The notes under the pieces are model-generated. The model saw nothing but the letters and a program-made list of their open reading frames with translations. It ran no database searches and was not told the DNA's origin. The position numbers were made by a program, and so were the translations under genes. From Paenibacillus donghaensis (GTDB taxonomy: Bacteria; Bacillota; Bacilli; Paenibacillales; Paenibacillaceae): a DNA stretch of 64,000 nucleotides. Below are positions 1 through 64,000 of this stretch, one piece after another (the stretch's first letter is position 1; the number at the start of each line of letters is the position of its first letter). Location: assembly GCF_002192415.1 (NCBI RefSeq), contig NZ_CP021780.1:7626001-7690000 (forward strand), in the 5' to 3' direction.

Positions 1-464
1 TGACCGATACCATCTGGGCGCTTACGCTGCCAACGGCCGTGCCGATCTTCAATGTCATTCTGCTGATGAACTTCTTCCGCAATCTGCCTAAAGAAATTTC
101 GGAGGCGGCGACGGTGGATGGGGCCGGTCCTTGGCGGATGCTGCTGCGCATCTCCGTGCCGCTGGCGCTGCCGGCGATTGCCACAGTTACGCTGTTCAGT
201 GTGGTGAACCATTGGAATGCCTTTTTTGACGGAATGATTCTGATGAACAAGCAGAGCAACATTCCCCTGCAGACGTATATCCAGCAGCTGGTGGTGCAGC
301 CGGTCGTTTCATCGACAACTAGGGCGGAGGATCTGATCAACTTCTCGCAACGCACCTTCAATGCCGCCAAAATTGTCGTAACCATGCTGCCGATCCTGGT
401 GATCTATCCGTTCCTGCAGAAATATTTCGTATCCGGCATTACGCTGGGCTCGGTGAAAGAATAA
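1..464 (+). CDS. Carbohydrate ABC transporter permease, 3' part (5' end outside window)
   Basis: This is the C-terminal part of an inner-membrane permease of a binding-protein-dependent sugar importer (MalG/LplC/YtcP type). The frame is already open at base 3 and continues left of the window, so the GTG at 39 is not the real start. The EAA loop that contacts the ATPase is visible as [20 protein letters not shown], followed by hydrophobic segments and the usual short C-terminal tail ending in GITLGSVKE. The GH43 gene follows 13 bases later, so the two are almost certainly co-transcribed in an oligosaccharide uptake and degradation operon. The substrate cannot be read from this fragment. Confidence 0.9.
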
Positions 465-477
465 GGAGGACCTCAAC

Positions 478-1347
478 TTGGATATCCATAATCCCGTCTT
501 ACCCGGTTATTGGGCGGACCCATTCATTCTGCGTGACGGTGACGATTATTATCTGTACCCGACCAAGGACAGCGACGGTTGGCAGTATGAGAAGTTTCAT
601 GTGTTCCACAGCCGCGATCTGATCCACTGGGAGGGGCCACAGGTAACGCTTGATCTGCAGGAGGTCAGTTGGGCCTCCTCGCAGGCCTGGGCGCCGGGGG
701 TGAACAAATACAAGGGCAAATATTATATGTATTTCACGGCGGAAGCACAGATAGGAGTGGCCGTATCCGATACGCCTACCGGTCCCTTCAAGGATCTGCT
801 GGGGCGTCCGCTGATTACCAAGGACCAATACGCTTGCCAATCCATTGATGCCGATCTGTTCGTGGACGAGGACGGACAGCCTTATCTGCTCTGGGGCCAG
901 GGGAAATGCTGGATTGCGCCGCTGGCGGAGGATATGATTTCTTTTGCAGGCGAGCCGTTGCCGCTCTCGGACCAGATCTACCGGGCGAAGGGCGCCGATC
1001 CGGCACAATTCGACATTTCCATCTACAATGAAGGGCCGCATCTGCAGAGAAAAGACGGATTATACTGGCTGACCTGGAGCAATTACGATACCCGTGATCC
1101 GCGTTACCAGATTGCTTATGCGTTCAGCAGCCATATCTACGGTCCTTACGAGGTTCCCGAGAATAATCGGCTGACGCTCGCTTCAGAGCAGGCGGTGGGT
1201 ACAGGACATGCCTCACTAACCACTCATGGAGAGGACTGGTACCTGGTCTACCACCGGCTTGCCGATCCCGAGCACAGCCTGATGCGTGAAACCTGTGTGG
1301 CAGTGGTGCAGTTTGCTGATGGACGTCCTTTTGTAGCTGTGGATTAG
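478..1347 (+). CDS. Glycoside hydrolase family 43 protein
   Basis: This is a predicted cytoplasmic five-bladed beta-propeller glycosidase acting on arabinose- or xylose-containing oligosaccharides. The GH43 triad is recognisable: the base Asp14 (WADPF), the pKa-modulating Asp at about 124 (SIDADLF) and the acid Glu185 (NEGPHL). At 289 residues it is a single-domain member, with no signal peptide and no carbohydrate-binding module. The start is a TTG, chosen because AAGGAGGA lies just upstream and because the conserved N-terminal NPVLPGYWADP motif begins there. It directly follows the ABC permease, consistent with intracellular hydrolysis of an imported oligosaccharide. Exact specificity (arabinofuranosidase or xylosidase) is not determined. 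Confidence 0.9.
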   Translation: MDIHNPVLPGYWADPFILRDGDDYYLYPTKDSDGWQYEKFHVFHSRDLIHWEGPQVTLDLQEVSWASSQAWAPGVNKYKGKYYMYFTAEAQIGVAVSDTPTGPFKDLLGRPLITKDQYACQSIDADLFVDEDGQPYLLWGQGKCWIAPLAEDMISFAGEPLPLSDQIYRAKGADPAQFDISIYNEGPHLQRKDGLYWLTWSNYDTRDPRYQIAYAFSSHIYGPYEVPENNRLTLASEQAVGTGHASLTTHGEDWYLVYHRLADPEHSLMRETCVAVVQFADGRPFVAVD

Positions 1348-1461
1348 GTAATTAGGACTCAAAAAATTAATGTTATTTTCATGTGATAATCAGCTTGTTT
1401 TCAGGTTAGGGGGATATACTAAGAACTACCAAACACCCCCAGTGTTTTGTATATAGTTGAC

Positions 1462-1492
1462 AGGTCCTGCCGGAGAAGGTGGGGCCTATTTT
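1462..1492 (+). terminator. Rho-independent terminator after GH43 operon
   Basis: AGGTCC pairs with GGGCCT (one G-T pair) around a 13-base loop and is followed by seven T residues. It ends the ABC/GH43 transcription unit. It overlaps the stop-codon end of the convergent gene at 1486. Confidence 0.55.
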
Positions 1493-1887
1493 TTTGACTT
1501 TAGCTGATATTGCTCCTCATAGCTCTTGTAAGAAGAAATATCCAGACCCAGATAGCGGCGCATATGGATTGCGGCCTGGGCGGCGATAATATCGTTCAGC
1601 AGCAGCATGCGGTCATGGTACCCCCTGCAGATAAACTTTGCTTCAATGCCGATCTTAAGCCGATGTTGCTCATATACTTTGATTCCGCGTGTTCTCATTT
1701 CTTGCCGGACGTCTCTTAGGTCTACCGTAGCTGTGGACGATGCGATCTTCAGGGCTTCCAGGTAGGGGGCGGGTGTACGCAGATGTGCCGACATGATGGC
1801 GCTATCCCGCTCAAAAGCACTTAAGATCAGCGGAAGCAGAATATAGGACTTCACGAGCATATGGTCCCTGCTGTCTGCTCTGTGCAT
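1486..1887 (-). CDS. YhjD-like conserved hypothetical protein
   Basis: This encodes a small soluble, charged protein of about 133 residues with no recognised catalytic motif. From memory its pattern (a YILLPLILSAFERD-like start, then a middle segment with RxxMRxxGIKV) resembles the uncharacterised YhjD family of Bacillus, but no alignment was possible. The ATG at 1887 is preferred over the upstream in-frame GTG (1899) because AGGTGG sits at proper distance before it. A LexA-like palindrome and a sigma-A-like promoter lie just upstream, so DNA-damage control is plausible. Function unknown. Confidence 0.6.
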   Translation of the reverse strand: MHRADSRDHMLVKSYILLPLILSAFERDSAIMSAHLRTPAPYLEALKIASSTATVDLRDVRQEMRTRGIKVYEQHRLKIGIEAKFICRGYHDRMLLLNDIIAAQAAIHMRRYLGLDISSYKSYEEQYQLKSKK

Positions 1888-1907
1888 AACCTTCACCACC
1901 TAATATA

Positions 1908-1952
1908 CGAACGTATATTCGTATCATAACCTCTTTGCTGAAAAATAATCAA
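1908..1952 (-). promoter_or_regulatory. Promoter with LexA-like box for the YhjD-like gene
   Basis: Read on the minus strand, TTGATT (1947-1952), an 18-base spacer and TATGAT (1923-1928) form a sigma-A promoter. Immediately downstream lies CGAATATACGTTCG (1908-1921), one mismatch away from the dyad-symmetric Bacillus LexA (Cheo) box CGAAC-N4-GTTCG. Its position at the start of transcription would suit repression. Confidence 0.45.
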
Positions 1953-1977
1953 TGGTATTTCTAAACAGTTCAAATAA

Positions 1978-2020
1978 TGTGACATTGTTCACAACAAATA
2001 GTGTTGAATACATTTATATT
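1978..2020 (+). promoter_or_regulatory. Fnr/CRP-type activator site and -10 box upstream of small ORF
   Basis: TGTGA-CATTGT-TCACA (1978-1993) is a perfect match to the Bacillus Fnr consensus TGTGA-N6-TCACA. A TATATT -10 box lies at 2015-2020. If transcription starts at G2027, the site centre is exactly at -41.5, the classic class II activator position, and no good -35 box is present, as expected for an activator-dependent promoter. The palindrome and spacing are seen; Fnr as the factor is inferred. Confidence 0.55.
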
Positions 2021-2081
2021 AAAATTGAAATAATAAAAAGTAATATATATCGGGCTGATGGGCCAAAGGAGCAAAAAGAAA

Positions 2082-2186
2082 ATGAGGATGAATCATGAAG
2101 GCAACCTTCGCCGTGGATTAATGTTTGGTCTGTGCTTGAGCGTTCCGCTGTGGATGTCGTTGATTGGCTGGTTCCAGCTGCTCTAA
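2082..2186 (+). CDS. Small single-pass membrane peptide (34 aa)
   Basis: This short ORF begins MRMNHEGNLRRG and then runs through one strongly hydrophobic helix with two Trp residues, ending GWFQLL. The basic N-terminus (LRR) followed by the helix predicts an N-in single-pass membrane peptide. AAAGGAG lies about ten bases before the ATG; the second ATG (2088) is also possible. It is the first reading frame behind the Fnr-type promoter at 1978-2020. The family is not recognised. The ribosome binding site, codon quality and promoter context together make it likely real. Confidence 0.5.
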   Translation: MRMNHEGNLRRGLMFGLCLSVPLWMSLIGWFQLL

Positions 2187-2383
2187 TAAGCAGTTCGCTT
2201 GGGAAGTGGGCGGCACTTAATTGGATGAGACTTTGGACCTGTTGACTCCTGCTCATGCTGTAGGACGCTGACGAAATTCCAGGGTAATAGGGATATAATA
2301 AGGATTCAGCGATAGTTTTGGAAGCGCTTTATTTTCCGAGGGAGCAAGGATTACACCTGCGAAAAAGTTTTAAAAGGAATAGA

Positions 2384-2413
2384 TTGACAATACATGGGGA
2401 GAGCAGATACACT
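2384..2413 (+). promoter_or_regulatory. Sigma-A-like promoter of the riboswitch-controlled gene
   Basis: TTGACA and TACACT are separated by 18 bases. Predicted transcription start is near 2420, about 70 bases before the riboswitch core. Confidence 0.5.
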
Positions 2414-2489
2414 ATGTTTAGTTCAAAAGTAACAAATGTCATAGACCCGATGATTTCATACATAATTGAAGCGACTCCATAACATAATC

Positions 2490-2570
2490 ATGTATAATCG
2501 CAAACCGTTCGAAAGGACGGGACGCAAAGCCAGGAGTCTAAAGCGCCGTATTAGCGCAATGATCGTCCGA
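2490..2570 (+). ncRNA. Cyclic di-GMP-I (GEMM-I) riboswitch
   Basis: The conserved GEMM-I core is unmistakable: GCAAACC, the CGAAAG tetraloop hairpin, then GGGACGCAAAGCC and a CTAAA junction, followed by the second hairpin GCGC-CGTATTA-GCGC and an AATGATCGTCC closing segment. The order and spacing match the Vibrio cholerae Vc2 aptamer. The 3' end abuts the 5' arm of an intrinsic terminator, so ligand binding probably sets read-through into the downstream surface-protein gene. Whether it is an ON or OFF switch is not decided here. Confidence 0.92.
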
Positions 2571-2612
2571 CTGCCATGAAGAGAGAAATCTACTTCGTGG
2601 CAGTCTTTTTAT
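2569..2612 (+). terminator. Riboswitch-associated intrinsic terminator
   Basis: GACTGCCATGAAG (2569-2581) pairs with CTTCGTGGCAGTC (2593-2605) with one G-T pair, followed by TTTTT. It lies between the aptamer and the start of the LPXTG protein gene and is the likely expression platform. Confidence 0.9.
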
Positions 2613-2679
2613 TTTGCAGTTTAAGAGACGGGCGGTTCTATTCATTGTTCCGAATATTATATTTTATTAGGAGGTGTTC

Positions 2680-5600
2680 ATGCTGAGAAAAAAATTGAAA
2701 GCGGCGCTCTCGTTAACGCTGGCTATAGTTCTGGCGACCAGTGGTTTTTTCACTCTGGGTAATGGTGTTGTCAGAGCAAGCGGTTCTTCGTTGCTGGGAA
2801 TCGCCGGCAAATACAATGTGTTTGTGCTGGGGGATATCACCACCCTTTCAGACACAGAGGGGAGGATGGCTGCGGGTGGCAATGTGCATGTTTCTAATTA
2901 TAGCGTGGGCGACAGGTTGTCAGATGGCGAGATTCCATCGGCACACACACTTGTTGTAGGCGGGGATCTCGCTTTTAATGGCGGATCTGTGTATGGAAAC
3001 ATTGTGCATGGGGGGAAGTTTAGCGGTGATGTAACGCTTATGAAGGGTGGAACGAGGACGACGGGCTACCCGATTGATTTCTCCGCTGCCTTCCAATCCT
3101 TGCGTGCGAAGTCAGATGAGCTTGCAGCTCATCCCGCAACGGGCAGCACTGAATTCAAACATGGCGGTCTTACCTTAACGGGTACCGAACCAGGTGTTAA
3201 TGTCTTTGATGTACTGGGCAGCAATGTATCCAGCAGTACTAGCTTCACCATCAACATTCCTTCAGGTTCTACAGCAATTATTAATATCAGCGGTTCCAGC
3301 GTAAATATGAAGAATTTTGCTTTTCTTCCCAACAACACTCTCAACAGCAGAAAAATCTTGTTTAATGTGTACCAGGCCAGCCAGATGGAATTAGGCGGCA
3401 TCAATATTATGGGCAGTATGCTTGCTCCGCGTGCAGCGGTTGAATTCAACAATGGACAGATTAATGGCACGATGGTCGCCGCTTCAATAAAAGGAGCCTA
3501 CGGAGAGTTCCACCATCACCCGTATGATGGCGATGATCCGGGAACAACGCCGACACCAACACCGACAGTAACACCAAAACCAACGGCCACGCCAAAACCG
3601 ACGGCAACACCAACGGTAACGCCGAAACCGACAGTAACGCCAAAACCGACGGCAACACCAACAGCAACACCAGCACCAACAGCAACACCAAAACCGACGG
3701 CAACACCAGCACCAACAGCAACACCAGCACCAACGGCAACACCAGCACCAACAGCAACACCAGCACCAACGGCAACACCGAAACCAACGGCTACGCCGAA
3801 ACCAACGGCTACGCCGAAACCAACGGCCACGCCGAAGCCAACGGCTACGCCGTGTCCAACACCGACAGTGAAGCCAACACCAACGGTGAAGCCAACACCG
3901 ACAGTGAAGCCGACACCAACAGTGAAGCCAACACCGACAGTAAAGCCAACGCCAACGGTGAAGCCAACACCGACAGTGAAGCCGACACCAACAGTGAAGC
4001 CAACACCGACGGTGAAACCAACACCGACAGTGAAGCCGACACCAACAGTGAAGCCAACACCGACAGTGAAGCCGACACCGACAGTGAAGCCGACACCGAC
4101 AGTGAAGCCGACACCGACAGTGAAGCCAACACCGACAGTGAAGCCAACACCGACAGTAAAGCCAACACCGACACCGACGGTAGCACCAACGCCGACACCG
4201 ACGGTAGCACCAACACCGACACCGACGGTAGAGCCAACACCGACACCGACGGTAGCACCGACGCCGACGGCAGCACCAACGCCGACACCGACGGCAGAGC
4301 CAACACCGACGCCGACGGCAGCACCAACACCGACACCGACGATAGCACCAACACCAACACCGACACCGACGGTAGAGCCAACACCGACGGTAGAGCCAAC
4401 ACCGACACCGACGGTAGCACCAACGCCGACACCGACGGCAGAGCCAACACCGACACCGACGGTAGCACCAACGCCGACGCCGACGGCAGAGCCAACACCG
4501 ACACCGACGGTAGCACCAACGCCAACGGCAGCACCAACGCCGACGCCAACGGCAGCACCAACACCGACACCGACGGTAGCACCAACACCGACACCAACGG
4601 CAGCACCAACGCCGACACCGACGGCAGAGCCAACACCGACGCCGACGGCAGCACCAACACCGACACCGACGGTAGCACCAACACCGACACCGACGGTAGC
4701 ACCAACGCCGACACCGACGGTAGCACCAACGCCGACACCGACGGCAGAGCCAACACCTACACCGACGGTAGCACCAACGCCGACGCCAACGGCAGAGCCA
4801 ACACCGACACCGACGGTAGCACCAACACCGACACCGACGGTAGCACCAACACCGACACCGACGGCAGCACCAACGCCGACACCGACGGCAGAGCCAACAC
4901 CGACGCCGACGGTAGCACCAACACCGACACCGACGGTAGCACCAACACCGACACCGACGGTAGCACCAACACCAGAACCGACAGCAACACCAGCACCGAC
5001 AGCAACACCAGAACCGACAGCAACACCAGAACCAACAGCAACACCAGAACCAACGGCAACACCAACACCGACACCGACGGTAGCACCAACACCGACACCG
5101 ACGGTAGAGCCAACACCGACACCGACGGTAGCACCAACGCCGACGCCAACGGCAGAGCCAACACCGACACCGACGGTAGCACCAACACCGACAGCAACAC
5201 CAACACCGGAACCGACAGCAACGCCAACACCGACACCGACGGTAGCACCAACACCGACACCGACGGTAGCACCAACACCAACGCCAACGGCAGAGCCAAC
5301 ACCGACACCGACGGTAGCACCAACACCGACACCGACGGCAGAGCCAACGCCGACACCGACGGTAGCACCAACGCCGACACCGACGGTAGCACCAACACCG
5401 GAACCGACAGCAACACCAACACCGGAACCGACAGCAACGCCAACACCGGAACCGACAGCAACACCAGCACCGACAGCAACACCGGAACCAACAGCAACAC
5501 CAGAACCGACAGCAACACCAGAACCGACAGCAACACCAGAACCAACGGCAACACCGGCACCAACAGCAACACCGGCACCAACAGCAACACCGGCACCGAC

Positions 5601-6222
5601 AGCAACAGCAACACCGGCACCGACAGCAACACCAACACCAGAACCAACGGCAACACCAGAACCAACGGCAACACCAGAACCAACAGCAACACCAGCACCG
5701 ACAGCAACACCAGCACCGACAGCAACACCAGCACCGACAGCAACACCAGAACCAACAGCAACACCAGCACCGACAGCAACACCAGAACCAACGGCAACAC
5801 CTGCACCAACAGCAACACCTGCACCAGCACCAACAAATGATCCTGGATTCACACCATTTGTACCGCCAGCCCCTACAGGTCTGACTACAATTGGAACAAT
5901 TGTTGACGATGAAGTCCTGATTGAGGATGAAGAGGTGCCACTGGGACCTGTAGCCACGGCTGCACCTACAGCGACACCGGCACCTACTGCAACACCTAAG
6001 CCAACGCCAGCTGTCACGCCACAGCCTACACCGGCTGCAGATCCTGAGCCGGAAATCCTCATCCCTGACGAGGAGATTCCTCTGGGAACAGTAACGGTAA
6101 GCGACAAACTGCCACAGACTGGAGAGTCCAGCCCGGCTCCTTATTATGCCGCTGGTCTCGCGATTGTTGGCTTCGGCTTGCTGCTCCGCAGAAAAGCTGG
6201 AATTGCAAGACGCAGACGCTAA
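2680..6222 (+). CDS. Choice-of-anchor A domain surface protein with giant TP-rich repeat stalk and LPXTG anchor
   Basis: This is a predicted cell-wall-anchored adhesin or matrix protein of 1180 residues. The ATG at 2680 is chosen because AGGAGG ends five bases before it; the in-frame GTG at 2674 overlaps that site. Order: signal peptide (about 1-33), choice-of-anchor A domain (about 40-285, YNVFVLGDI...GGNVHVS...GGDLAFNGG), then about 760 residues of Pro/Thr repeats. The stalk begins with (K/A)PTATP units, continues with about 17 VKPTPT units, then mixed [12 protein letters not shown] units and (E/A)PTATP units. Two copies of a LIxDEE(V/I)PLG motif follow, then sortase motif LPQTG (1144-1148), a membrane helix and a basic tail. 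It is controlled by the c-di-GMP riboswitch upstream, as known for other sessility-linked surface proteins. Its ligand is unknown. Confidence 0.9.
3547..5835 (+). repeat. In-frame tandem repeats encoding the TP-rich stalk
   Basis: About 2.3 kb of degenerate short-period repeats (6-, 15-, 18- and 24-base units). The most uniform block (about 3868-4165) repeats an 18-base unit encoding VKPTPT. Near-identical neighbouring units make length variation by slippage or unequal recombination likely. The absence of stops on both strands here creates long spurious antisense frames. Confidence 0.95.
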
Positions 6223-6252
6223 ATAGGTAAAGCAGCTTGGCTGCTGACAAGA

Positions 6253-6294
6253 AGAAACGGATGCCTTTCTCTAAAAGAGAAGGCATCCGTTTCT
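6253..6294. repeat. Perfect-arm hairpin related to repeat family A
   Basis: The arms (6253-6271 and 6277-6294) pair over 18 bases with one bulged T and contain GAAACGGATGCC and its complement. There is no T-tract, so it is not a classical terminator, although its position after the LPXTG gene may still make it act as one or protect the 3' end. Confidence 0.6.
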
Positions 6295-6361
6295 GCGAGA
6301 AATAAGAATCATTTAGAGCGCCGTTATATGGAAGAGTTGTCCTCCGTATAGCGGCTTTTTC

Positions 6362-6610
6362 TGCTACTGCTTAGGTCGCGGTGAGGATTTAGCAGATTGC
6401 TTTGGCACGTTCGGAGCAAATAGATGCGAAAGTGCAACTAATTTCAGCTGAAGCCTCTGTCAGAAGGCGATTAAGTGCGATATTGCAACTAATCTTGAGT
6501 AAATCAAGTTCTCAACGTTCAAACGATGGAATTAAGTGCCTTTTTGCAACTATTTGCTCCAAAACGGAAAAAAACGGATAATTAGATGCACTTTTGCAAC
6601 TAAATCAATG
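6362..6610 (+). repeat. Dispersed repeat family B, copy B1
   Basis: This copy begins TGCTACTGCTTAGG and contains four quasi-palindromic units of the type TTAGATGC-N5-GCAACTAA, separated by 30-45 bases and including a conserved AAAACGGAAAAAAACGG linker. Other copies are at 17041, 27812, 31711 and 63292. Confidence 0.75.
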
Positions 6611-6711
6611 GTTCGAATTTAGAGAACTCCCATGGAGCTGGAACTTCCATGGGGGTAGCATACTAAGGTCTAAATAATAAACTTTTTCTGGTCTTTTGCA
6701 TGGGTTTAACT

Positions 6712-6786
6712 CCATAAATTATCCTTCTATTTCTCGCAGAAACGGATGCCGCCTCTTGCTGAGGAAGGCGAAGCCGTTTCTTCTTG
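6712..6786 (+). repeat. Dispersed hairpin repeat family A, copy A1
   Basis: The motif is ATCCTTCTATTTCTCGC followed by a hairpin from GAAACGG to CCGTTTC (6739-6780) with an inner CCTC/GAGG stem, and then TTCTT. It lies just before the hydrolase gene at 6830. Confidence 0.7.
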
Positions 6787-6829
6787 ATATCGGTATAGCC
6801 GTGTTATACTGCCATAGAGCAGTTGAAAT

Positions 6830-7810
6830 ATGCCGGAAGGCCGGGTGAAGCAGACAGTGATATGGAGCATTATATTAATAGCGGTATTGGTTATTCTTGC
6901 CGGAGTGGTCACGTATGCGGGATTTTTCTTCTACGGGGTAGCTATAAAGCGGGCGCCGAAGGAATTTCTCAGCAAAACTCCGGATTTAAAGGTTGACCCT
7001 CCGGTAGCGGGTGCATCGTGGGGGGAAGGCAAGGACTGGGTCGCCCGGCATGACCTGGATAAGGTGGAGCTGATCTCGGAGGACGGTTTGAAGCTGCAGG
7101 GCTATTTTATCGCTTCGGAACAGGCTAAGGGACGTACAGTGATTGTGGCCCACGGCTATTCCGGCAAAGCCAAAGACATGGGGGCGTACGCGAAGCTATA
7201 TTACGAGAAGCTTGGCTATAATGTGCTGCTGCCGGATGCCAGAGGGCATGGCGAAAGCGCAGGCAATTATATTGGTTTTGGCTGGCCGGAGCGCCGGGAT
7301 TATCTGCAATGGATTCATTATGTGATGGAACGTACGGGGCCACAGGCGCAGATTGTACTGCATGGGGTATCCATGGGAGGCGCGACGGTGCTTACAACCT
7401 CGGGTGAATCGCTGCCGTCGCAGGTGAAGGCTATTGTGGCGGATTGCGCCTTTAGCTCGGTGAAAGCGCAGCTTGCCTATCAGCTGAAAAGAATGTATCG
7501 TCTGCCAAGCTTTCCGTTCGTGCAGATTGCAAGCCTGGTTACCCGTCTGAAGGCAGGGTATTTCTTCGGTGAAGCCTCTGCCATGAAGCAGGTGGGCAAG
7601 GCCAAAGTTCCGATTCTATTTATTCATGGGGACGCGGATACATTCGTGCCATATGAGATGATGGATGAGTTATACGAGGCCTGCAACAGTCCTAAACAGA
7701 AATATACGGTGGCGGGCGCAGGGCATGGTCTGGCCTATGATACGGATAAAGGGGAATATGCCCGCAAAGTAACTTCTTTTGTGAATCAATATGTAAAAAG
7801 TAGCCCTTAA
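6830..7810 (+). CDS. Membrane-anchored alpha/beta hydrolase
   Basis: This is a serine hydrolase of the YqkD/BD-FAE-like alpha/beta fold with an N-terminal membrane anchor (about residues 8-38). The nucleophile elbow is GVSMGG (Ser181), preceded by the oxyanion segment VIVAHGYSG; the acid Asp lies in HGDADTFVP and the catalytic His in GAGHGLAYD. Substrate is unknown; peptidase-like and esterase members both occur. The ATG at 6830 lacks a good ribosome binding site. The in-frame GTG at 6845 has GGAAGG five bases upstream and would give a cleaner signal anchor, so it may be the true start. It is monocistronic, followed by a strong terminator. Confidence 0.85.
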   Translation: MPEGRVKQTVIWSIILIAVLVILAGVVTYAGFFFYGVAIKRAPKEFLSKTPDLKVDPPVAGASWGEGKDWVARHDLDKVELISEDGLKLQGYFIASEQAKGRTVIVAHGYSGKAKDMGAYAKLYYEKLGYNVLLPDARGHGESAGNYIGFGWPERRDYLQWIHYVMERTGPQAQIVLHGVSMGGATVLTTSGESLPSQVKAIVADCAFSSVKAQLAYQLKRMYRLPSFPFVQIASLVTRLKAGYFFGEASAMKQVGKAKVPILFIHGDADTFVPYEMMDELYEACNSPKQKYTVAGAGHGLAYDTDKGEYARKVTSFVNQYVKSSP

Positions 7811-7819
7811 ATGTAGACA

Positions 7820-7866
7820 GCGCCCGGGTATCCGCAGTATTGCGGTTACCCGGGCGCTTATATTTC
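7820..7866 (+). terminator. Strong intrinsic terminator
   Basis: GCGCCCGGGTATCCGCA pairs almost perfectly with TGCGGTTACCCGGGCGC, followed by TTATATTT. It ends the hydrolase gene. Confidence 0.85.
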
Positions 7867-8166
7867 CACACATGGCAGACGAACCTTAAGGTCCACCATA
7901 GTTCGGTTCCTGTATCGTTATCCCCCGCCGTCCGTGAGTGACGGGTGTCATAATTCCTTGTTTATTTCCAGCAGCCGTGTGGCGAGAGTAATCCTTCCAA
8001 AACGACAAGAACCCTACCTCTCTCTTGCCCTTGCGGCTCCGTGGCCGCGCCAGTGTGAATCGGAATGCTATGTTTGAATTTCATCTCATAAAAAGGAAGA
8101 GTACTGCAAGAAAACGTAAGATTTTGTGTCCAAAATGCCGATAAAAAAGTAAGAGTGAAACATCGG

Positions 8167-8477
8167 CTTGACATCTTCTTGATGGGGATGTATATACGGG
8201 AAATCAAATATTATTATAATATAACATATAATCATCAAAAAAGCAAATTTGTTGATTGTGGCAGACAGCAGACAGTCAGACGGATCGGGGCAAACATGGG
8301 ATTATATGCAACATTTCTAAAGAAACAGACTCGACTATTTCGGCAGGCCCAGCTCCGTCAGCCATACCGACTACACCAGTCAGACGGGCTGAATTTCCAG
8401 ATTATATGCTGAAGCACCTCCGCATACAGCCCGTAATGTTCCAGCTTCGACAGGCTGTAAGATGTGGAGGTTGTTTT
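8167..8477 (+). ncRNA. Possible untranslated transcript or leader RNA of unknown class
   Basis: TTGACA (8167-8172), 17 bases, TATATA (8190-8195) is a good sigma-A promoter. About 280 bases later a long terminator hairpin closes the transcript. No reading frame with a ribosome binding site is seen between. The known riboswitch cores I could recall (FMN, cobalamin, SAM, ydaO, ykkC, GEMM) do not match. Confidence 0.35.
8416..8477 (+). terminator. Intrinsic terminator upstream of eetA
   Basis: ACCTCCGCATACAGCC (8416-8431) pairs with the GGCTGT...ATGTGGAGGT segment (8453-8471) and is followed by TGTTTT. It closes the putative transcript that begins near 8200. Confidence 0.65.
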
Positions 8478-8531
8478 GCGTGCCTATTTTGTGAACAGCT
8501 CTTGAAAAGCGACAATTAACGACTACATTGA

Positions 8532-8560
8532 TTGAAGGATTCCAGGCAGACCGTTATAAT
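8532..8560 (+). promoter_or_regulatory. Promoter of the eetAB-ecf operon
   Basis: TTGAAG (8532-8537), 17 bases, TATAAT (8555-8560). The eetA start codon lies about 40 bases downstream. Confidence 0.6.
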
Positions 8561-8601
8561 TAATAAGTCTGGATTTTAATTAAAACTTAAGGGAGATTTC
8601 T

Positions 8602-8991
8602 ATGAAACGCGCAGATGTGCTGCTGATTTCGATCGTCCTGATTGCTGCGCTTGCTTTTCTCGCACCGAGATGGTTAGCTGGCGACAGCAACAAGGGTGGG
8701 CCCGACAACAAGCTTGTAGCCAATGTGACGGTGGACGGCAAGCTGTTCCGGACGATTGAACTGACTGAAGAAGAACAAACTATTGAGATCCGCACGGATC
8801 AGGGCTATAACATTCTGAAGGTGTATGATTACGGTGTTGAGATGTATGATGCCGACTGCCCGGATAAAGTATGTTTAGGTTTTGGATTTATTACCTTGCC
8901 CAAGCAGACGATCGTATGTCTGCCGCATCGGGTACTGGTGGAGATTGCGAGTGCGTCGGGGGAGGATGATGTAGATGCCTATGTCCAGTAG
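8602..8991 (+). CDS. eetA: NusG domain II protein, EetA-like
   Basis: This encodes a membrane-anchored extracytoplasmic protein of 129 residues. One N-terminal helix (residues 5-22) is followed by a NusG_II domain (COG5341 type) with the conserved Cys triad C86-PDKV-C91 and C106-LP. In Listeria the EetA protein of this family is required for flavin-based extracellular electron transfer, with EetB, Ndh2, PplA and the Dmk quinone enzymes. All of those have homologues in this window, which is the main basis for the name. GGGAGA precedes the ATG. The gene overlaps eetB by 17 bases. The biochemical role of EetA itself is not established. Confidence 0.8.
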   Translation: MKRADVLLISIVLIAALAFLAPRWLAGDSNKGGPDNKLVANVTVDGKLFRTIELTEEEQTIEIRTDQGYNILKVYDYGVEMYDADCPDKVCLGFGFITLPKQTIVCLPHRVLVEIASASGEDDVDAYVQ

Positions 8992-9538
8992 TGAATCGGC
9001 TACCGTTCTCAAAAGAACGGTAATTATCGCCATCTTCGCTGCAGTTGCCGTAGTGCTGGGACTTATAGAAGCCCAGATTCCACTGGTGGGCATGGGCTTC
9101 ATGCCTGGTGCGAAGCTGGGATTTGCCAACATTATGGTTTTGACCTGCATTTATTTTTTGCGTGGCCGGGATGCGTTAGTCCTGGTTATCCTCAAGACAT
9201 TGCTCACCGCCTTCCTGCTGGGTACCTTCTCCAGCCTGCTGTTCAGCTTGTTAGGTTCCCTGCTGAGCTTCGTGGTTATGTTCCTGCTGTTGAAGCTGTT
9301 CGGCAAGAAATTCAGCCTGATCGGGATCAGCATTGCCGGAGGCCTGGCTCATAATGTGGGACAACTGCTGGGTGCAGCTATGGTGTTTGATTCCGCGAGC
9401 ATTCTGTATTATTTGCCGGTACTGCTGATTAGCGGTGTGGTCACGGGGATTGCCGTTGGTTTTGCGGTCCGTTATTTGGTAGATTCTTTATCCAAAATAT
9501 CATTGTTTGAAGAATTCCTGGACGCCCGGTCACAATAG
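8975..9538 (+). CDS. eetB: Gx transporter family membrane protein, EetB-like
   Basis: This is a polytopic membrane protein of 187 residues with about five to six helices, of the Gx transporter / COG4769 family. Members were once labelled heptaprenyl diphosphate synthase component I and resemble ECF S-components. The N-terminal LGLIEAQIP motif and the GMGFMPGAKLGFAN segment are typical. The gene starts inside eetA and is followed 17 bases later by an ECF ATPase, so it may be the substrate-specific subunit of the dedicated ECF transporter encoded next, or the EET membrane partner EetB. GGGGGAGG lies nine bases before the ATG at 8975. Confidence 0.8.
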   Translation: MPMSSSESATVLKRTVIIAIFAAVAVVLGLIEAQIPLVGMGFMPGAKLGFANIMVLTCIYFLRGRDALVLVILKTLLTAFLLGTFSSLLFSLLGSLLSFVVMFLLLKLFGKKFSLIGISIAGGLAHNVGQLLGAAMVFDSASILYYLPVLLISGVVTGIAVGFAVRYLVDSLSKISLFEEFLDARSQ

Positions 9539-9554
9539 CGGAAGGATGACTAAC

Positions 9555-10412
9555 ATGAATGAATTGCACACACAAGAAGATCACGGGCAAGGAAAGGCGC
9601 AGACGGTAATTGCACTGAATGGAGTATCGTTTGGCTATGATCCCACACAGCCGATTCTGCATGATATCTCGCTTGAGATTCCTCAGGGACAGTGGGTGAG
9701 TGTAGTCGGTCCGAATGGCTGCGGCAAATCAACTCTGGTGAAGCTGCTGAATGCGCTGCTGCCGATTAGTAGCGGAGAGATTGAGATCTGCGGCCTTAAG
9801 CTGATGGAGGCCAATATCGGCAGTATCCGCCAGATCATCGGTATGGTCTTCCAGAATCCGGACAACCAGTTTATCGGGGCAACGGTAGAGGAGGATCTGC
9901 TGTTTGGGCTGGAGGGGATGTGTTTGCCTTACGCCGAGATGGAGCAGCGCCTGCAATTATATAGCCATAGACTGGGGATTGCCTCTCTGATGTCCAAGCA
10001 TCCCGGCGAGCTGTCGGGAGGCCAGAAGCAGCGGGTGGCCATTGCGTCCATTCTTGCTATGGAGCCAGGCATCGTCATCTTTGACGAGGCCTCTTCAATG
10101 TTGGATGAAGGCAGTCGAAATGACCTGCTGGCTATTCTGAAGGGCATGCAGGCGGAAGGGAAATACACGATTCTGATGATTACCCATGATGCCGACGAGA
10201 TTCTGGCCTCCGATCGGGTGCTGGCGCTGCATGGAGGTGGTCTTGCGGCAGATCTGACCCCTGCCGAGCTATTCCAGGACGCCCTATTGCTGGAGAAATG
10301 CCACCTGCGGGATCCTTACACCTGGCAGCTTGCCCGTGAGCTGCGCAGCCTGGGCATTCGGGCAGATGTGCCTGCGAGTGAAAAGGAGCTTATAGAAACG
10401 TTATGGCCGTAG
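9555..10412 (+). CDS. ecfA1: ECF transporter ATPase EcfA1
   Basis: This is a cytoplasmic ABC ATPase of an energy-coupling factor importer. Walker A is GPNGCGKST, the Q-loop FQNPDNQF, the signature LSGGQKQR and Walker B IVIFDEASSMLD, with MITHDADE as H-loop. FQNPDNQ is characteristic of EcfA-type ATPases. The ATG at 9555 is chosen because GGAAGG lies nine bases upstream; the long upstream extension has no such site. It overlaps ecfA2 by 10 bases. The usual housekeeping ecf module lies among ribosomal protein genes; this copy is instead linked to eetAB and probably serves that locus. Confidence 0.88.
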   Translation: MNELHTQEDHGQGKAQTVIALNGVSFGYDPTQPILHDISLEIPQGQWVSVVGPNGCGKSTLVKLLNALLPISSGEIEICGLKLMEANIGSIRQIIGMVFQNPDNQFIGATVEEDLLFGLEGMCLPYAEMEQRLQLYSHRLGIASLMSKHPGELSGGQKQRVAIASILAMEPGIVIFDEASSMLDEGSRNDLLAILKGMQAEGKYTILMITHDADEILASDRVLALHGGGLAADLTPAELFQDALLLEKCHLRDPYTWQLARELRSLGIRADVPASEKELIETLWP

Positions 10413-11302
10413 AACTTCAACAAGTAAGTTATACCTATGCTGACCGGAGCCTATGGAGGCATACCGCGCTTCATAAGCTTGATCTTCATATCAAGCCCGG
10501 CACCATGGTCGGAATCGCCGGAGCTACCGGCTCCGGCAAGTCAACGCTGCTGCAGCTGTTCAACGGTATCCTCAAGCCGACCGAAGGCAAGGTCCGGGTG
10601 TTGGATGTGACCATTCAGGCAGGGGAGAAATCGCCGAAGCTGCTGGGATTGCGCCGCCGGGTGGGGCTGGTGTTCCAATTTCCCGAGCAGCAGATGTTCG
10701 AAGATACGGTGGAGAAGGATTTGATCTTCGGCCCGCAGAACTTCGGGATGAGCCCTGAGGAAGCCAAGCAGCGTGCGGCCCAGGCGATGGAGGATATGGG
10801 TCTTCCGCTGGAGCTGCTGCAGCGGAATCCCTTTCGGCTGAGCGGCGGCCAGATGCGCAAGGCAGCCATTGCCTCCGTGCTCGCGATGGACCCGGAGGTG
10901 CTGGTGCTTGATGAGCCGACGGCCACCCTGGACCCGGTCAGCCGCGGCGAGCTGATTACCCTGCTGGAGCGGCTGTGCCGCGAGCAGGGGCGGACGATCA
11001 TCATCGTAACCCACCGGATGGATGAGCTGCTGCCTTTTGCCGACAGCTGGCTCTTGCTGAAGGATGGAGCGATCACCTTTGAGGGCAGTCCGCAGGCGCT
11101 GGGGCAGGACCCTTCTGTGCTGGAGCGGTGCGGCCTGACTGTGCCGCAATCGCTGCGCTACTGGCATGCTCTTGCCAGCCGCTTCGGTCTGGAGCACGAG
11201 CGGCCCTGCCTGACCGCCGCCAGTCTGGCGGCGCGGATTGCCGCCCTCTCACCGGCAGGAGCCGGCAATTCGGCATCCGCGAGAGAAGAGGGCTGCCGAT
11301 GA
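10403..11302 (+). CDS. ecfA2: ECF transporter ATPase EcfA2
   Basis: This is the second ABC ATPase of the same ECF importer. Walker A GATGSGKST, Q-loop FQFPEQQMFE (the FQFPEQQ form marks EcfA2), signature LSGGQMRK, Walker B VLVLDEPTATLDP and switch VTHRMDE are all intact. It would heterodimerise with the preceding EcfA1 and drive transport through EcfT. Both gene ends overlap their neighbours (10 and 4 bases), indicating translational coupling. Confidence 0.88.
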   Translation: MAVELQQVSYTYADRSLWRHTALHKLDLHIKPGTMVGIAGATGSGKSTLLQLFNGILKPTEGKVRVLDVTIQAGEKSPKLLGLRRRVGLVFQFPEQQMFEDTVEKDLIFGPQNFGMSPEEAKQRAAQAMEDMGLPLELLQRNPFRLSGGQMRKAAIASVLAMDPEVLVLDEPTATLDPVSRGELITLLERLCREQGRTIIIVTHRMDELLPFADSWLLLKDGAITFEGSPQALGQDPSVLERCGLTVPQSLRYWHALASRFGLEHERPCLTAASLAARIAALSPAGAGNSASAREEGCR

Positions 11303-12090
11303 ATGAGAAGCTGGTGATTGGCCGCGTCATTGAAACCGGCTCCTGGGTTCATAAGCTGGATGCCAGGGGCAAAATTATCGGCATGCTGTTCTATGTCGCC
11401 GTGATTCTAATGTCCCGCACTTGGCCGGACATGGCGCTGCTGGCGCTTTTCTCTGTGACGGTTATGGCATCCACCCGGATTCCGCTGAAATATTTCCTCA
11501 AAGCGGCAAAACCCTTGCGGTATCTGATGCTGTTTATCTTCATCGTCCAGCTGCTGTCTGTGAAGGAGGGGGCGGTCTGGCTGTCTCTGGGTTCGCTTAA
11601 TCTGTATGAGGGCGGTCTGCGGCTGGGGGCCTTCTCGGTCATCCGGATGTTCTTTCTAATCACTTTTACCGCGCTGCTGACTTTCACAACTACGCCTGGC
11701 AAGCTCAATCAAGGCCTGGAGGGCATTCTTGCACCCTTCAAGAAGTTGGGTCTGTCGCCGGATCGGATCACGCTGATGATCAGCATTGCCCTGCGCTTCA
11801 TTCCAACCATTCTCGAAGAAGCGCAGACGATTATGAAGGCCCAAGCCTCGCGGGGGGCTGATCTGCAGGAGCTGCCGCTGAAGGAGAAGGGAAGGCTGCT
11901 GGTTTCCTTGCTGGTCCCGGTGATTGCCGGTGCCTTCCGGCGGGCGCAGGACCTGGTCTACTCCATGGAAGCCCGCGGCTTCCGCATGGATGCTCCGCGC
12001 AGCCGGTATCATACTCCGAAATGGGGCGGGACGGATACTGTTTTTATCTGCCTGTTCGTGGGGATAGGTATCGCTGTAGCGTTATTATAA
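11299..12090 (+). CDS. ecfT: ECF transporter transmembrane subunit EcfT
   Basis: This is an integral membrane scaffold subunit of the ECF importer (263 residues). Two coupling motifs with the family's A-x-RG pattern are visible, QASRGADLQ and MEARGFRMD, on the helices that dock with the ATPases. The ATG at 11299 overlaps the ecfA2 stop (ATGA); longer upstream extensions are GC-rich read-through of ecfA2. The S-component is presumably eetB or one encoded elsewhere. A flavin or quinone-related substrate is a guess from context. Confidence 0.85.
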   Translation: MNEKLVIGRVIETGSWVHKLDARGKIIGMLFYVAVILMSRTWPDMALLALFSVTVMASTRIPLKYFLKAAKPLRYLMLFIFIVQLLSVKEGAVWLSLGSLNLYEGGLRLGAFSVIRMFFLITFTALLTFTTTPGKLNQGLEGILAPFKKLGLSPDRITLMISIALRFIPTILEEAQTIMKAQASRGADLQELPLKEKGRLLVSLLVPVIAGAFRRAQDLVYSMEARGFRMDAPRSRYHTPKWGGTDTVFICLFVGIGIAVALL

Positions 12091-12128
12091 AAGGTACTCA
12101 AGTTGTAATTTAGTAGGGGGAAACAGTA

Positions 12129-14054
12129 ATGGCACGTTATTTTAATGGTAAAGAGGTTGAATTGCTCGCTCCGGCGGGGACATTTGAAATCTTCAAAGAA
12201 GTGATTGCTTCCGGTTGTGATGCGGTCTATTTCGGCGGTCCGGTGCTAAATATGCGGATGATGCGCAAGGGTTACAACCTTTCTCATGAGGAAATTGTCC
12301 AGGCCCTAGATATAGCTCATCGGCTGGACAAAAAGGTATATATCACCGTCAACAACCTCTTCAGCGAAGAGGATGTGGAAGAAGCCAAGGAATATCTGCG
12401 TTTCCTGGACGGGGTGCGTCCGGATGCGCTGATTGTGCAGGATATGGCTGTACTGGAGCTGATCCGTGAGCTGGATCTCACCCTGTCTGTGCATGCTTCG
12501 GTGATGATGAACGTGCACAACCTGGAGATGATTCATGCGCTTGGGGAGCTTGGCGTCAGCCGGGTAGTCACCTCGCGTGAAATGGATCTGCAGACTGCGA
12601 AGCTGCTGGGACAGCGCAGCGGCATGGAGCTGGAATATTTCATTCATGGGGATATGTGCTCGGTGCACGGGGCGAATTGCTACTTCAGCTCCCAGGTCTT
12701 CGGCATGAGCAGCAACCGGGGCAAATGTATGAAGCCTTGCCGCTGGGATTACCGGATCAAGAAGGACGGGTATGTCTTCCCAGCCGAATATCCGCTGGCT
12801 GTCAAAGATATGTCTATGTATGAGCATCTGCCTGAGCTGATTGAGTCGGGAATTACCTCATTCAAAATCGAAGGCCGGATGCGGGATAAAGAATTTATTG
12901 TATCACTGGTGAACAGCTACGGCGCTGCAATTGACCGTTACATCGCAGACCCGATCGGATTCGATCGTACAGTGGATTCCAAGGCCTTGTACCGCAGCCG
13001 GAAACGCGATTTCTCCACAGCGTATGCTTTTGGCAAACCGGGATTGTCCAATATTAACCGCCGTTATGAGGGGACAGGCAAATTCTACAGTACAGGCAAG
13101 GTATTCAGTACACCGACCGCAGAGCGGGAGCTATCAGAGCAGCGTGTGGCGGAACTGCGGGAACGGCTGTCACGGGACAGACGTGTAGGGCAGCATAAGC
13201 CGGAGCTTGCCGTACGTGTGAACAACATGGAGCAGGCGCGACTGGTGCTGGAGCTGGGCGTGGAGAATCTGTATCTGCCAGGCGATGTGTTTGAGCCGGA
13301 CCGTCCGTTCTCGAAGGCGGATATTCAGGAGCTGGGTGAGCGTAAGGGCGAGACCAAACTGTACCTTGGCATGCCGCGGATGATGACAGAGCTGCATTTT
13401 GACCAATATGATCAGCTGCTGAGCGGAGAACGCCTGCCGATTGACGGACTGCTGGTGACCAATCTGGGGGCAATCCGCCGCTATAGAACCTCGGGATATC
13501 CGATGATAGGCGATGCCAGCCTTAACGTATACAACCATCTTTCAGCTGCACTCTATACAGGCCTGGGAGTAGAGCGGCTTACAGTATCACCGGAAATGAC
13601 GATGGAGCACTTTGCCGAGTTCACCGCCCATTATGACGGTCCGCTGGAGGTTGTTGTTCATGGCACACCAGCGCTGATGTACATGGAGCATGACCTGTAT
13701 GAGAACACCGAAGTGATGGAGCCGATTGCCGAAGAGGACAACCTGTATGCTCCGAGAGGAGTGCTGGTACTGAAGACCGACAAAGGTGAGAATCCCGTAT
13801 ACCGTGACCAGCATGGCCGCTGCCATCTGCTGTTTGCCAAGGAGTTATGCTTCCTGCCGATGCTGGGAGAGATGAGTGGGCGGGGGATATCCAGCTTCCG
13901 GATTGAAGCGGCTACCTATACCGTGGATCAGCTGGAACAGATCATCAAAGCGTATCAGCACAAGCTGGACGGTGGTGCGGAAGAGAAAGACCTGCTGGGT
14001 GGAATGAAACCTCTGTACGCAGGATATACGCTGGGCGCATTGCAATTCAATTAA
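12129..14054 (+). CDS. U32 family protein
   Basis: This is a 641-residue member of the U32 'peptidase' family. The N-terminal barrel starts ELLAPAGTFEIFKE and carries the U32 signature region with clustered Cys residues (EYFIHGDMCSVHGANC, then CMKPCRW), which in characterised relatives bind a 4Fe-4S cluster. Related proteins act in prephenate-dependent RNA hydroxylation (TrhP/RlhA) and O2-independent ubiquinone hydroxylation (UbiU/UbiV). The length suggests an additional C-terminal domain. It sits between the ECF/eet genes and a UbiA prenyltransferase, so a role in quinone or RNA modification under low oxygen is possible but inferred. A GTAGGGGG ribosome binding site precedes the ATG. Confidence 0.8.
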   Translation: MARYFNGKEVELLAPAGTFEIFKEVIASGCDAVYFGGPVLNMRMMRKGYNLSHEEIVQALDIAHRLDKKVYITVNNLFSEEDVEEAKEYLRFLDGVRPDALIVQDMAVLELIRELDLTLSVHASVMMNVHNLEMIHALGELGVSRVVTSREMDLQTAKLLGQRSGMELEYFIHGDMCSVHGANCYFSSQVFGMSSNRGKCMKPCRWDYRIKKDGYVFPAEYPLAVKDMSMYEHLPELIESGITSFKIEGRMRDKEFIVSLVNSYGAAIDRYIADPIGFDRTVDSKALYRSRKRDFSTAYAFGKPGLSNINRRYEGTGKFYSTGKVFSTPTAERELSEQRVAELRERLSRDRRVGQHKPELAVRVNNMEQARLVLELGVENLYLPGDVFEPDRPFSKADIQELGERKGETKLYLGMPRMMTELHFDQYDQLLSGERLPIDGLLVTNLGAIRRYRTSGYPMIGDASLNVYNHLSAALYTGLGVERLTVSPEMTMEHFAEFTAHYDGPLEVVVHGTPALMYMEHDLYENTEVMEPIAEEDNLYAPRGVLVLKTDKGENPVYRDQHGRCHLLFAKELCFLPMLGEMSGRGISSFRIEAATYTVDQLEQIIKAYQHKLDGGAEEKDLLGGMKPLYAGYTLGALQFN

Positions 14055-14193
14055 TTAAATTTTAAATATATACGCGACTTGAAAAAGGATATTTTTACGC
14101 GATACTAAGTTATTATTTTCACAATCCATCAGACTCTATCCAAGATATAACCATCAGGTTTATGATGGAAGCAAGGAAAGTGAGGCATTCTAC

Positions 14194-15495
14194 ATGAAAA
14201 CTGAACTCTTTATCGGGCGCACGCAGGTTGAGGCGAAGCGGCAGCAATATTTCTATCCTTGTACACAGCATTTCTACCGCAATTCTCCCCAGCTGGTGCG
14301 CGGCTCCATGCAATATGTATATGATGAGCTGGGAAAAGAGTACACCGACTTCTTCGCCGGTGTCTCCGTGGTCGCCTGCGGTCACTGCAATCCGGCTATT
14401 ACCTCGCGGACAATCGCGCAGCTGCAGCAGCTGCAGCATACCACAACCGTCTATCTGACCCAGCCTGCCGTAGATCTGGCAGAGCGGCTGGAAGAGGTGC
14501 TGCCGGGTGATCTGCGACGGACCTTTTTCGTAAACAGCGGCTCTGAGGCCAATGAAGGCGCGCTGCTGCTGGCCCGGATGCATACCGGCCGCAAAGGCTT
14601 CATTGCCCTGGAGAGCGGTCTGCACGGACGGACCAATCTGACCATGAGCGTAACCGGCCTGCCGATGTGGCGGACCGATAAATATCTGGATAAGGACGTG
14701 GTGTTTATCCCGCGGCCGTACCAGGAGGATCTAAGCCTGGAGGAAGCAGCTTCCTTGTCGCTGGAATCACTGGAGCGGGTGCTTGAAGAGAAGGGCCATA
14801 CGATCGCAGCCATGATTGTAGAGCCGATCCAGGGCAATGGCGGAATGATTATGCCTGCGCCGGATTACTTCCGGCAGGTCAAGGTGCTGCTGGAAAGATA
14901 CGGCGTGCTGCTGATTGCCGATGAGATTCAGACCGGCTTCGGCCGGACCGGCCGGATGTTCGCCATGGAGCATTACGGCGTGACCGCCGATATCGTCAGC
15001 ATGGCCAAAGCGCTGGGCAATGGGGTACCGGTAGCGGCCTTTGCCACCACGGACGAGATTGCGCTCTCGCTGAACCGGCCTTCCGCTTCGACCTTTGGTG
15101 GCAATCCCGTATCAGCGGCCACAGCACTGGCTGTGCTGGATTATATCCGCGATCAGCAGCTGCCGGAACGGGCAGCACAGCTCGGAGAGCGACTGAAAGC
15201 CGGACTGCTGGAACTTCAGCAGCGTTATCCGGCAGTAATCTCCCATGTGCGCGGAACGGGTCTGATGCTGGGTGCCGAGCTGTCCGGGGCGTCCGCTGAT
15301 CAAGCGGCTCAGCTCACGGACCGGGTGCTGGAAGCGATGAAGGATCACGGATACCTGATCGGCAAAAACGGAATAGGACGCAACGTGCTGGCCTTCCAGC
15401 CTCCTCTGATCATTACGGAAGCCGATATTGACGGTATGCTGGGCGTACTGGATTCGGTTCTGGCGGAGGAGGACAAGACAGATGGTCCTCTATAA
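14194..15495 (+). CDS. Class III PLP-dependent aminotransferase
   Basis: This is a 433-residue fold-type I, class III aminotransferase resembling alanine-glyoxylate (AGXT2) and acetylornithine transaminases. Visible are NSGSEANEGA (phosphate binding), a HGRTN segment, the DEIQTGFGRTG region with the PLP-contacting Asp, and the Schiff-base Lys in SMAKALGNG. The amino donor and acceptor cannot be told from the sequence. A 140-base gap separates it from the U32 gene, and its 3' end overlaps the UbiA gene by 14 bases, so it is coupled to quinone biosynthesis. Confidence 0.85.
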   Translation: MKTELFIGRTQVEAKRQQYFYPCTQHFYRNSPQLVRGSMQYVYDELGKEYTDFFAGVSVVACGHCNPAITSRTIAQLQQLQHTTTVYLTQPAVDLAERLEEVLPGDLRRTFFVNSGSEANEGALLLARMHTGRKGFIALESGLHGRTNLTMSVTGLPMWRTDKYLDKDVVFIPRPYQEDLSLEEAASLSLESLERVLEEKGHTIAAMIVEPIQGNGGMIMPAPDYFRQVKVLLERYGVLLIADEIQTGFGRTGRMFAMEHYGVTADIVSMAKALGNGVPVAAFATTDEIALSLNRPSASTFGGNPVSAATALAVLDYIRDQQLPERAAQLGERLKAGLLELQQRYPAVISHVRGTGLMLGAELSGASADQAAQLTDRVLEAMKDHGYLIGKNGIGRNVLAFQPPLIITEADIDGMLGVLDSVLAEEDKTDGPL

Positions 15496-16363
15496 TGTGT
15501 TCAAGCAAGCTGCCCTGAAGCTAAAAATGTTCAGCGAGCTGGTGATGTTCTCCCATACTTTATTCTCTTTACCCTTTGCTATCATCTCTATGGTATGGGC
15601 AGCCGGTGGCTGGCCTTCAGGCCATGTGATGCTCTGGGGTCTAATCGCGCTGATTGGGGCGCGCAATGGGGCCAATGCCTTCAATCGCCTGGCCGACCGT
15701 ACCTTCGACCGGCTGAACCCGCGCACGGCACACCGCCACCTGCCGCAGCACCTGCTTGCGGAGAAAGAAGTGGTGCTGTTCGTTATCATCAACTATGCCA
15801 TTTTCATTGTGGCTTCAGGGATGCTGAATCTGCTCTGTCTGCTGCTCTCACCGGTAGCGATTGCACTGATCTCCAGTTATTCCTATACGAAACGGTTTAC
15901 TTTTCTCAGCCATCTGTATCTGGGCTTTGTGATTGCTTCTGCACCGATTGGGGCATGGTTCGCCGTTACAGGCAATATCGCCTTCACGCCGTTTGTGATT
16001 GGTACGGTAGTGATGCTCTGGATCGCCGGCTTCGATATTATTTACGGCACCCAGGATATTGAATTCGACCGCCGTCATGGCCTCTGGTCGATCCCGAGCT
16101 TCTTCGGACTGGAGAATGCGCTGCGGATTGCCAAAGGACTGCATTTCATCATGGTTATGCTGCTGCTGTTCCTGTACCTCTGGCGCGATTTGGGCTGGAT
16201 CTATCTTGTGGGCATCGGAATCGCGACGTTGCTTCTGATGACCGAACACAAGATCATCAAGCCTGCCAACCGGCGGATGATGAAGGTAGCCTCCTATAAT
16301 CTCAATCAGGTGATCAGCATGGTTATCTTGCTCTGTACGCTGCTGGATTATTTCTATCTATAA
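15482..16363 (+). CDS. UbiA-family polyprenyltransferase (DmkA/MqnP-like)
   Basis: This is an integral membrane aromatic prenyltransferase (293 residues, about eight helices) attaching a polyprenyl chain to a quinone precursor. The first Asp-rich motif is N68-RLA-D72-RTF-D76, and the second is in YGTQDIEFDRRHGLWSIP. The TAHRHLP segment resembles TIGR01475-type enzymes, including futalosine-pathway MqnP. In Listeria the EET locus carries a prenyltransferase, DmkA, that makes demethylmenaquinone; by context this is its counterpart. The ATG at 15482 is preceded by GGAGGAGG inside the aminotransferase gene; longer upstream readings are in the wrong frame for that gene. Confidence 0.82.
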   Translation: MVLYNVFKQAALKLKMFSELVMFSHTLFSLPFAIISMVWAAGGWPSGHVMLWGLIALIGARNGANAFNRLADRTFDRLNPRTAHRHLPQHLLAEKEVVLFVIINYAIFIVASGMLNLLCLLLSPVAIALISSYSYTKRFTFLSHLYLGFVIASAPIGAWFAVTGNIAFTPFVIGTVVMLWIAGFDIIYGTQDIEFDRRHGLWSIPSFFGLENALRIAKGLHFIMVMLLLFLYLWRDLGWIYLVGIGIATLLLMTEHKIIKPANRRMMKVASYNLNQVISMVILLCTLLDYFYL

Positions 16364-16463
16364 CTGCAGCATGATTGATCTAAGACATTAAAGTGATATT
16401 TCATATGGTTATATCTCCTAGCTTGTGGAATAATATTGAAAATACAAGCGGAAGGTGAGTGAT

Positions 16464-16628
16464 TTGAGTTACAAATGGATCATTAGGCTGCTTATTGTTC
16501 TAAATGTGGTAAGTTTAGGAGCCATAATCAAATCAGGCACCGAAATAGTAGAGCTGTCTGCGTTCTTTACGACGATGATAGCTTCCTTATGGCTCCTGAA
16601 TCAACAACGTAACAGAGCTTTGAAATAA
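16464..16628 (+). CDS. Small two-helix membrane protein (54 aa)
   Basis: A short ORF with start TTG (16464), preceded by GGAAGGTGA at a five-base spacing. Two hydrophobic stretches (IIRLLIVLNVVSLGAII and AFFTTMIASLWLL) are separated by a short polar loop, with a basic C-terminus (NQQRNRALK). It lies 100 bases after the UbiA gene and ends before a strong terminator, so it may be the last gene of the eet plus arm. The family is not recognised. Confidence 0.5.
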   Translation: MSYKWIIRLLIVLNVVSLGAIIKSGTEIVELSAFFTTMIASLWLLNQQRNRALK

Positions 16629-16650
16629 GCAGAGTGTTCACCACAAGAGA

Positions 16651-16698
16651 CTGTCCCGTAAAGCCGTGAAATGGCCGCTGGGACAGCCTTGGTTTTTT
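16651..16698 (+). terminator. Intrinsic terminator closing the eet plus arm
   Basis: CTGTCCC (16651-16657) pairs with GGGACAG (16680-16686); a GGTTTTTTGG tract follows. Confidence 0.7.
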
Positions 16699-16852
16699 GG
16701 AGGGGACAGACTTGGGGCACTTTGTGTGGACGCTGCGCGAACGAACCGTCGTTCCAATCGCTGTCCGTCAGACCCAGGTGACCGCTCCGCTGTTCCACAA
16801 TCGCTTTCGTTCTCTCCGCGCTTTTGGGTGGACCAAGTTCCTAATCGAACCG

Positions 16853-16908
16853 AGAAAATAAATCAGCGCTTCTCCATTTATTGGAGAAGCGCTGATTTAT
16901 TTTCTTTT
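16853..16908. terminator. Bidirectional hairpin/terminator
   Basis: About 23-base perfect arms (GAAAATAAATCAGCGCTTCT and its complement) around a short loop, with A-rich and T-rich flanks on the two sides. It can end transcription in either direction. Confidence 0.7.
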
Positions 16909-16933
16909 GTATTTTTCGAGTAAATATAGAACG

Positions 16934-17020
16934 TGAACTTAAGAATGAAGCAGCGGAGTTGGCATAAAGCCAAGTGTATAAGGCATTCTGCCAACTCCTG
17001 ATGTAACATTCTTAAGTTCA
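16934..17020. repeat. Nested inverted repeat of unknown nature
   Basis: GAACTTAAGAATG (16934-16946) and its exact complement near 17008-17020 enclose GGAGTTGGC and GCCAACTCC. The outer flanks are also partly complementary. It may be a MITE remnant or a structured RNA. No gene is seen in it. Confidence 0.55.
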
Positions 17021-17040
17021 TCTTATATAGATGCATTTTT

Positions 17041-17286
17041 GGTTACTACTTAGGTCCCACTGAAGGATGTAGAATGCTACACTAGAGCTTTCAGAGAAAT
17101 TAGATGCGAAGGTGCATCTAATTTCAGCTGGAATGCCTGTTATCGGGCAAATAAGTGCGAATCTGCAACTATTTTCGAGTAAAACGTTTGTTTAACGCTC
17201 AGAATCCGAAATTAGGTGTGTTTTCGCACTTATTTGCTCTAAAACGGAAAAAAACGGCAAATTAGATGCAGATTCGCAACTAATTC
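17041..17286 (+). repeat. Dispersed repeat family B, copy B2
   Basis: Begins GGTTACTACTTAGG and contains four TTAGATGC...GCAACTAA-type units and the AAAACGGAAAAAAACGG linker, in the same order as copy B1. Confidence 0.78.
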
Positions 17287-17307
17287 AGTAGATTGGATGA
17301 ATATTTT

Positions 17308-17404
17308 AAAATATAAGAATTTATATGCTTCGCGCTATAAATTATCCTTCTATTTCTCGCAGTAACGGATGCCGCCTCTTGCAGAGGACGGTGAAGCCGT
17401 TTCT
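17308..17404 (+). repeat. Dispersed hairpin repeat family A, copy A2
   Basis: AAAATATAAGAATTTATATG, then ATCCTTCTATTTCTCGC, then a hairpin from ACGGATGCCGCCTC to GAAGCCGTT. It lies just beyond the 3' end of the minus-strand prenyl synthase gene. Confidence 0.72.
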
Positions 17405-17438
17405 ACTTGCTTATGGGCCAAGGCCCATTTCGCCGCGC

Positions 17439-18434
17439 CTAGTGATCACGCGCGGCGAAATACTGCAGCAGCGTCTGAAGATCGGCGTGGGCCGGGTAAG
17501 CGGAGAGCTGGCCGGCTATCGCCGCAGCCTGCTCCAGGTAATCCCGGCTGACCGCTTCCGCCTGCTGAAGGGCCGTGCTGTGCTTGATCAGCTCAAGCAC
17601 ATGGCCCACCTCGGCGCTGAAGGAGCCGGGGGTAATACCGCGGATGGCGGGAGCCAGCTCCGGGTCCCGCAGCGCGAAGATCACCGGCAGCGTGACCTGG
17701 CCATGGCGCAGGTCACTGCCAGCCGGCTTGCCCAGCACGTCCGTAGCCTGGGTGTAGTCCAGCAGATCATCCTGAATCTGAAAGGACATCCCCAAGGCTT
17801 CGCCGAAGCTGTACAGCAGATCGGCAAGCTCTCTGCTGCTCTCCGAGGACAGCGCACCTACCCGCAGGCAGGTTGCCATCAAGAGGGCCGTCTTGTTGCG
17901 TGATTTCTCCAGATACTGCGCCATGGAGATATCGTAGTTGAATGCCTGCTCCAGCTGCTGGTATTCACCCAGGCAGAGCTGGGCGGTTGCCACAGAGGAC
18001 AGGTCATGGACATAGCGGTTCTTGTCACCTCTATATTTGCTTAACAGCTCAATGACCCGGGCGGACATATAGTTGCCGATATGAACGGCAGCAAGAGTGC
18101 CTGTTCCGATATGCAGTGCAGGTACACCACGCCTCAGCTCGGCATCATCGATGATATCATCATGAATCAGGGAAGCGGCATGGATAAATTCAGCCGCCGC
18201 AGCCAATTGGTAGGTCCGGCGGCCGGGAGCTTTACGCCCGAAACGGCTGCCGACCATGACCATAATCGGCCGCAGCCGCTTGCCGCCGGAGCCGATCAGC
18301 TGCAGAATGCTGTGCGACAGCTGAGAATCCTTGGGCACATCTTTGTCACGGGTCACCAGCTGTTCTATTTCTTTATTAATCTGAGCGAGGTCAATCGTTA
18401 AGACTTCATGCAGCTTCATGTTATGGTTTCCCAC
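17439..18434 (-). CDS. Polyprenyl diphosphate synthase (DmkB/HepT-like)
   Basis: This is a trans-isoprenyl diphosphate synthase that makes the quinone side chain. The first Asp-rich motif is HDDIIDDAELRRG (Asp92-Asp96) and the second is QIQDDLLDYT; the Lys/Arg substrate motif GGKRLRP is intact. Length (331 residues) fits heptaprenyl-type synthases. A GTG at 18434 and an ATG at 18419 are both possible starts; AGGTGG lies 11 bases before the ATG, so the ATG form is likely. It is preceded four bases upstream by a HepS-like gene, matching the two-component heptaprenyl synthase arrangement, and corresponds to DmkB of the Listeria EET locus. Confidence 0.85.
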   Translation of the reverse strand: MGNHNMKLHEVLTIDLAQINKEIEQLVTRDKDVPKDSQLSHSILQLIGSGGKRLRPIMVMVGSRFGRKAPGRRTYQLAAAAEFIHAASLIHDDIIDDAELRRGVPALHIGTGTLAAVHIGNYMSARVIELLSKYRGDKNRYVHDLSSVATAQLCLGEYQQLEQAFNYDISMAQYLEKSRNKTALLMATCLRVGALSSESSRELADLLYSFGEALGMSFQIQDDLLDYTQATDVLGKPAGSDLRHGQVTLPVIFALRDPELAPAIRGITPGSFSAEVGHVLELIKHSTALQQAEAVSRDYLEQAAAIAGQLSAYPAHADLQTLLQYFAARDH

Positions 18435-18437
18435 CTG

Positions 18438-18887
18438 TCAAATGGCTTTGCTTGTACGGCTCTGCGGTTTGCGCTCCTGCAGCAGGAACTGATCGATTCC
18501 GGCCGCTGGCTGATGTTCCGTTAAATCTCCATTGGCCCGTTTGATCTGCAGCTGTTTGATTGAAGGAGCCAAATAAGCAACCAGATCCAGCTCACGGCAT
18601 TTCACCGCAAATTGAAGGTAAAAGCTGTACAAATAGTCTCCATCCAGAATGCTGCGCGTAAGGTCTTGATGATGCGGGACACATTCCATGTGGCGTTTCG
18701 CGGCCACAGTGAGGATCGTGTATATACCGAGCAAATGGACTTTGCGGTCGTATTCCAGATCATGGCGCTCCAGTACCGTGAGCAGCGGCTCCCAATCGGA
18801 AGGCATGAGGTCAAGCTCGATGCCGGCGATGGGTGACATTTCAGCCTGCAGCAACCGGAGGGTATCTACGATGAGAGTTCTGTTCAT
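18438..18887 (-). CDS. Small HepS-like protein (prenyl synthase component I?)
   Basis: This is a 149-residue soluble protein placed directly before the polyprenyl synthase gene. The segment SILDGDYLYSFYLQFAVKCR followed by a helical LAPSIKQLQI stretch resembles, from memory, the GDYYSGLYY region of HepS (heptaprenyl diphosphate synthase component I). It is clearly shorter than the roughly 250-residue HepS of Bacillus. The ATG at 18887 is chosen over the longer frame because AAGGAGAG lies at ideal distance. Four-base spacing to the synthase indicates coupling. The assignment is tentative. Confidence 0.6.
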   Translation of the reverse strand: MNRTLIVDTLRLLQAEMSPIAGIELDLMPSDWEPLLTVLERHDLEYDRKVHLLGIYTILTVAAKRHMECVPHHQDLTRSILDGDYLYSFYLQFAVKCRELDLVAYLAPSIKQLQIKRANGDLTEHQPAAGIDQFLLQERKPQSRTSKAI

Positions 18888-18990
18888 ATGATTCTCTCCT
18901 TCTTGTCGGTTTTGCCGGAAGACACCATTCCCTGATCGTCCCTCCAAAACCATTCGTTCAGAAGAAACATTTTCTTCTTGATAAATAAGG

Positions 18991-19020
18991 AGAGTAATGT
19001 GTCCGGGGACACATTACTCT
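18991..19020. terminator. Perfect palindrome between ndh2-like gene and hepS-like gene
   Basis: AGAGTAATGTGTCC and its exact complement flank GG: 14-base arms with almost no loop. Read on the minus strand the 3' flank is CTCCTTATTT, only moderately T-rich, so it may be a partial terminator or an mRNA-stability element inside the operon. Confidence 0.5.
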
Positions 19021-19078
19021 TAAGTGGAACCTATTTAAATTACATGATATGAAATGCAGTTTAGCTGTAGAGGTCTTA

Positions 19079-20959
19079 TCAGTCGGTGTAGAGATACCAG
19101 CGACGGACAATAGGAATTCTCTTCCACTGCTTCTTGAGCCATGGCAGAACATAATAATCGAGACCAAACACGCTGCCCGATCCGCCGATGCAAGCGATAG
19201 CTGCTGCAACATACCAGAGCATTTCGGTCGAAGCCATCTTGGTGGACCAGATCATTACAGCCATACCAATGGTAGCAATAGAGGACAGTGCTGTAAACAG
19301 ACCAACGATCAGCATAACGCCAAACACCATCTCGGCACATACCATACCGATCTGGAACCATTTCGCCAGGAAGGTATAAGTACCATCCGGGTTGTAGAAC
19401 ATCAAATCCATGAACCAGTTGGTGACATCATAAACGAAGCCTGGAACCGGAAGAGCTTCAACCGCTTCTTTGGCAGTAACGACTGCCGACGCTGCAGATT
19501 GTGCATCTACCGTATCTTTTACAGCATCAACGGCCACACTGGCTGCCGATGCGGCATCTGTAGCATTAGGGGCGGCAGGAATCAGGAAGATCTTATCCGG
19601 GTCTTCCCAGATCTTCTTCATCTTGTCGATCCCTTCATACAGCCACATTCCCCCCAGAAGCATACGCAGCGGAACGAGCCAGAAGTTCGGGGAACGCTTG
19701 GAGAAGTAACCTCCAACGAAGCTCTTGCGGTTCTCTACATGGAAGAATTCATGCATCATATATGTCCATACTTTGTTGAAGCCAACAACCTGGGACAGAT
19801 AGAACATATTAATCGCATGCTTGGACAGCATAGCCATGAAGCCGGTAAGCATGAACAGTTTGCCTGGAAGACCAACGTTCGCTACACCATAGCGGCTGCC
19901 GATAGATACCATTGTTCCATGGAAAGCTGGTTTGTATGCTTTTTTGGCTGTGCCGTTGATATCTGCGGCAATGTTGCCGGCAACTACCGGAGCAGCCTGT
20001 TCGGCATTCTCAACCATCTGCGGTACAGGACGGGTTTCGCCTTCAGGAATGAAGAAGATGTTGTCTCCGACTACATATACATTCTTATGATCAACACTTT
20101 CAAGGTGTTCATTGGTAACGATACGTTTGCGTCCCTGCTGTTCAACTTCAAGGTTGCCCACGATTTCGGAGCCTTCAACACCGGCAGTCCAGACAACCGT
20201 GTGCGCATCAACGACATTTTTCTCGCCAAGAGCCACACTGCCTTTGCCTACTTCGGTAATCTTGGCACCGGTAACGATCTCTACGTTCAGCTTGCGCAGG
20301 TATGCTTCAGCCTTCTGAATCAGCTTATCCGGCAGGATAGGCAGAATCTTCGGCGCCATATCGGCAACAATTAGCCGCACATCGGATGGGGCAATGTAGA
20401 ATTCCTTGCACAGCTCTTCACGGTATTCTGCCATTTCACCAACAAGCTCTACGCCTGTGAAGCCTGCGCCAATAATAACGAAGGTCAACATCGAACGCCG
20501 TACAGCCGGGTTCTTCTCTTTGGCTGCCAGAGTGAACATGTCACGGATCTGGCGTTTCAGGGCAACAGCATCGTCGTTGGACCAGAAGGAGAAGGTGTTC
20601 TCTTCCGCGCCCGGAATACCGAAGAAGGTTGGCTTGCTGCCTGTGCCGATTACAAGGTAATCATAAGCATAGGTAGCTTTTTCGGATTTAAGCTTCTTGC
20701 TCTTGAAATCAATATTGCTGACTTCATCAAGTACAACATCTACTTTAAGACCGGCAAAGATTTTCTTCAGATCGATCTTAATTGAATCCTCAGGGGCGCG
20801 GTTTGCAGCAACCTCATGCAGCTCAGTTAATAGAGTGTGGTAGGGATTCCGGTCGATCAGCTTAATTTCTACATCTTTGTTGTTTTTAAATTTCTTTGCC
20901 AGTTTCTTAGCCGTGAGTACGCCGCCGTAGCCGCCGCCCAAAATGACTATTTTCTTCAA
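19079..20959 (-). CDS. ndh2: Type II NADH dehydrogenase Ndh2 with C-terminal membrane extension
   Basis: This flavoprotein oxidises NADH and reduces a quinone. The N-terminal FAD Rossmann motif is VILGGGYGGVLTAKKLA, the NAD(P)H motif is VIIGAGFTGVELVGE, and the second FAD-contact motif is VYVVGDN. Unlike ordinary NDH-2 (about 400 residues), this 626-residue protein continues into a membrane domain (DoxX-like helices around LVPLRMLLGGMWLYEGIDK and further helices to the end), with an Ala-rich loop near residues 480-525. That extended form is what the Listeria EET locus encodes and is thought to tie NADH oxidation to a dedicated demethylmenaquinone pool. It follows the FMN-binding lipoprotein gene by 46 bases. 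Confidence 0.88.
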   Translation of the reverse strand: MKKIVILGGGYGGVLTAKKLAKKFKNNKDVEIKLIDRNPYHTLLTELHEVAANRAPEDSIKIDLKKIFAGLKVDVVLDEVSNIDFKSKKLKSEKATYAYDYLVIGTGSKPTFFGIPGAEENTFSFWSNDDAVALKRQIRDMFTLAAKEKNPAVRRSMLTFVIIGAGFTGVELVGEMAEYREELCKEFYIAPSDVRLIVADMAPKILPILPDKLIQKAEAYLRKLNVEIVTGAKITEVGKGSVALGEKNVVDAHTVVWTAGVEGSEIVGNLEVEQQGRKRIVTNEHLESVDHKNVYVVGDNIFFIPEGETRPVPQMVENAEQAAPVVAGNIAADINGTAKKAYKPAFHGTMVSIGSRYGVANVGLPGKLFMLTGFMAMLSKHAINMFYLSQVVGFNKVWTYMMHEFFHVENRKSFVGGYFSKRSPNFWLVPLRMLLGGMWLYEGIDKMKKIWEDPDKIFLIPAAPNATDAASAASVAVDAVKDTVDAQSAASAVVTAKEAVEALPVPGFVYDVTNWFMDLMFYNPDGTYTFLAKWFQIGMVCAEMVFGVMLIVGLFTALSSIATIGMAVMIWSTKMASTEMLWYVAAAIACIGGSGSVFGLDYYVLPWLKKQWKRIPIVRRWYLYTD

Positions 20960-21005
20960 GAGAAACTCACTCCATTCATCTGTTTAGCTGCAAGAGGTGT
21001 GCGAT

Positions 21006-21923
21006 TTACTTCGCGCCTTCGAGTGCTTTTTCTGCCAGTGTAAAGTATTCGCCAACGTGGACTGTTACCCCAGAGATGGCATCGGTTTTGCCTTCGGCAT
21101 CAATAGCAGGTGCTACGCCTTTGTTTTGCAGGTAGTAATCCTGAGCCTTGGCGATTTCTTCATGCCATTCTGCCTGTGATCCGCCTTTTTCTTTCATGCC
21201 GTATTTACCATCAACTGAGAACTGCTGTTTGTCGTCGCCAGCAGCATTGACACCGCTGAACTTGGCAGCTACTACGTTGCCGTTGGCAACAGTCAGATCA
21301 ACAGTGGATTTCCAGCCGGATTCAGCATCCATTTCGCCTTCAGCATGGTATCCGCCGTCTTTATAAGCACCAGCTTCTACCGGACCTGCAGCCAGGGCTG
21401 CCTGAGCTGAGGCAACGAAATCATTAACGTGTACAGATACGCCGGAAATAGCATCTGTATGTCCTTCAGCATCAAAAGTGATCGCCGCTGGATCCTGTTT
21501 CTCGATCAGGAAAGCTTCAGCTGTAGCTGCTTGCTCGTGCCATTCTGCTTGAGCGCCGCCTTTTTCCTTCATGCCATATTTACCGTCTTCGGAGAATTTC
21601 TTCTTCAGATCTCCAGCATTCTTGACGTTAAAGGCATTCCAGTCAGCCTTGGTGATTTTACCGCCTTCTACAGTCAACAGGGTATAAGTCTGCCAGCCTG
21701 TTTCCGGGTCAGCTTCGATCGTGCCGTAGTAGGTTCCGTCTTTGTACTCGGATGCAGCGTCTGTTGCAGGAGCATCGGTTGCTGCAGGAACAGCAGTTTC
21801 AGCAGCGGCATTGGTTCCAGCTGGAGCATTGGTTGCGGCAGTTTCATTGTTCGCGTTGTTGCCACAACCTGATAGTATCCCAAGAAGCAGAGCACTCGAC
21901 AAGATCACAGAAGCTTTTTTCAT
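21006..21923 (-). CDS. pplA: FMN-binding lipoprotein with two flavinylation domains (PplA-like)
   Basis: This is a surface lipoprotein acting as terminal flavin carrier in flavin-based extracellular electron transfer. The lipobox is LSGC (Cys20), followed by a low-complexity Ala/Thr/Pro linker (about 21-60). Two tandem FMN_bind domains follow, each with a GKYGMKEKGG(A/S)QAEWHE block and a flavinylation motif: DAISGVS (Ser163) in the first and DAISGVT (Thr287) in the second. ApbE-type transferases attach FMN to the last residue of such motifs; no ApbE gene lies in the window. The two-domain form is that of Listeria PplA. A sigma-A promoter covered by two palindromes lies upstream, and the IS element begins within about 330 bases. 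Confidence 0.9.
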   Translation of the reverse strand: MKKASVILSSALLLGILSGCGNNANNETAATNAPAGTNAAAETAVPAATDAPATDAASEYKDGTYYGTIEADPETGWQTYTLLTVEGGKITKADWNAFNVKNAGDLKKKFSEDGKYGMKEKGGAQAEWHEQAATAEAFLIEKQDPAAITFDAEGHTDAISGVSVHVNDFVASAQAALAAGPVEAGAYKDGGYHAEGEMDAESGWKSTVDLTVANGNVVAAKFSGVNAAGDDKQQFSVDGKYGMKEKGGSQAEWHEEIAKAQDYYLQNKGVAPAIDAEGKTDAISGVTVHVGEYFTLAEKALEGAK

Positions 21924-21964
21924 TTGATATAACCCCCAAAAATATAGTTTAAAATATATATATT

Positions 21965-22039
21965 AAAATGTAAAACATTTTAATATTAATTGGAAGTGAT
22001 TTTTATCACTTTATAAATGATATTTATCACATTTGTCAA
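21965..22039 (-). promoter_or_regulatory. pplA promoter with tandem GTGA-N6-TCAC palindromes
   Basis: On the minus strand TTGACA (22034-22039) and TATAAA (22010-22015) are 18 bases apart. One palindrome (22016-22033, TGTGA-TAAATA-TCATT) fills the spacer. A second (21994-22011, AAGTGA-TAAAAA-TCACTT) covers the -10/start region, centred 22 bases away. A third AT-rich palindrome (around 21965-21981, AAAATG...CATTTT) follows. Sites of this form fit Rex or CRP/Fnr-family regulators; the position suggests repression. Confidence 0.5.
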
Positions 22040-22250
22040 GGCGTCGTCCGGCTTTTTGTAGCAAGCACATGACATATATCGGTAGTACATAGGAAAAAAT
22101 TTAATTATTTCGTTTGTTACTACATGGCATTCTAACACAACCTAACGTTATATTACGTGAAAATAATCACTAATATCACCAAAAGTTATTTCTCAGTTGA
22201 ATTATATCAAATTTTTAAATATATAGATACCTAGTTTAATAGACTATTAT
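22040..22250. other. AT-rich intergenic stretch between pplA promoter and IS element
   Basis: No gene, hairpin or repeat is recognised here apart from the 7-base target duplication CTATTAT at 22244-22250 next to the IS end. Confidence 0.4.
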
Positions 22251-23627
22251 CTATAAATGAGCAAAAACGGATACAAAAAATTCCAAATCAAAGATCATGC
22301 TAATTTTAATCGTTTTTGAATCACTTGAAAAGGAATGTTCTTTCGGCCGCAGTCATAGATAAACTGGGCGATATCTTGTTTGACTTGCTTGCGAACGGTG
22401 CGTAGCCCATCGCCAAAGGAACAAGGCTGTTCAAGCCCCACGGTACAGAACAAATGTGTCCAGGCGAGTAGTGCCCATAGACGAATAAACGCAGTGGCCG
22501 AGCGAACTTGATACGTCTCGAATCCTAAATTACCTTTGGATTGTCTAAAGAAGATTTCAATCGGCCATCTTTTGCTGTAATACGTACAAATCGTCTCTGT
22601 CTCTAAAGACACATTCGTGCACAAAAAGGCGCGTAAAGCTTTCGGCTGACCAAAGGCTTGCTCAGGCCAACAGAGAAGTACGACTGCATTCGGGATGTCG
22701 TTTAAGGCTCCCTCATATCGGTACGTCCAGTACGAAGAACCATTCACGGTCACGAGGTGAACGTCTTTTTTGGACACATGCGCGGCAAAATGCTGAACCG
22801 AGATCCGGATGCCTTGCGGATAGAGAATACGATTGGTTTTTAAAGCGCCAATCAGGTGGTATCCTGCAGTCGCGTAGCTGTCAATGATCCGGGAGCAAGT
22901 AAACCAGGAATCGACAAGCGCATATCCCCCATATGGAGGCAAAGGCATCGTCGCAGCCATGTCACACACATGATCGATTTTAGTATAGACGGAGCCATCC
23001 GGATGAACTTTTTTTCTGTCGTATAGATCTATAGAATGAATCAATGCCGCTGCACCACATTGTACGATAGTGGCCTGAACCTGATGGCCCCAGACGGTTT
23101 TACCTTCGAGATGCGAATGATGATATCCAGTCTGTTCGATGGGAGACTTGGCCTGTGACGAAGGCTTGGTCTTCTTGCAAATCGAATCATCATGAATCAC
23201 AAATAGAGGCTCCGCCGTTTGTGTGGACTCGCGGAGTACATGACGAATAGATTCTTGCTTCACTTTATGTTGAAGAATCCTTTCGTCCCAGTGCCCGTGA
23301 GTCAAAAAGTGCCCGAGAGCAGTGCGGTGACACGGGCTATAATCGGCTAGATCTACGACCTTACCCCGAAATCCTTTGGACGTTGCTGCTGCCATGTAAG
23401 ATAGGATATGATTCATCACGGGTTTAGAGAAATATAAAGGCAACCGGTGCTGCAATAAATAGTTGCGAAGCATTTGATGATCAGGTACGATGGCGGTATG
23501 GGACATTGTGAGTTCTCCTTCGGCTAAAAAGTGTGTTGTGGTGACTACTTTTTAACACAAGGAGAGCACTTTGTCTCTATTCTTTTTGATTTTACAGTTT
23601 ACTGGAAGCGAATTTGCTCATTTATAG
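22251..23627 (-). mobile_element. Complete IS4-family insertion sequence (about 1377 bp)
   Basis: The ends are perfect 15-base inverted repeats: CTATAAATGAGCAAA (22251-22265) and its complement (23613-23627). Direct repeats CTATTAT flank them at 22244-22250 and 23628-23634, a 7-base target duplication. One transposase gene fills the interior. The intact ends and duplication suggest a fairly recent insertion. Confidence 0.88.
22295..23506 (-). CDS. IS4-family transposase
   Basis: This is a DDE transposase of 403 residues. The diagnostic Y-(2)-R-(3)-E-(6)-K motif of IS4-family enzymes is present as YSKRWPIEIFFRQSK, giving the catalytic Glu; the second catalytic Asp lies in ALVDSWF and the first probably in FVIHDDS. 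AAGGAG precedes the ATG. The frame is intact with no frameshift. The IS231, IS701 and IS4 subgroups cannot be separated without a search. Confidence 0.88.
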   Translation of the reverse strand: MSHTAIVPDHQMLRNYLLQHRLPLYFSKPVMNHILSYMAAATSKGFRGKVVDLADYSPCHRTALGHFLTHGHWDERILQHKVKQESIRHVLRESTQTAEPLFVIHDDSICKKTKPSSQAKSPIEQTGYHHSHLEGKTVWGHQVQATIVQCGAAALIHSIDLYDRKKVHPDGSVYTKIDHVCDMAATMPLPPYGGYALVDSWFTCSRIIDSYATAGYHLIGALKTNRILYPQGIRISVQHFAAHVSKKDVHLVTVNGSSYWTYRYEGALNDIPNAVVLLCWPEQAFGQPKALRAFLCTNVSLETETICTYYSKRWPIEIFFRQSKGNLGFETYQVRSATAFIRLWALLAWTHLFCTVGLEQPCSFGDGLRTVRKQVKQDIAQFIYDCGRKNIPFQVIQKRLKLA

Positions 23628-23794
23628 CTATTATGTGACAAGATACGACTGTATTCTACTTCTTATCATATTAAATCTTCGCTGTCTCAAAAAGTGATAA
23701 ACCGCACCGACGGATGCTTTTTTTGCCGGTGCTCTATGATAATATAGAAGAAATTAAGCCTTTTTATATTAGGGATTGCTGCGGGAGTGAAGCT

Positions 23795-25192
23795 ATGGAT
23801 TATCTCAAGATGTTTTTTGTAAATACGGCGTTGCTGATCACAGTGGCTTATCTGGCTAATCTTATCTATAAACATACGATTACACATGCACCCGATTACC
23901 TGAAAAGGCTGAGTTGGATCGTGCTGGCGATTTTCGCCGGATGGATCAGTTCTTTTTTTGGTTACCGGCTGGGTGAGCATGTAATCTTTGACCTGCGGTT
24001 TGTGCCGCTTATTATCGCAACGCTGGCTTATCCGCAGCCGCTGGTGCTTGTCTTAATTGGTGTGGCGACAGGGCTGCTGCGGTTAACCTTCGGAATCACT
24101 GAAGCTGCTTGGGCGGGCGTCATCAATTTATCTTTACTGGGTATCTGCTGCGCGGCGCTCAGCTTCTGGGTACGGCGCTCAGCCGCATCTGTACGCTTCA
24201 AGGGTGGGGTAGTTATTCTGCTGGTAAACCTGATAAATGCCATTAATATTGCTGTGTTTGGTGTAATTCCTTACAGGGAATATCTGCTGGAGATTATGCC
24301 GGTTACACTGCCCGCCGGGCTGCTGCTGAGCGTGGTCTTCGCTCTGATTATCCTTGACTTCCAGCAGGAACTGCTGCGCAATGAACAAATCAAAAGGGCC
24401 AATGCCTTGCTGTCGACCCAGACTGAGGAGCTGAAGAAGAATAAGATCGTGCTGGAAGAACGTGCGGAGCAGTTGATGATCGCCTCCCAGTTCAAGTCGG
24501 AATTCCTGGCGACGATGTCGCATGAGCTTAGAACTCCGCTGAACAGCATTATTAATCTTTCGCAATTAATAGAAGAGAATGAAGATTCCCTCAGCCAGCC
24601 GGAGGTGCGTGAATTCGGAGCGATTATCCACCGCTCGGGCGAAGACCTGCTGACGCTGATTAACGATATTCTCGACTTGTCCAAGGTGGAGGCGGGCCAG
24701 CTGGACATTATCAAGGAAGAGCTTAATGTCAGCGAGATTCCGCTGCTTCTTGCTATGCAGTTCGCGGTGACAGCGAGGCAAAAAGGGCTTGAATTTACCA
24801 CTTCCCTTGGTGAATCGCTACCGCCCACGCTCCATTCTGATCCGCAGCGGGTTCAGCAGATTCTGCGCAATCTGCTCTCCAATGCGTTTAAATTCACTAA
24901 GGAAGGGCGGGTTTCTCTGAATGTCCGTCTGGAACAGCAGCGCTCGGACCGAATCAGGCAGGACTGGCTGGTTTTTGAGGTGAAGGACAGCGGCATGGGC
25001 ATCCCGCCGGAGAGGCATGCGGTGATCTTTGAAGCCTTCCGTCAGGCTGATCCCACCATCAGCCGTAATTATGGAGGAACCGGGCTGGGACTGTCGATCA
25101 GCAATGACCTATCCAGACTGCTCGGCGGGTATATTACGGTTCAGAGCAAAGTAGGCCACGGCAGTGTGTTCTCCCTTTATTTGCCTGTTTAG
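23795..25192 (+). CDS. Sensor histidine kinase with 5TM-type input domain
   Basis: This is a membrane sensor kinase of about 465 residues. Five to six N-terminal helices resemble the 5TMR-LYT (LytS-like) module, followed by a coiled coil (about 205-240), a HisKA domain with phospho-acceptor His in FLATMSHELRTPLNS, and a HATPase_c domain with N-box (NLLSNAFKFT), G1 (VKDSGMGIP) and G2 (GGTGLGLSIS). There is no receiver domain and no adjacent response regulator, so it is an orphan kinase. The ATG at 23795 has GGGAG upstream; the longer frame starting nearer the IS lacks one. Confidence 0.85.
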   Translation: MDYLKMFFVNTALLITVAYLANLIYKHTITHAPDYLKRLSWIVLAIFAGWISSFFGYRLGEHVIFDLRFVPLIIATLAYPQPLVLVLIGVATGLLRLTFGITEAAWAGVINLSLLGICCAALSFWVRRSAASVRFKGGVVILLVNLINAINIAVFGVIPYREYLLEIMPVTLPAGLLLSVVFALIILDFQQELLRNEQIKRANALLSTQTEELKKNKIVLEERAEQLMIASQFKSEFLATMSHELRTPLNSIINLSQLIEENEDSLSQPEVREFGAIIHRSGEDLLTLINDILDLSKVEAGQLDIIKEELNVSEIPLLLAMQFAVTARQKGLEFTTSLGESLPPTLHSDPQRVQQILRNLLSNAFKFTKEGRVSLNVRLEQQRSDRIRQDWLVFEVKDSGMGIPPERHAVIFEAFRQADPTISRNYGGTGLGLSISNDLSRLLGGYITVQSKVGHGSVFSLYLPV

Positions 25193-25311
25193 CAGCGCAG
25201 CTGCATAGCAGGCGGGCAGCTCCAACATTATTTGTGATTTTACCGTATTGACAGCAGGTTGATGCCGAGTAGAATAGAGCCAATGCCGCATCTAAGGAGT
25301 GTTTTTGCCCG

Positions 25312-26586
25312 ATGAACATCATGAGAAACCGGCCGCCGGCTCTTCGTCCCAAGCGTATCCGTAGAACCTCATTACACCGCAAAAATTTACAGATTGCTAC
25401 ACTGGAGGGGATACCTTCAACGATCTTCCAGGTGCTGCTCCAGGGGCAGTTTCTTACAGGCTTTCTGCTGTATCTGGGCGCAACCTCAAGCCAAATCGGC
25501 TTTGTGCTAGCGCTTACTACCCTGGTCAACGTGGGACAGATCGGTGTAGCCTTTCTGATTCAGAAGCTGCCAAGCCGCAAGTGGGCGATGGTTACTTTTA
25601 TCGGCCTGCACCGGATTCTGTGGGCTTCCACAGGGCTTGTCCCCTTTCTGTTCCCCAAGGAGCAGTGGGTTATAGCCTTTATCGGATTGTATACGGCTGC
25701 ATTTATTGCCAATACCGCAGGCGGGGTATTATGGAACTCTGTAATCAGCGACCTGGTTCCGCCGCGGGTCAGGGGACGGTATTTCGGCATCCGCAATACT
25801 TTTCTGAACGCACTGGGCAGTCTGGTGATGTACGGAGGAGGGGTGGTTCTGGACCGTTATCCGGGTGGAGACGGCTTCCTGATCCTTTATATTGTGGTCT
25901 GGATATTCTCCGCCTGCAATGTGCTTGTCTTCTTCTTCTACCCGGATGTTCATTTCGAGAAGTCGGAGGAGCGCAAATTCCTGCCGATGTTCAAGAAGCC
26001 GCTCCATGACACCTTGTTTATGAAATCGACGCTATTTCTGTCCGGCTGGCTGCTGCTGCAGAATCTGACGGTTCCCCTGTATTCGTATGTAATGCTGCAG
26101 CTGCTCGATATTAATTATGAAACGTTATCGCTGCTGAATGTTTCCCAGACGATTTTTATGATGGCCAGCTTCTACGTCTGGGGCAATCTGAATGCGAAAT
26201 ACAGCAATAAAAGACTGCTTTTCTACACGCTGCCGATTATTGCGGCTTCTTCGCTGCTATGGGGGCTCATATCGGTGCTGCCGCTGCTGCTGGTGCTGTT
26301 CGCGGCTCATATCGTGTTCGGTGTAGGTGTGGGGGGCTTTAACCAGCTTGCCTTCAATTTCATTATTGGCGACACCCCTAAGAAGGAACGCCCGATGTAT
26401 ATGGCTATGTATGCCGCGCTTACAGGTCTGGCTTCGTTTTTTGGCCCTCTGATCGGAGGGCAGATCTACGAAAGAATTGAGCACTGGCCGCAATGGGTTC
26501 AGGTGTACGGCATGCAGTTGCTCGTCGGTACACTCATGATCCTGCTGGCCTTCCTGCTCGGCAGACGTATCCTGAAGGATCAATAG
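25312..26586 (+). CDS. MFS transporter
   Basis: This is a 424-residue major facilitator with about twelve helices. A basic 25-residue N-terminus precedes the first helix. The loop between helices 2 and 3 reads QKLPSRKWAMV, a degenerate form of the MFS motif A, and VPPRVRGRYFGIRN in the cytoplasmic loop is characteristic of a group of Paenibacillus/Bacillus MFS proteins of unknown substrate. The ribosome binding site (AAGGAG) is rather far from the ATG. The SDR gene follows after 20 bases and is probably in the same operon. Confidence 0.82.
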   Translation: MNIMRNRPPALRPKRIRRTSLHRKNLQIATLEGIPSTIFQVLLQGQFLTGFLLYLGATSSQIGFVLALTTLVNVGQIGVAFLIQKLPSRKWAMVTFIGLHRILWASTGLVPFLFPKEQWVIAFIGLYTAAFIANTAGGVLWNSVISDLVPPRVRGRYFGIRNTFLNALGSLVMYGGGVVLDRYPGGDGFLILYIVVWIFSACNVLVFFFYPDVHFEKSEERKFLPMFKKPLHDTLFMKSTLFLSGWLLLQNLTVPLYSYVMLQLLDINYETLSLLNVSQTIFMMASFYVWGNLNAKYSNKRLLFYTLPIIAASSLLWGLISVLPLLLVLFAAHIVFGVGVGGFNQLAFNFIIGDTPKKERPMYMAMYAALTGLASFFGPLIGGQIYERIEHWPQWVQVYGMQLLVGTLMILLAFLLGRRILKDQ

Positions 26587-26606
26587 AAAGCAAAGGGGGC
26601 CATTGA

Positions 26607-27272
26607 ATGCCTAAGGTAGCATTAGTGCTGGGAGCGACCGGACTGGTAGGCCGTGCTCTTACGGAAGAATTGCTCCGGCGCAAGGAATGGGAGGAGGTAC
26701 GGGTGCTGGTGCGAAAGCCGCTAACCCTGGAGCATCCCAAACTGAAACAGACGATTATCGATTGGGAGAAGCTGGAGCAGGCTGAGGATCAATTCACCGG
26801 AGTATATTCGGTCTTCTGCTGTCTGGGCACAACGATTAAGCAAGCGGGGTCCCAGCAGCAGTTCGAGCGGGTGGATCTGGATTATCCGCTTGCAGCCGCC
26901 GCTATTGCGGTTCGATCCGGCGTAAGCCAATTTCTGGCCGTCACGGCCATGGGAGCAAGCGCGAAATCGCGCAACTTCTATATTCGCACCAAAGGACGGG
27001 CTGAGGAGGGATTGATTGCCGCTGATTTTCAAGGCCTGCATCTGTTCAGGCCTTCGCTGCTGCTGGGCCAGCGGGAGGAGTTCAGGCTTGCTGAGCGGAT
27101 CAGCACCGTGGTAATGAAAGCGCTGGATTTCATGCTGGTGGGCAAGCTAGCCCGGTACCGGGCTGTTTCGGATAAAGTGGTTGCCAGGGCGATGGTTAAC
27201 ATCTCGCTGGCGAATACACGCGGCGTTCATGTTTACAGCAACGATGTCATCCATGTGATCGGCAAAGGCTGA
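26607..27272 (+). CDS. Atypical SDR / NAD(P)H-binding oxidoreductase
   Basis: This is a 221-residue Rossmann-fold protein of the NAD(P)-binding (NmrA/HTATIP2-like) group. The glycine motif is VLGATGLVGRALTEELL. The middle carries FCCLGTTIKQAGS, and the conserved YIRTKGRAE contains the Tyr-x3-Lys pair in relaxed form. It probably binds NADPH; a catalytic or redox-sensing role is open. AAAGGGGG precedes the start codon. Confidence 0.8.
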   Translation: MPKVALVLGATGLVGRALTEELLRRKEWEEVRVLVRKPLTLEHPKLKQTIIDWEKLEQAEDQFTGVYSVFCCLGTTIKQAGSQQQFERVDLDYPLAAAAIAVRSGVSQFLAVTAMGASAKSRNFYIRTKGRAEEGLIAADFQGLHLFRPSLLLGQREEFRLAERISTVVMKALDFMLVGKLARYRAVSDKVVARAMVNISLANTRGVHVYSNDVIHVIGKG

Positions 27273-27354
27273 ATCCTTTTATATAGTTGCAAAGGCCGAA
27301 GAGCAGGATGTACAATAAGCAGTAAAAGCGCTACAGGTGGAGAGGAGCAAGATC

Positions 27355-27735
27355 ATGACGAAGAAGCAAGTAGCAACAAAACAGGCACCGGGGGCTATCG
27401 GTCCCTACAGCCAGGCCATTTCAGCAGGTAACTGGGTATATACCTCCGGCCAGCTGGGGCTTGATCCGGAGAACGGAACATTAGCGGAGGGTGTGCAGGA
27501 GCAGGCACGCCGGGCACTCCAGAATGTTCAGGCGATTCTGGAGGAGGCAGGCGCTTCCTTGGATCATGTGGTGAAAACTACGGTATATCTTAAGGATATG
27601 AACGATTTCGCCGCTGTGAACGAAATTTACAGCAGCTTCTTCACTGAGCCTTATCCGGCCCGCAGTGCCGTTGAGGTTGCCCGTCTGCCTAAAGACGGAT
27701 TGGTGGAGATTGAGGCTGTAGCGCGCAAGAAATAG
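27355..27735 (+). CDS. ridA: RidA family enamine/imine deaminase
   Basis: This trimeric cytosolic deaminase hydrolyses reactive enamines such as 2-aminoacrylate formed by PLP enzymes. The whole family pattern is present: GAIGPYSQAI near the N-terminus, TSGQLGLDP, the central Asn/Asp region KDMNDFAAVNEIY, and the C-terminal PARSAVEVARLPKDGLVEIE with the catalytic Arg. At 126 residues it is full length. The ATG at 27355 has GAGAGGAG just upstream; an in-frame GTG 18 bases earlier overlaps that site. Confidence 0.93.
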   Translation: MTKKQVATKQAPGAIGPYSQAISAGNWVYTSGQLGLDPENGTLAEGVQEQARRALQNVQAILEEAGASLDHVVKTTVYLKDMNDFAAVNEIYSSFFTEPYPARSAVEVARLPKDGLVEIEAVARKK

Positions 27736-27811
27736 CTTGATTATACGTTAATACTTAGGACTCTTATAATAGGAACTATACAGACTCAGTTCCATCATTA
27801 GGGAGCCGAAC

Positions 27812-28055
27812 AATTAGTTGCGAAAATGCATCTATTTAGCAGTTTTTTTCCGTTTTGGAGGAAATAAGTGCGAATACGCATCTATTTTGGACCTTTGGGC
27901 GTTTCAGGAGTGATTTACTCGAAATTAGTTGCAGATTTGCACTTATTCGCCTGCTAATGGACGTTTCTACTGAATTTAGTTGCAGTTTCGCATCTAATTA
28001 CTCCTAAGGTTCCAGGGCAACACTCTAAATCCTGGCTGGAACCTAAGTAGTAACC
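27812..28055 (-). repeat. Dispersed repeat family B, copy B3 (reverse), with a partial copy to about 28118
   Basis: On the minus strand it begins GGTTACTACTTAGG (28042-28055) and shows the same four units and AAAACGGAAAAAAACTG linker. Directly outside, 28056-28118 resembles the left end of another B copy (GCATCTATTTGCTCCGAACG ... CTAGGTTAGTAAC), as if one element had been broken by another. Confidence 0.75.
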
Positions 28056-28141
28056 AGTTTGCATCTATTTGCTCCGAACGTTCCAGTGTAACATTCCAAA
28101 TCCTTGCTGGGACTAGGTTAGTAACGAATATGTAGCAAAGA

Positions 28142-28182
28142 GACAAGCCGATATTTATGCGGCTTGTCTTATTCTTGTTTCT
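28142..28182. terminator. Bidirectional terminator
   Basis: GACAAGCC (28142-28149) pairs with GGCTTGTC (28161-28168). T-rich tails occur on both strands. It lies between the convergent ridA and tspO-like genes. Confidence 0.7.
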
Positions 28183-28211
28183 TCTCCGTTGATAAAGAAT
28201 CACCCCGCAGT

Positions 28212-28973
28212 TCAGTAGGCGCGGCGGCGGCGCGGGCTCAGGAACAGCCAGATGCTGTAGAGCAGCAGCAGTCCGGCCGTGATAAGACCCGTGAGGTATA
28301 CATTGCCCGCGTCCTTGTGTTCAAGGGCAAGCGCAATGAAAGCCCAGACAAACACCAGCGGATAGATGCTGTCCCGGAAGGGATAGCTGACCCGAATGGC
28401 AAGCAGGGCGCCGACACAGAGCATAATTACGGCCCAGGTGGTGTCACTGAGGCCGAAGCCGTCCCACTCGTTCTTTTTGAGGATTACACTGAAATTAACA
28501 ATAGTAGCTACTGAGATCCAGCCCAGATAGATGCTGAAGGGCAGCTTGATCAGCCATTTCTCACCTGTCGTAGGGTCCGGGATCCGGCGCGTGATTAGGT
28601 AGATGACAATCAGAGTGACCAGCATCAGCAGCATGGCCACAAAGGATAGCTCAATGTACAGGTAATGCCAGAGGAACAGCCAGCTCATATTAAATGCGCA
28701 GCTAAGGATAAACCAGAAGCCAATCGACTGTACAGAACCCCGTGGGCTTGTATCTGAACGGAATTGATAGATCACAAACCCGGCCAGAAGCACATAGATC
28801 AGTGACCAGATGGAGAAAGCATAACCGGCAGGCGTCAGATAGGTCTTATACCTGTCTGATATCTCCGCGGTGCTGTTCCCGCCGAGCGGCAGCAGAACAG
28901 AAAGTGCGTTGACAGCGATCATAGCCAGATAGAACAGAAGATTCCACCACTTATAAGGATTATTGCGACTCAT
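28212..28973 (-). CDS. TspO/MBR-like tryptophan-rich membrane protein
   Basis: This is a polytopic membrane protein of 253 residues with about eight helices and many Trp residues (KWWNLLFY, FSIWSLIYVLL, SWLFLWHYLY, YLGWISVATIV). It matches the tryptophan-rich sensory protein group related to TspO, which is roughly 100 residues shorter in its classical form. TspO proteins bind porphyrins and are linked to stress responses; the function here is unproven. The ATG at 28973 lies eight bases after GGGGAG; the upstream in-frame GTG overlaps that site. Confidence 0.75.
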   Translation of the reverse strand: MSRNNPYKWWNLLFYLAMIAVNALSVLLPLGGNSTAEISDRYKTYLTPAGYAFSIWSLIYVLLAGFVIYQFRSDTSPRGSVQSIGFWFILSCAFNMSWLFLWHYLYIELSFVAMLLMLVTLIVIYLITRRIPDPTTGEKWLIKLPFSIYLGWISVATIVNFSVILKKNEWDGFGLSDTTWAVIMLCVGALLAIRVSYPFRDSIYPLVFVWAFIALALEHKDAGNVYLTGLITAGLLLLYSIWLFLSPRRRRAY

Positions 28974-29173
28974 CGAATTCACTCCCCAGATTTATAGTAA
29001 CTTGGTTAAGTTATGTGTTTGCCTAAATAGAATATACCCTCATTCTCTGGAGATAAGACGCTATTTGCCAAAAAAATGACTTGCGGGTCATAAGCTTGCT
29101 GGATAGCAGAAGCGTGCTGCGGGGTAATATGTATTATTAACGAATGCTAACAAGCCGAAGGGGGCAAGGATAG

Positions 29174-31621
29174 ATGGAGAGCAGTGAGGCCATACGTCCC
29201 GAGAAGATGGGACCGATTGTAATGAAGGAGACCTGGAACACCCCGGGCAGTCTGGTTACCTGGGAACGTGCGGACAATATTTATATTTGCCGAGGAGAGC
29301 GCGGGGGCATTGTGATCGTGTTTCTGAATGACGAGATGTTCCGCATGAAGGTATTCCAGAACCGGATTCCGGATCTGACTACCACCGCTGCCATTATGCT
29401 GGAGAGCTGTGTGCCGCACCTGTTTCCGGTGGAGGAGACGGAGGAGCAGCTGATCTTCACTACGAGCACCATCCGGCTGATTCTGGACAAACATTCCTTT
29501 GGGATCAAGGTAGAGAATATGACGGGCAAGGTCATTATGCAGCAGAATCTGATCAGCTGGAGCCCGCGCGGAGCGAGCCATACGGAGTATGATATGCAGT
29601 CGGAGTCTCATTTCTATGGACTGGGAGAGAAGTCGAGTTTCCTCGACAAACGCGGAGAGCATTATACCAACTGGAATACCGATGTCTTCGCTCCCCATCT
29701 GCCGGAAATTGAGGCGCTGTATGTTACGATCCCGCTTCTGATCCATATGCACGGTGACCTCTCCTACGGTCTTTTTCTCGATAATACGGGGCGCAGTGAT
29801 TTCGACATGCGTTCGCATGGGGTAGCTTTTACCATTGGCTGTGATACGGGGGCATACGATGTCTATTTCATTAATGGTCCGGAGATGAAGGACGTGGTGA
29901 AACGTTATACGGCATTGACGGGACGGATTGCCCTTCCACCCAAATGGTCCATAGGCTATCATCAATCGCGTTATAGCTATATGAATCAGCAGGAGGTGCT
30001 GCAGCTGGCACGGACCTTCCGAGAGAAGAAGATCCCCTGCGATGTAATCTATCTGGACATTCACTATATGGATGAATACCGGGTGTTTACCTTTGATCCT
30101 GTTAACTTCCCTGAGCCGCAGAAGATGATTGCCGAGCTGGCAGAGCTGGGTGTGCGGATTGTGCCGATTGTAGATCCCGGTGTCAAAAAAGATCCCAAGT
30201 TCAAGGTGTACAAGGAAGGTGTGCTGGACAAGCATTTCTGCAGCCGGCTGGAGGGGGATATTTTCTTCGGCGAAGTGTGGCCGGGAATCAGCGCCTTCCC
30301 TGATTTCAGTGACAGCCGGACCTCTGAATGGTGGGGCGATCTCCACAAATATTATACGGACCTCGGCATTCAGGGAATCTGGAATGATATGAATGAGCCG
30401 GCGGTATTCAATGAGAGCAAGACGATGGACCTGGATGTGATGCACTTTAACAATGGTCGTCCGGTCACACATGAGGAGTATCACAATCTGTACGGAATGA
30501 TGATGTCCAAGGCTACCTATGAAGGAATGGCGGAGCATCTGCAAGGGGAGCGCCCTTTCGTGCTGACCCGGGCGGGATATGCCGGTATCCAGCGGTATGC
30601 GGCTGTGTGGACAGGCGACAATCGCAGCTTCTGGGAGCATATGGCGATGGCGATTCCGATGACGCTGAATATGGGCTTGTCCGGCCTTGCTTTTGCCGGA
30701 CCGGATATCGGCGGCTTCGCCCACCATACCTCGGCCCAGCTGCTGGTCCGCTGGACGCAGATGGGAGTGTTCTTCCCCTATTGCCGCAACCACTCCTCCA
30801 TCGGCACCATGCGCCAGGAGCCATGGTCCTTCGGAGAGGAGGTTGAGAACATTCTGCGTGAATTCATCGGACTGCGGTACCGCTGGATGCCGCATCTGTA
30901 CAACCTGTTCCATGAAGCGGAGGACTGTGGCCTACCGGTGATTCGTCCGCTGATTCTGGAGTATCCGCGCGACCCGCATTTGACTAATCTGTGCGACCAG
31001 TTTCTGCTGGGTGAGAATGTGCTGGTTGCTCCGGTCTATCGGCCGGATACAGATCACCGCTCGATCTATTTGCCGGAAGGCTGCTGGATTGATTACTGGG
31101 ATGGGGCGGTTCAGGAAGGCGGGCGTCATATCCTGGACGCTGCACCGCTGCATATTATGCCGATGTATGTGAAGGCGGGCACCTTCGTGGCCGAAGGACC
31201 GCTTAAGCAATATGCCCAGGAAGAGGTTGAGGAGATGGTGACCTTCCATCTTTACGGTGCAGAGGCGCGGAAGGGCTTTGAAGCCGGGTACACTCTGTAT
31301 GAGGATGACGGCCACAGCTTCAACTACCGGAAGGGCAGCTACTCGGAGCTGGTGGTTACAGCTGCGGGCGAGGCAGGCTGCCTTAAGATCAATTGGACGT
31401 ATGCCTACCGGGAATATGAGCCTGAACGGGAGCGGCTGCGCTTTGCTTTGTGTTATCCATTCTTCCAGCCTGCGCGGATAAGCGGACTCTCCGAGATCAG
31501 CATGGAGCAACTGGAGGAGGGGCAGCAAGGCTGGGGCCGCAACGGGAAGAACGGGGCGATCATCGTGCAGGTGCAGGATGTGTCCGAGGGCGGGCAACTG
31601 GTGATTGAAGCGGAGGAATAG
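29174..31621 (+). CDS. Glycoside hydrolase family 31 alpha-glucosidase
   Basis: This is an 815-residue GH31 enzyme, probably a cytoplasmic alpha-glucosidase acting on maltose/isomaltose-type substrates. The nucleophile motif GIWNDMNEPAVF (Asp) and the acid/base region AAVWTGDNRSFW (Asp) are complete, as is the GLSGLAFAGPDIGGF segment. Typical order is an N-terminal beta-sandwich, a (beta/alpha)8 barrel, then C-terminal beta domains. There is no signal peptide. AAGGGGGCAAGG precedes the ATG. It is monocistronic, ending in a terminator. Confidence 0.92.
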   Translation: MESSEAIRPEKMGPIVMKETWNTPGSLVTWERADNIYICRGERGGIVIVFLNDEMFRMKVFQNRIPDLTTTAAIMLESCVPHLFPVEETEEQLIFTTSTIRLILDKHSFGIKVENMTGKVIMQQNLISWSPRGASHTEYDMQSESHFYGLGEKSSFLDKRGEHYTNWNTDVFAPHLPEIEALYVTIPLLIHMHGDLSYGLFLDNTGRSDFDMRSHGVAFTIGCDTGAYDVYFINGPEMKDVVKRYTALTGRIALPPKWSIGYHQSRYSYMNQQEVLQLARTFREKKIPCDVIYLDIHYMDEYRVFTFDPVNFPEPQKMIAELAELGVRIVPIVDPGVKKDPKFKVYKEGVLDKHFCSRLEGDIFFGEVWPGISAFPDFSDSRTSEWWGDLHKYYTDLGIQGIWNDMNEPAVFNESKTMDLDVMHFNNGRPVTHEEYHNLYGMMMSKATYEGMAEHLQGERPFVLTRAGYAGIQRYAAVWTGDNRSFWEHMAMAIPMTLNMGLSGLAFAGPDIGGFAHHTSAQLLVRWTQMGVFFPYCRNHSSIGTMRQEPWSFGEEVENILREFIGLRYRWMPHLYNLFHEAEDCGLPVIRPLILEYPRDPHLTNLCDQFLLGENVLVAPVYRPDTDHRSIYLPEGCWIDYWDGAVQEGGRHILDAAPLHIMPMYVKAGTFVAEGPLKQYAQEEVEEMVTFHLYGAEARKGFEAGYTLYEDDGHSFNYRKGSYSELVVTAAGEAGCLKINWTYAYREYEPERERLRFALCYPFFQPARISGLSEISMEQLEEGQQGWGRNGKNGAIIVQVQDVSEGGQLVIEAEE

Positions 31622-31650
31622 TATTATTTGTAAAATAAAACAAGTAAAAA

Positions 31651-31700
31651 AAGCTGTCTCACCATGGATTACTTCAATGGTGAGGCACCTTTTCCTTTTG
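31651..31700 (+). terminator. Terminator of the GH31 gene
   Basis: TCTCACCAT (31657-31665) pairs with ATGGTGAGG (31677-31685), followed by CACCTTTTCCTTTT. Confidence 0.75.
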
Positions 31701-31710
31701 TATTTACTGG

Positions 31711-32345
31711 AGCGTTCGGAGCAAATAGATGCGAAAGTGGTTATTACTTAGAGCCCCCTTGTTCTCCATGTATTACTCGTCCGAGCCTGTCTACCACACC
31801 GCGCGACAAGGGCTAAGCATACCAAAGGAAGGCTGTCGCCGGTAACCAGCGCTTAACTTTCAGACTATTAACGGACTCAGGAGCCTCTATTTGCTGAAAA
31901 AAGGCTGTTTTGTAGGTCTAACGGACTCAGGAGCCTCTATTCAGGCAAAAACCCACTAGTTAGGGCCTGTTTTTCCAATATAGAGGCTATGCGGTCCGCT
32001 AGACTCCAAACCATCGCAGGAATGCGGAAATTGGAGCTATACGGTCCGTTAGCACGTGGGTTACCTGAAGTTCGGGTGGGGAGGGTTTGGATTACGGTAG
32101 TGCGATCCCCTAACCTTCGCAAGTAAACCTTCTATATCCTCGCAGGGTCCTGAGTAGTAACCGAAAGTGCAACTAATTTCAGCTGGAACGTTAACAAATG
32201 GGGAATAAGTGCGATTGTGCAACTAATTTCGAGTAAAACAGGAATCTTACACTCAAAAGCCTAAATTAGATGCCTTTTGGCACTTATTTCTTCTAAAACG
32301 GAAAAAATCCGCTAATTAGATGCGTTTTCGCAACTAAATCGTCGA
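31711..32345 (+). repeat. Dispersed repeat family B, copy B4, split by a family C element
   Basis: The left piece 31711-31739 and right piece from 32162 on join to a normal B copy. The reconstructed junction ATAGATG-CGAAAGTG-CAACTAATTT is identical to copy B1 (6424-6448 region) over more than 40 bases. The right piece carries the remaining units and the AAAACGGAAAAAATCCG linker. Confidence 0.8.
31740..32161 (+). mobile_element. Family C non-coding element (MITE-like), copy C1
   Basis: A 422-base element without a gene. Ends: GTTATTACTTAG (31740-31751) and CTGAGTAGTAAC (32150-32161), inverted repeats matching at 10 of 12 positions. It is flanked by CGAAAGTG on both sides (31732-31739, 32162-32169), an apparent 8-base target duplication. 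Inside are two direct copies of AACGGACTCAGGAGCCTCTA and two inverted relatives (AGAGGCTATGCGGTCCGC, GGAGCTATACGGTCCG). Confidence 0.75.
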
Positions 32346-32372
32346 CTTTATCCGATCTCCAGAGAGTAGAGC

Positions 32373-33104
32373 CTACTTCCAAGAGCGGCTGTTGCTGCCG
32401 TCGCTTAAGGTTATGACAAAGCCGTTAATATTCCCATTGTCACCCTCGGCTCCGGTTGCTGGCAGCGTAAAAGTGGCATTGAACGAATTAAGCGTGCGCG
32501 GCTGCAGAACCAGCCCGGACAGAGTGATCGGCCTTGTTGACAGCGGGTGTCTAGTATAGGACGGCCGCTCCAGAACAGCATCCACCGTTACAGGTTGGCT
32601 GCTATGGTTCGTCATCTGAAGACTGCAGTTGCCCTCATAGTTATCTTTTAGGTAGGCATAACTACAACGGACTTGCTGAGGATCAAGCTTCAGCGCGTAC
32701 ACTCCAGACGCGAACAGGCGCTGATAGCCAGTGGTGAGCCATCCGGGTGTCTGTGCAATCAGAATAATTATAACGAAGAAGAGAATGAACCGGTGCCGTG
32801 AAAAGGCCAGGGTGAAATTGGTGAATAAAAAGATCAATAATACCGCAGCCAATATTCCGGAATATTGCAAGCCCGACTCAGTCTCCGGACGGGAGTACAG
32901 CGGCAGGCCGATGGAACGCATCCATACGTCGATCCATGGATCGGGACCCGGATATCGGATGAATAATACGATAAACAGAGCCAGCAGACCAAGGACAAGG
33001 ACGAAAGAACGTTTGCTCTGGATGAATGGAACAGGTGGTTTAATCCTACTTACCTCCTTCCAAATGATCTCAATTATAGCATAGGAGATAGGGAATATTT
33101 CCAT
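32373..33104 (-). CDS. Hypothetical membrane protein
   Basis: This is a 243-residue protein not recognised from any family. It shows three or so hydrophobic helices (about 33-50, 82-98, 105-120) followed by a C-terminal beta-rich region that starts with CSYAYLKDNYEGNCSLQ and looks extracytoplasmic, with two Cys that could form a disulfide. The ATG at 33104 has AAAGGGA upstream. A stronger AAGGAGG occurs inside the frame (about 33058), eight bases before an ATT codon, so an unusual internal start cannot be excluded. Confidence 0.65.
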   Translation of the reverse strand: MEIFPISYAIIEIIWKEVSRIKPPVPFIQSKRSFVLVLGLLALFIVLFIRYPGPDPWIDVWMRSIGLPLYSRPETESGLQYSGILAAVLLIFLFTNFTLAFSRHRFILFFVIIILIAQTPGWLTTGYQRLFASGVYALKLDPQQVRCSYAYLKDNYEGNCSLQMTNHSSQPVTVDAVLERPSYTRHPLSTRPITLSGLVLQPRTLNSFNATFTLPATGAEGDNGNINGFVITLSDGSNSRSWK

Positions 33105-33262
33105 TTCGTTCCCTTTTACGTTAAAAACTGCAGAAAATCCGCAGAAACGTTTTTAAATCCGCGGTTTTTCGTATAAGATGAAGAGATGAAGATTGAGCTT
33201 GTAATAATAACCGCAGACGTTCTATAGGGACGGGCCTTGCGGGTATCAAATAGAATTTTCAC

Positions 33263-33410
33263 CAAAAACGGATACCCTCCTTCAAAGGGGCGCCATTCCG
33301 TTTCTTCTTAAAATATAAGAAAGTATAAGTTTCATTTGATACTTTATCCTTCTATTTTTCGCAGAAACGGATGCCGCCTCTTGCAGAGGACGGCGAAGCC
33401 GTTTCTTCTT
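33263..33410 (+). repeat. Dispersed hairpin repeat family A, copy A3 (two-hairpin form)
   Basis: First hairpin AAAACGGATACCCTCCTT...AAAGGGG...CCGTTTCTTCTT. An AAATATAAGAAAGTATAAG linker follows, then ATCCTTCTATTTTTCGC and the second hairpin GAAACGG...CCGTTTCTTCTT (33363-33405). It lies directly upstream of the SNF2 gene. Confidence 0.75.
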
Positions 33411-33437
33411 ACTTGCTATATAGACAGGAGATCACCA

Positions 33438-36400
33438 ATGACTAAGCATCTGTATGCAATATGGTTAGGGGACGTTTTATTCTGCTTCTCAGGCGAAACT
33501 TCGGAGCCTAAGGTTGACGCGTGGACCCGTGTGGTCAAGCGGATGGAGCTGACGGGAGGAATGCGCCCTTTCGCTGGGGCAGCGCTGCGATTGGCGGAAG
33601 TGAAATACCCCGTTGCTCCAGTAGAGGGAAAGACGGCACGCAGAGGGATGCCCGGGCGTACCCTCGAAGGGCTGGCCTTGCAGCCGGGAGATGCTTATGA
33701 GCTGCTGCTGGCGTGGGATGAGAAGGCTTGCCGCAGCCAAGAGATAGAGCCGGGCGGCGAGCTGCGATACTGGGCGGCGGCAGCGCGGTTTGCGCTGGAG
33801 CTGATGGGCACCGGCGCAGTTGCGCCGGGAGCCTTGCCGCCGCGGCCGGTAGGTTCGCGCCGCCGCGGCGGTGAACAGGCGGCGGCGGTCTGCTGGTCGC
33901 CAGTCTTCCGCAAACCGGAGGACCAGGAGATTTTCCTGCAGCTGGCGGCTTCGATGCCGGTGCTTGCACTGGGTACGCATATTGCGGAAGCGGGAGATTC
34001 GTCTTCACGTGAAGAAGCGGGCGCCTATGTGCTGTATTCCTTCCTGCAGGCTGTGATGAGCGCGGAGATTAAGAAGGTGACCGCCGGGATCGAAGGGGAG
34101 CTGTCTCCTTACAAAACGGCCTACCGGCGCGGCTATTCGCCGCTCGCTGAGCTATGGTGGAACAGTCTGCTAACGGGTAGCCGGGATATTCCCGTTCAGG
34201 GAACCCCGGCCGAGGTCATTGAACTGCTGGAGACGGTAAACAAAACGGCCGGAAGTGAAATGCCGCTGTCCGAACCGGAGGAGGAGCGCAGCGGGCAGCT
34301 GGCGCTTGGGCTTCGTCTCGAGCCGCCTGCGGAAGAGGATGAGATCTGGCGGTTGACCTTCTGGGCGGAAGGCAGCGAAGAGGGCGGCTTCTGGCTGCCG
34401 GCGAAGGCAATATGGGACAGCAGAGAGCGGGAGTTCACCCTATGGGGAATCCGCTACCGTAATATCCAGCAGCAGTTGCTGACGGCCTTGGGAAGGGCGG
34501 CGGCGCTCTCGGCGGATATTCGGCGTGCTCTTGCGGAGCCGGCCCCCTCCGGTGCGGAGCTAGCGCCTGAGCAGCTCTACTACTTCCTGAAGGAAACGGT
34601 GCAGCAGCTGACCTCGAGCGGGTTCACGGTGCAGATGCCGTCACGCTGGAGCCGGGAAGGTCGGCGCCGGATTGGCCTGAAGATGAAGATGCAGACGCTT
34701 GCGGGCACCATGGAAGGCCCGGCTCCGGTGGCGCTCGGGATGGAGGAACTAATCTCCTTCCGGATGGAAGCCTCGCTCGGAGACAGCTCAGCTACGGAAG
34801 AGGAATTGAATGCGATGGTTGAAGCGGGCGTCCCGTTAGTCCGCTTCCGGGGAGAATGGATCGAGGTGGATCCGAAGGAGATCCGCCAGGTGCTGAGATA
34901 TATGAAACGGCATGAGAGCGGAGAGATGACGGCCGCCGAATGGATGCGCCTGGAGGCAGAGGATGGCGAGGAGCGCCTCTGGAAAGGGATATCGGTCACA
35001 GGGATGGAGACCTCCGGTCTGATGGCTTCGCTGATGAAGGGGGATGTGCTGCGCAATCTTCCAATACGCCCTGTGCCGGAAAGCCTGCAAGGCACACTCA
35101 GACCTTACCAGGAGCGGGGCTATCAATGGCTGTCGGTGCTCAGCGGCCTGGGCTTCGGTGTATGCCTGGCCGATGACATGGGTCTGGGCAAGACGGTGCA
35201 GGTCATTACCTGCCTGCTTGACCGCGCCATGGCGGCTCCTGCAGAGGAGAAGCAGGAGCCTGTGCTGATCCTGTGCCCGACCTCCTTGCTGGGCAACTGG
35301 CAGCGGGAGCTGCAGCGCTTCGCGCCTTCGCTTGCGGTGCATATCCACCATGGCGGCCGCCGCGTGCGCGGCAGCAGCTTCCTGGAGCTGGCCGGAAGCC
35401 ATGACATTGTGCTGACGACCTATCATCTGGCAGGCCGGGACAGCGAGGATCTGGCGGCGGTGTCCTGGTCCACCGTAGTGCTGGATGAAGCCCAGTACAT
35501 CAAGAATCATCGCACGAAGCAGGCGCAGAGCGTGATGAAGCTGTCAGCGCCGCACCGTATTGCCATGACAGGCACGCCGGTGGAGAATCGGCTCGGCGAG
35601 TTATGGTCGATTTTTCATTTTCTCAACCCGGGTTACCTCGGTACGTATCACTCTTTCCGCCAGAGGTATGTGTCCGGGGAAGCGGGCGAGCGGCTGCGTG
35701 AGCTGCATCGTCTGGTATCGCCCTTCCTGCTGCGGCGGCTCAAAAGTGATCCGGACATCTCCAAGGACCTGCCGGAGAAGCTGGAGCTGAAGGCCTACTG
35801 TACGCTGACGGAAACTCAGGCTGCGCTGTATCAGGGTGTGGTGGATGAAATGCTCGGCGTGATCGGCGAGCGTTCGGGAATGGCCCGCCGCGGGCTGGTG
35901 CTCTCTTCGTTGACTAAGCTGAAGCAGATCTGCAATCATCCGCAGCTGTTCCGCAAGGAAGAAGGCAGGGGGCTGCGCAGCGAGCAATCGGGCAAAATGG
36001 ATATGATGTACGAAGTGCTGGACAGCATTGCCGAGCTTGGAGAGTCGGCACTGATCTTCACGCAATATGTCGCGATGGGAGAACTGCTGGTGAGCAGGCT
36101 GTCCCGGCGCTACGGCACGGTGCCGCTGTTTCTACACGGCGGCATTCCCAAGCGGGAACGCGATGAGATGGTGCATGCTTTTCAGGAAGGTGAAGGTCCG
36201 CCGTTCTTCGTATTGTCACTGAAGGCAGGCGGTGTAGGGCTGAATCTGACCAAGGCGAATCATGTGATTCATTATGACCGCTGGTGGAATCCGGCCGTCG
36301 AGAATCAGGCCACCGACCGTGCCTTCCGGATTGGCCAGCATAAGAATGTGCAGGTGCACAAGCTGATCTGCCAAGGAACACTTGAGGAACGGATCGATGA

Positions 36401-36524
36401 GCTGATCGAGCGCAAAAAAAGCCTCTCGGAGCAGGTAGTCGGCTCCGGTGAAACCTGGTTGACGGAAATGTCCAACCATGAGCTGAAGGAACTGATTGAG
36501 CTGCAGGGACAGGATTGGATGTAA
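33438..36524 (+). CDS. SNF2-family DEAD/DEAH box helicase
   Basis: This is a 1028-residue Swi2/Snf2-type double-stranded DNA translocase. The N-terminal half (about 1-540) is the bacterial SNF2-associated region. The motor follows with motif I LADDMGLGKTVQ, motif II VLDEAQYIKN (DEAQ), motif III MTGTPVENRL, motif V LKAGGVGLNLTKA and motif VI QATDRAFRIGQ. The ATG at 33438 is chosen because AGGAGA precedes it and the conserved N-terminal IWLGDVLFCFSGE follows; the longer frame runs back through a family A repeat. Bacillus relatives (YwqA) pair with SWIM zinc-finger proteins; here a different small gene follows. Confidence 0.9.
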   Translation: MTKHLYAIWLGDVLFCFSGETSEPKVDAWTRVVKRMELTGGMRPFAGAALRLAEVKYPVAPVEGKTARRGMPGRTLEGLALQPGDAYELLLAWDEKACRSQEIEPGGELRYWAAAARFALELMGTGAVAPGALPPRPVGSRRRGGEQAAAVCWSPVFRKPEDQEIFLQLAASMPVLALGTHIAEAGDSSSREEAGAYVLYSFLQAVMSAEIKKVTAGIEGELSPYKTAYRRGYSPLAELWWNSLLTGSRDIPVQGTPAEVIELLETVNKTAGSEMPLSEPEEERSGQLALGLRLEPPAEEDEIWRLTFWAEGSEEGGFWLPAKAIWDSREREFTLWGIRYRNIQQQLLTALGRAAALSADIRRALAEPAPSGAELAPEQLYYFLKETVQQLTSSGFTVQMPSRWSREGRRRIGLKMKMQTLAGTMEGPAPVALGMEELISFRMEASLGDSSATEEELNAMVEAGVPLVRFRGEWIEVDPKEIRQVLRYMKRHESGEMTAAEWMRLEAEDGEERLWKGISVTGMETSGLMASLMKGDVLRNLPIRPVPESLQGTLRPYQERGYQWLSVLSGLGFGVCLADDMGLGKTVQVITCLLDRAMAAPAEEKQEPVLILCPTSLLGNWQRELQRFAPSLAVHIHHGGRRVRGSSFLELAGSHDIVLTTYHLAGRDSEDLAAVSWSTVVLDEAQYIKNHRTKQAQSVMKLSAPHRIAMTGTPVENRLGELWSIFHFLNPGYLGTYHSFRQRYVSGEAGERLRELHRLVSPFLLRRLKSDPDISKDLPEKLELKAYCTLTETQAALYQGVVDEMLGVIGERSGMARRGLVLSSLTKLKQICNHPQLFRKEEGRGLRSEQSGKMDMMYEVLDSIAELGESALIFTQYVAMGELLVSRLSRRYGTVPLFLHGGIPKRERDEMVHAFQEGEGPPFFVLSLKAGGVGLNLTKANHVIHYDRWWNPAVENQATDRAFRIGQHKNVQVHKLICQGTLEERIDELIERKKSLSEQVVGSGETWLTEMSNHELKELIELQGQDWM

Positions 36525-36564
36525 GGATAGAAGTGGAGTCAGAATTTAAGGGAGCGATGTAACC

Positions 36565-37341
36565 ATGAGTGAACGGTCGGAGCTTCGGCTGGAGGTTGCT
36601 CCCGGTGTGGTCCGGGCGGCTTGGCTGCCGCTGCCGCCATCCGGGAAAGCAGCCGGAAAGCAGCTTGATAAAGAGCAGCCAAACCTATTCTCGCTGAATG
36701 TTCCGGTGTGGCAAGCCGGCCGCAAGCAGGAGGTAGTGCGCTGCCTGGCCTTATCCCCGGCGGAAGTCTATGCTCTGCTTCAGGGCCGCCTGACCGGAGG
36801 CCTTGCGGCACTTGATCTGCTGCCTACCGATGCAGAGCTTCGTGAAGGGACTGCGGACAAGGGGCATAAGGACGATGGAGAAACTGCGAAGCTGGTGAGA
36901 ACAAGATTGGCGGAGGAGCCGATGCTGGCTCTTTCGCTAAGAGGTTTTGGCAAAGGGGAGCTGCTGGAGGGTATATTTGCCCTGTGGGCAGAGCCCGAGG
37001 ATGAAGCGGCCGAAGCAGAGGGAGGAAACCCTGCCACTGTGGGAACCGGGGTGCTCGCAGCCGAACTGGCCCGGCTGGAACGCAAAGGCCCGGCTGTCTC
37101 CTCGGGGGAATGGCTGGCCGAGGCAGCTGCCGAAGGCTCGCTTCATCAGCCGGGGCCGCAGTTTCATGAGATTGCGGCCCGTCCCTTCCCCGCTTCACCC
37201 GTTGTGGCTCCTGTGAGCGAAGGCTGGGAGGAACTGTTGCCCAACACGCCGAAGGCCCGCCAGGGCTTGACCCTGATCGTGCAGCGGGTGGCTCAAGCCG
37301 CCGCAAGGCGGGCGGGCAAAGAAGGCAAGCCGCAGCGCTGA
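36565..37341 (+). CDS. Hypothetical protein downstream of SNF2 helicase
   Basis: This is a 258-residue, acidic, Ala/Glu/Leu-rich protein with no recognised domain. It lacks the CxC...CxH pattern of the SWIM zinc-finger partners that usually accompany bacterial SNF2 helicases. The start lies 40 bases after the helicase stop, with GGGAG about ten bases before the ATG, and a terminator follows, so the two genes form an operon. A helicase accessory role is inferred from position only. Confidence 0.7.
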   Translation: MSERSELRLEVAPGVVRAAWLPLPPSGKAAGKQLDKEQPNLFSLNVPVWQAGRKQEVVRCLALSPAEVYALLQGRLTGGLAALDLLPTDAELREGTADKGHKDDGETAKLVRTRLAEEPMLALSLRGFGKGELLEGIFALWAEPEDEAAEAEGGNPATVGTGVLAAELARLERKGPAVSSGEWLAEAAAEGSLHQPGPQFHEIAARPFPASPVVAPVSEGWEELLPNTPKARQGLTLIVQRVAQAAARRAGKEGKPQR

Positions 37342-37359
37342 CAGCGCCGGAGGAACAAT

Positions 37360-37405
37360 AAAGGCAGTCCCGCACAGCATTGGCTGATCGCGGGACTGCC
37401 TTTTT
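37360..37405 (+). terminator. Terminator of the SNF2 operon
   Basis: AAAGGCAGTCCCGC pairs with GCGGGACTGCC, followed by TTTTT. Confidence 0.85.
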
Positions 37406-37480
37406 GAAAAGATAAGAACATATCGCAGAAACGGATAACGCAACGCCTCTTGCATAGGACGGGGAAGCCGCTTCTTCTTA
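37406..37480 (+). repeat. Dispersed hairpin repeat family A, copy A4 (diverged)
   Basis: ATATCGCAGAAACGGAT, a GCCTCTTGC...AGGAC inner stem region and GAAGCCGCTTCTTCTTA. Outer-stem changes show it is an older copy. Confidence 0.6.
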
Positions 37481-37527
37481 CTGCTAAACAAATATTGGAT
37501 AGCGACCTTCTGTGCCTGATCTGTTTA

Positions 37528-38253
37528 TTATGCGCCGCTCCCGGCCGTGTCGCCTTCAGAGAGCTCCAGGATCTCGCGGCGCAGCCGCAGCATCTTCTGG
37601 TCCAGCTCATCGGCAGCCCGGGCTGCATCCTTCAGCTCTGCGGCGACATGTGCGGGCAGCTGTTTATCGAATTTATAATACAGGATATGCTCCATGCTGG
37701 CCCAGAAATCCATAGCCAGGGTCCGCAGCTGGATTTCGGCCTTCACCCAGCGTGTTCCGTCCAGCAGCACCAGCGGCACCGCTACGATAACATGCAGGCT
37801 CTGGTAACCGTTCTGCTTGGGATGGGCGATGTAATCCTTGATCTCCAGCACACGCATGTCCTCACGCGAGGACAGATGGTCGACGAGGCGGTAAATGTCC
37901 TTCACAAAAGCACAAACGATCCGCATGCCCGCGATATCGTGAATATGCTGCTCCATATTTTCCAGGCTGAACTTGTGGCCCTTGCGCTGCATTTTTTGCA
38001 ATATACTCTTGGGTTCCTTGATGCGGCACTTCACATGCTCGATCGGACTGAAGCCGTCGCGGATCGCCCATTCGGTCTTGATCACATCAATTTTATTCTC
38101 AAGCTCATTGAGAGCATGGCGATAAAGCGCCGGCAACGCCTTGAATTCATTGATCTGCTGGACGAAATCTTCATCCGTCTGCCACTGTTTAAGATCCTTC
38201 ACATGTACTTGCAGTTGCTTCAGCGTCATATCTGTACTATCCTCTTCTTCCAC
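37528..38253 (-). CDS. Small alarmone synthetase (RelP/YwaC-like)
   Basis: This is a single-domain (p)ppGpp synthetase of the RelA/SpoT fold (241 residues), cytoplasmic, transferring pyrophosphate from ATP to GDP/GTP. Visible family blocks are SPIEHVKCRIKEPKSILQKM, the HDIAGMRIVCAF strand with the synthetase Asp region, DYIAHPKQNGYQSLHV, and EIQLRTLAMDFWASMEH. There is no hydrolase, TGS or ACT domain. The spacing of ALNELENKIDVIKTEW before the core is nearer YwaC (RelP) than YjbM (RelQ). The start is a GTG with GGGAGAG upstream; an ATG 24 bases later is an alternative. Confidence 0.88.
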   Translation of the reverse strand: MEEEDSTDMTLKQLQVHVKDLKQWQTDEDFVQQINEFKALPALYRHALNELENKIDVIKTEWAIRDGFSPIEHVKCRIKEPKSILQKMQRKGHKFSLENMEQHIHDIAGMRIVCAFVKDIYRLVDHLSSREDMRVLEIKDYIAHPKQNGYQSLHVIVAVPLVLLDGTRWVKAEIQLRTLAMDFWASMEHILYYKFDKQLPAHVAAELKDAARAADELDQKMLRLRREILELSEGDTAGSGA

Positions 38254-38548
38254 TGATACTCTCCCGGTTTCGTTATTTTTGACTTCTCTATTTTAACCGA
38301 TAGGAGGTCCCGGAAGCAAAAAAACGCAAGAAAAAACGGCTTCGTTGTCCTCTGAAAGTATATGGTGGGTAGACACATTTAAGGGAACATTTCTGCGGAA
38401 GCTGCGTATAAACGCACATAAAGCTGTACTCGGACACGTAAGTATGGGTGAGTAGAACGGTTCACAGAACGACAAATAATGAATCTGTTCGGGACATTTG
38501 GTATGATAGAGTCACGTTTCAGGCACAGCCTGAGAAGGAGGAACTGCA

Positions 38549-39376
38549 ATGAATTTAATCCAGCGTATTAAACAGGGTGCCAGCAAGGTTACCGAGAAAG
38601 CACAAAGCTCTGTAGAGATCGGCAAGCTGAACGGGCATATTACCGATATCGAACGTGAGATGGAGATTGAATTTGCCAAAATGGGGAAGCTGTTCTATGA
38701 AGGGTACCGTCTGCGGGATATGTCGGTTGCTGAAGGCCAGATGATTGAGCTGTCACGCAACTGCATCAAGCTTCAGGAGAAGATCGACGACCTGCGTTCA
38801 CGGATTGCCGAGCTGAAGAATGAACGCCTGTGTCCATGTGGACACGTCGTTGCCCTGGAAGCCAACTTCTGCCCGCATTGCGGACGTAAGCTGGAGGCGC
38901 CTTCGGCCGCCAGAAGAAGCTCTCAGCAGCCACCGGTTGCCGCTGCCAGCGTGCAGGTGCAGCATGTGCCCATCGAGGAAGAGGATGAAGACCAATATTA
39001 TGGGGCTGAAGAGCTTACCGAGGCTGAGAAAGAACTGGCCATGCGGTCCGCGCAGTCACAGCGGAGCGGATATACCGAAGCCGTGCATGAAGAGGATATG
39101 CTTCTGCCGGAAGAATATAACGGCTCAGTGGATAACCAGCCAACAGATGCCGAGCGGGAACGCCGCCATGCCGATGAGCTGGAACGGGAGCGGGAAAGAC
39201 AGCTGGAGCTGGACCGCCGCATCCGTGATTGGAAGAACAGTGAACATGGGCATGACGAAGAAGCGGCAGGCAATGAGCAGGACGGGGTGAGGGATATGGT
39301 GAAATGCCAGATCTGCCGCGCCGATCTGCCCAAAGGCTCCATGTGGTGCCCGCGCTGCGGATCCGAGCAAATTTAG
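38549..39376 (+). CDS. Zinc-ribbon protein with coiled coils
   Basis: This is a 275-residue cytoplasmic protein of unknown function. An N-terminal coiled coil (about 10-95) is followed by a first zinc ribbon, CPCGHVV...CPHCG. A low-complexity acidic middle and an Arg/Glu-rich helix (about 195-230) come next, then a second ribbon, CQICRADL...CPRCG, at the C-terminus. AGAAGGAGG precedes the ATG. It lies 37 bases before a TrmB-type regulator, so the two are probably co-transcribed. Partners are unknown. Confidence 0.78.
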   Translation: MNLIQRIKQGASKVTEKAQSSVEIGKLNGHITDIEREMEIEFAKMGKLFYEGYRLRDMSVAEGQMIELSRNCIKLQEKIDDLRSRIAELKNERLCPCGHVVALEANFCPHCGRKLEAPSAARRSSQQPPVAAASVQVQHVPIEEEDEDQYYGAEELTEAEKELAMRSAQSQRSGYTEAVHEEDMLLPEEYNGSVDNQPTDAERERRHADELERERERQLELDRRIRDWKNSEHGHDEEAAGNEQDGVRDMVKCQICRADLPKGSMWCPRCGSEQI

Positions 39377-39413
39377 TCAGTCATAGAGAACAGTCAGCTA
39401 GGGGGACAACAGG

Positions 39414-40244
39414 ATGGAACAGCTGCTGCTGCATCTGCGCAATCTGGGCTTCACGGAGATGGAGTCCAAAATCATGGTGGAGCTGGCAACCAAAGGCCAG
39501 GCCTCTGGCTACGAGGTAGCGAAACAGCTTGGTGTATCAAGGTCCAATGTATATGCTGCGCTTCAGCGACTTACACAGCAGGGCTATGTGAGATGTGGGG
39601 AAGGTGAGCCTGCGCGCTACAGCGTGCTGGAGCCGGAGGAGTTGGCAACCATGATCTCCGGCCGGGTTCAGGCCTCTCTGGCTTACATGGAGAATGAAAT
39701 GCCGCGCGGAGGACCGGTAAGTCCCTCCTTCTATAACGTGGAGGGTGACCGCAACGTGATGGGTGAGCTGGTCCGCCAGCTTAATCTGGCCGGGCAGGAG
39801 GTTGTGGTCGATGTCTGGCGCGAGGAGGCGTCTCATCTTCGCAGCGAGCTGGAACAGGCCGAGCTGCGCGGAGTGCGGCTGCTGTGGGCTTTTGACGGCG
39901 GCAACAATGTACCTGCGCCGTATCCGGCATGGCCGCCGCTGGGCGGCAAACCTCGCAGAAACGGCGGACGCAAATTCTCCTTCGTGATTGACCGCAGCTG
40001 GTGCATGCTTGGCATGCGTTATGATGATGGTACCGCACAGGCGGTTGTGACCGAGCATCCGGTGCTGGTCGAGCTGCTGCTGAATCATTTCACGCAGGAG
40101 ATGGTACTGTTCGAGCTGGAGCAGGATATGGGCGCGGAGCTGGAGGAGCGTTACGGTGACAGATACAGCCGGATTTACAACAAATATGTGATGCATGAGC
40201 AGGAGCCGGAAGAGGAAGAACAAGCAGACCTGAAGGCGGAATAA
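39414..40244 (+). CDS. TrmB family transcriptional regulator
   Basis: This is a 276-residue regulator with an N-terminal winged helix-turn-helix (about 5-70; YEVAKQLGVSRSNVYAALQRL as recognition region) and a C-terminal TrmB/phospholipase D-like sensor domain ending in an acidic tail. TrmB proteins in Archaea and Bacilli bind sugars; the ligand and operators here are unknown. AGCTAGGGGG lies upstream of the ATG. Confidence 0.82.
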   Translation: MEQLLLHLRNLGFTEMESKIMVELATKGQASGYEVAKQLGVSRSNVYAALQRLTQQGYVRCGEGEPARYSVLEPEELATMISGRVQASLAYMENEMPRGGPVSPSFYNVEGDRNVMGELVRQLNLAGQEVVVDVWREEASHLRSELEQAELRGVRLLWAFDGGNNVPAPYPAWPPLGGKPRRNGGRKFSFVIDRSWCMLGMRYDDGTAQAVVTEHPVLVELLLNHFTQEMVLFELEQDMGAELEERYGDRYSRIYNKYVMHEQEPEEEEQADLKAE

Positions 40245-40285
40245 TTCCGTATGATGGCTGAGATCAACCTGGGGAGGTGAAGAGC

Positions 40286-40591
40286 ATGGAGTGTATCGTA
40301 CATTTTGAAGTGCAGCATCCGCAAGGGCCCAAACCGCTGCGCGGCCTGTTGTTTCTGAAGGAAGATCAGGTTCCCGGTGAAGCCGAGCTGGTAGATATGT
40401 TCAAGGATATGGAGTTTAATGTCCGGCTGGATAACCGCGAGAAGTTGATTTTTAAGCCGTTGAATCCGGGTGAGAGTTATTCAGAGATCCGGATTACAAG
40501 CTTTGACAATGGCAAGGAGAAATACAAGCAGGACAACAATCTGAAGAGTATTGTTGGCAACCTGCTGCCGCAGAAGCCTACGGGGTTGTAG
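40286..40591 (+). CDS. Hypothetical protein (101 aa)
   Basis: This is a small soluble protein not recognised from any family. It starts MECIVHFEVQHPQGPKPL and looks alpha/beta with mixed charge and no Cys motif beyond Cys3. GGGGAGGTG lies before the ATG at 40286; the in-frame GTG nine bases earlier is part of that site. It sits between the TrmB regulator and xpt with short gaps, so all may share one transcript. Confidence 0.65.
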   Translation: MECIVHFEVQHPQGPKPLRGLLFLKEDQVPGEAELVDMFKDMEFNVRLDNREKLIFKPLNPGESYSEIRITSFDNGKEKYKQDNNLKSIVGNLLPQKPTGL

Positions 40592-40632
40592 CCATAAGGT
40601 TGAGGTCCATTTCGTGGAGAGGGAGGGCATAG

Positions 40633-41235
<603 letters not shown>

Positions 41236-41303
41236 TGCTGTTTAATTGGCCATGGCGAATATAGCAATGTAGAAGTACGGTGTCTGCAGTGCTAATCCAC
41301 AAG

Positions 41304-41334
41304 CAAGTCCGGCGTTCCGCTGGGCTTGTTTTTT
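41304..41334 (+). terminator. Terminator of the trmB-xpt unit
   Basis: CAAGTCCGGCG and CGCTGGGCTTG pair (two G-T pairs) around TTC; TTTTTT follows. Confidence 0.85.
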
Positions 41335-41409
41335 GCTGTGCGTATAGAGTGGGAGTATGCGTATAATTACAGTATGTTTGAAGAATGATAAGGTATAGAT
41401 GGTAGAAGT

Positions 41410-41824
41410 ATTACTACTTAGGGGGCCCTTTTTTTCCCTCTGTTACTCGTCCGAGCCTGTCATATCACACTGCGGACAAGGAAGCTAAGAATAACAAAGG
41501 AAGGCCGTCGCCAGTAACCATCGCTTAACTTTCAGACTACTAACGGACTCAGGAGCCCCTATTTGCTGTAAAAAGGCTGTTTTGTAGGGCTAACGGACTC
41601 AGGAGCTCTTAATCAAGCGAAAACCCACTAGTTAGGGCCTGTTTTTCCGATATAGCGGCTATGCGGTCCGCAAGACTCCAAATCATCGCAGGAATGAGGA
41701 AATAACAGGAGCTATACGGTCCGCTAGGATGTTGGTTACCTGAAGTTCGGGCGGGGGGAGGGTTTGGATTAAGGTAGAGCGATCCCATAACATTCTCCAG
41801 TAACCTTCTATATCCTAGCAGGAT
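41410..41824 (+). mobile_element. Family C non-coding element, copy C2 (right end lost)
   Basis: Closely similar to copy C1 along its length: left end TTACTACTTAG, two AACGGACTCAGGAGC units, and two inverted ATGCGGTCCGC/ATACGGTCCGC units. It lacks the right terminal repeat, so it is a decayed copy. No gene is seen. Confidence 0.72.
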
Positions 41825-41955
41825 AAACAACTGAATTGTCTTATACACACTGATATAGAGGGATGAATTCCCTTTAACAGAGGAAGTGGCAGGTGTGAAT
41901 GGTCACTGTGGGCCGTATGCAGGCTTGTTAAGCCGCGTTAGGCTGCAAACAGGCG

Positions 41956-42192
41956 GATTAAGCCTCAGGCGATGCGGCAGCGGACGCTGCGCAACGAGCT
42001 TAATGTGCATGCTCCGCGCGCAGGCAGATTAAGTATTAGGCGATGCGACAGCGGACGCTGCGCAACGAGCTTAATGTGCATGCTCCGCGCGCGCAGGCAG
42101 ATTAAGTGTTAGGCGATGCGGCAGCGGACGCTGCGCAACGAGCTTAATGTGCATGCTCCGCGCGCGCAGGCAGATTAAGCCTCAGGCGATAC
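41956..42192. repeat. Tandem repeat, three 71-73 base units plus a partial
   Basis: Units begin GATTAAG at 41956, 42027, 42100 and 42173 (the last partial) and share GCAGCGGACGCTGCGCAACG, a GCGTCC-type palindrome, and TGCATGCTCCGCGCGC. It is GC-rich and ends at the stop codon of the lipid kinase gene. Confidence 0.85.
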
Positions 42193-42193
42193 C

Positions 42194-43147
42194 TCAGCCC
42201 TCGGCCTGACGCGCGGCGGCGTCAAGCGCAGGCATGGCGCCATGCGCTGCCCGCGGCGTGAGCACGCGCAGTGCGCCCCGCTCGCAACGCACCGCGAGCG
42301 GCCCCTGGCCCAGGCTCTCGCCATCGGCGATGGCGTGGCGCGACTCGGCGAACCGGACGGCTACGCTCCGTCCGCGCAGCAAGGTCACGAAGGGCAGGCT
42401 GACATGCCTGCCCTTCATGACCGTCGGGAACAGCCGCAGCAGCTGCCAGCGGCTGCACCCGTGCACGACGCAGACGTCGAGCAGGCCGTCATCGGCCTTC
42501 GCCTGCGGGCAGATCAGCAGCCCGCCGCCGTAGCTGGGCAGGTTGCAGACCGACACCAGCCAGCCGCTCGGAAAGGCCTGCTCCACACCGTCGCAGGTCA
42601 CGTGGACCGGGCACGGCTTGAAGGTCAGCAGCGTCTGCACGATGCCGATCAGGTACGCCAGCTGCCCGGCGCCAATGGCATTGCACAGCCGCTTATAGCG
42701 GCTGGCGTTCACATTGGCCGCTACCTGGGCGTCGAAGCCGCTGGCGACCGCGGTCAAGGTCAAGCCCCCGGCGCCGGCCAGCAGGTCGGCGTCCATGCAG
42801 ACCCCGCTGAGCGCGGCTTCAAGCGCCTCCGCCGTGTCCAGCGGGAGCCCGAAGCCGCGAGCGGTGTCGTTGCCGGAGCCGGCGGGGATCACCGCCAGCG
42901 GCACCCGACAGCGGTGCAGCGCGCCCAGCACGCTATGCACCGTGCCGTCGCCGCCGATTACAATGGCGGCGCTCCAGTCGTGGCGGAGGGCGAGCGCCTC
43001 CGCCACAAGGGTCTCTGCACTGGCGGCGCTGTGCGTGAATAAGGTCTCATAAGCGAGCTCGCGCTGCTGCATGAGACCTTCTACGGCAAGCCAAGTCCGG
43101 CCGCCTGCACCGCCGCCGGAGCGGCGGTTAATGATGAATAAATACAT
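42194..43147 (-). CDS. Diacylglycerol/lipid kinase family protein
   Basis: This is a cytosolic lipid kinase of the DagK/YegS type (317 residues), probably phosphorylating diacylglycerol or a related lipid. The nucleotide-binding motif VIGGDGTVHSVL and the second motif IPAGSGNDTARG are intact, as is the C-terminal beta-sandwich domain. GGAGGAG precedes the ATG at 43147. The gene is visibly more GC-rich than its neighbours and borders a GC-rich tandem repeat, which may reflect transfer or local composition drift. Confidence 0.85.
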   Translation of the reverse strand: MYLFIINRRSGGGAGGRTWLAVEGLMQQRELAYETLFTHSAASAETLVAEALALRHDWSAAIVIGGDGTVHSVLGALHRCRVPLAVIPAGSGNDTARGFGLPLDTAEALEAALSGVCMDADLLAGAGGLTLTAVASGFDAQVAANVNASRYKRLCNAIGAGQLAYLIGIVQTLLTFKPCPVHVTCDGVEQAFPSGWLVSVCNLPSYGGGLLICPQAKADDGLLDVCVVHGCSRWQLLRLFPTVMKGRHVSLPFVTLLRGRSVAVRFAESRHAIADGESLGQGPLAVRCERGALRVLTPRAAHGAMPALDAAARQAEG

Positions 43148-43262
43148 GGTTCTCCTCCAGCCTGTTGAATTCCGTGGTTGTCCTTGTATCCATTGTAAGG
43201 AGTGCAGGAACAAAAGGGAATGCTTTTTGTGAGGGTGGCTGGTTCTTCATGAATAACACCCG

Positions 43263-43607
43263 CTAGAGCCGCCGCAGCTGGCTTTCCGCAACATCTCCTG
43301 CCCAGGGAAGCTTATACCAGTGCCCGCTTAAGGAGTGGTATAACATCAGCAGCCAGACGGCGAAGCCGCATAAAGACACAAGTGCTCCCAGCAAGGCGCC
43401 GAGCAGCGGAATGAAGCCGCTGAGCACATGGCAGATCATCAGCACTCCGAAAGCAATCAAAGATTGCAGCGCATGGAATAAGACGAACCGGCTGCGCTTC
43501 TCCAACGCAAGGAACACAATGCCGCCGACAAATGGGAAGAAGTAACATATAGCTCCAGCTACATAGTCGGGCAATCCGGTGGAAGATTTGAAAGGGGACA
43601 CAGGCAA
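43263..43607 (-). CDS. DUF4870/Tic20-like small membrane protein
   Basis: This is a 114-residue protein with three hydrophobic helices and the pattern YFFPFVGGIVFLALEK...FHALQS that typifies the DUF4870 group. It is an integral membrane protein of unknown function. The start is a TTG with GAGGAG upstream. Confidence 0.72.
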   Translation of the reverse strand: MPVSPFKSSTGLPDYVAGAICYFFPFVGGIVFLALEKRSRFVLFHALQSLIAFGVLMICHVLSGFIPLLGALLGALVSLCGFAVWLLMLYHSLSGHWYKLPWAGDVAESQLRRL

Positions 43608-44063
43608 TCACACTCCTCAGGCTTCTCCTTTAGAGTCTATGAAACACTTGGACAATGTATGTGCCGAGGTCACGGGAACAGCGGCCCGCCGCGAGCAATA
43701 AAAATAAATTCCCTTCACCCAATTTACCTGGAAAGGTGGAAGTTGGACTGGAATATGATACAATATAACGATAAAGCCCGAAAGGAGTGATTCAGAAAGT
43801 GGCTCTTCGGGTAACTAAAGTGTCAAGGTGTTCTTTATCTAAGACATCCTTACTCTCAGCCCAAATCACGACGAACCTGCTTCACCGTCCTGGCGGTGCT
43901 TCAGAGGCTACTTAAGCTTCGGCATCCACTGTTCAGGCGGATAATGCAAGCCACGTATGTGTTCATGGTTGCTTAACTTGCATTTCAAGGTTACGGCGAA
44001 CTTTTCATCATGCATTCTCTACAACGGAGCATTCATTTTCAATGTTTTGGGAGGGAACTGATC
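43608..44063 (+). other. Long leader region upstream of the 62-aa gene
   Basis: A TACAAT box (about 43760) may be the -10 of a promoter. Downstream are a GCCCGAA...TTCGGGT hairpin, a possible 38-codon leader ORF (43799-43915) and further paired segments (TGCAAG...CTTGCA, about 43947-43982). It matches no riboswitch I can recall. Confidence 0.35.
43799..43915 (+). CDS. Possible leader ORF (38 aa)
   Basis: The GTG start lies 11 bases after AAGGAG. The peptide is basic and Ser/Thr-rich (MALRVTKVSRCS...), unlike any known family. It could be a regulatory leader peptide or chance. Only the ribosome binding site and position support it. Confidence 0.2.
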   Translation: MALRVTKVSRCSLSKTSLLSAQITTNLLHRPGGASEAT

Positions 44064-44252
44064 ATGGCAAGTAAAGGTCATAACGAAGTCAAGGAAAGTT
44101 TAAGGGAAATGACACGCATTTTCCGGCCTAAAGATCCCAAGAAATTCGTGAAGGAGTACGTCCGAAAGTATCGGATCACAGGAGGCTATGAAGAAGAGCT
44201 GACTATGGTCGTGGAGCATGAGCTCGTAAGGATGAACTCATCGGTCTCCTAA
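44064..44252 (+). CDS. Hypothetical small protein (62 aa)
   Basis: This is a highly charged small protein (MASKGHNEVKESLREM...) with a basic middle (RPKDPKKFVKEYVRKYR) and an acidic C-terminal helix. The family is not recognised. GGGAGGG lies eight bases upstream of the ATG. It is expressed behind a leader of about 300 bases. Confidence 0.6.
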   Translation: MASKGHNEVKESLREMTRIFRPKDPKKFVKEYVRKYRITGGYEEELTMVVEHELVRMNSSVS

Positions 44253-44430
44253 ACAATAGATAGGATTGTTTCGTGCTGTTTTTCGCGAAATCATTCTGAG
44301 TCACTACATCACATCCATGAGGATTCTCATAAACCGTGCCCCGGCCGTTTGCTGCCGCTGGAATCGGTTTTTTTTGTGTTGAATCTGTCTTTATGAAATA
44401 GTCAAATGAACATTTAGACATAATTAATAA

Positions 44431-44475
44431 TGTAAGCGAATACAATATTGAATTAAATATGTTTGCGCTTACAAT
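44431..44475 (+). promoter_or_regulatory. Promoter with two cre-like sites upstream of ctaC
   Basis: TGTAAGCGAATACA (44431-44444) and, inverted, TGTTTGCGCTTACA (44460-44473) both fit the CcpA cre consensus closely. The second overlaps the -10 of a promoter TTGAAT (44448-44453), 16 bases, TACAAT (44470-44475). Catabolite repression of the oxidase operon, as known for the Bacillus cta genes, is a reasonable inference. Confidence 0.55.
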
Positions 44476-44547
44476 GATATACCTCAAAGCTAGTCAGGAC
44501 AAGGCTTTTTCGCTAAAAAAAGATATTTGTGAACTTCATGTGAACGA

Positions 44548-44576
44548 TTGACAAAACGGGGGTCTGATCTTATATT
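44548..44576 (+). promoter_or_regulatory. Second promoter upstream of ctaC
   Basis: TTGACA (44548-44553), 17 bases, TATATT (44571-44576): a near-consensus sigma-A promoter about 70 bases before the ctaC start. Confidence 0.65.
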
Positions 44577-44645
44577 AATAGTGATTGTTATAATTGACAG
44601 GAAGAACACACCAATCCTTGAAACTGGGAAAAGCGGGGTGGTTCC

Positions 44646-45695
44646 ATGAGGATAACAGGGCAGGCTGTAAAGCGGTTGCTTCCAGTGACTGTATTCTGCG
44701 GATTTCTGCTGGCCGGATGCGGACGCGAGGACCTCTCGGTGCTGCGGCCGCAGGGGCCGGCAGCAGAGAGTTCGTTCGGGCTGATGAAGCTGTCGATTTC
44801 CATCATGATTGTCGTATTGCTGATTGTATTCTCCATAGCGGCTTATGTTATCATCCGTTTCCGCCGGAAGGCAGGCCAGAATGAGATTCCGGAGCAGATT
44901 GAAGGCAGCTTCAAGCTGGAGGTGCTCTGGACAGTGATCCCGCTTATTCTAGTTATTGTGCTGGCTATCCCCACAGTGAAGGCGGTATTCGCCGCGGGCG
45001 ATGACCATGCGAACGATAAGGATGCCATTAAGGTTAAGGTGACCGGGCACCAGTATTGGTGGGAATTCGAATATACCGACTACGGGATTACCACCGCCCA
45101 GGATTTAATCATCCCTGCAGGCAAGGATATCGCGTTCGAGCTGACTACAACCGATGTGTTGCATTCCTTCTGGGTACCTTCATTGTCAGGTAAAATGGAT
45201 ACCAACCCCGACGGAACAACTAACCGCTTCAGCTTCAGCGCGCCGAATGAAGGCGTTTACCGCGGTAAATGTGCCGAATTATGCGGTCCTTCCCACGGCT
45301 TCATGGAGTTCAAGGTGAAATCGGTCAGCGAGGAAGCCTTCCAGGAGTGGCTGGGCAAGATGAAGGCTCCTGTGGCTGTCCTGCCTGAAGACCCCGCGCT
45401 GGCAGAGAAGTTCCGGGCACAATGCCTGTCCTGCCATGCAGTGGGTGACCAGAATGATATTGGCCGAGGACCGAACCTGACCGGTATCGGCTCCAGAGAA
45501 TCGGTCGCCGGGATTCTGCTTAATGACGAGACGGGTGTGGAAGGCGCTTCCGTCGAAGAGAACCTCAAGACCTGGCTTCGTGATCCCGAGAGTGTGAAGC
45601 CGGGCAATCGGATGCCTAACCCCAAGGATTTGGGTTTGAGCGATACTGAAATTGATGGAATAGCTGAATATCTGGCCAATTACAAGCTGGACTGA
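44646..45695 (+). CDS. ctaC: Cytochrome c oxidase subunit II (caa3 type)
   Basis: This membrane lipoprotein carries the CuA centre and a fused cytochrome c. The lipobox is LLAGC (Cys25). Two helices (about 48-70 and 92-112) precede the cupredoxin domain with CuA ligands His173, Cys209, Glu211, Cys213, His217 and Met220 (CAELCGPSHGFM). The C-terminal cytochrome c domain binds haem at C260-LS-C263-H264, with a Met ligand in NRMPNP. The fusion marks a caa3 oxidase. It is the first gene of the cta operon and is followed by subunit I after 54 bases. No ctaA or ctaB gene is adjacent. Confidence 0.95.
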   Translation: MRITGQAVKRLLPVTVFCGFLLAGCGREDLSVLRPQGPAAESSFGLMKLSISIMIVVLLIVFSIAAYVIIRFRRKAGQNEIPEQIEGSFKLEVLWTVIPLILVIVLAIPTVKAVFAAGDDHANDKDAIKVKVTGHQYWWEFEYTDYGITTAQDLIIPAGKDIAFELTTTDVLHSFWVPSLSGKMDTNPDGTTNRFSFSAPNEGVYRGKCAELCGPSHGFMEFKVKSVSEEAFQEWLGKMKAPVAVLPEDPALAEKFRAQCLSCHAVGDQNDIGRGPNLTGIGSRESVAGILLNDETGVEGASVEENLKTWLRDPESVKPGNRMPNPKDLGLSDTEIDGIAEYLANYKLD

Positions 45696-45749
45696 GGCTC
45701 GTGGGTCAGGTGCGTATGGCAGCCTATTTGAGTAAAGGGGGAAAGCATC

Positions 45750-47666
45750 TTGGCCCAAGCAGCGTCTTCCTTGCATTCTTCGAAACTTCTGGAGCCCGGG
45801 CACCGTGTTAAGCGGCACACGGGCCTGATGGACTGGATTACCACCGTTGACCACAAAAAAATCGCGGTCCTCTACCTGTGGGCCGGAGGGCTGTTCTTTG
45901 GCATCGGCGGATTTGAAGCGCTGCTGATCCGCTGGCAGTTGATTAAGCCGATGAATAACTTCCTCGATGCCCAGACCTTTAACGAGCTGATTACGATGCA
46001 TGGCACGACGATGATCTTCCTGGGCGTTATGCCCATCATCTTCGCCCTGATGAATGCGGTCATTCCGCTGCAGATCGGGGCGCGTGACGTGGCTTTTCCT
46101 TTTCTGAACGCGCTGGGCTTCTGGACGTTCCTCTTCGGCGGCCTGCTGCTGAATCTCAGCTGGGTGATGGGCGGCGCCCCGGATGCCGGCTGGACCGCCT
46201 ATACCCCACTCTCCTCTACGACCTACAGCACCACGCACGGCGTGGACTTCTACACCATCGGCCTGCAGATCGCCGGGCTTGGCACCCTGATCGGCGGAAT
46301 CAATTTCCTGGCGACCATTATTACGATGCGCGCTCCGGGAATGTCCTTTATGCGCATGCCGATGTTCGCCTGGACTACCTTTATTACCTCCGCAATCATC
46401 CTGTTTGCTTTTCCGGCTATTACTGTAGGGCTTGTTCTGCTCACCTTCGACCGCATTCTCGGAGCCAATTTCTTCGTGGTGGGCGGTGGCGGCAGCCCTG
46501 TACTCTGGCAGCATATCTTCTGGATCTTTGGCCATCCCGAAGTGTATATACTTATCCTGCCAGCGTTTGGCATTATTTCAGAGGTGATTCCCACCTTCTC
46601 CCGCAAGCGGCTGTTCGGATACAGCTCCATGGTATTCGCGACGATTCTGATCGCCTTCCTGGGCTTCATGGTCTGGGCGCATCATATGTTTACCACCGGT
46701 CTCGGACCGGTAGCCAACGCCTTGTTCTCTGTGTCCACGATGCTGATTGCCGTCCCGACAGGGATCAAAATCTTCAACTGGCTGTTTACCATGTGGGGCG
46801 GACAAGTGCGTTTCCCCACCGCCAACCTGTTTGCGGTCGGATTCATTCCAACCTTCACCATGGGCGGTGTCACAGGGGTGATGCTGGCCTCCGCACCTGC
46901 GGATTTCCAGTTCCATGATACGTATTTCGTTGTGGCGCATTTCCATTACGTCATTGTCGGAGGACTGGTGCTGGGCCTCTTCGCCGGGCTGCACTACTGG
47001 TGGCCCAAGATGTTCGGGCGCATGCTGAGCGAGCGGCTGGGCAAATGGACCTTTTGGACGTTTATTCTGGGCTTCCATCTGACCTTTTTCCTGCAGCATT
47101 TCCTGGGCCTGATGGGCATGCAGCGCCGTGTGTTTACGTATCTGCCCAACCAGCAATTTGATCTGTTGAATCTGGTCAGCACGATCGGGGCGGGGCTGAT
47201 GGGTGTGGGCATGATTATATTTCTAGTCAATATCTACCTGACATCCAGGAGACCGGCAGATGCCGCCGCCGATCCATGGGAGGATGGCCGGACGCTGGAA
47301 TGGACCATTCCCTCGCCGCCGCCGGAATACAATTTCAAGCAGACCCCGCTGGTGCGCGGCATCGATGCCTTCTGGAAAGAGAAAACGGCAGGTCACAAGG
47401 CGATGACTCCGGCGGAGCCTGTCGGGTCCATTCATATGCCATCGGCTACGATCCTTCCGTTTCTGATGTCTGTAGGGATATTTATCGCCGGCCTGGGGTT
47501 TATGTTCAGCCGGGACGAATTCCGCAGCCCGCTTACGGGTTTCCTGTTTAATAATTACGTGGTAACCGCAATTGGACTGCTTATTACCTTCGGATCGATG
47601 CTGGCCCGTTCGCTCTTTGACGATCAGGGCTGGCATATCGAACCGGAAGAGCTGGAAGGAAGGTGA
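45750..47666 (+). CDS. ctaD: Cytochrome c oxidase subunit I
   Basis: This is the catalytic haem-copper subunit (638 residues, 12 core helices plus a C-terminal extension typical of caa3 enzymes). Visible are the low-spin haem region near TMHGTTMIF, the CuB/cross-linked Tyr motif WIFGHPEVYILILP, VWAHHMFTTG with the two CuB His, and HFHYVIVGG with the haem ligands. It pumps protons while reducing O2 to water. The TTG start follows AAAGGGGGAAAGC. Confidence 0.95.
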   Translation: MAQAASSLHSSKLLEPGHRVKRHTGLMDWITTVDHKKIAVLYLWAGGLFFGIGGFEALLIRWQLIKPMNNFLDAQTFNELITMHGTTMIFLGVMPIIFALMNAVIPLQIGARDVAFPFLNALGFWTFLFGGLLLNLSWVMGGAPDAGWTAYTPLSSTTYSTTHGVDFYTIGLQIAGLGTLIGGINFLATIITMRAPGMSFMRMPMFAWTTFITSAIILFAFPAITVGLVLLTFDRILGANFFVVGGGGSPVLWQHIFWIFGHPEVYILILPAFGIISEVIPTFSRKRLFGYSSMVFATILIAFLGFMVWAHHMFTTGLGPVANALFSVSTMLIAVPTGIKIFNWLFTMWGGQVRFPTANLFAVGFIPTFTMGGVTGVMLASAPADFQFHDTYFVVAHFHYVIVGGLVLGLFAGLHYWWPKMFGRMLSERLGKWTFWTFILGFHLTFFLQHFLGLMGMQRRVFTYLPNQQFDLLNLVSTIGAGLMGVGMIIFLVNIYLTSRRPADAAADPWEDGRTLEWTIPSPPPEYNFKQTPLVRGIDAFWKEKTAGHKAMTPAEPVGSIHMPSATILPFLMSVGIFIAGLGFMFSRDEFRSPLTGFLFNNYVVTAIGLLITFGSMLARSLFDDQGWHIEPEELEGR

Positions 47667-47672
47667 GCGGTA

Positions 47673-48299
47673 ATGACAACGGCACAGGCTGAAGCAGCTG
47701 ACGGGACTCTTCCGCATGAACCGGAGAAGGCCACGCTGGAGGGACGCAATAAGGTGCTGGCCTTCTGGCTGTTTCTGGGCGGAGAGGCAGTGCTGTTCGG
47801 GACGCTGTTCGCCACCTTCCTTGCGCTGCGCAACCAGACCAATGAAGGGCCAACAGCCGATGAGCTGTTTCATCTGCCGCTGGTGGCGGCGGCGACATTC
47901 ATTCTGCTGCTCAGCAGCTTGACCAGTGTGTTCGCCATTCAGGCCATGCACGGCAACCGTCCGGCGGTACTGCGGCTCTGGCTGATCGTTACCGTTGTGC
48001 TGGGTCTGGGTTTCCTTGGACTCGAAATCTACGAGTTCAGCGTATATGTCAGACACGAGGCGTTCGGCATGACTACCAGTGCATTCAGCTCGGCTTTTTA
48101 TACATTGGTTGGCTTTCATGGTGCACATGTCGCTTTTGGTGTCGTCTGGATCTTGATTCTGATTGGGCAACTGAGCTATAAAGGGCTAACCGTCGTAACC
48201 GCGCCCAAAATCTATGTGTCGGCCATGTACTGGCATTTCATCGACGTGGTGTGGGTATTTATCTTCACGGTGGTATACCTGCTTGGAAAGGTGGGCTAA
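47673..48299 (+). CDS. ctaE: Cytochrome c oxidase subunit III
   Basis: This is a 208-residue membrane subunit with five helices. The typical GFHGAHVAFGVVW and YWHFIDVVWVFIF motifs are present. It stabilises the catalytic core. It starts six bases after the ctaD stop and ends three bases before ctaF, so the genes are tightly coupled. Confidence 0.93.
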   Translation: MTTAQAEAADGTLPHEPEKATLEGRNKVLAFWLFLGGEAVLFGTLFATFLALRNQTNEGPTADELFHLPLVAAATFILLLSSLTSVFAIQAMHGNRPAVLRLWLIVTVVLGLGFLGLEIYEFSVYVRHEAFGMTTSAFSSAFYTLVGFHGAHVAFGVVWILILIGQLSYKGLTVVTAPKIYVSAMYWHFIDVVWVFIFTVVYLLGKVG

Positions 48300-48302
48300 G
48301 CT

Positions 48303-48629
48303 ATGGCGACTGAACAGCATCCGCCGGAGAAGGGCGGAGTGAAGCACCGTCACCGGCCGGAAGGGCCGCAGCGGCATATTGTAGTATTTATCTTCTCAAT
48401 TGTGCTGACCTTGATCGCCTTCGCCGCTGTGGCAGCGGGGGGCATCAATGCAGCCTTTGCCGTGATTCTGCTGCTGGTAATGGCGGTGCTGCAGGTTATC
48501 ATGCAGATGGGCTTCTGGATGCACCTGAAGGATAAAGGTCACATGATGCCGATTATTTTTATATTTGGCGGCTTTTTTATTGCCGGCACCTGCATCGTAA
48601 TGGCGCTGTATTGGGTTTGGTGGGATTGA
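48303..48629 (+). CDS. ctaF: Cytochrome c oxidase subunit IV
   Basis: This is a small membrane subunit (108 residues) with a His/Pro-rich cytoplasmic N-terminus and three helices, including the VLQVIMQMGFWMHLKDKGH segment characteristic of bacterial COX4 (CtaF/QoxD-like). Confidence 0.9.
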   Translation: MATEQHPPEKGGVKHRHRPEGPQRHIVVFIFSIVLTLIAFAAVAAGGINAAFAVILLLVMAVLQVIMQMGFWMHLKDKGHMMPIIFIFGGFFIAGTCIVMALYWVWWD

Positions 48630-48659
48630 CCCTCCCAGAAGGTCAAGGAGGCTGATAGG

Positions 48660-49568
48660 ATGCCGGTACTTGAATATTTCAGCTTTAACGATCTCTGGAG
48701 TCCGCTTATTCTGGCCGGCATGCTGCTGTGCATGGCCGGCTATTTCGTACTTATTGGGCCGCTGGCCTCACGCTTCCCAGGTAACGGGAACGTTCCGGTC
48801 TGGCGGAAGCTGCTGTTTGTTGCCGGGCTGACCGCGCTTTATCTGGCACAAGGCGGGCCGCTCAGCCTGCTTGGGCATCTGATGTTCTCTTTTCATATGA
48901 TCAGCATGGCCCTGTCCTATCTGATTGCAGTTCCGCTGCTGATGCTGGGCCTTCCTGACTTTCTATGGCGCAGTCTGCTGCGTCGTAATCCGCTGCACCG
49001 CTTGTCCTTCCTCGCCCAGCCGATCGTGGCAGCCTTGCTGTTTAACGGCTTGTTCTCCCTGTACCATATTCCGGCAATCCATGATTATGTGATGGTCCAT
49101 TTCACTATCCACCGGCTGTATTATGGGGTGCTCTTCGTAACCGCTGCGCTGATGTGGTGGACGCTGATCAGTCCGCTCCCGGAGCGCAAGTCGGTTGGCG
49201 GTCTCGGCAAGCTTGGCTATATTTTTCTCAATATGGTGCTGCTGACTCCGGCCTGCGGGCTGATTATATTTGCTCCTAATCCCCTCTATGCCACATACAC
49301 CGATCCGAATATCTGGGCGCGGGCGATGGGCTATTGTGTATCCACCTCTCCGGGCGCTCTGCTGCAGTCCTTCGGTGGTCCGGCCTTCTTCGGCGCGCTT
49401 TCTCCCAAGGTCGATCAGCAGGTGGGCGGCATCGCCATGAAGTTCATTCAGGAAATTATTTTTGCCTCCATGCTTGCTTATGTGTTCTATCATTGGTATA
49501 AAAAAGAGAACGGGCAAGACGATGCGGAAGCATCGAAGGTTTCTTCGGACGGAGGAACGGTGCTTTGA
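48660..49568 (+). CDS. ctaG: Cytochrome c oxidase assembly factor CtaG
   Basis: This is a 302-residue membrane protein of the Bacillus CtaG (caa3_CtaG) family with about seven helices. LYLAQGGPLSLLGHLMFSFHM is the conserved His-containing region thought to be involved in CuB delivery to subunit I. It follows the structural genes in the usual order. Confidence 0.9.
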   Translation: MPVLEYFSFNDLWSPLILAGMLLCMAGYFVLIGPLASRFPGNGNVPVWRKLLFVAGLTALYLAQGGPLSLLGHLMFSFHMISMALSYLIAVPLLMLGLPDFLWRSLLRRNPLHRLSFLAQPIVAALLFNGLFSLYHIPAIHDYVMVHFTIHRLYYGVLFVTAALMWWTLISPLPERKSVGGLGKLGYIFLNMVLLTPACGLIIFAPNPLYATYTDPNIWARAMGYCVSTSPGALLQSFGGPAFFGALSPKVDQQVGGIAMKFIQEIIFASMLAYVFYHWYKKENGQDDAEASKVSSDGGTVL

Positions 49569-49605
49569 CCCGTGTATAGCTGGTGACTTGCCGAGGGGGA
49601 TAATC

Positions 49606-50070
49606 ATGGATATTTTCACGCTGTTTCCAACGATCAGCACATCTTTTATCGTGATCAGTGCGGTGCTGGTGGCGATTGGCTGGAGACAAATTATTAAGGG
49701 CAAACGCGAGGCGCACAAGAAAACTATGCTTGCTGCTGCTGTGGCGGCATTGCTATTCTTCATTATGTATGTATCGAGAATCGCGCTTGTTGGCAGTACC
49801 TCGTGGGGTGGCCCGGATGAACTGAAGGGCATCTACCAGGTGTTTCTGATCTTCCATATCATCTTGGCGACTACAGCCGCAGTGTTTGGGTTGACCACCA
49901 TTACGCTTGCATTTAAGGAGAAGTATGCCAAGCATCGCAAGTGGGGCAGAATTACGGCCATGATGTGGTTCGTGACCGCCATTACCGGAGCCGTGGTATA
50001 TATCCTGCTGTATCTGCTGTATCCAGGCGGGCACACCAAGCCGCTATGGGAAGTTATTATGGGGTCGTAA
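49606..50070 (+). CDS. DUF420 membrane protein (CtaM/YozB-like)
   Basis: This is a 154-residue protein with four helices, of the DUF420 family; the FHIILATTAAVFGLTTI and HRKWGRITAMMWFVTAITG segments are typical. Relatives (CtaM in Staphylococcus) are needed for haem-copper oxidase maturation. The ATG at 49606 follows GAGGGGG; the longer frame upstream overlaps ctaG and lacks such a site. Last gene of the cta operon. Confidence 0.85.
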   Translation: MDIFTLFPTISTSFIVISAVLVAIGWRQIIKGKREAHKKTMLAAAVAALLFFIMYVSRIALVGSTSWGGPDELKGIYQVFLIFHIILATTAAVFGLTTITLAFKEKYAKHRKWGRITAMMWFVTAITGAVVYILLYLLYPGGHTKPLWEVIMGS

Positions 50071-50173
50071 GAGGTTCTGTTAGGTGGGTGAGGCCTGTAT
50101 GTGTGCTGTCCGGTTATTGTCCGGGCGGCAGCGGACAGGCCTATTTATGTTGGGAGCCGGGCTCCGTTCATAC

Positions 50174-50785
50174 CTATAAGCTCAATTGAAGGTCGGAAAG
50201 CTCGAGGAAATGGTCCACAACCGTTTTGTCAAATTGAACGCCCGCACCTGCGCGAAGTTCCTTACGGGCGAGCTCAATCGTGCTGCGCTTGCGGCAGCCG
50301 TTCATAAACTGTATTTCGTCGTAAGCGTCCACTACCGCACAGATTCGCGCAAGCAGGGGGATACGGGTACCGGATAACCCGCAGGGATAACCGCTCCCGT
50401 CCCAGCGTTCATGATGATAACGGATGATGTCTGCAACTACCTGATCAATTCCGGGAAAATCCTTGGCTAAATCGGCACCGATCAGAGGATGAAGCTGGAG
50501 TATGTTCATTTGATCCTCAAGCAGCGGTTCCTGCTGCTCCAATATATGTACAGGTATAAAAGATTTACCGATATCGTGCAAAAAGCAGCCGCGTACCAGG
50601 TGGTTTTTGTCCTTGCTGCTCAGTTTCATCGCAACGGCCAGTTCTTCCCCCAGCATAGCTACCCGAACAGAATGACGGTGAGTTTCAGGGTGTTTTTCCT
50701 TCAAAAAATTCATCCAAACACTCACATGAGCCTCTTCTGTCAGAGCAGTCTGAACTTTTTTGACGAGCACAGCTAATTCCTCCAA
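50174..50785 (-). CDS. HD-GYP domain phosphohydrolase
   Basis: This is a single-domain HD-GYP protein of 203 residues, a family that hydrolyses cyclic di-GMP. Metal ligands HDIGK (70-74) and the signature HHERWDGSGYP (124-134) are intact. It lacks a receiver or sensor domain, though the first 30 residues may be regulatory. The start is a TTG behind GGAGGGAG. It is convergent with the cta operon. The window also holds a c-di-GMP riboswitch, so both signal breakdown and response are represented. Confidence 0.85.
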   Translation of the reverse strand: MEELAVLVKKVQTALTEEAHVSVWMNFLKEKHPETHRHSVRVAMLGEELAVAMKLSSKDKNHLVRGCFLHDIGKSFIPVHILEQQEPLLEDQMNILQLHPLIGADLAKDFPGIDQVVADIIRYHHERWDGSGYPCGLSGTRIPLLARICAVVDAYDEIQFMNGCRKRSTIELARKELRAGAGVQFDKTVVDHFLELSDLQLSL

Positions 50786-50886
50786 CCTTCTCCCTCCTTA
50801 TTCTCTGTGATAGTCTGCTTCTTTCAGCACTGTTCATGAAAAATACACCATAGTATGTGAAATATGGAACAAATGTACTAGGACAA

Positions 50887-50912
50887 TGTCGTACAATATC
50901 ACTTATGCGACA
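50887..50912 (+). other. Recombination site L, dif-like 26-bp site
   Basis: TGTCGTACAA, spacer TATCAC, TTATGCGACA: two 10-base arms related by imperfect dyad symmetry around a 6-base spacer, the architecture of a tyrosine-recombinase core site. It lies 25 bases before the recombinase start and is repeated exactly, inverted, at 52034-52059. Confidence 0.8.
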
Positions 50913-50937
50913 TTTATAATGACAAAGGAGCAATAAA

Positions 50938-51903
50938 ATGACCACAGAACGGATGGCTTCCAGCAATTCTCAACTGGCCGTAGTAGATCGGGATGCGGTA
51001 TCTGACAGTGATGAGCAAATCGTGCAGATGTTTCTGGCAACCTGCTGCAGGACACCTAATACAAGAAGGAATTATGAACGGGCACTGAGTGCGTTCCGCA
51101 AATTCATCTCCAATAAAACCTTGCGCGAGGTGACCTGGCGAGAACTTGAAGCCTACAAGCTGTTTCTGACCCAAGGCGGATACAGCTATCCACGCCAGCT
51201 GGCGCCGGCAAGCATTGCCGCTTTTATCGCACCATTGAAATCATTTTACAAGTGGGGAAGCGATCTGCATATTGGTTTTTTCAGTAATAATCCAACACTC
51301 AGCGTTCGTATCCCTACCATAAATATTACCAGCAGACGCAATTTTCTGACCAAAAGAGAAGTAGGAAACCTGCTCCGTGAATTGCAAAAGCAAGGCTTGC
51401 GAAACTACCTGATCGGTCTTACTCTGGTAATGCTGGGCCTCCGGGTCTCGGAGCTTACTGCTATGAAGTGGGGCGATTTTCACAGTGATCCTCTGGAATC
51501 CTCCGTTTGGCTAACGATTACCCAAGCAAAGGGCGGCAAGCGAAGAGAGATCAAGGTACCTCCGATCCTGTGGGAATTATATTCACAGCTGTCCAGTTTA
51601 CGGGCCGGAACGAATGAGCCGGATAAGGATCTGTTGATGTTCTCGCTATCGTCAAGACAAGTTGAGCGTATCATTAAGAATGCTGGAGAAGTAAGCTTCA
51701 TTGAGAAAAAACTAACACCTCACTGGTTGCGCCATACCAATGCCACACTGGCCTTATTGCAGGGAGCATCACTTCAACAGGTGCAGGAATCACTCGGACA
51801 TTCCCATATCAACACCACGCAAAGATATCTCCACACTGTGCAGCAAATTCAAAAGGCGGCTCCGGATTTTGTGGAAGACAGCTTACGTGATTTCATAGAA
51901 TAA
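50938..51903 (+). CDS. Tyrosine site-specific recombinase
   Basis: This is a 321-residue phage-integrase/XerC-like recombinase. A SAM-like core-binding domain (about 25-115) precedes the catalytic domain, with Arg169 (LGLRVSEL), a beta-hairpin Lys near 198, His262-x2-Arg265 (HWLRHT), His288 (GHSHINTTQ) and nucleophile Tyr297, so all catalytic residues are present. AAAGGAG lies eight bases before the ATG. Identical dif-like sites in opposite orientation flank the gene, so its most likely substrate is its own flanks and its most likely reaction is inversion of its own segment. No phage genes are nearby. Confidence 0.9.
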   Translation: MTTERMASSNSQLAVVDRDAVSDSDEQIVQMFLATCCRTPNTRRNYERALSAFRKFISNKTLREVTWRELEAYKLFLTQGGYSYPRQLAPASIAAFIAPLKSFYKWGSDLHIGFFSNNPTLSVRIPTINITSRRNFLTKREVGNLLRELQKQGLRNYLIGLTLVMLGLRVSELTAMKWGDFHSDPLESSVWLTITQAKGGKRREIKVPPILWELYSQLSSLRAGTNEPDKDLLMFSLSSRQVERIIKNAGEVSFIEKKLTPHWLRHTNATLALLQGASLQQVQESLGHSHINTTQRYLHTVQQIQKAAPDFVEDSLRDFIE

Positions 51904-52033
51904 GACAAAATCAGACATAAGAAAGCTTACTTTTCCAGAGATAACTATACAATATTATACAAATGACCTATAATAAAAAAGTGATGTGAAACTATGCACA
52001 AATGCGAAAAAAGTCCTGTCGAAATGTCTGTAA

Positions 52034-52059
52034 TGTCGCATAAGTGATATTGTACGACA
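52034..52059 (-). other. Recombination site R, exact inverted copy of site L
   Basis: The 26 bases are the exact reverse complement of 50887-50912. Extra TGTC half-sites lie just inside (52017 and 52025), spaced 8-9 bases, and could be accessory binding sites. Confidence 0.8.
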
Positions 52060-52199
52060 CCTAAATTTGATTACGTTATTTTTTTGTCGAAATTTAGCTT
52101 GTTAATACCCTTTATTGAATAAATTTAATCAAAATATTGAGCGGAGTAGTATTTCTTGCATACATACCGGTATATCTATACCGTCCAATTACGGACGTC

Positions 52200-52384
52200 T
52201 GCGGACTCCAGTGACCTTATTTGCTCCCAAGTGACCTATTTTAGAGTAGTTACGGACCGGAAAGACCTTATTTAGTCATAAAGGGTCTACTTAAGGCAGC
52301 TTTTAGACGAATAGGGGCTATGCGGTCCGCAAGGCAGCTGAAACGCTGAAAATCACAGTAATAAGAGCTATAGTGTCCGCAGTG
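52200..52384 (+). repeat. Family C-related repeat, diverged copy C3
   Basis: Two forward units (GCGGACTCCAGTGACCTTAT, TTACGGACCGGAAAGACCTT) and two inverted units (GGGGCTATGCGGTCCGCAA, AGAGCTATAGTGTCCGCAG) in the same order as in copies C1 and C2. Terminal repeats are not recognisable. Confidence 0.6.
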
Positions 52385-52462
52385 ATCGAAGTTTGTTGTT
52401 ATGGAGGTAACGTTTCCCCCTTGGCTCGGTGCCGCTAATAGAATAAAGTCAGTAACAAGCAG

Positions 52463-52598
52463 GAACGGCTGCCTCCTTAGGGATGGCAGACCGTTTCTTT
52501 TTTGAAATATAAGGATTTATATGTTCCACCCTATGAATCATCCTTCTATTTCTCGCTGAAACGCCCCGTCCTATAAAAGGCCGGCGTAGCCGTTTCCA
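52463..52598 (+). repeat. Dispersed hairpin repeat family A, copy A5 (two-hairpin form)
   Basis: First hairpin GAACGGCTGCC...GGCAGACCGTTTC with TTTTTT (also a good terminator, 52463-52503). An AAATATAAGGATTTATATG linker follows, then ATCCTTCTATTTCTCGC and a second hairpin GAAACG...CGTTTC whose inner stem differs in sequence but still pairs. Confidence 0.7.
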
Positions 52599-52686
52599 CT
52601 TGCGATTCCCGGCAGAGCTGCTGCGGAAATTTCGTCTGAACGCTGGCGGATATCCTAAGTATAGCCAGCCGACCTTGGAATTATGG

Positions 52687-52736
52687 TTGACATTGGAAAT
52701 AACGGGTCGTATACTGTGTATATAGATATATACAGT
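52687..52736 (+). promoter_or_regulatory. Promoter and operator of the GntR/ABC operon
   Basis: TTGACA (52687-52692), 17 bases, TATACT (52710-52715). A near-perfect 24-base dyad, ACTGTGTATAT-AG-ATATATACAGT, spans 52713-52736, covering the -10 end and transcription start. It is well placed as operator for the YtrA-type GntR repressor encoded in the operon. Confidence 0.7.
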
Positions 52737-52808
52737 AAGCACAGAGGCATAAACAGTATACACACACTTCAGCCATCTGCTGAAGAAATTGTGAAAGTGG
52801 GTAGAAAC

Positions 52809-53537
52809 ATGAGAACGGTAAAGGATGCCTGGATGATGGTGCAGAGCGAATACCGCGGCAACAAGCTGAAGCTGGTTTGGGCTTCACTATTCTCCATTTT
52901 CTATATGGGATATATAGCCTTCTTCGTCGGCATTATGATGAACGAAATAGTTCAGAGCAATGAAGGGCATATGGCTGTTGACATTATGCTGCTATCCATA
53001 ACGCCGCTGATGGGATTCGTGCTGAACCGGAGTGCTTTTAAGTATTGGTCAGAGGACTCGTACACCCGGATGCTTGTCTATTTCAAATCCTTGCCGATAC
53101 CGGCGACTGTCATCCTCTGTAAAAGAAAAATTATGAGCGTAATCGCCTTCTCAATTAATGGCACGCTCTGTTTCGGTCTCATCTATGCTTTCAGCAAGAA
53201 TATGAGGGCAGAAATGGATCTGGGAGATTACATCGCGTTTACGATCACCTGGATTGGATATGGATTAATCGTCACCGGCTTATACATTACGTTCGAGCTG
53301 CTCTTCAGCGGCAAAATATACTTGGTTCTGACCTTAGCTGTCTTGATAGTGGCCTTTGGGGTGGCCTTTCTGGTCCAGATGGGCGGTGGGAATCTATTCT
53401 TGTATACGATACTCTGCTCGCAGGAATGGGGGCTGCTCTCACCGCTGATGTGGGGCACGCTGCTGGTGGGAATGGCATCGGTGCAGGTGTTCTCCAAATG
53501 GACGATCCACCGATTGAAGAGCAGGGATCTGCTATGA
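52809..53537 (+). CDS. ABC-2 type membrane protein, first gene of GntR/ABC operon
   Basis: This is a 242-residue integral membrane protein with about six helices, likely the permease partner of the following YtrB-like ATPase. The ATG at 52809 (MRTVKDAWMMVQSEYRG) fits the start of ABC-2 permeases; the frame upstream runs through the operator, so longer versions are rejected. The substrate is unknown. Related ytr-type operons respond to cell-wall antibiotics. Confidence 0.75.
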   Translation: MRTVKDAWMMVQSEYRGNKLKLVWASLFSIFYMGYIAFFVGIMMNEIVQSNEGHMAVDIMLLSITPLMGFVLNRSAFKYWSEDSYTRMLVYFKSLPIPATVILCKRKIMSVIAFSINGTLCFGLIYAFSKNMRAEMDLGDYIAFTITWIGYGLIVTGLYITFELLFSGKIYLVLTLAVLIVAFGVAFLVQMGGGNLFLYTILCSQEWGLLSPLMWGTLLVGMASVQVFSKWTIHRLKSRDLL

Positions 53538-53583
53538 GAGCCGGACATAGCAAGACTGTCGCTTGGCGGGGTGGGGGGTAAAT

Positions 53584-53979
53584 ATGTGGATTCCAGTACA
53601 GATCAATGAGAACAGTGCAGAGCCGCTATACCACCAGATTGAGACCCAGCTTCGTTCCCTGATCATCAGCGGTGCCATCCCGGAAGGAACCTTGCTTCCA
53701 TCGATCCGTGAATTTGCCGGTGATCTCAAATGCAGCGTAATTACAGTCCGCCGGGTCTATCAGGATCTGGAGAATGAAGGACTTCTGCGAACCAGGCAGG
53801 GCACTGGTACCTTTGTTTCTCATGTAGGGACCGGGGCTATGGAGGGCTATAAGCAGGAAGCTATAACCAAAGCCCTCGAAGCAGCGGTCGATACGGCAAT
53901 GTCCGTACAGAGTGACAAGGCGGAGATCATCAGAATATTCCTGGAAATTGTCGAACGAAAGTATAACGAATTGAAATGA
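53584..53979 (+). CDS. GntR family regulator, YtrA subfamily
   Basis: This is a 131-residue regulator. The N-terminal winged helix-turn-helix (PLYHQIETQLRSLI...LPSIREFAGDLKCSVITVRRVYQDLENEGL) is followed by GTGTFV and a short C-terminal dimerisation helix rather than a ligand domain, which defines the YtrA subfamily. Such repressors bind long dyads like the one at 52713-52736 and control the ABC transporter genes around them. GGGGGG precedes the ATG; its 3' end overlaps or abuts the next gene. Confidence 0.88.
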   Translation: MWIPVQINENSAEPLYHQIETQLRSLIISGAIPEGTLLPSIREFAGDLKCSVITVRRVYQDLENEGLLRTRQGTGTFVSHVGTGAMEGYKQEAITKALEAAVDTAMSVQSDKAEIIRIFLEIVERKYNELK

Positions 53980-53996
53980 AAGGCGGCGCCGCTGAT

Positions 53997-54926
53997 ATGG
54001 TCCAGATGGCAATTAAACTGCAGAATGTTAGGAAGCTACGGCGCAATAAGACGCTTGGGCCGCTTAATCTGAATCTGCCGGCAGGTTATATTACCGCTCT
54101 GGTCGGTCAGAACGGCTCGGGCAAGAGTACCTTGCTGCAGATGCTGCTTCAGCTGAACTACCCGGATGAAGGCAACATCGTCTGGTACGAGAGCAAATAT
54201 GTAAATGAGCTTCCGATAGAGCTGCGCCAATCGATAGCTTATGTGCCGGAGATTTCCCAGAAGGAAGAGGATCAATGGACCGCTGAGCATGCAGCTGCCT
54301 TCCGCAGCCATTGGTATCCGGATTGGGACAAACGTTACTTCGAGGAGCTGCTTGAGAAATTCGAGATGCCGCGCAATATTCAGCTGCGCAAAGTGTCGAA
54401 GGGGGAACGCCGCAAGTTTGAGATTGCCGCCGCGCTGGCTGGGCGTCCCAGGCTGCTCATTCTGGATGAGCCTTCCTCGGGGCTGGACCCGTTCTCCTGG
54501 AAGATCATGCTTGAAGCTCTAAGGCATTACATGGATGAAACCAATGCCACGATCATCATGTCCAGCCACAATGTAGAGGAGGTCCGGCGGCTGGCCGATT
54601 ATATCGTGCTGATTCATCAGGGGCAGCTGATGGGCATGGCAGACAAAGACAGCTTGTTCGGCTCCTGGAGCGAAGTATGGGTCCATGCCGCTGTGGAAGA
54701 GGAGTTGGCTGAGCTGGCAGCGGAGCTGCCGGGCGCGATCCAGTTTGCGATGGAAACGCCGGGTGTAGCTTCTTTTAAAGTACAGCAATTCCATTCCTTG
54801 GAGAAACGGATTCAGGATTTGGGCGTAAAGGTAATCAAGAGTCGCAGCTTGGAGCTGGATGAAATTCTAGGGTTATGGACACAGGGACACCGTCCGGTAT
54901 TGATTGATCAGAAGAGAGGGGACTGA
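53997..54926 (+). CDS. ABC transporter ATPase (YtrB-like)
   Basis: This is an ABC ATPase with Walker A GQNGSGKST, a degenerate signature VSKGERRK, Walker B LLILDEPSSGLD and switch SSHNVEE. The altered signature is common in YtrB-like ATPases paired with YtrA regulators. The C-terminal third is an accessory domain. An ATG at 53976 overlaps the GntR stop and is an alternative start; the ATG at 53997 has AAAGGCGG upstream and is preferred. Confidence 0.82.
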   Translation: MVQMAIKLQNVRKLRRNKTLGPLNLNLPAGYITALVGQNGSGKSTLLQMLLQLNYPDEGNIVWYESKYVNELPIELRQSIAYVPEISQKEEDQWTAEHAAAFRSHWYPDWDKRYFEELLEKFEMPRNIQLRKVSKGERRKFEIAAALAGRPRLLILDEPSSGLDPFSWKIMLEALRHYMDETNATIIMSSHNVEEVRRLADYIVLIHQGQLMGMADKDSLFGSWSEVWVHAAVEEELAELAAELPGAIQFAMETPGVASFKVQQFHSLEKRIQDLGVKVIKSRSLELDEILGLWTQGHRPVLIDQKRGD

Positions 54927-54929
54927 AGT

Positions 54930-55832
54930 ATGGAAGCACTGAAACTGGAAAGCGTAGTGAAGCAATACGGAGACAAAACGGCAGTGAACGGAATCAGCCT
55001 GAATGTGGGGCAAGGGGAGATTTATGGTCTGCTTGGCGCCAACGGCGCCGGTAAAACAACGACGATGCGTATGGTGCTGGGTCTTATTTACCCGGATGAT
55101 GGGAAGATCTTGTACAACGGTAAAAGCTTCAACAGCGAGCTTCAGCAGGTTATGGGCTACCTTCCTGAAGAACGCGGACTGTATCCCAAGGTGAAGATCA
55201 ACGAACAGATCATCTATCTGGCCCGTCTGCGGGGAATGTCGGCCAGTGAGGCGGATAAGAGCCTGCGCTACTGGCTGGAACGTTTCGAAGTCCCGGAATA
55301 CTACAATAAGAAGATTGAAGAGCTGTCCAAGGGGAACCAGCAGAAGATGGGCTTTATCGCCGCCGTGGTCCACAAGCCGCAGATTCTGATTCTGGATGAA
55401 GCCTTCAGCGGACTTGACCCGGTCAACGTAGAGCTGCTTAAAGGGACAGTCAAAGAACTGAGAGATCAAGGCACAAGCATCTTGTTCTCGACCCACCGGA
55501 TGGAGCATGTCGAGGAGCTGTGCCGAAATATCACGATCCTGGACCGTTCCAACACAGTCGTGCAGGGAGATATCCAGCAGATCAAGAACGGCTATCCGCG
55601 TGAGCAGATCATGCTGCGGACCGTAGGTGAAGTAACTGGACTGCAGTCGGTGCCTGGCGTAACTTCGGTGCAGAAGCAGGAACGCGGATACCTGGTAGGC
55701 ATAAGTGAAGTGAGCGCGGCGCAGCGGGTTCTGCAGCTGGCGATTGGTCAGAGTGAAGTAGAGCATTTCGAGATCAAGGAACCAACGTTAAACCAAATCT
55801 TTATCAGAGCGGTGGGTGAATCGAATGAATAA
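54930..55832 (+). CDS. ABC transporter ATPase (NatA/YhaQ-like)
   Basis: This is a 300-residue ABC ATPase with Walker A GANGAGKTT, signature LSKGNQQK, Walker B ILILDEAFSGLD and switch STHRMEH. The PEERGLYPKV loop and the C-terminal FEIKEPTLNQIFI region match the NatA/YhaQ type that pairs with NatB/YhaP permeases for sodium or drug extrusion. The next gene is such a permease, overlapping by eight bases. Confidence 0.87.
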   Translation: MEALKLESVVKQYGDKTAVNGISLNVGQGEIYGLLGANGAGKTTTMRMVLGLIYPDDGKILYNGKSFNSELQQVMGYLPEERGLYPKVKINEQIIYLARLRGMSASEADKSLRYWLERFEVPEYYNKKIEELSKGNQQKMGFIAAVVHKPQILILDEAFSGLDPVNVELLKGTVKELRDQGTSILFSTHRMEHVEELCRNITILDRSNTVVQGDIQQIKNGYPREQIMLRTVGEVTGLQSVPGVTSVQKQERGYLVGISEVSAAQRVLQLAIGQSEVEHFEIKEPTLNQIFIRAVGESNE

Positions 55833-57117
55833 GATGGGGACAATTATCGGGTTTACTTTTAAGAATAAGGTTAGAACGAAATCCTTTCTGGTGACAACCT
55901 TGATTCTAGTGCTGCTGATCACCGTGGGGATGAATATTCCTTATTTGATTAAAGTGTTTCAAGGGGACGATGCTTCCAGCAATGGTATACAGATTGGAGT
56001 AATTGCTGAGGAGAATAATGCGCTGGCCGGCTTGTTGAAGGCTTATGTACAACCCGAGACCGATGAACTGGAGCAGGTTACCGTCAATACTTATCCATCG
56101 GTAGAGGATGCCGGACTGAAGAAGGCTTTGGATGAAGAGACGATTGAGGGTTATATCGCTTTTGCCGAACCAGCTGGGGAAGGGATTCCTCCGGTTACCT
56201 ATTATAGCAATGATGGAGAGATGAACGGCAGCGTACGCATCTTCCTGCAGAACGCGCTCCAGCAGGCCAATACCCAGCTGATTGTCGGCGATAAGCTGAC
56301 ACAGGAGCAGGTGGCTGCGATGTTTGCTCCCGTTCAGATCGGCACACAGCAGCTCCAGACTGACGGTACTGACAACGGGGCAACTGCTGAGGAGTCCGCA
56401 CCAATCATTAACTATGTCATTGTCTATGTGCTGCTGATTCTATTCTTCATGTCTACCTTTATGACAGGGAATATGATTGCTGCAGAGGTCACTTCTGAGA
56501 AGAGTTCGCGGATTATGGAAATTCTTATCACGAGCGCATCACCGCTGGCGCAGATGTTCGGTAAGGTTATAGGCATTTTTCTGGTCGGTATGCTTCAGAT
56601 CGCAGTGATCGCACTGACCGTAGCAGCTAACCTTATGTTGCCGCATAATTCCACAATTCTGACTGATTTCAATATCGACCTGAGCCAGATGAATATGAGT
56701 CTGCTGATATATGGTTTGGTGCTATATGTGCTTGGTTATTTCTTGTATGCCCTACTGTACGCTGCTGTTGGTTCCATTGTCAGCCGGACCGAGGATCTGG
56801 GCCAGGCGATCATGCCGATTATGATGCTTGGTTTCGCCGCTTTCTATATTCCGCTGTTGAGCATTTCCAGTCCAGATACCATGCTGGTCAAAGTAGCCAG
56901 CTTCGTTCCGTTCACTTCGCCGCTGACGATGCTGCTGCGCATTGGTGTGGGGGATGTGGCCTTCTGGGAGATCCTGCTGTCGCTGGGGCTGTTGCTGGTT
57001 ACGATCTTCTGCTTCGGCTGGCTGGCCGCCAAGATCTACCGTACCGGCGTGCTAATGTATGGCAAACGCCCTACCATTAAGGAACTGAGAAAAGCGATGA
57101 AAGCTTACAAGATATAG
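55825..57117 (+). CDS. ABC-2 permease (NatB/YhaP-like)
   Basis: This is a 430-residue membrane permease. One N-terminal helix is followed by a large extracytoplasmic domain (about 45-190), then five or six C-terminal helices; MIAAEVTSEKSSRIMEILITSASP is the typical cytoplasmic coupling segment of NatB/YhaP permeases. With the preceding ATPase it forms an efflux pump for sodium or an amphiphile. The ATG at 55825 is preferred to a GTG nine bases earlier. Confidence 0.86.
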   Translation: MNKMGTIIGFTFKNKVRTKSFLVTTLILVLLITVGMNIPYLIKVFQGDDASSNGIQIGVIAEENNALAGLLKAYVQPETDELEQVTVNTYPSVEDAGLKKALDEETIEGYIAFAEPAGEGIPPVTYYSNDGEMNGSVRIFLQNALQQANTQLIVGDKLTQEQVAAMFAPVQIGTQQLQTDGTDNGATAEESAPIINYVIVYVLLILFFMSTFMTGNMIAAEVTSEKSSRIMEILITSASPLAQMFGKVIGIFLVGMLQIAVIALTVAANLMLPHNSTILTDFNIDLSQMNMSLLIYGLVLYVLGYFLYALLYAAVGSIVSRTEDLGQAIMPIMMLGFAAFYIPLLSISSPDTMLVKVASFVPFTSPLTMLLRIGVGDVAFWEILLSLGLLLVTIFCFGWLAAKIYRTGVLMYGKRPTIKELRKAMKAYKI

Positions 57118-57150
57118 AAATCATATATCTCATAAGAGGAGTAGATTACG

Positions 57151-57339
57151 GTGAGTAAAAAAAATCAAAATATGATGTTTCTTGGAATATGCGCTTTGAA
57201 TATGATTTTGTTCGGTATCCTTATGGATACGAATGGATCCACTGTACGTGATTACTTTCAGGGATTCGTGGTCGGCATCAATGGAGTGGCCTTCTTCTTA
57301 ACCCTGTGGAGTCTGGCGAAGGAACGTAAGAGAGCATAA
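57151..57339 (+). CDS. Small membrane protein, last gene of GntR/ABC operon
   Basis: This is a 62-residue protein with two helices (MMFLGICALNMILFGILM and GFVVGINGVAFFLTLWSLA) and a basic tail KERKRA. The GTG start follows GAGGAG. The family is not recognised. Its 3' half (from 57223) and the terminator behind it recur at 62647-62813, at the far edge of the AT-rich island. Confidence 0.65.
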   Translation: MSKKNQNMMFLGICALNMILFGILMDTNGSTVRDYFQGFVVGINGVAFFLTLWSLAKERKRA

Positions 57340-57389
57340 CGGGCAAGAAAGCTACAGAACAGCCGCGGCGGATGCCGCGGCTGTTTCTG
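57223..57389 (+). repeat. Left 167-bp direct repeat bordering the AT-rich island
   Basis: This covers the 3' part of the 62-aa gene plus its terminator. The copy at 62647-62813 is identical apart from one visible substitution (TACGTGATT versus TACGCGATT) and has the same length. The two copies are in the same orientation, 5424 bases apart. Confidence 0.93.
57359..57388 (+). terminator. Terminator of the GntR/ABC operon
   Basis: ACAGCCGCGGC and GCCGCGGCTGT pair perfectly around GGAT, followed by TTTCT. An identical copy stands at 62783-62812. Confidence 0.85.
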
Positions 57390-57415
57390 GTAGAGATCAA
57401 ATAAGGAGAAATATC

Positions 57416-57553
57416 ATGATAATTGATCTATCCCATATCGTTCAAGACGGCACGCCACCGTATCCAGGCGACACTGAGACCCTCATGGTTTACAGTAAAA
57501 GGATACACAAGGATTATTATAATAATGGCATCTTTCGCAGCAAAAATCGGTAG
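57416..57553 (+). pseudogene. Truncated cyclase (kynurenine formamidase-like) remnant
   Basis: The ATG follows AAGGAG and encodes MIIDLSHIVQDGTPPYPGD, the conserved N-terminus of the cyclase/arylformamidase family (normally about 200 residues). The frame stops after 45 codons and nothing homologous follows. It lies just inside the left 167-bp repeat, at the edge of the AT-rich island, so it marks a recombination junction. Confidence 0.7.
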
Positions 57554-57622
57554 GTAAGCCTTGATGTAGCTGGGCAAGACGAGGTCCAATACTCAGCTTG
57601 TTCGCACCGAAAGTTGAGTATG

Positions 57623-59269
57623 CTAAGAGTGAGAAAAGTCCGTGTAGAGATTTCTATCTAAGTTAATAATCTCATCACATGTATCTTTTATGGCACTATC
57701 ATGTGATACAATTATAATAATTTTATTTTTTTTGATTTCAGTAATGTGATCAATAAAAGTTTTTCTACTAAGAGCATCAAGAGATGCTGTGGGTTCGTCA
57801 AATATCATTACATCCGGATTCTTTAACATTTGCCTGACAATCGATATTTTTTGCTTTTCACCACCAGACAAGTTGGTCGTATTTTCATTCATATTGCTAT
57901 TAATTCCATTAGGGAGCCTTTCTATAAAATCATTCAAATAAAATTGACTTATTAAAAGCTCCATATTTTCATGATTCATATTATCTAATAATATATTTTT
58001 TGCCACAGTATCATATAAAAGTATGGGATTTTGTTCTGTGACACCAATCTTATTAAGTCTAATTGAACTCATATTAAGATTCTTAATATCTTCATTATTG
58101 AATAAAATAGAACCGCCATGTTCATTTATGTAAAGACCTAAAATTAAACTTAACAATGTACTTTTCCCCGAACCATTCTCTCCTGCTAAACAATATATTT
58201 TTCCTTTTTCAAATACAAATGAACTTTTTTCAAAAATAGTATTTTGTTTATAGGCAAATGTAACATCCCTAAATTCAATTGAATCAATTTGTTCCATAAC
58301 TTTTTCACCGTCTTCAATAATCGGTATAGATAAAATTTCTTGAAGCCTCATGTAAGATACTAATATTTCCTGATAATTTTTGCTTAAATTGAAAAAGAAT
58401 CTTGTTGAACTTATGAGCATATTGAAATAATTTATTAGTATTGTAAAAAAGCCAATAGTAAGATTGCCTTTCACAACTTCTATTCCGCCAACTATGAATA
58501 TCGATATTTGAGCAAATGTTGACATAATGTTATCGAAACTTGAAAATATATACGATATTTTCTGATAAGAATATACTTTAGGAAGGAATTGGTCGAAAGC
58601 ATGTTTCAATTTCTCGTAAAAATAACCATTATATGAATGGGTTTTTATAAAACGGACATTCTTCAATTGTTCATTGTAGCTTGAAAAGAAGTGACTTTGA
58701 GATTCTTTATATTCCATTGTTTTAGTGTATAATGGATTTTTTAAAATTTTGTATAATAATGTATATATTATTATGAGAAATAAGAAAACAATAGCAATTT
58801 TAACATTCGATTTTATCAAGACTAAAAAAGTAACTAGAAATATACTCGAATTCACTATGATGGAGCCAATTATACTAATACTAAAAGTTATAATTTCATT
58901 AGAATCATTATTTATTCTTTGATTTAGGTAAGCTACATCACTATTCTCAATAAATGAAATTGGTAATGATTTCACATGTTCGATAACCATAACATTTAAC
59001 TCGAATGATGCATTAGTTTGAATTTTTATCAATAATTTATTAACTAAATAACCTACTACTACACTTATTAATGATAATGAAAATAGTATAAAACAATAGT
59101 AAAATAACTCTTCCAATGAACCGCCGATTATAAGAGTGTCAACAAGTTTTCCACTAAACAGTGGTAACACAAGTGATGATAGACTTGTAACAATAACAAG
59201 AGTTACATAAACAATTAACAATAAACGATGCTTGAATATATATAGCTTACAAAAATTGAAAACTTTCAT
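57623..59269 (-). CDS. ABC transporter ATP-binding/permease protein (peptide exporter)
   Basis: This is a 548-residue fused type I ABC exporter. Six helices (about 1-310) precede the ATPase with Walker A LAGENGSGKST, signature NLSGGEKQK, Walker B DVMIFDEPTASLD and switch IVSHDSA. There is no N-terminal peptidase domain, so leader removal must be done otherwise. It is the last gene of the RiPP operon and probably exports the modified peptides or provides immunity. The coding sequence is strongly AT-rich compared with flanking chromosome genes, indicating transfer. Confidence 0.85.
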   Translation of the reverse strand: MKVFNFCKLYIFKHRLLLIVYVTLVIVTSLSSLVLPLFSGKLVDTLIIGGSLEELFYYCFILFSLSLISVVVGYLVNKLLIKIQTNASFELNVMVIEHVKSLPISFIENSDVAYLNQRINNDSNEIITFSISIIGSIIVNSSIFLVTFLVLIKSNVKIAIVFLFLIIIYTLLYKILKNPLYTKTMEYKESQSHFFSSYNEQLKNVRFIKTHSYNGYFYEKLKHAFDQFLPKVYSYQKISYIFSSFDNIMSTFAQISIFIVGGIEVVKGNLTIGFFTILINYFNMLISSTRFFFNLSKNYQEILVSYMRLQEILSIPIIEDGEKVMEQIDSIEFRDVTFAYKQNTIFEKSSFVFEKGKIYCLAGENGSGKSTLLSLILGLYINEHGGSILFNNEDIKNLNMSSIRLNKIGVTEQNPILLYDTVAKNILLDNMNHENMELLISQFYLNDFIERLPNGINSNMNENTTNLSGGEKQKISIVRQMLKNPDVMIFDEPTASLDALSRKTFIDHITEIKKNKIIIIVSHDSAIKDTCDEIINLDRNLYTDFSHS

Positions 59270-59384
59270 ATATTATAATCCCCGCTTTTGAGACGTCATT
59301 TGTCTAAATACTAAAACAAGTAAAAGGTGAAAACGGAGCGTAGTTTCCACCGATTTCACCCACTATTGATGCAGAAATATTTCC

Positions 59385-60722
59385 TTATGTTACAGCATGT
59401 ACCTTTGGGTCCAATGTATCATCCACATATCTTAAAATTTGTTTTTCAAGAACTCCCTTTATCTTGAAGCACCCCTTTGAGTGGTAGCTTCCTGTCTCAT
59501 TATAACTGACAACTCCACAGCCCCCACCACAGGACGGTAAATAAGCACACTGTTTACAGTCAACATTGTCTAATGGATTTTTAGACATCCAATCAAAAAA
59601 CGCATATTTAATATTTTCCAATATTCCTTCTTCATTTATCTGTCCAATCATATGCTTTTCATCACCAGCATGCTCCCAACATTTATACACATCACAATTT
59701 GGAGTGACAGTATATTGATTGTCGCCATAAAGTCCACAATACAACCATTTTTGACTTGGTCTAACAAAATTTTTGAATCCTTGCTTTTCAGCAGCAATCC
59801 ATAATTTTTCAAGCACATCACCTATATCACTTTCGGGAATACAATTACCTGAATAAGCTGAACAGGCAGCCGTGGAACCACGAACAATTCCAAAATCGAC
59901 TGTGCAGTTCACTAGATTCTCACCGTTAAACCCAATGTACTCTAACAACTCATATGTCTCAGATAAATTAGTTTTATCCACATTGATTCTTATAACAGTT
60001 TGTATTGAATGTTGTTTTTCATTAATCATTTTCAGGACCTTAATAATATCGTTAAAGGAACCACGCCCACCCTTATACATTCTCCGTGTATCATGAATTG
60101 CTTCAGTACCATCAAGAGTTATTTGTAGCATCTGACAATTATATGTTTGAAGTTTTTCAACAATTTCGTATGTTAATAATGTTCCATTGGTAATAATACT
60201 ACTTGTTAAATTAATATCATGTTGTAAACAAAAACGTTTCAAATTATCTAATATATAGAATCCTACATCAATATTTATTAAGGGCTCACCACCGAATAAA
60301 TTAATAGAGATATTTTTCACATTTTTACTAGTGGCCTCATTGACGATAAATCGTATGTAATTGTCAGCGTTCTCTATTTTCATTGATGTTTTTTGAGAAC
60401 CTGCCCCTTCATAACAATACACACAGTTAAGGTTACAGGCCCATGTTAATAAGACAGTTGACGAGATGGAGCTATTCGAAAATTTTTGCTTATTATGAAA
60501 ATATGTAAAAAACCTATTCTCATCGATTTCATCATTTACTACAATGCCATAGTCAACAAAAAGCTTGAAAGTATCCTCATCAAAACCTTGTACATTTTCA
60601 CATTGAATCTCACTGGCAATTGAATCATCAATCGTGAAACTATGGCCACTTAGTGTGTTGAATAAAATATGCCCATTGTTATTTCTGTTCGGAAGAAGCA
60701 GGTTGAATTTCGACAGCTTCAT
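59385..60722 (-). CDS. Radical SAM/SPASM peptide maturase
   Basis: This is a 445-residue radical SAM enzyme predicted to modify the Cys-rich precursors encoded just upstream. The N-terminal 80 residues form a small RRE-like region. The SAM cluster motif is C96-NLN-C100-VY-C103. LFGGEPL and ITLDGT are typical of the core barrel. The C-terminal SPASM domain has Cys329, Cys343/348, then the exact C-x2-C-x5-C-x3-C array (389, 392, 398, 402) and a final Cys418, for two auxiliary 4Fe-4S clusters. Such enzymes make thioether (sactipeptide or ranthipeptide) or other crosslinks. AGGAGGG precedes the ATG. Confidence 0.9.
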   Translation of the reverse strand: MKLSKFNLLLPNRNNNGHILFNTLSGHSFTIDDSIASEIQCENVQGFDEDTFKLFVDYGIVVNDEIDENRFFTYFHNKQKFSNSSISSTVLLTWACNLNCVYCYEGAGSQKTSMKIENADNYIRFIVNEATSKNVKNISINLFGGEPLINIDVGFYILDNLKRFCLQHDINLTSSIITNGTLLTYEIVEKLQTYNCQMLQITLDGTEAIHDTRRMYKGGRGSFNDIIKVLKMINEKQHSIQTVIRINVDKTNLSETYELLEYIGFNGENLVNCTVDFGIVRGSTAACSAYSGNCIPESDIGDVLEKLWIAAEKQGFKNFVRPSQKWLYCGLYGDNQYTVTPNCDVYKCWEHAGDEKHMIGQINEEGILENIKYAFFDWMSKNPLDNVDCKQCAYLPSCGGGCGVVSYNETGSYHSKGCFKIKGVLEKQILRYVDDTLDPKVHAVT

Positions 60723-60865
60723 TTATAGCCCTCCTAAGTATTGTATAGTTTAACTCGTTGTTTAAGGTTTGCCCTCGACCATCCATGATATATGTAGAGA
60801 TCGAGGGTATAGATTAATAATGTGACGCACTACATTTTGTGAAAAATATCACTTTAAGTTCGATA

Positions 60866-61009
60866 TTAATTAAGCATGCAATAAAAAAAACTACACAAAC
60901 TATCTTTTATACAAAGATCTAATGGACAGAAGCCAGCTACAATTACTTCCCCTCCAAAAGGTTTATGTAGTGATGAATTATAAGCAGATCCAACATATTC
61001 AACTTTCAT
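60866..61009 (-). CDS. Second RiPP precursor peptide (47 aa, four Cys)
   Basis: This is a short frame four bases downstream of the main precursor, with ATG at 61009 and AAGGTG upstream inside the previous gene. It shares with the main precursor the N-terminal motif Y5-V6-G7-x2-Y10 at identical positions, and its Cys residues (28, 33, 39, 44) have the same 5-6-5 spacing as the first four Cys of the other peptide, each set starting CP. A Gly-Gly at 19-20 may mark the leader end. These coincidences make it very likely a genuine paralogous precursor. Confidence 0.7.
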   Translation of the reverse strand: MKVEYVGSAYNSSLHKPFGGEVIVAGFCPLDLCIKDSLCSFFYCMLN

Positions 61010-61013
61010 TCTT

Positions 61014-61277
61014 CTACACCTTGCTTCCTGGTGCTTCAAAAGGTCCTGGGAGTGGGGTAAGATTAACCCAGCACGCGTCTGCTGCACAAAAATTTAGTAA
61101 ACAGGCATTTGTTGCACATGCTGCAGTACCACAAGCATCAAGTCCACAAGATACTGCACCACAAGCTGCTGCTCCACATGCATTCCCGCCACATGGTCCG
61201 TTTAAAGCACAGACATACCCTGGACAAGCAGTAGCATTGGGTGTTACGTAACCTCTTCCTACATAGGTAGCTGACAT
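61014..61277 (-). CDS. RiPP precursor peptide with eleven evenly spaced cysteines (87 aa)
   Basis: This is a small peptide with leader-like start MSATYVGRGY and a core of Cys at 18, 23, 29, 34, 39, 44, 49, 54, 59, 64 and 69: from residue 29 on, one Cys every five residues, mostly in the pattern ACGxx. The C-terminal tail (70-87) is Pro-rich. GGAGGAAGG precedes the ATG. It is followed by a second precursor, a radical SAM/SPASM enzyme and an ABC exporter on the same strand, so it is the substrate of that maturase. The gene is GC-richer than its neighbours because of Gly/Ala/Cys codons. It matches no named class with certainty. Confidence 0.82.
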   Translation of the reverse strand: MSATYVGRGYVTPNATACPGYVCALNGPCGGNACGAAACGAVSCGLDACGTAACATNACLLNFCAADACWVNLTPLPGPFEAPGSKV

Positions 61278-61810
61278 AAGTATCCTTCCTCCTAATTTAA
61301 TGTTTTACTGAATTAATCGCTGTCACTTAAAGGCAGCTTTTTAAAGAGATACTGTTTTTTGTGAAGATTCAATAAGTGGACAACTTTTATTAGATTAACA
61401 ATGCACCTCCACCTCCATTTTTTTCTTAATTATAATAATAAGGATACTCAAGAGTATCCTTATATTATTTCATTCAAATCTACTGCTGGAGTTAAGAAGC
61501 TAGAATTATGTATTGGAAAAGCTCAGAGTTCTAACTTTAGTAGAAAGTGCTTACTAAATATTTGAACTAGTAGAATGTACCTAAGGCCTCTTTGCAAAAA
61601 TATCATCACATCCATTTAAAGTCAATTAATTACATTATAATCCTGGAATTAATTAGCTATTATTCCATCGAATGTTCACATTATATCCTTGAATCACCTT
61701 GAAATTTGTTCCATATAAATCCATATTATATAGATAATGATCCATACATTATATTGTTGTTAGTTGGATTACGAAAATTAACATTTCGAAAAAAAGTTAG
61801 GGGGAAGGAA
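61278..61810. other. Divergent control region of the RiPP operon and DUF2812 gene
   Basis: An inverted repeat AAGGATACTC-AA-GAGTATCCTT (about 61440-61461), extended by AT pairs, lies in the middle and could be operator or terminator. AT-rich -10-like boxes (TATAAT) occur near it on the minus strand. A purine-rich GGAGGTGGAGG stretch (minus strand, about 61405-61415) lies in the leader without a convincing gene. Confidence 0.45.
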
Positions 61811-62446
61811 ATGATGAAAATATTCAGGATTTTTTTCAGTGATTTGGACAAACAAGAAAATTGGTTAAATGAAAAGGCAAAACAGGGTTTGAGACTAACT
61901 AAAACCACAAAATTATTTTATTATTTCGAGCAATGTGAGCCTTCAGAATTTACTTACAAGGTTGAATTGATTACTGATAGATCGCTGCAAGAACAAGTAG
62001 AATATCGGCGGTCATTGGGTGAGGATGGGATTAGAACTTTTACTAAAAACTATGCTTTTGGAAGAATAGCTTATGGCAAAGCTACTCTCAATTTGGCAGG
62101 GAAAATTAGAGTGAGAACAGCTCCAGGTACCATTAACTCAGAGATTCTTATTTTAGAGAAGAAAACAGATGGGAAATCCTTCGAATTGTTCACTGATAAA
62201 AACGATAAAATTTCTTATTATAAAAAAGTCAGAAATACTTTCACACTTTCTATTATTGGAATTCTTATTGTGGTTATTGTGAGCAAACCACGAGGGCTAA
62301 ACTTTTTAAATAATGAACAAGTTCCAATTGTAATTTCATATGTAGTTAAAGGTTTAGGCATTGCAATATGCATACCTCTCCTAATAACCGTTTCAAAAGC
62401 TATGTATCGTTTACGGCAGCTAAAAAAAGAGACCACACCTGAATAA
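61811..62446 (+). CDS. DUF2812 domain protein
   Basis: This is a 212-residue protein with an N-terminal DUF2812 region (MKIFRIFFSDLDKQENWLNEKAKQG in shape; the motif W-L-x3-A-x2-G-x-R-L is visible) and two C-terminal helices. Such proteins usually sit beside PadR-type regulators; none is here. In this setting it could sense the peptide or give immunity. AGGGGGAAGG precedes the tandem ATGs at 61811 and 61814. The coding sequence is AT-rich like the rest of the island. Confidence 0.72.
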   Translation: MMKIFRIFFSDLDKQENWLNEKAKQGLRLTKTTKLFYYFEQCEPSEFTYKVELITDRSLQEQVEYRRSLGEDGIRTFTKNYAFGRIAYGKATLNLAGKIRVRTAPGTINSEILILEKKTDGKSFELFTDKNDKISYYKKVRNTFTLSIIGILIVVIVSKPRGLNFLNNEQVPIVISYVVKGLGIAICIPLLITVSKAMYRLRQLKKETTPE

Positions 62447-62480
62447 GGAAATCCGAATGTTTACACTCCATAACAACAAT

Positions 62481-62645
62481 TCAAAAACGTTTGTCTGTCG
62501 TTCCACGTTTGAAGGAATAGTAACAGGCCAGCGTTAATTTAAAGCTATCAATTACAAAATCATTGTCTTTCTTCGCATTCGCATTGTCGAACTTCTGCAG
62601 GATGTCATAACGCGTGTTGCGCTGCGCGGGGATCTTTGGTACCTT
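62481..62645 (-). pseudogene. Possible 3' gene fragment at the right island edge
   Basis: A minus-strand frame ending near 62481 reads RYDILQKFDNANAKKDND... and continues up to the right repeat, where the upstream part is cut off. It looks like the tail of a real protein but is not recognised. Weak evidence. Confidence 0.3.
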
Positions 62646-62646
62646 G

Positions 62647-62813
62647 ATGGATACGAATGGATCCACTGTACGCGATTACTTTCAGGGATTCGTGGTCGGC
62701 ATCAATGGAGTGGCCTTCTTCTTAACCCTGTGGAGTCTGGCGAAGGAACGTAAGAGAGCATAACGGGCAAGAAAGCTACAGAACAGCCGCGGCGGATGCC
62801 GCGGCTGTTTCTG
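62647..62813 (+). repeat. Right 167-bp direct repeat bordering the AT-rich island
   Basis: A copy of 57223-57389 including the terminator (62783-62812). It is a 3' fragment of the 62-aa gene without start codon or ribosome binding site, so it is not expressed as such. Confidence 0.93.
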
Positions 62814-62996
62814 TTACGCATAAGCTGGGTTATAAGGCATCAGGAGTGAACGTATACCGTATTGCCCCAACGTGTCTCTGTATCGGGTATAGTATTCGAG
62901 CTCCTTCTTCTCGCCGAGGGCGAGTGAGAGGGATTCATAGGTAGATAAAGAGTACGGGGGGGAAGATGGGAAGGTTTCAGAGGGGGATTCTTCCAT
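62814..62996 (-). CDS. Hypothetical small protein (60 aa)
   Basis: This is a soluble, Ser/Pro-rich then charged small protein, MEESPSETFPSSPP...ending MPYNPAYA. AAAGGTG lies close to the ATG. It is convergent with the repeated terminator, the place it would have had next to the GntR/ABC operon before the island was inserted. The family is not recognised. Confidence 0.4.
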   Translation of the reverse strand: MEESPSETFPSSPPYSLSTYESLSLALGEKKELEYYTRYRDTLGQYGIRSLLMPYNPAYA

Positions 62997-63114
62997 AACA
63001 CCTTTATATTAATAGGCAGAATGGACAGAGTTGTAACACGGGCAAGCAGGTTTACAATTTTATTGAGTTCGTGTATGTTAATGGGAATTCCATGACATGA
63101 AATGAGATGATGTA

Positions 63115-63270
63115 ATGATACTAAGAAATCTCATAGGTTTTATAGCCTTGTTCTTATTCAGTTACTTTATCATCGAGTCCGACCTCAGATCGTCTTTCTT
63201 ACTAGCCATTGGTCTCTCTCTGGTCATGATTGTAGTTGACTTCATAGGCAGAAAGAAGAGCAAGTTATAG
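63115..63270 (+). CDS. Small two-helix membrane protein (51 aa)
   Basis: A short ORF, MILRNLIGFIALFLFSYFII...ending FIGRKKSKL, with two hydrophobic helices separated by a short polar turn (ESDLRSS) and a basic tail. The ribosome binding site is weak (GAGATGA). Composition and topology argue for a real gene; the family is not recognised. Confidence 0.45.
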   Translation: MILRNLIGFIALFLFSYFIIESDLRSSFLLAIGLSLVMIVVDFIGRKKSKL

Positions 63271-63291
63271 CTTTCCTAAGTCTGAGTCATT

Positions 63292-63551
63292 AAATTAGTT
63301 GCGAAACTGCATCTAATTAGCCAAATTTTTCTGTTTTGGAGGAAATAAGTGCGAATACGCATCTATTTTGGATGTTTGAGCATCCCAGGAGTAATTTACT
63401 CGAAATTAGTTGCAGATTTGCACTTATTCGCCTGCTGATGAACGTTTCGGCTGAATTTAGTTGCAGTTTCGCATCTAATTATTCTGAAGGTTCCAGGGCA
63501 GTACTCTAAAACCCGACTGAACCTAAGTAGTAACCACTTTCGCAACTAAAT
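63292..63551 (-). repeat. Dispersed repeat family B, copy B5 (reverse)
   Basis: On the minus strand it starts GGTTACTACTTAGG (63522-63535) and runs through the four units and the linker, very similar to B3. A further half-unit, ACTTTCGCAACTAAAT, abuts it outside at 63536-63551. Confidence 0.78.
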
Positions 63552-63567
63552 GCTTTATAGAAGTGGC

Positions 63568-63614
63568 AAAAAAGGGGATCACCGCAGCCAATAGGCTGGA
63601 GTGATCCCCTTTTG
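63568..63614. terminator. Bidirectional terminator
   Basis: AAAAGGGGATCAC and GTGATCCCCTTTT pair, with inner CAGCC/GGCTG. It ends the minus-strand glutaredoxin gene's transcript and can stop plus-strand readers. Confidence 0.85.
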
Positions 63615-63665
63615 TAAAACACAAGATAGTGTATAAATAGTGCTTATAAGTATGAAGCACCTATA

Positions 63666-63908
63666 TTACTTAGCCGCGGCCTCGATCAGTGCTTTAAGCT
63701 CAGGCAGGTTAAAGCCCTTTACAACATGGTCGCCGCCTACAGTGACCGGAACGCCCATGAAGCCGAGTTTCTCCACTTCATCCTGGTAGACCGTGCTGGT
63801 CATCACATCCCGCACCTCGAAGGGAACGCCTTGCTCTGTAAGGAACTGCTTCACCAGATTGCAGTCGCTGCAGCCTGAAGTTGAGTAGACGATAACTGGA
63901 GTGCTCAT
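63666..63908 (-). CDS. Glutaredoxin-like protein
   Basis: This is an 80-residue thioredoxin-fold protein with redox motif C13-SD-C16 (YSTSGCSDC), the cis-Pro motif GVPVTV and the C-terminal GFNLPELKALI. It is of the NrdH/YruB-like glutaredoxin group. Its ATG overlaps the stop of the upstream YtxJ-like gene (ATGA), so they are translated together. As the organism probably uses bacillithiol, the partner may be a bacillithiol mixed disulfide or ribonucleotide reductase. Confidence 0.85.
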   Translation of the reverse strand: MSTPVIVYSTSGCSDCNLVKQFLTEQGVPFEVRDVMTSTVYQDEVEKLGFMGVPVTVGGDHVVKGFNLPELKALIEAAAK

Positions 63909-64000
63909 TGGCTCACAGCCTGCTGGATGGCATCGCGCGTGATTTTCCAGTGGGAGGTGTTCCAGCTGACTTCGCTGCCCTCCAGCAGGAAGATCTGCGG
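63905..64000 (-). CDS. YtxJ/BrxC-like monothiol bacilliredoxin, C-terminal fragment
   Basis: The frame enters from the right edge of the window and ends at the TGA at 63905. The 31 visible residues read PQIFLLEGSEVSWNTSHWKI and then TRDAIQQAVSQ, matching the C-terminus of YtxJ-type bacillithiol redox proteins (PQ...HTSHW.IT..AI). The redox Cys lies outside the window. It overlaps the glutaredoxin-like gene by four bases. Confidence 0.7.
   Translation of the reverse strand, partial: PQIFLLEGSEVSWNTSHWKITRDAIQQAVSQ

Follow-up and report, generated by a model that had tools for sequence, protein, structure and literature searches.

A Cys-every-fifth (CefA/CefB) RiPP gene cluster with a probable second precursor in Paenibacillus donghaensis

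Gene content of the locus

The window, that is, the whole stretch of 64,000 nucleotides of Paenibacillus donghaensis analysed here, carries on its minus strand a precursor peptide gene, cefA (61014..61277), a second small ORF for which the name cefA2 was coined in this analysis (60866..61009), the radical SAM/SPASM peptide maturase gene cefB (59385..60722) and an ABC exporter gene (57623..59269). The exporter comprises 548 aa with a transmembrane domain (PF00664) and an ATPase domain (PF00005), and no peptidase C39 domain was present among the 17 Pfam families listed for it at E up to 1. CefB and its genomic context were surveyed at three loci, namely the window, L035 and L040; the latter two share the gene order precursor, maturase and ABC protein, with a gap of 2.3 kb between precursor and maturase in L035. 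The exporter sequence is not conserved, the ABC proteins of L035 and L040 showing 27-30% identity to it over part of their length.

The CefA precursor and its Cys ladder

CefA consists of 87 residues and its ATG is preceded by AGGAGG, which resembles a ribosome-binding site. It was identified by a match to NCBIfam model NF038108 (48.4 bits against a curated cut-off of 30; residues 5-75 on model positions 1-65 of 65) and by homologues including P0002, P0129-P0139 and P0147. The same model was also above its cut-off in one of 14 control genomes (Deinobacterium chartae). No CefA matches were found in phages or plasmids, and none of 299 genomes from the phylum of an Alkaliphilus MAG yielded CefA cores at E 1e-7, a limit that was too strict, since the cefA-carrying MAG genome itself (best E 1.6e-7) was missed as well.

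The eleven Cys of CefA stand at positions 18, 23, 29, 34, 39, 44, 49, 54, 59, 64 and 69, so that the nine from 29 to 69 follow one another at a period of exactly five, and 18 and 23 are likewise five residues apart. The peptide, its eleven Cys and the nine-membered series had been described in the earlier note, and both coordinates and Cys positions were confirmed. The ladder (61071..61193, minus strand) often bears Asn or Asp three residues after a Cys. When the residues of CefA were shuffled 200,000 times and periods of 2-10 were scored, the longest Cys ladder obtained was seven, reached 7 times, and a ladder of nine appeared in none. A pentapeptide-repeat solenoid was weighed for CefA because the period of the ladder is five; the AlphaFold model, with a mean pLDDT of 41, has very low confidence over its whole length and decides neither way on the fold after modification.

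The leader motif YVGRGY (residues 5-10; 61248..61265, minus strand) corresponds to the family consensus YIGNGY. An alignment of 18 sequences showed Y5 and G7 to be invariant and N8 and Y10 to be kept in at least 90%, Arg occupying position 8 in CefA of the window. A count of core residues made on 18 sequences omits seven of the 25 YIGN-leader sequences (both L040 precursors, P0148, P0152, P0154, P0164 and P0166); leader classes were assigned by simple patterns in one count and by eye in the spacer counts given below.

A probable second precursor

cefA2 starts 4 bases past cefA and encodes 47 aa with the leader EYVGSAY and the core CPLDLCIKDSLCSFFYCMLN. Among 2703 ORF starts in the window, a YVGxxY-type leader near the N-terminus was found only in cefA and cefA2. 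CefA2 contains four Cys, three of which are followed by Asn or Asp at +3; no NCBIfam family, NF038108 included, was matched at E up to 1, and its ties to CefA are solely the leader motif, the position and the CxxN/D units. On these features of the sequence cefA2 is a probable second precursor of the cluster, overlooked by the earlier reading. The L040 locus has two long precursors, whereas the probable second precursor of the window is short with four Cys; in L035 no second precursor was found among ORFs of at least 25 aa, the two matches to the motif pattern being cefA itself and an ORF that lies antisense to cefB. If real, CefA2 would be a small natural four-Cys substrate.

The CefB maturase

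CefB (445 aa) matched NCBIfam model NF038107 with 641.4 bits against a curated cut-off of 600 (model positions 1-440 of 444). Its nearest full-length relative is P0005 (61% identity), and the 347-aa match P0086 is 64% identical over 77%. cefA and cefB lie side by side on the same strand (61014-61277 and 59385-60722), as in a CefA/CefB system. The CxxxCxxC radical SAM cluster motif (60414..60437, minus strand; C96, C100 and C103) is present in every one of the 44 aligned sequences, that of the window among them. The SPASM Cys set (59469..59738, minus strand) comprises C329, C348, C389, C392, C398, C402 and C418, six of which are kept in all 44 sequences and C392 in 43. ORFs, Cys sets and Pfam domains thus bear out what had been stated before, that a SPASM radical SAM enzyme with complete cluster motifs and an ABC exporter lie on the same strand.

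The AlphaFold model of CefB (pLDDT 89.1) has as its best fold match the SCIFF maturase CteB, N-terminal domain included, with which it aligns from residue 4 on. In this model residues 1-80 (60483..60722, minus strand) form three strands followed by helices, which points to a probable leader-binding RRE domain. The marks of a ranthipeptide enzyme, a SPASM maturase, a leader-binding domain and three cluster motifs, are all found, the probable leader-binding domain by the model only. Among the best 25 of 73 NCBIfam models, CefB scored 147.8 bits with PapB, 108.7 with QhpD and 102.5 with SCIFF, which are ranthipeptide-type, against 72.0 with GggB and 60.7 with RumMC, the two alpha-thioether models in that set; the models differ in length and all these scores fall under the models' own cut-offs. 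The earlier proposal of a RiPP cluster with a thioether-type SPASM maturase looks right, the scores favouring ranthipeptide-type models over the two alpha-thioether ones.

Comparison with known systems

The CefA/CefB class is already named in NCBIfam as 'Cys-every-fifth' (NF038108/NF038107), and both window genes exceed the curated cut-offs. CefB of L035 and L040 lies just below the cut-off of 600 (594.9 and 573.7 bits), and the L040 precursor that was scanned gave 25.3 bits, below the CefA cut-off of 30. No paper on a Cys-every-fifth product was found in the open-access literature searched. The suggestion that the Cys pattern stands outside known types holds as far as neither SCIFF nor freyrasin fits by motif or score, but the class is not new, having two NCBIfam models.

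Freyrasin is made by PapB from PapA, one SPASM enzyme forming many units that join Cys to an acidic side chain (PMC9413430). The likeness to the present system lies in one SPASM enzyme and many such units; the freyrasin unit is CxxxD/E whereas here it is CxxN/D, and CefB falls well short of the PapB cut-off of 340 bits, with 23-28% identity to four PapB-type proteins of the genus. Because of the motif and the model score, filing as freyrasin-type was rejected. A SCIFF precursor carries six Cys within forty-five residues and a Thr acceptor, the identity of which is disputed (PMC8326336). CteB of the thermocellin system resembles CefB in fold and in having seven SPASM Cys. In contrast to SCIFF, CefA has 11 Cys in 87 residues, and the TIGR03974 cut-off is 425 bits, so that filing as SCIFF was likewise rejected on motif and score. 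PMC8326336 also reports a beta thioether between Cys23 and Asn20 in NxxcA/NxxcB, which shares with the units predicted for CefA an Asn acceptor over a three-residue step; there Asn precedes Cys and one ring is formed, whereas in CefA Asn/Asp follows Cys at +3 and the units repeat, and NxxC-type filing was rejected accordingly. The next best models for CefB among the best 25 of 73 were TIGR04463 and Clo7bot (TIGR04334), whose 229.2 and 206.3 bits are far below the cut-offs of 525 and 600. As in those families, CefB-like enzymes in relatives adjoin small Cys-rich ORFs; inspected by eye, the small ORFs of L009, L010, L012, L015 and L016 have no period-5 ladder longer than three Cys, a length reached in L012.

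The CxxN/D register and predicted crosslinks

Spacers between Cys were counted in 43 of 58 homologue hits (P0001 of the window included), the L035 precursor and the two L040 precursors, comprising 25 YIGN-leader and 21 other-leader sequences. Fifteen hits were dropped altogether: sequences nearly identical to P0002 or truncated forms of it (P0003, P0124-P0128, P0133, P0142, P0143 and P0146), sequences without the usual N-terminus (P0144, P0149 and P0160) and unlikely relatives (P0161 and P0171). Where Asn or Asp is present in the core, it nearly always stands three residues after a Cys, and Ser and Thr are absent from this position in the core counts. In the four-residue spacers of all 25 YIGN-leader sequences, Asn/Asp occupies +3 in 136 of 210 and +4 in one. 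These spacers are matched equally well by an N-x-C reading with the preceding Asn/Asp as acceptor, because in plain period-5 repeats +3 of one Cys is -2 of the next. The longer spacers separate the two: Asn/Asp stands at +3 in 17/30 five-residue and 27/31 six-residue spacers, and at -2 in 3/30 and none, respectively. Past the last Cys, where no Cys follows, it is still found at +3 in 22 of 25 cases. That the register mostly tracks the preceding Cys points to Cys-to-Asn/Asp(+3) thioethers as the linkage made by CefB.

It is considered unlikely that the thioethers are instead of the sactipeptide kind, with a small residue bound through its alpha carbon, or that they go to the preceding Asn/Asp, the +3 residue serving turn formation, enzyme recognition or similar. 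A few longer spacers do keep Asn/Asp at -2, including 4 of 16 nine-residue ones (other-leader sequences), but the six-residue spacers and the segment past the last Cys argue against the N-x-C form, as do the lower alpha-thioether scores of CefB against the alpha-carbon form. Somewhat less probable still is that CefB performs another change, such as epimerisation or carbon-carbon linkage, the Cys thiols serving metal binding or disulfides and the ladder being a metal-binding or structural repeat; this would leave unexplained the +3 Asn/Asp, the lack of Ser/Thr there and the higher ranthipeptide-type scores.

Seven of the eleven Cys of CefA have Asn/Asp at +3, the other four having Y, A, V or A. 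A product with seven links (-14 Da) out of a possible eleven is predicted from sequence, which speaks against the up to ten crosslinks envisaged earlier.

Proposed mechanism and significance

We judge it somewhat more probable than otherwise that the locus is a CefA/CefB RiPP cluster, probably with two precursors, in which CefB links Cys to the +3 Asn/Asp along the ladder and the ABC protein serves as exporter. What this analysis itself shows is that the genes belong to the family, that a second ORF is present, that Asn/Asp keeps to the CxxN/D register, which fold is predicted for CefB, and that the locus has a flanking repeat and a GC shift. The RRE-like N-terminal domain of CefB would bind the YVGxxY leader of CefA and CefA2; CefB would then form a radical at the Asn/Asp side chain and couple that side chain to the Cys at -3, with the beta carbon as the probable site of attachment, working through the ladder one unit at a time. 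The predicted rings of CefA are C23-N26, C29-N32, C44-D47, C54-N57, C59-N62, C64-D67 and C69-N72, and those of CefA2 may number up to three, giving a row of small thioether rings, each a CxxN/D unit, in a product that the ABC protein would carry out. The remaining four Cys of CefA may be free, disulfide-bonded or otherwise linked.

More tentatively, and with a chance we place a little short of even, the Cys-every-fifth peptides may constitute a distinct ranthipeptide subclass of CxxN/D beta-thioether units, a few to some twenty of them in a row, one core type occurring behind several leaders with no relation to each other (short YIGNGY, double-glycine and NHLP) and being matured by different SPASM enzymes, and the present locus being a two-peptide version. 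The family carries NCBI model names, with no described product found in the literature searched, and the CxxN/D unit turns a Cys-rich peptide of obscure chemistry into a prediction of joined atoms and mass loss. A maturase that proceeds along a ladder this long and uniform would be useful for processive radical chemistry and peptide stapling.

Flanking sequences and RNA elements

The cluster sits in a low-GC segment bounded by 182-bp direct repeats on the plus strand (57211..57392 and 62635..62816), the copies of which are identical at 176 of 182 positions; the left copy covers the 3' part of a 62-aa ORF and the hairpin after it. No CefB was found between the matching flanking genes of two congeners, and the gene cluster was probably acquired. 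The low GC, the repeat, an adjoining short frame with early stops and the two congeners without CefB at the matching place would also suit an insertion in decay from which the present strain obtains no product, but none of the four ORFs is interrupted, the leader motif is retained in both precursors together with CxxN/D units, and the Cys invariant among its relatives are retained in CefB, so that decay appears very improbable. A phage origin was rejected: with CefB as single query, two viral-contig stretches matched a pattern, neither being a CefB relative, and with an alignment as query the best 80 of 287 loci gave a top match of 27% identity over most of the length, the others reaching at most 34% over short segments. 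A plasmid origin was rejected as well, five plasmid records showing 26-30% identity to CefB. The earlier note was silent on the 182-bp repeat and on the 60866-61009 ORF with its shared leader motif.

An Rfam match of 23.9 bits against a gathering threshold of 114 was taken as chance, and the promoter scan, which found 30 where 26.1 were expected, was set aside. Between cefA2 and cefB a stem-loop (60772..60807, minus strand) has a folding energy of -17.4 kcal/mol (z -3.79), with none of 200 shuffles as stable, and is a possible processing or attenuation site. Another stem-loop, about 160 bases before cefA (61438..61463, minus strand), is terminator-like on both strands.

Family assignment and cluster organization

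The product of cefA (61014-61277; 87 aa), the first gene of the minus-strand cluster in transcription order, matched the NCBIfam model CefA, the 'Cys-every-fifth RiPP peptide' (NF038108), with 48.4 bits against a cut-off of 30, and that of cefB (59385-60722, minus; 445 aa) matched CefB, the 'Cys-every-fifth radical SAM/SPASM peptide maturase' (NF038107), with 641.4 bits against a cut-off of 600. Since both genes are named in NCBIfam, the cluster is, judged by its sequence, a new member of an already named family, on which no paper was recognised in full-text searches of one open-access library. One of 14 control genomes also scored above the NF038108 cut-off, so a cef system is not proven by score alone. 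A 47-aa ORF, here named cefA2 (60866-61009), follows cefA on the same strand, a stable stem-loop (60772-60807, minus) lies between cefA2 and cefB, and an ABC exporter gene (57623-59269, minus; 548 aa) comes last. Residues 287 and 294 of the window CefB form a conserved CX6C (43/44 and 44/44 sequences, respectively), which in the predicted model sits on a low-confidence loop joining core and SPASM.

The exact cysteine ladder described in the earlier note was confirmed at residues 29, 34, 39, 44, 49, 54, 59, 64 and 69 of CefA, with an extra Cys pair at 18 and 23. No ladder of nine appeared in 200,000 shuffles of the CefA residues at periods from 2 to 10, the longest being seven. The CefA family is not strictly 'every fifth', because two CefA-like precursors in tandem at the locus of genome G904 (L040:7356-7730 and 7749-8117) have spacers mostly alternating between 4 and 6 residues.

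The CxxN/D unit

Among the 168 CxxxxC units of 18 CefA sequences, Asn or Asp was found three residues after Cys (+3) in 106, at +4 in 1 and at +1 or +2 in none, and the remaining +3 residues were chiefly Ala (55). At period five, +3 of one Cys is also -2 of the next, and irregular spacers in 25 sequences with the YIGN leader (consensus YIGNGY, YVGxxY in the window) and 21 with other leaders were therefore used to separate the two positions. In the YIGN-leader sequences, five-residue spacers carried Asn/Asp at +3 in 17/30, at +4 (equal to -2) in 3, at +2 in 2 and at +5 in 1; six-residue spacers (31, from 6 sequences) carried it at +3 in 27 and at -2 in none; nine-residue spacers (n=3) had none at +3, and downstream of the last Cys it was present at +3 in 22/25. 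In the other-leader sequences, the +3 position was occupied in 152 of 223 four-residue, 9 of 20 five-residue (-2, 3), 0 of 1 seven-residue, 0 of 10 eight-residue and 9 of 16 nine-residue spacers (-2, 4), and in 14/20 downstream of the last Cys. On balance, the conserved distance appears to be that from Cys to the following Asn/Asp, and in the simplest reading CxxN/D would be a donor-acceptor unit, a candidate Cys-to-Asn/Asp thioether. Such pairs in the window CefA are C23-N26, C29-N32, C44-D47, C54-N57, C59-N62, C64-D67 and C69-N72, while the +3 residues of the other Cys are Y (C18), A (C34), V (C39) and A (C49).

As a control, the freyrasin-type maturase PapB, whose precursors carry CxxxD/E units, exceeded its cut-off in 4 of 100 genomes of the genus, and the small upstream ORF was scored in two of the four loci. 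Asp, Glu or Asn was present at +4 for 6/6 Cys and at +3 for 2/6 in one (L058), and at +4 for 2/4 Cys and at +3 for none in the other (L056).

A probable second precursor

The cefA2 ORF, which the earlier note did not mention, begins 4 bases downstream of the stop codon of cefA. Among 2703 ORF starts (at least 30 aa) in the window, the motif Y[IVLM]Gx[AG][YF] was found near the N-terminus of cefA and cefA2 only, and it was absent elsewhere from the six-frame translation of the window. The cefA2 core terminates in C-M-L-N, and Asn/Asp stands at +3 for 3 of its 4 Cys (p 0.0013). Because no PHROGs or NCBIfam match was obtained at E up to 1, the case is limited to leader, position and CxxN/D unit, by which cefA2 is probably a second precursor.

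Cys-every-fifth cores on other leaders

By our own reading of profile-search matches, the same core appears to occur on at least three leader types, namely YIGNGY, double-glycine and NHLP, the last with P0159 and P0167 matching TIGR03793 at scores below cut-off. The NF038108 cut-off was reached by seven of the eight other-leader sequences scanned (P0151, P0153, P0155, P0162, P0167, P0170 and P0173, the exception being P0159), and the NCBI family therefore already covers other-leader forms. In P0155 (204 aa, from a 1700-base contig), one open frame runs from the C-terminal portion of a SPASM maturase resembling TIGR04463 into a Cys-every-fifth core, possibly a natural enzyme-precursor fusion.

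Distribution of CefB

CefB was found above cut-off in 1 of 394 genomes of the window's family, and at E 1e-100 in 1 of 398 genomes of its class, in both cases the window's own genome. In the class of Alkaliphilus MAG NORP52, 2 of 391 genomes had CefB at E 1e-100, with scores slightly below cut-off (594.9 bits in the MAG itself, 573.7 bits in G904); each was the sole such genome in its own group, among 198 of the MAG's order and 32 of G904's family. The order precursor, CefB, ABC gene is common to all three loci with context (the window, the MAG and G904). In a large protein set, 218 proteins matched CefB at E 1e-100; the closest full-length relative among the 120 of these that were listed is 61% identical, and, among the matches listed, the shorter P0086 reaches 64% identity across 77%, and source names include Thomasclavelia, Eubacterium MAG, Lachnospiraceae MAG and Paramaledivibacter.

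Origin of the segment

In 500-base steps, GC is 25-40% across 57,500-62,500, mostly 45-54% at 53,000-57,500 and 49% directly past 62,500; lower values also occur outside the segment (38% in the step at 63,000 and 41-44% at 52,000-53,000). Two 182-bp copies (176 identical), each comprising the end of a 62-aa ORF and then a hairpin, bracket the segment. The distance from the left flank (matched to 57116) to the glutaredoxin gene (from 63685) is 6.6 kb in the window, and 3.1 kb and 7.5 kb in two congeners with the same flanking genes, G162 and G184; in the latter, the intervening stretch contains different genes and a number of unread bases. Between these flanks, no cef gene of the size of CefB or the ABC protein was found (ORFs of at least 60 aa in G162 and at least 80 aa in G184), and a search of both genomes gave no CefB above cut-off. 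The site between the flanks is thus variable. We infer that one crossover between incoming DNA and the end of the 62-aa ORF would produce a repeat of this kind.

The segment between the repeats also encodes, on the strand opposite to the cef genes, a DUF2812 protein (61706-62446; PF11193, 91.7 bits). On the cluster side of the left repeat copy, 57416-57553 holds a short frame, MIIDLSHIVQDGTPPYPGD..., which stops early and which we take to resemble a cyclase-type gene remnant. Positions 63293-63551 belong to an interspersed repeat, roughly 200-260 bp long, present at 16 more places in the same genome with 84-90% identity, besides shorter pieces, and possibly a miniature mobile element.
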